Shown: positions 1 to 16,206 of the stretch, in pieces | Numbering within the stretch: position 1 is the stretch's first letter | Layout: each line of letters opens with the position of its first letter | Program-made: the position numbers and the translations under genes | Notes under the pieces: model-generated | What the model was told of the DNA's origin: nothing | The model's input: only the letters and a program-made list of their open reading frames with translations | The model's database searches: none | DNA from: a bacterium | GTDB taxonomy: Bacteria > Chloroflexota > Dormibacteria > UBA8260 > Bog-877 | Direction of reading: 5' to 3' | Assembly (NCBI GenBank): GCA_021817025.1 | Contig: JAKAWF010000054.1 | Span: 1 to 16,206 of the forward strand | DNA: 16,206 bases

Positions 1-612
1 TGCCTGGCGATCCTGGTCGCTCTGCTGGGGCCGGCCCTGATCCACTACGTCCCCCTCGACGTGCTGCGCTTGGTGGTGGGGAGTCTGCTGTTGGTTCTGG
101 GCCTCCAGTGGCTGCGCAAGGCGCTCCTGAGAGCCAGTGGCTACAAGGCCAAGCATGATGAGGACGCGATCTATCGTCGTGAGGTCGAGCGCCTGTCGGG
201 AGTGCCGCGGAGCGGTTCTGGTCGGGACGCCACCGGCTTTGTCATCAGCTTCAAGGGCGTCTTCCTGGAGGGAATGGAGGTGGTGGTGATCGTGCTCACG
301 CTGGGCCTGAGCTCAGGCCACCTCGAAGTCGCCACCATCGCGGCCGTGACTGCCGTGATGGTGGTCGGAGGGGTGGGGCTGGTGGTGTCCCGGCAGCTCA
401 GCGAGGTTCCCGAAAACGCCATGAAGATGGGAGTTGGCCTGATGCTTGTGACCTTCGGAACCTTCTGGGGAGGAGAGGGCGTCGGCGTCCAGTGGCCCGG
501 AGCCGACGGGGCGCTGCCGGTGCTGCTGGCGGTGTACGCCGCGGTCGCCTGGCTCCTGGTGCGGGGCCTTGCCCGCTCCCGCCGGCGGGTCGGAACCATG
601 GAGCCGGGTTGA
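1..612 (+). CDS. COG4280-type multi-pass membrane protein (5'-truncated by window edge)
   Basis: The reading frame is open from base 1, so the GTG at 61 is almost certainly internal and the true start lies upstream. The visible part has several hydrophobic helices. The first covers the opening LAILVALLGPALIHY stretch and the next LVVGSLLLVLGLQWLRKA. A charged cytoplasmic-type loop (KAKHDEDAIYRREVERL) follows, then a helix carrying FKGVFLEGMEV. Pairing of this 'GYKAxHDEDAI' loop with an 'FKGVxLEGxEV' helix is what I associate with the COG4280 predicted membrane proteins. Their function is not established; the acidic EG-E motif in a helix resembles those of cation carriers, but that is inference. 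The stop overlaps the TTG start of the next small membrane protein, indicating translational coupling. Confidence 0.8.
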   Translation, partial: CLAILVALLGPALIHYVPLDVLRLVVGSLLLVLGLQWLRKALLRASGYKAKHDEDAIYRREVERLSGVPRSGSGRDATGFVISFKGVFLEGMEVVVIVLTLGLSSGHLEVATIAAVTAVMVVGGVGLVVSRQLSEVPENAMKMGVGLMLVTFGTFWGGEGVGVQWPGADGALPVLLAVYAAVAWLLVRGLARSRRRVGTMEPG

Positions 613-821
613 GCGCCGGGCGGGCCCTGGCGGCGTTTGGACGTTTCTGGTGGGATTTCATCGTGGGGGACACGCCGGAGGTCGCGGTGGGGGTCGCGGT
701 CATCGTGGCACTCGCGTGGTGGCTCGCTGCGAGGGCCACGACGATCGCTTTTGTCTTGGTCCCCGCGGCAGTGGTGGCGCTCCTGGTGGGTTCCACCTGG
801 CGAGGACGCTCCTCCAGCTGA
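609..821 (+). CDS. Small two-helix membrane protein coupled to the COG4280 gene
   Basis: A 70-residue ORF starts at TTG 609-611, which overlaps the TGA stop (610-612) of the preceding gene. No other in-frame start fits as well. The product opens LSAGRALAAFGRFWWDFIVGD and has two hydrophobic segments, about residues 23-40 (VAVGVAVIVALAWWLAA) and 42-62 (ATTIAFVLVPAAVVALLVG), with a short basic, Ser-rich tail. The overlap and shared membrane character suggest a partner or accessory subunit of the upstream membrane protein. I recognise no named family. A longer start in the same frame at 492 would give a Gly/Ala/Arg-rich N-terminus inside the upstream gene and looks spurious. Confidence 0.65.
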   Translation: MSAGRALAAFGRFWWDFIVGDTPEVAVGVAVIVALAWWLAARATTIAFVLVPAAVVALLVGSTWRGRSSS

Positions 822-890
822 GGGCCTGGCCAGTTCAAGGGGTGACAGCAACTCCCCAGGTGTGAAGCGTCCAGCTGTCGGAGCGTGAAG

Positions 891-907
891 GCGGGCAGGA
901 TGCCCGC
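891..907. terminator. Candidate hairpin terminator after the membrane-protein pair
   Basis: GCGGGCA at 891-897 and TGCCCGC at 901-907 form a perfect 7-bp stem with a GGA loop, 70 bp past the stop of the 70-residue protein. There is no T-tract, so this is a weak call. It could also belong to the edge of the following IS30 remnant. Confidence 0.3.
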
Positions 908-940
908 TGGAACAACAAACCGACCAGTGGAGGCACCATC

Positions 941-1709
941 TTGCCAGCAAACCCGCTCACCTTGTCCGAGCGCGAGGAGATCCGAGTCCGGATCGATCGT
1001 GGCGAGCCGATCACGACGATCGCCCAGGCGCTCGGCCGCGCGAAGCCGCCCCTCAGCCGCGAGGTCTCCCGCAACGACGGCCTGGGTCCTACCGCGCGCC
1101 CGCGGCCGAGCAGCGGGCCGTGGGCAAGCGTGCCCGTCCGAAGAAGACGGTCCTTGAGTCCACGCCCGCGCTCGCCGAGCAGGTCACGAAGTGCCTTCGT
1201 GCCAAAGACTCGCCGATGACGATCGCAAGAGAGCTTGAGCGCGGACTCTTCCCGACATCTCGACGACGGTGAGCCACGAGACGATCTACCGGGCCATCTA
1301 CGCGCACGGCGGGCGCGGCCTTGCAAAGGGGCTCCATGCGGGACTACACCGCCAGCATCGCCGCAGAAAGCACAGACGGGCCGAAGGCGCTGGTGAGCCC
1401 CAGAGGCTGGGCCCGCTGGGCAGGTACAAGAAGATCAGCGACCGACCCGAGGGGGCCGCCCATTGCATCCAGATCGGACATATCGAGGGCGACCTCATCA
1501 CCGGCGCTTACAACCGCTCTGCGATCGCAACCCTGTTGGACCGCGCCTCTCGCAAGGTCTGGCTGGCGGGGTTCCCGGAAGACCACGGAGCCGAAGCGAT
1601 GCTCGCTCCACTCATCGAGACGATCGAGCGGATCCCCGCGGAGTTCCCACTCTCCCCTCCGTGGCTCCCCGTTAAGGAAGCTGGCACCAACCGACAAGTA
1701 GGCCTGTGA
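941..1709 (+). pseudogene. IS30-family transposase, frameshifted and C-terminally truncated
   Basis: Three reading frames must be joined to follow one IS30-like protein. From TTG 941, frame 2 gives the N-terminal helix-turn-helix (LTLSEREEIRVRID, then PLSREVSRNDG). The continuation YRAPAAEQRAVGKRARPKK is in frame 1 from about 1090 and stops at 1270-1272. The rest (VSHETIYRAIYAHGGRGL onward) is in frame 3 from about 1250. The DDE domain starts as GHIEGDLITGAYNRSAIATLL, giving the first catalytic Asp. Homology ends around IPAEFP near 1650, before the expected LTWDxG motif with the second Asp and before the catalytic Glu. The element is therefore inactive. I found no convincing terminal inverted repeats or target duplication. 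Confidence 0.85.
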
Positions 1710-1820
1710 CGAGGATCGGTACAGGGTCCTGAGCGCAGGGGGTAACTTGACCGCGCCGTCCCTACGGCCCCCTCTCGTCCCGGGACTTTGCCGATGACCG
1801 CGGCGGGGGCGGGCGGTTTG

Positions 1821-1849
1821 TTGCTCAACCATGCGGCTTGGAGTACACT
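1821..1849 (+). promoter_or_regulatory. Candidate sigma70-type promoter upstream of the SnoaL-like gene
   Basis: TTGCTC at 1821-1826 and TACACT at 1844-1849 are separated by 17 bp. They lie about 195 bp before the ATG at 2044, in a locally less GC-rich patch. An 11-bp direct repeat (GATAGGTGGCG at 1962-1972 and 2007-2017) sits between this site and the gene and could be an operator, though it may be chance. This is matched by eye only. Confidence 0.3.
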
Positions 1850-2043
1850 CGAGAGGCTAACTCGGAAACTTCCGTTGGGGGAGAATCTGCGCCCGACCCT
1901 ACCGACGGCCCGGCGTTCGCGGGGTTGGACGAAGGGAGCCGGGTCCGCACGGGGGGACGGTGATAGGTGGCGGGGAAGAGGGGATACGAGGGCATTATCT
2001 GGTCACGATAGGTGGCGAGTTGCGGCCTGAGGAGGGATTCGCA

Positions 2044-2478
2044 ATGTCCGAAGAGACCAAATCCGTGGTCCGGCGTTTCGTGGAGGAGGTGCAAAACGGC
2101 CATGTCCTAGACGATCTCGGCCGGTATTTCCATCCGGCTTTTCTCGATCATGCCATGCCGGGAGGGCTGCCTCCGGCCCCCGGAGCGGATCCCGTCGAGG
2201 GGTTTCGAAACTTTTTCGGCGCGATGTTGCGGGCCTTTCCGGACCTGCGGGTGCGCATCGAGGATATGATCGCGGAAGGGGACTTGGTGGTGACCCGCAA
2301 GCTGATGCGCGGCACCCACCGCGGCGAGTTGTGGGGATCCACGCCCACGGGCAAAGAGGTCCAGCTTGAGGTCATCGACATTTTCCGGGTGGCCGACGGA
2401 CGGTTGAAAGAGCACTGGACGCAGCTGGACTTCGTAGCTCTGGCGCGTCAGCTCGGCATCCGGCCGCCGGGCTCTTGA
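2044..2478 (+). CDS. SnoaL-like / ester cyclase family protein
   Basis: The 144-residue product has the NTF2-like SnoaL layout. An N-terminal helix (KSVVRRFVEEVQNG) is followed by the LGRYFHPAFLDHAMPGG segment, a central helix with FRNFFGAMLRAFPDLRVRIEDMIAEGDLVV, then RGTHRGELWGSTPTGKEVQLEVIDIFRV and the closing GRLKEHWTQLD strand. Family members include polyketide cyclases and many uncharacterised 'predicted ester cyclases', so the substrate is unknown. ATG 2044 is chosen over the GTG at 1960 because GGAGG at 2031-2035 lies 8 nt upstream and the family alignment begins here. It appears monocistronic. The stop codon sits in the loop of a short GGCTC/GAGCC hairpin (2470-2483). Confidence 0.85.
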   Translation: MSEETKSVVRRFVEEVQNGHVLDDLGRYFHPAFLDHAMPGGLPPAPGADPVEGFRNFFGAMLRAFPDLRVRIEDMIAEGDLVVTRKLMRGTHRGELWGSTPTGKEVQLEVIDIFRVADGRLKEHWTQLDFVALARQLGIRPPGS

Positions 2479-3161
2479 GAGCCGATCGACCGGCGAGGTG
2501 ACCGAGTTCGAACGCCCCGGAGCTTTCAGGTGGAACTGTAGGCCCTGTACCAGTACCTGCACGGCTTGCGGGTGCATCGCTGAGGCGCGGACGGATAGTG
2601 TTGATGACCGCGTACTCTGCCCCTGAGAGTGACCACATGACCACTGATAATGCCACTGAGCAGGCGAACGGCTCGAGGGCGGCAAAGTCCTTGGGCCGTT
2701 CTCCGCTGTATCAGGTCCCCCATCCACATGCGAAGGGAGGGGACGCACAATGCGCATTGAGGATTACCAGGCTGTCGAAAGCCCATGACACCCGGGTTCC
2801 GCAGCTCCCTGAAGGCCTTAAGCCAGAAGGGCCCCACTAAAGCTGGTCGGGGGTATCCGGTGGCCGGTAGGCGGTCCGAGTCCAGCCCGTCGGCAGGGCC
2901 CGTCCCGGGGATGGCTCCGGCCCTGGTCTCGACCGCGTTGGGGCTGCCGTGGCAGAGGGGACGGGTTTCTGGCCCGCGGCAATGCGTTGGCAGATGCCAG
3001 CGTGGAGGGCGTCAGCGCTCCCGTTGGCCAGCACCACCAGGTCCGCCGGGGCGCGTGGATCGAGCCCGGGTCCTGGCGACCGGCCGGACCGGCCACACTC
3101 CTGTTGTCGAGCCGGGCAGACCTTGGCATCGTGCCGGACCACCCGGTCCTGACGGTCGGCA
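2479..3161. other. 683-bp interval with no supported gene
   Basis: All long frames here (for example plus strand 2785-3165, minus strand 3406-2837) are Arg/Pro/Gly-rich and look like random high-GC translation. The one item of note is a 12-residue ORF at 2750-2788 (MRIEDYQAVESP) with a strong GGGAGGGG Shine-Dalgarno 7 nt upstream. Its first six residues match the usual N-terminus of GH15-family glycoside hydrolases, so it may be a vestige of such a gene. A frame at 2987-3178 that runs into the sigma-factor start shows no recognisable domain. Confidence 0.5.
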
Positions 3162-3749
3162 ATGACGGGCGCCGGTAGTGGCCCAGAGGCGCCCAAGGCA
3201 TCTCCGGTCAGCTCTGGGGCTGAGGGCTCAGCCGTCGCCCTGTGGCAGTACGGCGGAGATATCCACCGGCTGGCACGGCAACTGTGCGGCCATCGTGAGG
3301 ATGCCGAGGATGTCGCCCAGTCGACCCTCCTCAAGGCCTCCCTGCATCTGGATGACTTCCGGGGCGAGGCCAGTCTGCGCACCTGGCTCCACCGCATCGC
3401 CACCAACGAGTGCCGGCAGCTGAGGCGAAGGAAAATTCCGGACTCGCTGGACGGGATCCTGGAGTCGGCCGCGACCGGACGGAGTCAGGTCGATTCCCCG
3501 GAGGCGGTCGCGGCTGACCCGGCCGAGACCGTCGCCGAGGCGGACCTGCGCTCCGCTCTGCTGCGGTCGATCGCGGCGCTGCCGGAGTCGTACCGGACGG
3601 TGCTGCTGCTGGCGGGTGGCCGGGGCCTGAGTGCCCGCGAAATCGCCAGTCGAACCCAGAGCAGCGAGAGCGCGGTGCGGGCTCGGCTGCATCGGGCTCG
3701 GGGGCTGCTTCGCCGCGACGTAGAGTTGCATCTGGGAGACGCCTCATGA
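3162..3749 (+). CDS. ECF-type RNA polymerase sigma factor
   Basis: The 195-residue protein has both ECF regions. Sigma-2 spans about residues 27-93, with the DAEDVAQSTLLKA core-binding segment and the FRGEASLRTWLHRIATNECR segment that contacts the -10 element. Sigma-4 spans about residues 130-187, with LPESYRTVLLLAGGRGLSAREIA and a helix-turn-helix ending SSESAVRARLHRARGLLRR. The linker is acidic and Ala-rich. Such factors direct polymerase to stress or envelope regulons and are normally held by an anti-sigma factor encoded next door. Here the stop is followed by an ATGA-overlapping ORF of only 14 codons (3746-3790). The ATG at 3162 lacks a clear ribosome-binding site, but no better in-frame start precedes the sigma-2 homology. 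Confidence 0.88.
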   Translation: MTGAGSGPEAPKASPVSSGAEGSAVALWQYGGDIHRLARQLCGHREDAEDVAQSTLLKASLHLDDFRGEASLRTWLHRIATNECRQLRRRKIPDSLDGILESAATGRSQVDSPEAVAADPAETVAEADLRSALLRSIAALPESYRTVLLLAGGRGLSAREIASRTQSSESAVRARLHRARGLLRRDVELHLGDAS

Positions 3750-3790
3750 GAAGCTGCCGGCGGCGGCCAATCGCTGCTGAGGGTTCCTGA
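3746..3790 (+). CDS. 14-codon ORF overlapping the sigma-factor stop
   Basis: ATG 3746-3748 overlaps the TGA 3747-3749 of the sigma gene in the ATGA arrangement typical of sigma/anti-sigma pairs. It encodes MRSCRRRPIAAEGS and stops. An early Cys after the start is common in zinc-binding anti-sigma proteins, so this may be the stump of a lost anti-sigma gene. No downstream frame resumes a recognisable anti-sigma domain. It may equally be a meaningless ORF. Confidence 0.2.
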   Translation: MRSCRRRPIAAEGS

Positions 3791-4235
3791 ACTGGGCCCG
3801 CCCAGGTTGGCAATAGCGAACAGATGGTCGCATGGTGACGGCTGGGCCGGTTAGAACCAAGCTGGACCAGCCCGGCTTCGACGACCGACGACCGGCCGTT
3901 CCCGGCCAGTGCGGCGGAGACTGAAAACGCCTGGGGAGCGGGCGTGAGACCGGGAGCGATCTCGGCTGACCGTGACGAAGCCGGAACCGGGACTCTCCCG
4001 GAGCCTCCCGCCCCATCCGGGAGTGCTCGGGCACGGGGCGCATTGGTCTCCGGTTCAGGAACGGCTGAGCACTTCTCCAGCTGTGATGGGAAGCCCGCGC
4101 CAGCGCCGCCACCATTGGGGCGGTCCGAAGCGGAAGGGCGCGCTCAGGGCGCCCCGGCTGTCCCAGCCGCGCACCAAATCCACCACTGGCGCATCGGTGT
4201 AAGTGGAGTCAATCCTGCCCATAGAGGTGCGATCG
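3791..4235. other. 445-bp interval without a supported gene
   Basis: I find no credible protein in either strand. The interval holds an 8-bp inverted repeat, CTCCCGGA at 3995-4002 and TCCGGGAG at 4016-4023 with a 13-nt loop. This could end transcription of the sigma-factor gene, although no T-tract follows. The promoter of the downstream disulfide oxidoreductase presumably lies in the last 150 bp, but I cannot assign its elements. Confidence 0.4.
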
Positions 4236-4937
4236 ATGAGTCTGCTGTCCACTGCTATTCGCGAAGATCTGCACCAGCGCTTTGAGGAGCTGGAGGGGGC
4301 GGTGACCCTGGTCCTCTTCGAGCACCGCCCAGAGGCTGACGAGCCGGCTGCCCGGGCCTGCGAGTTCTGCCCGGAGGCGATCGCACTGGCCAAGGAGTTG
4401 GCCGAGCTGTCGGAGAAGATTGGGGTCGAGGTCCACGATCTCGCCGACAAGTCCGACCCCGCCGCCGCCGTGTACCACGTGGACCGAGCTCCCGCCTGGG
4501 TCCTGCTGGGTCCGGGGCGAGTCGACTTCGGGATCCGATTCTTCGGGATTCCCAGCGGCTACGAGTTTTCCACCATCGTTGCTGACCTGATCCAGCTTTC
4601 GAAGGGCGCTCCGGATCTCGGCGCGGAGACCATCCGCCAGCTTGAGGGGCTGGACTCCGAGGTCATGATGCGGGTCTTCGTGACCCCGACCTGCCCCTAC
4701 TGCCCGCAGGCGGTGTACCTGGCCCACCAGATGGCGATGGCCTCATCCATGGTGAGCGCCGAGGCGTTCGAGGCTACCGAGTTCCACGATCTGGTGCAGC
4801 GCTATCAGGTGCGGGGTGTGCCGAAGACGGTTCTCAACGACAACCTGACCGTCGAGGGAGCGGTTCCTGAGCAGCGTCTCTTGGAGATGCTCACCCGTGC
4901 CAGCCTCGAGGCTGGCACGGTGACAATTGGGGCGTAG
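4236..4937 (+). CDS. Protein disulfide oxidoreductase-like protein with two thioredoxin folds
   Basis: The 233-residue protein fits the tandem thioredoxin-fold PDO/glutaredoxin-like family (usually about 220-230 residues). The N-terminal half has a CEFC motif (about residues 47-50) after a strand TLVLFEHRP with an inserted acidic loop. The C-terminal half has the classic strand-CxxC arrangement VFVTPTCPYCPQAVYLAHQMA (about residues 148-168) and a cis-Pro loop in YQVRGVPKTVLND. Such proteins catalyse cytosolic dithiol-disulfide exchange, and the C-terminal site is usually the active one. No signal peptide is seen. ATG 4236 is chosen over GTG 4203 because GAGGTG (4224-4229) lies 6 nt upstream. 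The last codons form a perfect 26-bp palindrome. A DUF302 gene follows about 95 bp later on the same strand. Confidence 0.85.
   Translation: MSLLSTAIREDLHQRFEELEGAVTLVLFEHRPEADEPAARACEFCPEAIALAKELAELSEKIGVEVHDLADKSDPAAAVYHVDRAPAWVLLGPGRVDFGIRFFGIPSGYEFSTIVADLIQLSKGAPDLGAETIRQLEGLDSEVMMRVFVTPTCPYCPQAVYLAHQMAMASSMVSAEAFEATEFHDLVQRYQVRGVPKTVLNDNLTVEGAVPEQRLLEMLTRASLEAGTVTIGA
4895..4920. repeat. Perfect 26-bp palindrome across the 3' end of the oxidoreductase gene
   Basis: CCGTGCCAGCCTC (4895-4907) is followed directly by its exact reverse complement (4908-4920), giving a 13-bp-per-arm palindrome inside codons for the C-terminal TRASLEAGTV. Allowing one bulged C, the pairing extends through TCA/TGA. 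As RNA it would be a very stable hairpin just before the stop at 4937. It could be a terminator without a T-tract, a 3' mRNA stabiliser or a dimeric protein-binding site. Confidence 0.5.
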
Positions 4938-5032
4938 CCGACCACGTGCGCAGGCGGCGGAGCCGTCCGCCTTGCGAAAGTATTCTGGGCGCAGTCGGGT
5001 GACCCGGTTGCGCCAGCCAATTAGGAGAATCG

Positions 5033-5449
5033 ATGAAGTACGTGAACAGCATCAGTCTGGAGAGCCCGTTTGAGGTTGCGGTGGCCGCCGTCCAGGAGGC
5101 CTTTGCAGGGCAGGGCTTCGGGGTACTGACCACGGTCGACGTTCAGCAGACGCTCCGCGAGAAGGTTGGCAAGGAGATCGAGCCCTACCTGATCCTCGGC
5201 ATCTGCAATCCCACCATCGCCGACCAGGTCCTCAGCCTGGATCCGGAGGTTGGCACCATGCTGCCCTGCAGCGTGGCGATTCGCTGGGACGGCCAGCGCA
5301 CCCAGGTGCACGTCCTGGACCCGGAGGTGATTGCGGAGCTCGATCCCAGCGGCAGGCTCCGCGCTCCGGCCGACGAGGCCAGCCGTCGCATCGGGGTGGC
5401 GATCGCCAGCCTCGGAGGCGCTCAGGGGACCACCGCCACAGCTTCCTGA
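5033..5449 (+). CDS. DUF302 domain protein
   Basis: The 138-residue soluble protein matches the DUF302 pattern. It opens with a strand and helix (SPFEVAVAAVQEAFAGQGFGVLTTVDVQQTL), then has REKVGKEIEPYLILGICNPTIADQVLS, a cysteine-containing LGICNP turn, and LDPEVGTMLPCSVAIRWDG. This is the characteristic 'ILGaCNP...A...l...p.iGlLLPCnvvv' series. DUF302 proteins have no agreed function; they often lie beside redox or sulfur genes, as here next to the disulfide oxidoreductase. The two conserved Cys residues could be redox partners, which is inference. ATG 5033 has AGGAG at 5023-5027. A possible -10 element TATTCT (4981-4986) lies about 47 bp upstream, without a clear -35. Confidence 0.88.
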   Translation: MKYVNSISLESPFEVAVAAVQEAFAGQGFGVLTTVDVQQTLREKVGKEIEPYLILGICNPTIADQVLSLDPEVGTMLPCSVAIRWDGQRTQVHVLDPEVIAELDPSGRLRAPADEASRRIGVAIASLGGAQGTTATAS

Positions 5450-6151
5450 TCGGGCGCTCCGGGGGTGCTCTCAGCGGGCTCGGGGCTGATCGTGCCGGCG
5501 GTGCAGCTGCCCGCCGAGCTTCTCCGGGGGCGTCCCGGGTCTGGGTGGCTGGCCGTGCCGGCGCAGGTTGCGGCGGAGCAAGTCCAGGCGGCGGTCAGGT
5601 TCGTCCGTCTCGATCTGAACAGATAGCGGGAGAGGATGATCCCGGGCGCGGGCTGCCGCTCAGCCGCGAGTTGTGCCGTGGCTCCCAGGGAGTGGGAACT
5701 CCAGGATGTGGGAGAAGCGTTCCATACGCTGGGCAGGTGGGCCGCCAGGGCCGCTGCCGGCAGGTGGGCGGGCCGGCATGGTCGGCGTGTTGACTGAGCG
5801 GTTGCCTCAAGCGTCGACCGCGCCGAGCTGGCCTCGACTGAGGCAGCGCCTTCGCCTGCCACCTCGACTGTGACCAGCCAGCGCAGCGGGGCCCGGGCGC
5901 TGACGCTTCTCAGGGCCGACCCACGCCCGCCGGGGCCGATCCCGCCCGGAGGGGAGGAGAGCTCCCTGCAAGAGCTGGTCGGGGGGGTCGGCGCGAGGCC
6001 CCTCACAACTGGCAGCCGGCCTCAGAGCCGGGCCGAAGGTGGGAGCATGACTGCCCGGCTTGGGAACGCTGAACTGCCAGCCGATGGAGTCCGGGAGGTG
6101 TGCGGAACCGCCGATCGTCTCATGCCAAGCCCCGGGGTCGTCCCTGGCTGA
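5450..6151. other. 700-bp interval with no supported gene
   Basis: Frames on both strands give Arg/Pro/Ala-rich sequence without domains. The only small candidate is a plus-strand 34-codon ORF at 6047-6151 (starts MTARLGNAELPADG). A short AAGGTG lies upstream and its stop directly abuts the strong hairpin at 6152-6189. I cannot say whether it is translated. No tRNA, CRISPR or insertion sequence is visible. Confidence 0.4.
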
Positions 6152-6189
6152 GACCGGGGGAGAACTTCTTTCGAAGCTCTCCCCCGGTC
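6152..6189. terminator. Strong hairpin, likely terminator of the minus-strand cupredoxin gene
   Basis: GACCGGGGGAGA (6152-6163) pairs perfectly with TCTCCCCCGGTC (6178-6189). Inside, CTTC (6165-6168) pairs with GAAG (6173-6176) around a TTTC loop, giving about 16 bp with one A-C mismatch. It lies 78 bp beyond the stop of the minus-strand gene. There is no T-tract on either side, as is common for high-GC terminators. It can act in both directions. Confidence 0.55.
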
Positions 6190-6266
6190 CGGTCCGCGAA
6201 GGGCGGAATCGACCCCTCCCTCGGGGCTTCAGCGCGCTCCACGCGAGTGCTTTGAGGCCGACGTCC

Positions 6267-6941
6267 TCACCCGACGACGGTCATGGTGCCGGCCATGAAC
6301 CCCTGCATCCCCATCGGAGCGCCCATCCCACTGGGCCCGCCACCGCAGGGGTCCATGCACAGCCACTCGTAGGTGCCGGCCTTGCCGGTGTGGATGACGA
6401 AGGTGATCCGGGACTGACCGGCCATCGGGACGTTGATCCCCAGCCGGGGGATGGTCAGGGTGTGGGCGACCTGGCTGGGGGCCAGGTAACTCATGGTGTG
6501 CACTGCGCCGACGGTGGTGTTGGGAGCCAGCGGGTTGATCCCCTGGACCTGCATCACACCGCCCACCGTGCCGGTCACCTTGGAGAACTTGGTGAGAGCA
6601 CCAGTCAGGGGGGTCGCGGTGTCAAAGTCGGTGACAGTCACCTTGACCGTGGAGTAGGCGGGGAGCGTGAAGTCAGCGGGGACGTAGGCCGGCCCCAGCG
6701 CCCCGGAGCCCATCATCTGCCCGGTGACAATGGTGAGATTCAGGGTGGCATTGGGAGTCCCACTGTTGGCGGCCAGGGGGACCGCCGCCTGGGAGATGCG
6801 CAGGTGGCCTCCCCACCCCGTGGCATAGCCGCCGATGAGGGCCACGGCCGCCACCATGACGGCCACGATCATCACTCCCAGAACCCACATCCCCGGCTCC
6901 CGCTCCGACGATGACACCGCCGGGGCTCCCTTCACGGCCAT
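6267..6941 (-). CDS. Membrane-anchored cupredoxin with a CuA-like loop lacking one His ligand
   Basis: The 224-residue protein has a short cytoplasmic N-terminus, one transmembrane anchor (about residues 18-40) and an extracytoplasmic beta-rich domain. The C-terminal half resembles the CuA domain of cytochrome oxidase subunit II. SQVAHTLTIPRLGINVP (155-172) puts His160 where the first CuA His sits. Residues 195-206 run CMDPCGGGPSGM, in the exact C-x3-C-x3-H-x2-M spacing, but Pro203 replaces the His. The tail is Met-rich (Met206, 210, 212, 216). It may carry an altered copper site or bind Cu(I). There is no oxidase subunit nearby. ATG 6941 has GAGGAG on the minus strand (6950-6955) 8 nt upstream. 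The gene is divergent from the phosphofructokinase gene. Confidence 0.75.
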   Translation of the reverse strand: MAVKGAPAVSSSEREPGMWVLGVMIVAVMVAAVALIGGYATGWGGHLRISQAAVPLAANSGTPNATLNLTIVTGQMMGSGALGPAYVPADFTLPAYSTVKVTVTDFDTATPLTGALTKFSKVTGTVGGVMQVQGINPLAPNTTVGAVHTMSYLAPSQVAHTLTIPRLGINVPMAGQSRITFVIHTGKAGTYEWLCMDPCGGGPSGMGAPMGMQGFMAGTMTVVG

Positions 6942-7184
6942 ATAGCCTGCTCCTCAAACTCATCTACCGATGGCGAGATCCATGCTGGCAGGCGCGGAGG
7001 TCGATGTTCAGGGCGATAACCCGCCACAGGGAGTAGGTGAAAACCCTTGGGGGGGGGCGACCAGCGGGCTTGACTGGGTCCCTCTCGAGATCAGCGGCCC
7101 CACTTGCGGGCGCCTCTCCGCGAAGCCGGGACCGCGCCGCGATATGCTCGGGGAGATGGTCATGGGTAGCAGCGGAGGTGAGAG

Positions 7185-8219
7185 ATGCGGGTAGGGGTCC
7201 TGACGGGAGGTGGGGACGCACCTGGGCTCAACGCCGCCATTCGAGCGGTAGCCCGCAAAGCCTTGGCCGACGGCGGCGAGGTGGTCGGCATCCGCAACGG
7301 TTGGGCCGGCCTGGTGCACGACCTGGACATGCGCGTCATCGACCCTCACGAGGTCTCCGGCATCCTGGCGGTGGGGGGGACAATCCTGGGGACCTCCCGC
7401 GTCAACCCACTCGCCAGCGAGGCGAGCATGCAGGCAGTGGTCACCAATTTCACGGCCGCTGGGCTGGACGCCCTGATCACCATGGGAGGTGATGACACCC
7501 TCTCCGTGGCCGCAGCCCTGGCCGACCGCGGGCTGCCGGTGGTCGGGGCCCCCAAGACGGTGGACAACGATCTCCAGGTGACGGAGTACTGCGTCGGATT
7601 CGACACTTCAGTCAGCATCGTGACCGAGGCCCTCGACCGTCTCCACACCACCGCTGCTGCGCATCACCGAGTGATGGTGGTGGAGGTGATGGGGCGGGAC
7701 ACAGGCTGGGTGGCCCTGATGGGGGGCCTCGCCGGTGGGGCCGACATGATCGTCATCCCCGAGTTCTCCATCGAGTTGGAGGAGATCGTCCGCCATCTGC
7801 AGACGCGACGCGCCCGCGGGCGCGATTTCAGCATCGTGGTGGTGGCGGAGGGTGCCACGGTCGGGGGTTTGCCCCGTCAGGACGAAGACGCGAGTGCTCG
7901 CGATGCCTTCGGGCACATCCTGCTCAGCCGGCGTGGGGTCGGGCCCCAGCTTGCTGAGCAGATCGAGGCGGCGACGGAATTCGAGTCGCGCGTAACGGTT
8001 CTCGGCTACACCCAGCGCGGGGGCGTTCCGACGGCCTACGATCGCATCTGGGCAACCAGAGTCGGTGCCGCAGCCTACGATCTGGTGCGCGAGGGGCGCT
8101 TCGGCAGGATTCCAGTCAAGCGCGGGGATGGGATATCGGTGGCCACCCTGGCGGAGGTGGCCGCCGGTCAGAGGCGCGTCACCGAGGACCTGTACGAGCT
8201 GGCCAGGGTCTTCTACTGA
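7185..8219 (+). CDS. pfp: 6-phosphofructokinase, group III, PPi-dependent signature
   Basis: The 344-residue protein is a full PfkA-family enzyme. It has the GGGDAPGLNA phosphate-binding loop (8-17), GGDDT (101-105), PKTVDND (123-129) with catalytic Asp127, MGRDTGW (169-175), IPEF (191-194) and GYTQRGG (274-280). Numbering coincides with E. coli PFK. In that family Gly104/Gly124 mark ATP users, while Asp104/Lys124 mark pyrophosphate users. This protein has Asp104 and Lys124, so it most likely catalyses the reversible PPi-dependent conversion of fructose 6-phosphate to fructose 1,6-bisphosphate in the cytosol. ATG 7185 has GGAGG at 7174-7178. It is transcribed alone, divergent from the cupredoxin gene. 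An ATP-using member is possible but less likely. Confidence 0.92.
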   Translation: MRVGVLTGGGDAPGLNAAIRAVARKALADGGEVVGIRNGWAGLVHDLDMRVIDPHEVSGILAVGGTILGTSRVNPLASEASMQAVVTNFTAAGLDALITMGGDDTLSVAAALADRGLPVVGAPKTVDNDLQVTEYCVGFDTSVSIVTEALDRLHTTAAAHHRVMVVEVMGRDTGWVALMGGLAGGADMIVIPEFSIELEEIVRHLQTRRARGRDFSIVVVAEGATVGGLPRQDEDASARDAFGHILLSRRGVGPQLAEQIEAATEFESRVTVLGYTQRGGVPTAYDRIWATRVGAAAYDLVREGRFGRIPVKRGDGISVATLAEVAAGQRRVTEDLYELARVFY

Positions 8220-8475
8220 TCCGTCCTCGAGCCTTCACCCGGAGACGCGGTCCGCGTGTCGACGAGGAGGCGGACACGCTCCGCCCGCCGCCGGGCCATG
8301 CCTCAGCGCGACCGGCCGGGCTGACGCGGCCGCAGGCGGCCGGGTCTGCGGTGAGACACTCGGGCCCCCCTGCTGCTGGTTCCCTGGCTACGATTCTCGC
8401 CAACATCAGCAGGCACTGAGAAAGGGTCCCGAGAGGCACCCGCTCGGCGGCCACCAGTCGCAAGGGAGGGTTCAC
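8220..8475. other. Intergenic region between the phosphofructokinase and a small membrane protein
   Basis: No gene is seen. A 7-bp inverted repeat (GCGTGTC 8254-8260 and GACACGC 8273-8279, 12-nt loop) may help end the phosphofructokinase transcript. TACGAT at 8389-8394 could be a -10 element for the next gene, but no matching -35 is visible. Confidence 0.3.
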
Positions 8476-8880
8476 ATGCCAAACGGCTCCGACTCCGCGG
8501 ACTCCAGCTTCGACGCGCTCGCAAACCTGGCGACTCCGGAGTCGCGCATGGACCACCTGCTGGGCTTCGTCCCGCGCATCCTCGCCAGCAAGCTCCACAT
8601 CTTCTTCCTGCTCGGCCTGGGCGTCTACCTGGTGGTGCTCCCGCTCCTCGGGGTGCTGGTGAGCGCCAAGGCGGAGCTGATCGGGGGCAACTACACCAAC
8701 GTCACCAGTGACGTCGGGGCCTGCATCGCCGCTGGAGGCACCCTCCACCTGATCCACCAGGCCCGCAAGCGTTCCCGGCTCGAGGAGGAACGGCTCCTCC
8801 TCACCCGACAGATGCACCGGTTGCTGTTCCGGGTTCACGCAACCGATGCCGCCAACCTGGATGCGGAGGCTGCGGAGTAG
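8476..8880 (+). CDS. Small single-pass membrane protein with a charged C-terminal helix
   Basis: The 134-residue protein starts at ATG 8476, with GGGAGGG at 8464-8470. Residues 1-38 are soluble and Ser/Asp-rich at the start. Residues 41-63 (HIFFLLGLGVYLVVLPLLGVLV) form a clear transmembrane helix. A loop with NYTNVTSDVG follows, then a short second hydrophobic patch (79-95) that may be a half-helix. Residues 96-118 are a basic/acidic amphipathic helix (RKRSRLEEERLLLTRQMHR), possibly a coiled coil. I do not recognise the family. The clean ribosome-binding site, codon pattern and hydrophobic profile support a real gene. A hairpin follows 26 bp after the stop. Confidence 0.75.
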   Translation: MPNGSDSADSSFDALANLATPESRMDHLLGFVPRILASKLHIFFLLGLGVYLVVLPLLGVLVSAKAELIGGNYTNVTSDVGACIAAGGTLHLIHQARKRSRLEEERLLLTRQMHRLLFRVHATDAANLDAEAAE

Positions 8881-8905
8881 CAGGGAGGGTCCCGTTTGAG
8901 GACCA

Positions 8906-8923
8906 GGCCGGGAGCTCCCGGCC
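8906..8923. terminator. Palindromic hairpin after the small membrane protein
   Basis: GGCCGGGAG followed by CTCCCGGCC is a perfect 18-bp palindrome. Folded as RNA it gives a 7-bp G/C stem with an AGCT loop, 26 nt beyond the stop at 8880. It lacks a T-tract. It is a plausible terminator by position and stability. Confidence 0.45.
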
Positions 8924-9799
8924 GGAGCGGCCCGCGTCACCGACATGGCCCAAGCGGCCAGAAGAGACCGCGCCACGATCCCGGTTGGCGGCACCGGCAC
9001 ACCGGTGAGAGTCCGGGAGGTGGAGCGGTCGGGGCGCTTGACCAGGGCGGGCAGAGGGCGGTGCCTCACCCAGCCCACATGAGCTGCGGTTGCCGGATGG
9101 TGGCTCAGTGAGGGTTGGGCGAGTGGAGGGGCGCACCGGGGGGCACCCCTGGCCGTATGGAGTCGTCGCCTCCAGGCAAGCTGGCGCTCAGCGACGCTCC
9201 GTGCCCATTCCGGCTGGGGCCATGGATCCAAACACAGCTCGTACCCAGCCCAGTGCCCTCGGACACCGAGGGGATGCTGCTCCTTCGCGACCCGGCCACC
9301 CGCCCCTCCGTCGCCGATCCCGCCCGCCTGCGGAATCGGGAACAGCCGCCGATGCGGTGACCGATGATCGCCACCGACTGCTCCGCGCTCACTGGGCTCC
9401 GCCGGTCCGCCGACCCTGGCGGGCGACCTGCTGGAGCGGTTCCCTGCCGCTCATCATCCGACCGATCCCGCTCCCGAGTTCAAGCCGGCAGCTGGCGCCG
9501 TGACGCGGGAGATCCTCGCCCTCGGCCAGCGCCGGACCGTGGTGGGTCTGGGCCCTGAGGCTTCGAGGTGGGGACGCCGGCAACCGGTCAGGGCCTGGCG
9601 GCCCTCCCGGCGGGGGAGCCCAAGACCTTGCGAGCCGCGATTGGCAGGCTGGTCGCTCAGTAGTCTCTGGCGCCGGCGCATCCACTCCGATCGGTCCCCA
9701 GCGTCCGGGCTCCCGTCCGGATCACTCCGAGTGCCGTCCCGTCCCCCGCCCGACCAGGACGAGCCGCCGCATCGGGCCCACTTTGGTCCCGGTTTGCCC
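8924..9799. other. Roughly 875-bp interval without a supported gene, upstream of the cobalamin riboswitch
   Basis: Both strands give only low-quality high-GC frames, such as 9090-9503 and 9115-9360 on the plus strand. None has a domain or a good ribosome-binding site. A 15-nt segment at 9002-9016 (CCGGTGAGAGTCCGG) resembles part of a cobalamin riboswitch core, but the rest of that fold is absent here. I see no tRNA, repeat array or transposase. Confidence 0.4.
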
Positions 9800-9805
9800 T
9801 AATAT
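9800..9805 (+). promoter_or_regulatory. Possible -10 element for the cobalamin-uptake operon
   Basis: TAATAT lies in a small AT-rich patch 23 bp before the riboswitch P1 stem, the right distance for a transcript starting near 9812. No convincing -35 hexamer lies 16-19 bp upstream, so only the -10 is proposed. Confidence 0.3.
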
Positions 9806-9827
9806 TGCCGACACAACCGAATAGCCC

Positions 9828-9980
9828 CTCGGGCGAATGGGAATCCGGTGCGGGAGCAAGTCCCAAATCCGGAGCTGTCGCGCAACTGTGAGCGGGGAGT
9901 CCAAGCCAGAAGGCCACCGGGAACGTTCCTGGGAAGGCGGCACCTGGACATCGATCCGCAAGCCAGGAGACCGGCCCGAG
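9828..9980 (+). ncRNA. Cobalamin (adenosylcobalamin-type) riboswitch aptamer
   Basis: The sequence has the ordered core of this class. It contains AATGGGAATCCGGTG (9837-9850), a TCCGGAGCTGTCGCGCAACTG run beginning at 9868, GCCAGAAGGCCAC near 9905, GGGAA elements at 9919 and 9931, and the B12 box GCAAGCCAGGAGACCGGCC (9958-9976). P1 closes perfectly: CTCGGGC at 9828-9834 with GCCCGAG at 9974-9980. The aptamer binds a cobalamin and lowers expression of the downstream genes when the vitamin is plentiful. It sits 100 nt before the ATG of the DUF4430 lipoprotein gene, leaving room for the expression platform described separately. Which cobalamin form it prefers cannot be read with certainty from the sequence. 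Confidence 0.95.
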
Positions 9981-10017
9981 CGGGTATCGCGTACCCCCGC
10001 GCGCAACGGGAAGGATG

Positions 10018-10073
10018 GCCTCTGGCGGCAGGCCCAGTTCTGGCGTGGGGGCCAATTGATGCCGCCGGGAGGT
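10018..10073 (+). promoter_or_regulatory. Riboswitch expression platform: hairpin burying the Shine-Dalgarno
   Basis: GGCGGCA (10024-10030) pairs perfectly with TGCCGCC (10060-10066). The helix continues, with G-U pairs and a bulged A, by pairing GCCTCT (10018-10023) against the GGGAGG Shine-Dalgarno (10067-10072) and T10073. The ATG is at 10081. The hairpin would block ribosome access, which points to translational control by the riboswitch. A second small hairpin, GGGTA/TACCC (9982-9996), lies between it and the aptamer and could be the switching element. Confidence 0.6.
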
Positions 10074-10080
10074 GGAGACG

Positions 10081-10560
10081 ATGAGATCGTCTCAATGGGC
10101 CAGCGCGATTCTGGCCCCGGTGTTCCTGGCGGCGCTGGTGGCCGGGTGCGGCAGTGCCGCCACCGCGAGTGGAGGTGGCGGCCAGCAGTGCGGCAGCGGC
10201 CACCGGGTGGAGGTGGTGGTCGAACTGGCCAGCAAGAAGGTGGTGGACAGCTGTGTCTCCTTCGCGGCGGCCGAGATTCCCGCGGAGACCGCGATGAAGC
10301 GCAGCGGAATCGAGTTTGCCACCAAGCACTTCAGCTTCGGTGATGCCATCTGCCAGATCGACCACGAGCCCAGCGCCTACACCCACTGCTTTGCTTCCGG
10401 TCAACCCTACTGGGCGCTCTTCACATGGAGTGGCGAGGGACCGTGGAAGGTGGCTCAGACGGGGGTCTCGGGCATCCAGCTCCGACCCGGGGACGCGCTC
10501 GGCTGGCACTTTGGAACCGGCAGCCCGGCCGCTCCACCCAAGCCGCCTCAGGACAAGTAA
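10081..10560 (+). CDS. DUF4430 (transcobalamin-like) lipoprotein, probable corrinoid-binding
   Basis: The 159-residue precursor has a lipoprotein signal: hydrophobic ILAPVFLAAL, then lipobox LVAGC with lipidation at Cys23, and a Gly/Ser linker. The mature domain has four Cys, likely two disulfides, and the DUF4430 end pattern: CQID, CFASGQPYWALFTWSG, VSGIQLRPGDALGWHFG. This fold is shared with the C-terminal domain of intrinsic factor and transcobalamin. It would lie outside the membrane and capture cobalamin for the ECF transporter encoded directly downstream. The riboswitch upstream strengthens the B12 assignment; binding itself is inferred. ATG 10081 has GGGAGG at 10067-10072; a GTG at 10072 in the same frame lies within the Shine-Dalgarno and is rejected. 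Confidence 0.85.
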   Translation: MRSSQWASAILAPVFLAALVAGCGSAATASGGGGQQCGSGHRVEVVVELASKKVVDSCVSFAAAEIPAETAMKRSGIEFATKHFSFGDAICQIDHEPSAYTHCFASGQPYWALFTWSGEGPWKVAQTGVSGIQLRPGDALGWHFGTGSPAAPPKPPQDK

Positions 10561-10569
10561 GCGGCGGCT

Positions 10570-11385
10570 GTGAACGCCCGGGCGCTCCTGCTCTGGACGG
10601 GCGCCATCCTCCTGCTGTCACTGGGGACGGAGGATCCCGTGTATCGGGTGGTCACCCTGCTGGCAGGCCTTGCGGTGGTGCTCACCCGGCGGCGTCCGGG
10701 CGTTCGAATCGGACCGGTTATGGCCTGGATCGGCCTGGCCTGTGTCGGCGGGATCGCACTCAACTTCCTGCTCAGCCACACCGGGCAGGACGTGGTCTGG
10801 CAGCTGCCGGGGTGGTTGCCGGCCATCGGCGGCACGCTCACCTTGGAAGCGGCGGTTTACGGCGTCGATGTGGCCCTGGGCCTGGGCGCCTGTCTCCTGG
10901 CGGGCAGCTCCCTGGCCCTGGTGGTCGACTCGCAGCAGCTGATCGACGCACTCCCCGGCTTCCTCCACCGCACCGGCGCCGCGCTGGGGTCCGCGATCAC
11001 CCTGGGACCGCGCCTGGGGCAGAGCTTCACCACTGTCCGGGAAGCTCAGGCGATGCGCGGCTGGCGTCCGCGGGGACCTCGCTCCTGGCGCGCGGTGGCC
11101 GTGCCGGCGGTGCTGACGGCGATCGAGGGCTCGGTCCTGCTGGCGGAGGCGATGGACGCGCGCGGCTTCGGCTCCGGCGTTCGCACCAAGGTCTGGGCCC
11201 CGGCCTGGACGCGACGGGATCTGGCCGACGCCACCTCCGCAGCACTCGCCATCGCCATCTTCGCCACCTCCCTGGTGCTGGGGAGGGTCGGGGGCTGGCA
11301 GCCGTACCCCAGCCTTCAGCTGCCCGCGGTGGATTGGCTGCCGCTGCTGGGCTGCCTGCTGCTGCTCCTGCCGGCGGTGTGGTAG
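10570..11385 (+). CDS. ecfT: ECF transporter transmembrane coupling protein EcfT
   Basis: The 271-residue membrane protein has about five or six hydrophobic helices and the two EcfT coupling motifs that dock into the ATPases. They are seen as REAQAMRGWRPRG (about residues 156-168) and AEAMDARGFGSG (about 194-205). The second is the canonical Ala-Arg-Gly; in the first Met replaces Ala before Arg-Gly. EcfT links the substrate-binding S component to the ATPase pair and drives its toppling. The GTG start at 10570 lies 9 nt after the lipoprotein stop with only a weak ribosome-binding site, suggesting coupled translation. The stop is directly followed by the ATG of the ATPase gene. Confidence 0.88.
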   Translation: MNARALLLWTGAILLLSLGTEDPVYRVVTLLAGLAVVLTRRRPGVRIGPVMAWIGLACVGGIALNFLLSHTGQDVVWQLPGWLPAIGGTLTLEAAVYGVDVALGLGACLLAGSSLALVVDSQQLIDALPGFLHRTGAALGSAITLGPRLGQSFTTVREAQAMRGWRPRGPRSWRAVAVPAVLTAIEGSVLLAEAMDARGFGSGVRTKVWAPAWTRRDLADATSAALAIAIFATSLVLGRVGGWQPYPSLQLPAVDWLPLLGCLLLLLPAVW

Positions 11386-12723
11386 ATGAGATCAAAGGCT
11401 CGCTTCGACGCGTTCAGCTACTGCTATCCCGGGACCGGGGCCCCCGCGCTCGATGAGATCGAGCTGGTGATTTCAGAGGGACTCACGATCCTCACCGGAC
11501 CCTCGGGGAGTGGCAAGACGACCTTGCTGCGCTGCCTGGACGGACTGGTCCCGCACTTCCACGGTGGCGAGGCGCGCGGTCGGGTCGAGATCCTGGGCAA
11601 GGACCTCAGAGAGCTGACTCCCAGGCGGTTGGCGCGAGACGTGGCCCTGGTCTTCCAGGAGCCGGAGGCGCAGATGGTGCTGCCGGTGGTCGACCAGGAG
11701 GTCGCCTTCGGGCCCGCCAATCTGGGCCTTCCGGCGGCGGTGGTGCGGGAACGGGTCCAGCGCGCATTGGCGGCCATGGGCATCCTCCACCTGGCGCGGC
11801 GCCGGGTGGCCACCCTCTCCGGGGGTGAACGCCAGCGGGTGGCTCTGGCCGGGGCGCTGGCGATGGATCCGCAACTCTTGGTCTTGGACGAACCCACGTC
11901 GCAACTCGACGACGACGGCGCCCTGGCGTTGCGTCAGCAGCTGGAGCGGCTGGTCGAGGAGGGGATGTCGGTGGTGGTCGCGGACCACCGGCCCCAACGC
12001 CTCCCAGATCGCGGGGTTCAGCGCGTGCTGCTCAGGGCCGGCCGGCCACAGGCGCTCGAGCCCGCCCCGACCTGGCCCATCCGCCAGAGGGGATCGGGAG
12101 CCTGGGGGGGGCTGGCCTGGGAGGCAAGCTCCCTCACCGTGGGGCACGGCTCGCCGGTGCTTGACGGCGTCTGCCTGCAGTGTCACCGGGGAGAGGTGCT
12201 GGCCGTGACCGGGCCCAACGGCGCCGGCAAGACCACCCTCCTCAGGACTCTGGCCGGTCTCCTGAAACCGATCTCGGGGGAACTCCACCGAGAACCGGGC
12301 AGGCGCGCCTATCTCCCGCAGGACCCGGGGGCCCTGCTCCACCAGTCGACGGTGCTGGCTGAGATAGAGCAGACCATCCGCTGGATGCGGCTCGACTGCT
12401 CCCCGCTGGAGGTGCTGTCCCAGTTCGGCCTCTGTGACCTGGCCGGCCGTGACCCGCGCGACCTGAGCACCGGCCAGCGGCAGCGGGCGGCGCTCGCCGC
12501 CATCCTGGTGGGCAGCCCGGACATGGTGTTCTTGGACGAGCCAACCAGGGCGGCGGACCAGAGCTCGCGGGAGGCGCTCTTCCTGGCGGTGGAGCAGCTT
12601 GCGAGTCGGGGAGCGGCGGTGCTGGTGGCCACCAGCGACCGCGAGTTCGCGGAGCAGGTGGGGGACGTGGTGGTGGTGGCGGAGCGGGGACGGCTGCGGC
12701 CGCGAGCTCCGGTACCGGCATGA
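11386..12723 (+). CDS. Fused double ABC ATPase of an ECF transporter (EcfA-EcfA')
   Basis: The 445-residue protein holds two ATPase domains. Domain 1 has Walker A GPSGSGKT (38-45), Q-loop Gln91, signature LSGGERQ (144-150), Walker B LLVLDEP (164-170) and H-loop His201. Domain 2 has Walker A GPNGAGKT (276-283), Q-loop Gln312, signature LSTGQRQ (360-366) and Walker B VFLDEP (381-386). Its expected H-loop (VTHD in relatives) reads ATSD, with Ser417 replacing the switch histidine. The pair powers cobalamin uptake through EcfT at the inner face of the membrane. The gene starts at the base after the EcfT stop and overlaps the S-component start by four bases (ATGA at 12720). Fused ECF ATPases are known in actinobacteria-like lineages. 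Confidence 0.92.
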   Translation: MRSKARFDAFSYCYPGTGAPALDEIELVISEGLTILTGPSGSGKTTLLRCLDGLVPHFHGGEARGRVEILGKDLRELTPRRLARDVALVFQEPEAQMVLPVVDQEVAFGPANLGLPAAVVRERVQRALAAMGILHLARRRVATLSGGERQRVALAGALAMDPQLLVLDEPTSQLDDDGALALRQQLERLVEEGMSVVVADHRPQRLPDRGVQRVLLRAGRPQALEPAPTWPIRQRGSGAWGGLAWEASSLTVGHGSPVLDGVCLQCHRGEVLAVTGPNGAGKTTLLRTLAGLLKPISGELHREPGRRAYLPQDPGALLHQSTVLAEIEQTIRWMRLDCSPLEVLSQFGLCDLAGRDPRDLSTGQRQRAALAAILVGSPDMVFLDEPTRAADQSSREALFLAVEQLASRGAAVLVATSDREFAEQVGDVVVVAERGRLRPRAPVPA

Positions 12724-13571
12724 TCCTGCTGCTCATGAGCCTCTTGGGAATGGGGCTCTTCCTCTGGCCCTTCGCGGGGCTCGGGCTGCCCTCCAGCACT
12801 CCCGCCTTGGCGATTGGCCTGGGCGCGGCACTGGCCCTGCTGGCCTTCGAGGTCGGCACCCGCCGTCTGGATTCGCGCTCGCTCTCGCTGCTGGCGGCAC
12901 TCAGTGCCGCCGACGCCGCCTTGCGGGCCGCGCTGGTGACCGGGATCGGGGGGTTCAGCCCCATCTTCCTCCTGGTCCTCTGCGCTGGCTACGCGCTCGG
13001 TCCCAGCTTCGGATTCCTGGTGGGCGCTGGCTCCTTGCTGACGTCGGCGCTGGCCACCGGCGGACTCGGCCCCTGGGTCCCCTACCAGCTCTTCGCCCTG
13101 GGCTGGGTCGGGCTGGTGGCGGGCTGGGCGGGGAGGATGCGGGCCGGCAGCCGTCCAACCCGCGTGGATGTGGTGCTCCTGGCGGTGGTCGGGGTCGCGA
13201 CCGGCTTTGGCTTTGGGGCGGTCATGGACGTCTGGAACTGGACCTTCTTCGCGGGCTCCCCCGGGCTGGGCTGGCACCCTGGTTTGGGCCCCCTGAACGC
13301 CCTGCAGAGATTCGCCCGCTACTATCTGGTGACCTCGCTCGGCTATGACTCCTTTCGGGCCGCCGGCAACGCCCTCATGGTCCTGCTGCTGGGGCTGCCC
13401 ATCCTGGCCGGACTGCACCGGATCGGGCGCCGCTTCCAGCTCCGGTGGCCGATCGGGGAGCGGGTGGGTTCGTCAGCGCAGCCGCCGGACCACGTAGCTG
13501 CCGGCGATCTTGTCGTGCCAGCCCTGGCGGTGGGCGTCCACGGCGGCCCAGCCGAAGCCCACGAAGCATGA
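12720..13571 (+). CDS. ECF transporter S component, CblT-like (predicted cobalamin-specific)
   Basis: The 283-residue protein is very hydrophobic, with about six or seven helices. It has the S-component core seen as GIGGFSPIFLLVLCAGYALG (about residues 75-94) and FLVGAGSLLTSALATGGLGP, then PYQLFALGWVGLVAG and a late ARYYLVTSLGYDSFRAAGNA segment. This pattern is what I associate with CblT-type S components assigned to cobalamin by genomic context. The riboswitch and DUF4430 partner agree with that. The start ATG overlaps the ATPase stop. The last 33 codons run antisense over the end of the RDD gene and look non-conserved (VGSSAQPPDHVAAGD onward). Substrate specificity is inferred, not shown. 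Confidence 0.82.
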   Translation: MILLLMSLLGMGLFLWPFAGLGLPSSTPALAIGLGAALALLAFEVGTRRLDSRSLSLLAALSAADAALRAALVTGIGGFSPIFLLVLCAGYALGPSFGFLVGAGSLLTSALATGGLGPWVPYQLFALGWVGLVAGWAGRMRAGSRPTRVDVVLLAVVGVATGFGFGAVMDVWNWTFFAGSPGLGWHPGLGPLNALQRFARYYLVTSLGYDSFRAAGNALMVLLLGLPILAGLHRIGRRFQLRWPIGERVGSSAQPPDHVAAGDLVVPALAVGVHGGPAEAHEA

Positions 13572-14159
13572 GGCCAGGTCCAGCAGGTAGCCGGCGGCCC
13601 GCAGCAGGCTGCGCCGGAACCCCAGGCGGCCCCCATCCTCCGCGCGCACGACCCTGATCCCCACCAGCCACATTCCCGGACTGCGGCCGGCCGCTCCCCA
13701 GAAGCCGACGAAGTAGAGGGCCGGGGTGAGCGAAACCAGCGCGCTCAGATGGGCGCCGGCCGCGAGGGGGCCCAGGCCGGCGGAGATACCGCTGATGATC
13801 AGGACATCCGCCCACAGTCCGCCGGCTTTGGCCCAGAATCCACCGTAGGCGAGGCCCGGGAAAGGACCGCGCGAGCGGCTGGCGAGCAGCGCCTCCCACG
13901 GGTTCGGCGGGGTGGCGAGCCTTCCCGGCAGATCGGCCACGACCGACTTCAAATCTCCGATCGTGCGTGCGTCGAGGGCGCGGTTGGTGCGCTCCCGGAG
14001 CTCATCCGTGGTCAGTCTACCGGCCACATGGTGCTCGGCCAGCTGGCTGGTCACCTGTTCTCGATCAGCGTCTGAGGCTCTGACCGAGTTGCCGCGCTGG
14101 AACAGCAAGGAGAAGCTGGGCTCGGGGGGCTCCAGGGGTGGTGGCGGGCGCCCGGGCAT
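13473..14159 (-). CDS. DUF1707-RDD family membrane protein
   Basis: The 228-residue protein has two modules. Residues about 26-78 are a DUF1707 domain (VRASDADREQVTSQLAEHH, then GRLTTDELRERTNRAL, ending LPGRLATPP), a soluble module frequent in actinobacterial membrane proteins. Residues about 95-228 are an RDD domain with four likely membrane segments and the late motifs SPGMWLVGIRVVR and GWHDKIAGSYVV. Roles of such proteins are uncertain; some RDD proteins act in ion exchange. ATG 14159 lies 6 nt after the stop of the upstream acetyltransferase gene, so the two form an operon. A TTG at 14108 is an alternative start. The 3' end overlaps the convergent S-component gene by 99 bp. Confidence 0.82.
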   Translation of the reverse strand: MPGRPPPPLEPPEPSFSLLFQRGNSVRASDADREQVTSQLAEHHVAGRLTTDELRERTNRALDARTIGDLKSVVADLPGRLATPPNPWEALLASRSRGPFPGLAYGGFWAKAGGLWADVLIISGISAGLGPLAAGAHLSALVSLTPALYFVGFWGAAGRSPGMWLVGIRVVRAEDGGRLGFRRSLLRAAGYLLDLASCFVGFGWAAVDAHRQGWHDKIAGSYVVRRLR

Positions 14160-14165
14160 GCTCGC

Positions 14166-14771
14166 TCAGCCGCCGGGCGTCGCTGCGGAGGGCCCCACCG
14201 GCTCTTGGTGCAAGTGCTCCCATTCACGGCGCAGAAGTCCCATGTAGAGGAGGTCCGAGGCGTGGCCGTCCCGCAGCACGCGCTCACGCAGCCGTCCCTC
14301 CTCCTGGAAACCCAACTTGCGGTACAGGGAGATGGCGGGCTCATTGCCGGCGATGACATCCAGGCTCAACCGGTGCAGGCAGAGCTCATGGAATGCGTAA
14401 CGCAGCGCCATCGAGACCGCCTCCAGGCCGTAGCCGCGACCGCGATCGGTAGCTTCGCCCAGGCCGACTGCCACCCAGCCGTGACGGTTGGCCCACTCGA
14501 TCCCGCAAACCGCGACGAAACCAACCAGCCGATCGTCGTCGACGGTGCGGATGCGGAACTCAAAGTTGTCCGGGTCTGACCCCGCCGCCTCGTCCCGCTC
14601 GCGAAAGTGGTCGGCCGTCCGCGGGCGAGGCGCGTCGGTGTCGGCCCGGCGCCGGTAGACGCCATCCTCGCTCCAGCGGCTGAGGACCTCGGCATCCTCG
14701 GCACGGGGAGCGCAGAGGCGGACCAACTGGCCCCGGAAGAGATCTGTGGACAAACTTGCCTCCGAGAGCAT
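14166..14771 (-). CDS. GNAT-family acetyltransferase, RimJ/RimL/SpeG-like
   Basis: From ATG 14771 the protein has 201 residues. It shows the acetyl-CoA binding motif DRGRGYGLEAV (109-119), preceded by the VAVGLGEATD strand. The hallmark NEPAISLYRKLGFQEEGRLRE (143-163) follows, typical of enzymes acetylating protein N-termini or small amines. The substrate cannot be read from the sequence. The frame stays open upstream to 14945, but those residues are Arg/Gly-rich and non-conserved. Another ATG at 14819 is possible; neither ATG has a strong ribosome-binding site. The gene is followed 6 nt later by the DUF1707-RDD gene and is divergent from the Eis-like gene. Confidence 0.85.
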   Translation of the reverse strand: MLSEASLSTDLFRGQLVRLCAPRAEDAEVLSRWSEDGVYRRRADTDAPRPRTADHFRERDEAAGSDPDNFEFRIRTVDDDRLVGFVAVCGIEWANRHGWVAVGLGEATDRGRGYGLEAVSMALRYAFHELCLHRLSLDVIAGNEPAISLYRKLGFQEEGRLRERVLRDGHASDLLYMGLLRREWEHLHQEPVGPSAATPGG

Positions 14772-16132
14772 CCGGCGCTGACGAGCTCGTCGAGTATGCC
14801 AGACCTCCAACCAGACCATTCCGGCTCGCTCGCCAGTCCCAGCCCGCGCCCGGGCGGGGAGTCCCCGACCCTTGCCACCTCGGCCACGGCCAACCCAGCC
14901 GAACCAGGAGGTATCATCCGCCGACGCCAGTCGAGTTCCGGGCAATCCGCCCGGACGAGCTCCCGGAGTTCGCCACCGTCAACCTCACCGCCTTCGGGGC
15001 GCATGTCGATCCCTGGCACGAGAGGTGGTTCCAGCAGCGGGTGCGGGCGGAGGGCACGGTCGCGGCATTCGCGGATGGGCGGATGGTGGGCAGCTCGTTG
15101 GCTCTCCCAATCGAGATCGCCCTCCCGGGAGCCGTGGTCGCCGCTGCGGGCGTGACCGGCATTGGGGTGCTGCCAACCCACCGGCGCCGCGGCCTGCTCC
15201 GCGAGATGATGACCCGGCAGCTGCTGGCGGCCCGCCAGAGAGGTCTGGCCCTGGCCGCCTTGTGGGCCTCGGAGGGAGGCATCTACTCGCGGTTCGGCTT
15301 CGGGCCGGCCGCCCGTTCCTGGCGAATAGCGCTCGAGCATCCGCGGGCGACGCTGCTTGCCACGGCGGTGGCCGGGAGCACGCGGCTGGTGGATCGCGAG
15401 CAGGCGCTGCAGCTGCTGCCTCAGCTGTATCAGCGATTGATGGAGTCGCGGCCCGGAGTCGTTGGCCGCGACCGGTTCGCCTGGGAGCTAGCCCTCTCCG
15501 AGGACGACCCGCACCTGCCCCGGGACGAAGCCAGACTCTTCCTGGCGGTCCACCGGGGTAGCCGGGGCGATGACGGCTATCTGGTCTACCGGGTCCGCCG
15601 GGGATGGGCGGACGTTGGGCCCCGGGCCACCCTGGTGATAAGGGAGATGGTGGCGCTCGACCCGGGAGCGGCGGCGGACCTCTGGCGCTATTGTCTGGAG
15701 GTCGACCTCGTGCACCGGGTGGAGGCCTCCGGCTACGGCTCCCGGCCCCTCGACGACCCCATCCTCTGGTTGGCGGCGGACCCTCAGGCCATGGAGGTCG
15801 CTCAGGTGACGACCGTATGGGCCAGGATTCTGGACGCGCCGGCGGTCCTGACCGCCCGCCGATACCAGGGCGATGGTGACCTCACCCTCCGGGTGCTGGA
15901 CCCGCTGGAGCCTCTGGCCGAGGGCTGTTACCACCTTCATGTGAAGGACGGGCTCGGGGAATGCCGGCGAACTGAGTCGGAGCCAGATCTGATCCTCGGC
16001 GTCTCCGAGCTCAGCTCAGCGTGCCTCGGCCAGCGGTGCCTCGCCCAACTGGCAGGGGCTCGGCGGGTCCAGGCGGTTTCCCCGGGGGCGGCGCGGAGGG
16101 TTGCGAACAGTTGCTCGTACGATGCGGTATAG
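14756..16132 (+). CDS. Eis-like GNAT N-acetyltransferase with unclear start and altered C-terminus
   Basis: The protein has the Eis layout of two GNAT folds plus an SCP2-like C-terminal domain. Key motifs are TGIGVLPTHRRRGLLREMM (acetyl-CoA pyrophosphate loop), ALWASEGGIYSRFGFGPA, and a late section with ARILDAPAVLTARRY and DLTLRVLDPLEPLAEGCYHL. Eis-type enzymes acetylate amines such as aminoglycosides and protein lysines; the substrate here is unknown. TTG 14756 is the only canonical in-frame start before the conserved region, yet it overlaps the divergent gene and adds about 58 non-conserved residues. Homology begins at VEFRAIRPDEL (14930). A strong AGGAGG (14906-14911) precedes it, followed by ACG at 14924 as a possible start. 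The end (RRVANSCSYDAV) does not resemble the usual Eis terminus. Confidence 0.8.
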   Translation: MPPRASGADELVEYARPPTRPFRLARQSQPAPGRGVPDPCHLGHGQPSRTRRYHPPTPVEFRAIRPDELPEFATVNLTAFGAHVDPWHERWFQQRVRAEGTVAAFADGRMVGSSLALPIEIALPGAVVAAAGVTGIGVLPTHRRRGLLREMMTRQLLAARQRGLALAALWASEGGIYSRFGFGPAARSWRIALEHPRATLLATAVAGSTRLVDREQALQLLPQLYQRLMESRPGVVGRDRFAWELALSEDDPHLPRDEARLFLAVHRGSRGDDGYLVYRVRRGWADVGPRATLVIREMVALDPGAAADLWRYCLEVDLVHRVEASGYGSRPLDDPILWLAADPQAMEVAQVTTVWARILDAPAVLTARRYQGDGDLTLRVLDPLEPLAEGCYHLHVKDGLGECRRTESEPDLILGVSELSSACLGQRCLAQLAGARRVQAVSPGAARRVANSCSYDAV

Positions 16133-16133
16133 T
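16128..16133 (+). promoter_or_regulatory. Possible -10 element at the left end of the IS607-like element
   Basis: TATAGT lies 8 bp before the tnpA start and overlaps the stop codon of the Eis-like gene. No -35 at normal spacing is evident (TTGCGA at 16101 is 21 bp away). This is too close to the ATG for a standard leader, so it is a weak call. Confidence 0.15.
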
Positions 16134-16141
16134 GAGCAGAG

Positions 16142-16206
16142 ATGAACTTGAAGGAGTGGGCGAGGCTACAGGGGATTCACCCAGTGACCGCATACCGGTG
16201 GTTCCG
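16142..16206 (+). CDS. tnpA: IS607-family transposase TnpA (serine recombinase), 5' end only
   Basis: The ORF opens MNLKEWARLQGIHPVTAYRWF and runs off the window. This is the MerR-like helix-turn-helix that begins IS607-type serine recombinases ('MxLxEWAxxxGVxxxTAxRWFxxGxLP'). TnpA would catalyse cut-and-paste movement through a circular intermediate. In this family tnpA is normally followed by a tnpB gene for an RNA-guided nuclease, which would lie beyond 16206. A stand-alone MerR-like regulator or orphan recombinase remains possible because only 21 codons are visible. AAGGAG downstream of the ATG is not its ribosome-binding site; GAGCAGAG just upstream is a weak one. Confidence 0.75.
   Translation, partial: MNLKEWARLQGIHPVTAYRWF

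Follow-up and report, generated by a model that had tools for sequence, protein, structure and literature searches.

A Candidate Corrinoid Salvage Operon Combining a Cobalamin Riboswitch, a Transcobalamin-Like Lipoprotein, and an ECF Transporter

Introduction

BtuFCD carries out ABC-driven import of B12 with an outside protein, and ECF transporters are, to our knowledge, generally described as needing no external binding protein. According to the accessible parts of the report on ECF-CbrT of Lactobacillus delbrueckii, in which the role of BtuF is also described, the substrate is bound in ECF transporters by the S component, and ECF-CbrT takes up both cobalamin and cobinamide (PMC5997447). The available portion of a proteomics paper lists the DUF4430 protein LGG_02295 (LRHMDP2_2713) of L. 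rhamnosus as "Additional lipoprotein component of putative cobalamin ECF transporter" and places its gene next to that of a B12-dependent ribonucleotide reductase (PMC9963975); in Lacticaseibacillus, a DUF4430 lipoprotein has thus previously been tied by annotation to cobalamin import through an ECF transporter. In the animal carriers transcobalamin, intrinsic factor, and haptocorrin, a single secreted chain holds both domains. Fish have short relatives of transcobalamin that consist of DUF4430 only (PMC4350170, from the accessible part of the paper).

Here, we analyze a locus in a 16,206-nt stretch of bacterial DNA (contig JAKAWF010000054.1, hereafter the window) that resembles each of these systems in part. 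It shares with ECF-CbrT (Protein Data Bank [PDB] entry 6fnp) the ECF architecture and, by inference, the cargo, CbrT being the best solved match of its S component profile, but the relationship is distant, and in the window the operon encodes its own ECF module with a fused ATPase and also includes a riboswitch and a lipoprotein gene. That lipoprotein resembles LGG_02295, itself a small lipoprotein that annotation assigns to a cobalamin ECF transporter; as far as the annotation allows the two to be compared, the window protein differs in failing the Pfam model PF14478 (DUF4430) and in standing first behind a riboswitch. Set against the animal carriers, it comprises the beta part only, preceded by a lipobox. 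The system would resemble BtuFCD in using an ABC ATPase and an outside protein to import B12. Unlike BtuFCD, it has no match to FecCD (the BtuC-type permease) among the nine scanned window proteins, in agreement with an earlier sequence-only reading of this DNA that noted no BtuF/BtuCD-type gene, and 16 of 17 related genomes have none above the cut-off. In the literature we searched, which mostly did not extend to subscription papers and preprints, we came across neither a bacterial pair of toroid and DUF4430 proteins nor binding measurements for any DUF4430-ECF system.

Results and Discussion

A Cobalamin Riboswitch Precedes Four Tightly Packed Genes

A cobalamin riboswitch aptamer (RF00174) was identified with cmscan at positions 9767..9993 of the forward strand, where it covers all 189 model positions, scores 99.7 bits (gathering score 31.5; E value 2.5e-24), and begins 61 nt before position 9828, at which the sequence-only reading had started the locus. 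On the same strand follow the genes for a lipoprotein (10081..10560, 159 aa, ATG start, with an alternative in-frame GTG start at 10072), the transmembrane coupling protein EcfT (10570..11385, GTG start), a fused EcfA-EcfA' ATPase (11386..12723, 445 aa), and an ECF S component (12720..13571, 283 aa), and the gaps between them are 9, 0, and -4 nt. The riboswitch, this packing, and a complete dedicated ECF transporter had all been proposed from the letters, and all three were borne out. EcfT matches PF02361 (CbiQ) with 27 bits against a cut-off of 25, and its match to TIGR02454 (E value 0.0076) is far under the cut-off of that model. The ATPase contains two PF00005 stretches (E value 2.1e-53) and exceeds the cut-off of TIGR01166 (cbiO). 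Together with the S component, which is recognized through its relatives and through CbrT, these genes form a dedicated ECF module within one operon, and the same set is repeated in relatives.

Between the aptamer and the lipoprotein gene lies a putative expression platform (10031..10101, forward strand), in which an outer pairing of 10031-10036 with 10096-10101 accompanies a helix that would sequester the Shine-Dalgarno site and a start-codon hairpin (10075-10093) that extends into codons 2-5. The stretch from the aptamer to codon 7 can fold over the Shine-Dalgarno site and the start codon with a z score of -2.18 (4 of 200 shuffles were as good). A consensus fold of the window and 16 of the 17 related loci has 17 pairs, three of them changed on both sides, which is thin covariation among closely related sequences. 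These features point to translational control of the operon by the riboswitch. Residues 3 and 4 of the signal peptide are invariant among 25 aligned proteins, maybe because the start hairpin includes codons 2-5.

The S component itself stays under the Pfam cut-offs, reaching 19.4 bits with PF12822 (cut-off 30.7) and 18.4 bits with PF07155 (cut-off 26.7), and had no match in NCBIfam; PF12822 is annotated on many of its relatives among the best 120 of 535 matches. When its profile was searched against solved structures, the top match was CbrT (6fnp_A) with an E value of 2.6e-4, but the best single domain reached only 0.1, and folate S components came next at 0.11-0.13. The best solved match is CbrT and no other vitamin's S component, as the proposed assignment to the cobalamin type would have it, though with a weak best domain. 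No clear alignment with a non-cobalamin family emerged. The CbrT match is thus suggestive of cobalamin as cargo, not decisive. The final 99 nt of the S component gene overlap an antisense gene.

The Lipoprotein Has the Predicted Fold of a Transcobalamin Beta Domain

The 159-aa protein begins with a signal peptide ending in a lipobox, recognized by eye (LVAGC, residues 19-23), whose Cys23 is invariant in 25 aligned proteins including that of the window, as expected of a predicted bacterial lipoprotein. Its AF2 model has a pLDDT of 78.4. In a Foldseek search with this model, the best 19 of 692 matches are beta domains of cobalamin carriers or 3u7z, and the best rows from VIA are likewise of these two kinds. 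Structure comparison aligned residues 39-148 (10195..10524, forward strand) with a Z score of 10.9, against 5.3 for the next folds, at 12-18% identity to the matched chains. The predicted fold is accordingly that of the transcobalamin beta domain. The fold-mate 3u7z, which we take to be a DUF4430 protein, is titled a putative metal binding protein. With only the beta part present, the protein lacks the alpha/alpha toroid to which this domain is fused in intrinsic factor and transcobalamin.

The DUF4430 label that the sequence-only reading gave this protein holds as a predicted fold but not as Pfam membership. PF14478 had no match to the window lipoprotein, to any of 25 close family members (E value up to 1), or to any of 46 members of a wider set (E value up to 0.1), and the lipoprotein family returned nothing informative from sequence searches of Pfam, NCBIfam, and the PDB. 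The best PDB sequence rows (E value 0.036) cover the N-terminal region of nitrite reductase and were dismissed, as were the PDB matches of a wide beta profile, which fell in low-complexity tails or were due to chance. When five DUF4430 sequences were made into a profile, it reached neither 3u7z nor a cobalamin carrier in the PDB.

The Operon Is Conserved behind B12 Riboswitches

Searches of related-genome contigs yielded 17 related loci that encode the lipoprotein, and in all 17 RF00174 lies directly upstream and the lipoprotein gene comes first after it. EcfT and the ATPase are matched in 17/17 of these loci and the S component in 14/17; L010 and L014 run to the contig end, and the contig of L011 continues yet has no S component match beside the lipoprotein. 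In 15 of the 17 genomes, the RF00174 of this locus is the only one. Neighbors are conserved as well, with phosphofructokinase and cupredoxin-like genes at 10/17 loci and RDD and GNAT genes at 12/17, some loci being cut short. Because the same gene order recurs in related loci, the operon is not a chance arrangement.

To survey the lipoprotein more widely, a profile of 27 sequences, including that of the window, was searched against 400 genomes of the GTDB phylum of one member (G003), and 96 of these genomes were matched at E values up to 0.01. Since RF00174 was found in 349 of the 400 genomes, its presence alone means little and its position is what is informative. Of 102 lipoprotein rows, 92 were counted, ten weak or second rows being dropped, and at least 75 of the 92 have a same-strand riboswitch no more than 6.5 kb upstream, a limit chosen after the rows were seen. 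Distances are within 400 nt for 24 of the 75, 400-3000 nt for 45, and greater for six; five of the riboswitch matches score under the Rfam gathering score (G142, G195, G203, G327, and G380). The figure of 75 is a lower bound, excluding the riboswitch coordinates of G060, G197, G272, and G292 and one of two each for G187 and G269. The Fisher p-value from this survey makes no correction for kinship. The co-occurrence with B12 riboswitches that had been predicted for the lipoprotein was thus found both in close relatives and across the phylum.

The S component profile matched 101 of the 400 genomes. Both proteins occur in 83 genomes, the S component alone in 18, and the lipoprotein alone in seven (six genomes with weak lipoprotein matches are uncounted). 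In three of the 18, a DUF4430 protein certified by Pfam is encoded instead, and the other 15 (of 101) have neither a counted lipoprotein match nor PF14478, a number that includes G279, whose weak match was dropped, and that reflects a PF14478 search of 301 genomes. The lipoprotein may therefore be dispensable. The S component is encoded in 57 of 97 lipoprotein neighborhoods, and gene order varies while the set stays together: beta-T-A-S is joined by T-A-beta-S in L070 and beta-S-T-A in L069 and L109.

A Toroid-Type Gene Accompanies Many Relatives

A second gene of toroid type, absent from the sequence-only reading, lies near the lipoprotein gene in 61 of 97 loci, including L049, L055, L059, and L077, from which the profile was built and which match by construction. 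The toroid profile had no match in the 17 close loci. A search for unlinked copies in the 17 close genomes gave partial matches in 16, none longer than about 135 of 366 positions apart from one gapped row of 183; these lie mostly in open frames of 660-994 aa (one of 300) and were read as ordinary cyclases, not partners.

PF14478 matched only 4 of 301 genomes in the phylum, so this model does not see the window family. In two of them (G309 and G074), the gene order is toroid, DUF4430 lipoprotein, EcfT, fused ATPase, and an S component of the window's S family, and a third (G153) has the same order without the toroid on that contig. No RF00174 match was found at these three loci even at a permissive threshold, making their link to B12 weaker. 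The lipoprotein profiles do not retrieve the certified DUF4430 proteins of these three genomes, and the tie of the window lipoprotein to certified DUF4430 proteins consists of the shared slot, the fold class, and hhalign probabilities of 67.7 (wide set) and 16.6 (close set). In the fourth genome (G080), the PF14478 protein is matched by both that model and the lipoprotein profile (E value 4e-4).

Related Genomes Have the Gene Content of Probable Corrinoid Salvagers

CbiC is an enzyme of corrin-ring synthesis. It was found in none of the 17 close genomes and in 7 of 14 control genomes, and a B12-binding domain is present in 17/17 close genomes and 12/14 controls. FecCD exceeds its cut-off only in G011, about 1.1 kb behind a second riboswitch on a contig labeled Acidimicrobiaceae, and G011 is possibly a mixed bin; in G014, it narrowly misses the cut-off (26.2 against 26.5 bits). 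Judged from these relatives, whose contigs are titled as metagenome-assembled genomes, such bacteria look like corrinoid-dependent salvagers with this ECF system as the evident importer.

Proposed Function and Alternatives

The operon is real and conserved and is best explained as serving corrinoid capture and import. We consider it likely that it is a riboswitch-controlled corrinoid (B12) salvage operon in which an ECF importer works with a surface lipoprotein that captures the corrinoid. This supports the sequence-only reading, which took the lipoprotein for a surface corrinoid receptor delivering to an ECF module. When corrinoid is scarce, the riboswitch would leave the operon on, probably at the level of translation, and the cell would make the dedicated transporter (EcfT, fused EcfA-EcfA', and the S component) together with a lipoprotein anchored to the outside of the membrane. 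The single beta-type domain of that lipoprotein most likely binds corrinoid as its counterparts in transcobalamin and intrinsic factor do in animals, and it could either raise the local corrinoid concentration at the S component or pass the ligand on to it. The S component would then carry the corrinoid across the membrane at the expense of ATP used by the fused ATPase. In our judgement, import of a corrinoid by the operon is highly likely, binding by the lipoprotein is favored with less assurance, and a handover to the S component could go either way.

The lipoprotein might instead be a non-binding accessory, acting in docking, protection, or assembly, of a transporter that imports corrinoid alone. 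The binding function already ascribed to S components (PMC5997447, in its accessible parts), the 15 S component genomes in which, within the limits of our searches, no lipoprotein was counted, and the metal-binding title of 3u7z all suit this explanation, but the leading Foldseek matches are carrier beta domains or 3u7z, the operon has a B12 riboswitch, and the lipoprotein gene is invariably first after the switch in the close loci, and we regard it as unlikely. Nor does the beta-domain likeness readily reduce to a small common fold, acquired convergently and uninformative about B12. Such convergence would sit well with the low identity and with the failure of any sequence profile to reach PF14478 or a cobalamin carrier, but we judge it very improbable given the large Z score gap, the certified PF14478 lipoproteins in the same operon slot of G074, G153, and G309, and the G080 protein matched by both models.

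The cargo may also be something other than complete B12, namely cobalt, a corrinoid precursor such as cobinamide, or a lower-ligand base such as dimethylbenzimidazole. The CbiQ and cbiO models matched by EcfT and the ATPase bear cobalt-transporter names, a riboswitch reports corrinoid status and not cargo, and cobinamide is a known substrate of ECF-CbrT (PMC5997447, same parts). The absence of CbiC from all 17 related genomes makes cobalt for ring synthesis unlikely, and the beta-domain fold belongs to cobalamin carriers; we consider such a cargo rather improbable, although cobinamide may be taken up.

If the preferred reading of lipoprotein-assisted corrinoid import is right, a conserved and co-regulated surface binder would alter, for B12, the view that ECF transporters need none, and DUF4430-type proteins would gain a testable job in corrinoid capture. 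In many relatives, the second half of a clamp may come from a secreted alpha/alpha toroid; the window lineage keeps the beta half only. More tentatively, and somewhat short of an even bet, we suggest that bacteria possess a split intrinsic factor. Its two parts, a non-catalytic alpha/alpha toroid that is secreted and a beta protein on a chain of its own, would be made from one B12-riboswitch operon, close round a corrinoid at the cell surface, and pass it to the ECF S component. The window would represent a reduced version of this arrangement, with capture left to the lipid-anchored beta half alone, and the animal carriers would have descended from, or re-invented, a fused version. This would offer a bacterial counterpart to the two-domain animal B12 carriers, and through loci that combine alpha, beta, and ECF genes, the question of how intrinsic factor and transcobalamin arose becomes testable with purified proteins. 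A toroid-DUF4430 fusion of the kind envisaged is encoded in G153, where a single open frame of 658 residues matches PF13243 and PF14478, both above cut-off, in the domain order of intrinsic factor.

Sequence Features of the Operon and Its Downstream Genes

The start codon of the lipoprotein gene lies within a perfect hairpin (window positions 10075–10093) that extends into codons 2–5. In the signal peptide, positions 3 and 4 hold the same residue in all 25 aligned proteins, and there is perhaps an RNA-level reason behind this invariance. At the other end of the operon, an RDD-type gene (window positions 14159–13473, minus strand) is antisense to the S-component gene and overlaps its final 99 nt (13473–13571), and a similar overlap is seen in the related loci L001, L002, and L003. 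Further downstream, a GNAT-family protein (14756–16132) matches the NCBIfam model NF002367 above the cut-off; this model represents the PRK01346 group and is related by name to Eis, and relatives of the protein were found downstream in several related loci.

Related Domain Combinations in Other Genomes

In genome G153, a 658-residue open frame (locus L127, 3158–5131, contig C31) combines a toroid domain (PF13243) with DUF4430, both above the cut-off, in the same domain order as in intrinsic factor. Locus L095 (3503–6969, genome G144, contig C56) comprises a toroid-type frame, which contains a weak match to the lipoprotein profile, followed by a beta-type gene and an S component; RF00174, the cobalamin riboswitch model, has no match in this genome. 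Locus L120 (947–1995, genome G080, contig C66), where a 165-residue DUF4430 frame adjoins a DUF6580 membrane protein (PF20221, E value 6e-46), is possibly another pairing of DUF4430 with a membrane protein. In the close genome G011, whose contig is labeled Acidimicrobiaceae, one region (C24, 4326–6471) carries a second B12 riboswitch followed approximately 1.1 kb on by a strong FecCD gene; this is perhaps a BtuFCD locus, or perhaps the bin is mixed. Finally, the database protein P0027, in which the N-terminus of the lipoprotein is joined to a piece of an ABC-ATPase, looks like an artifact of assembly or frame.
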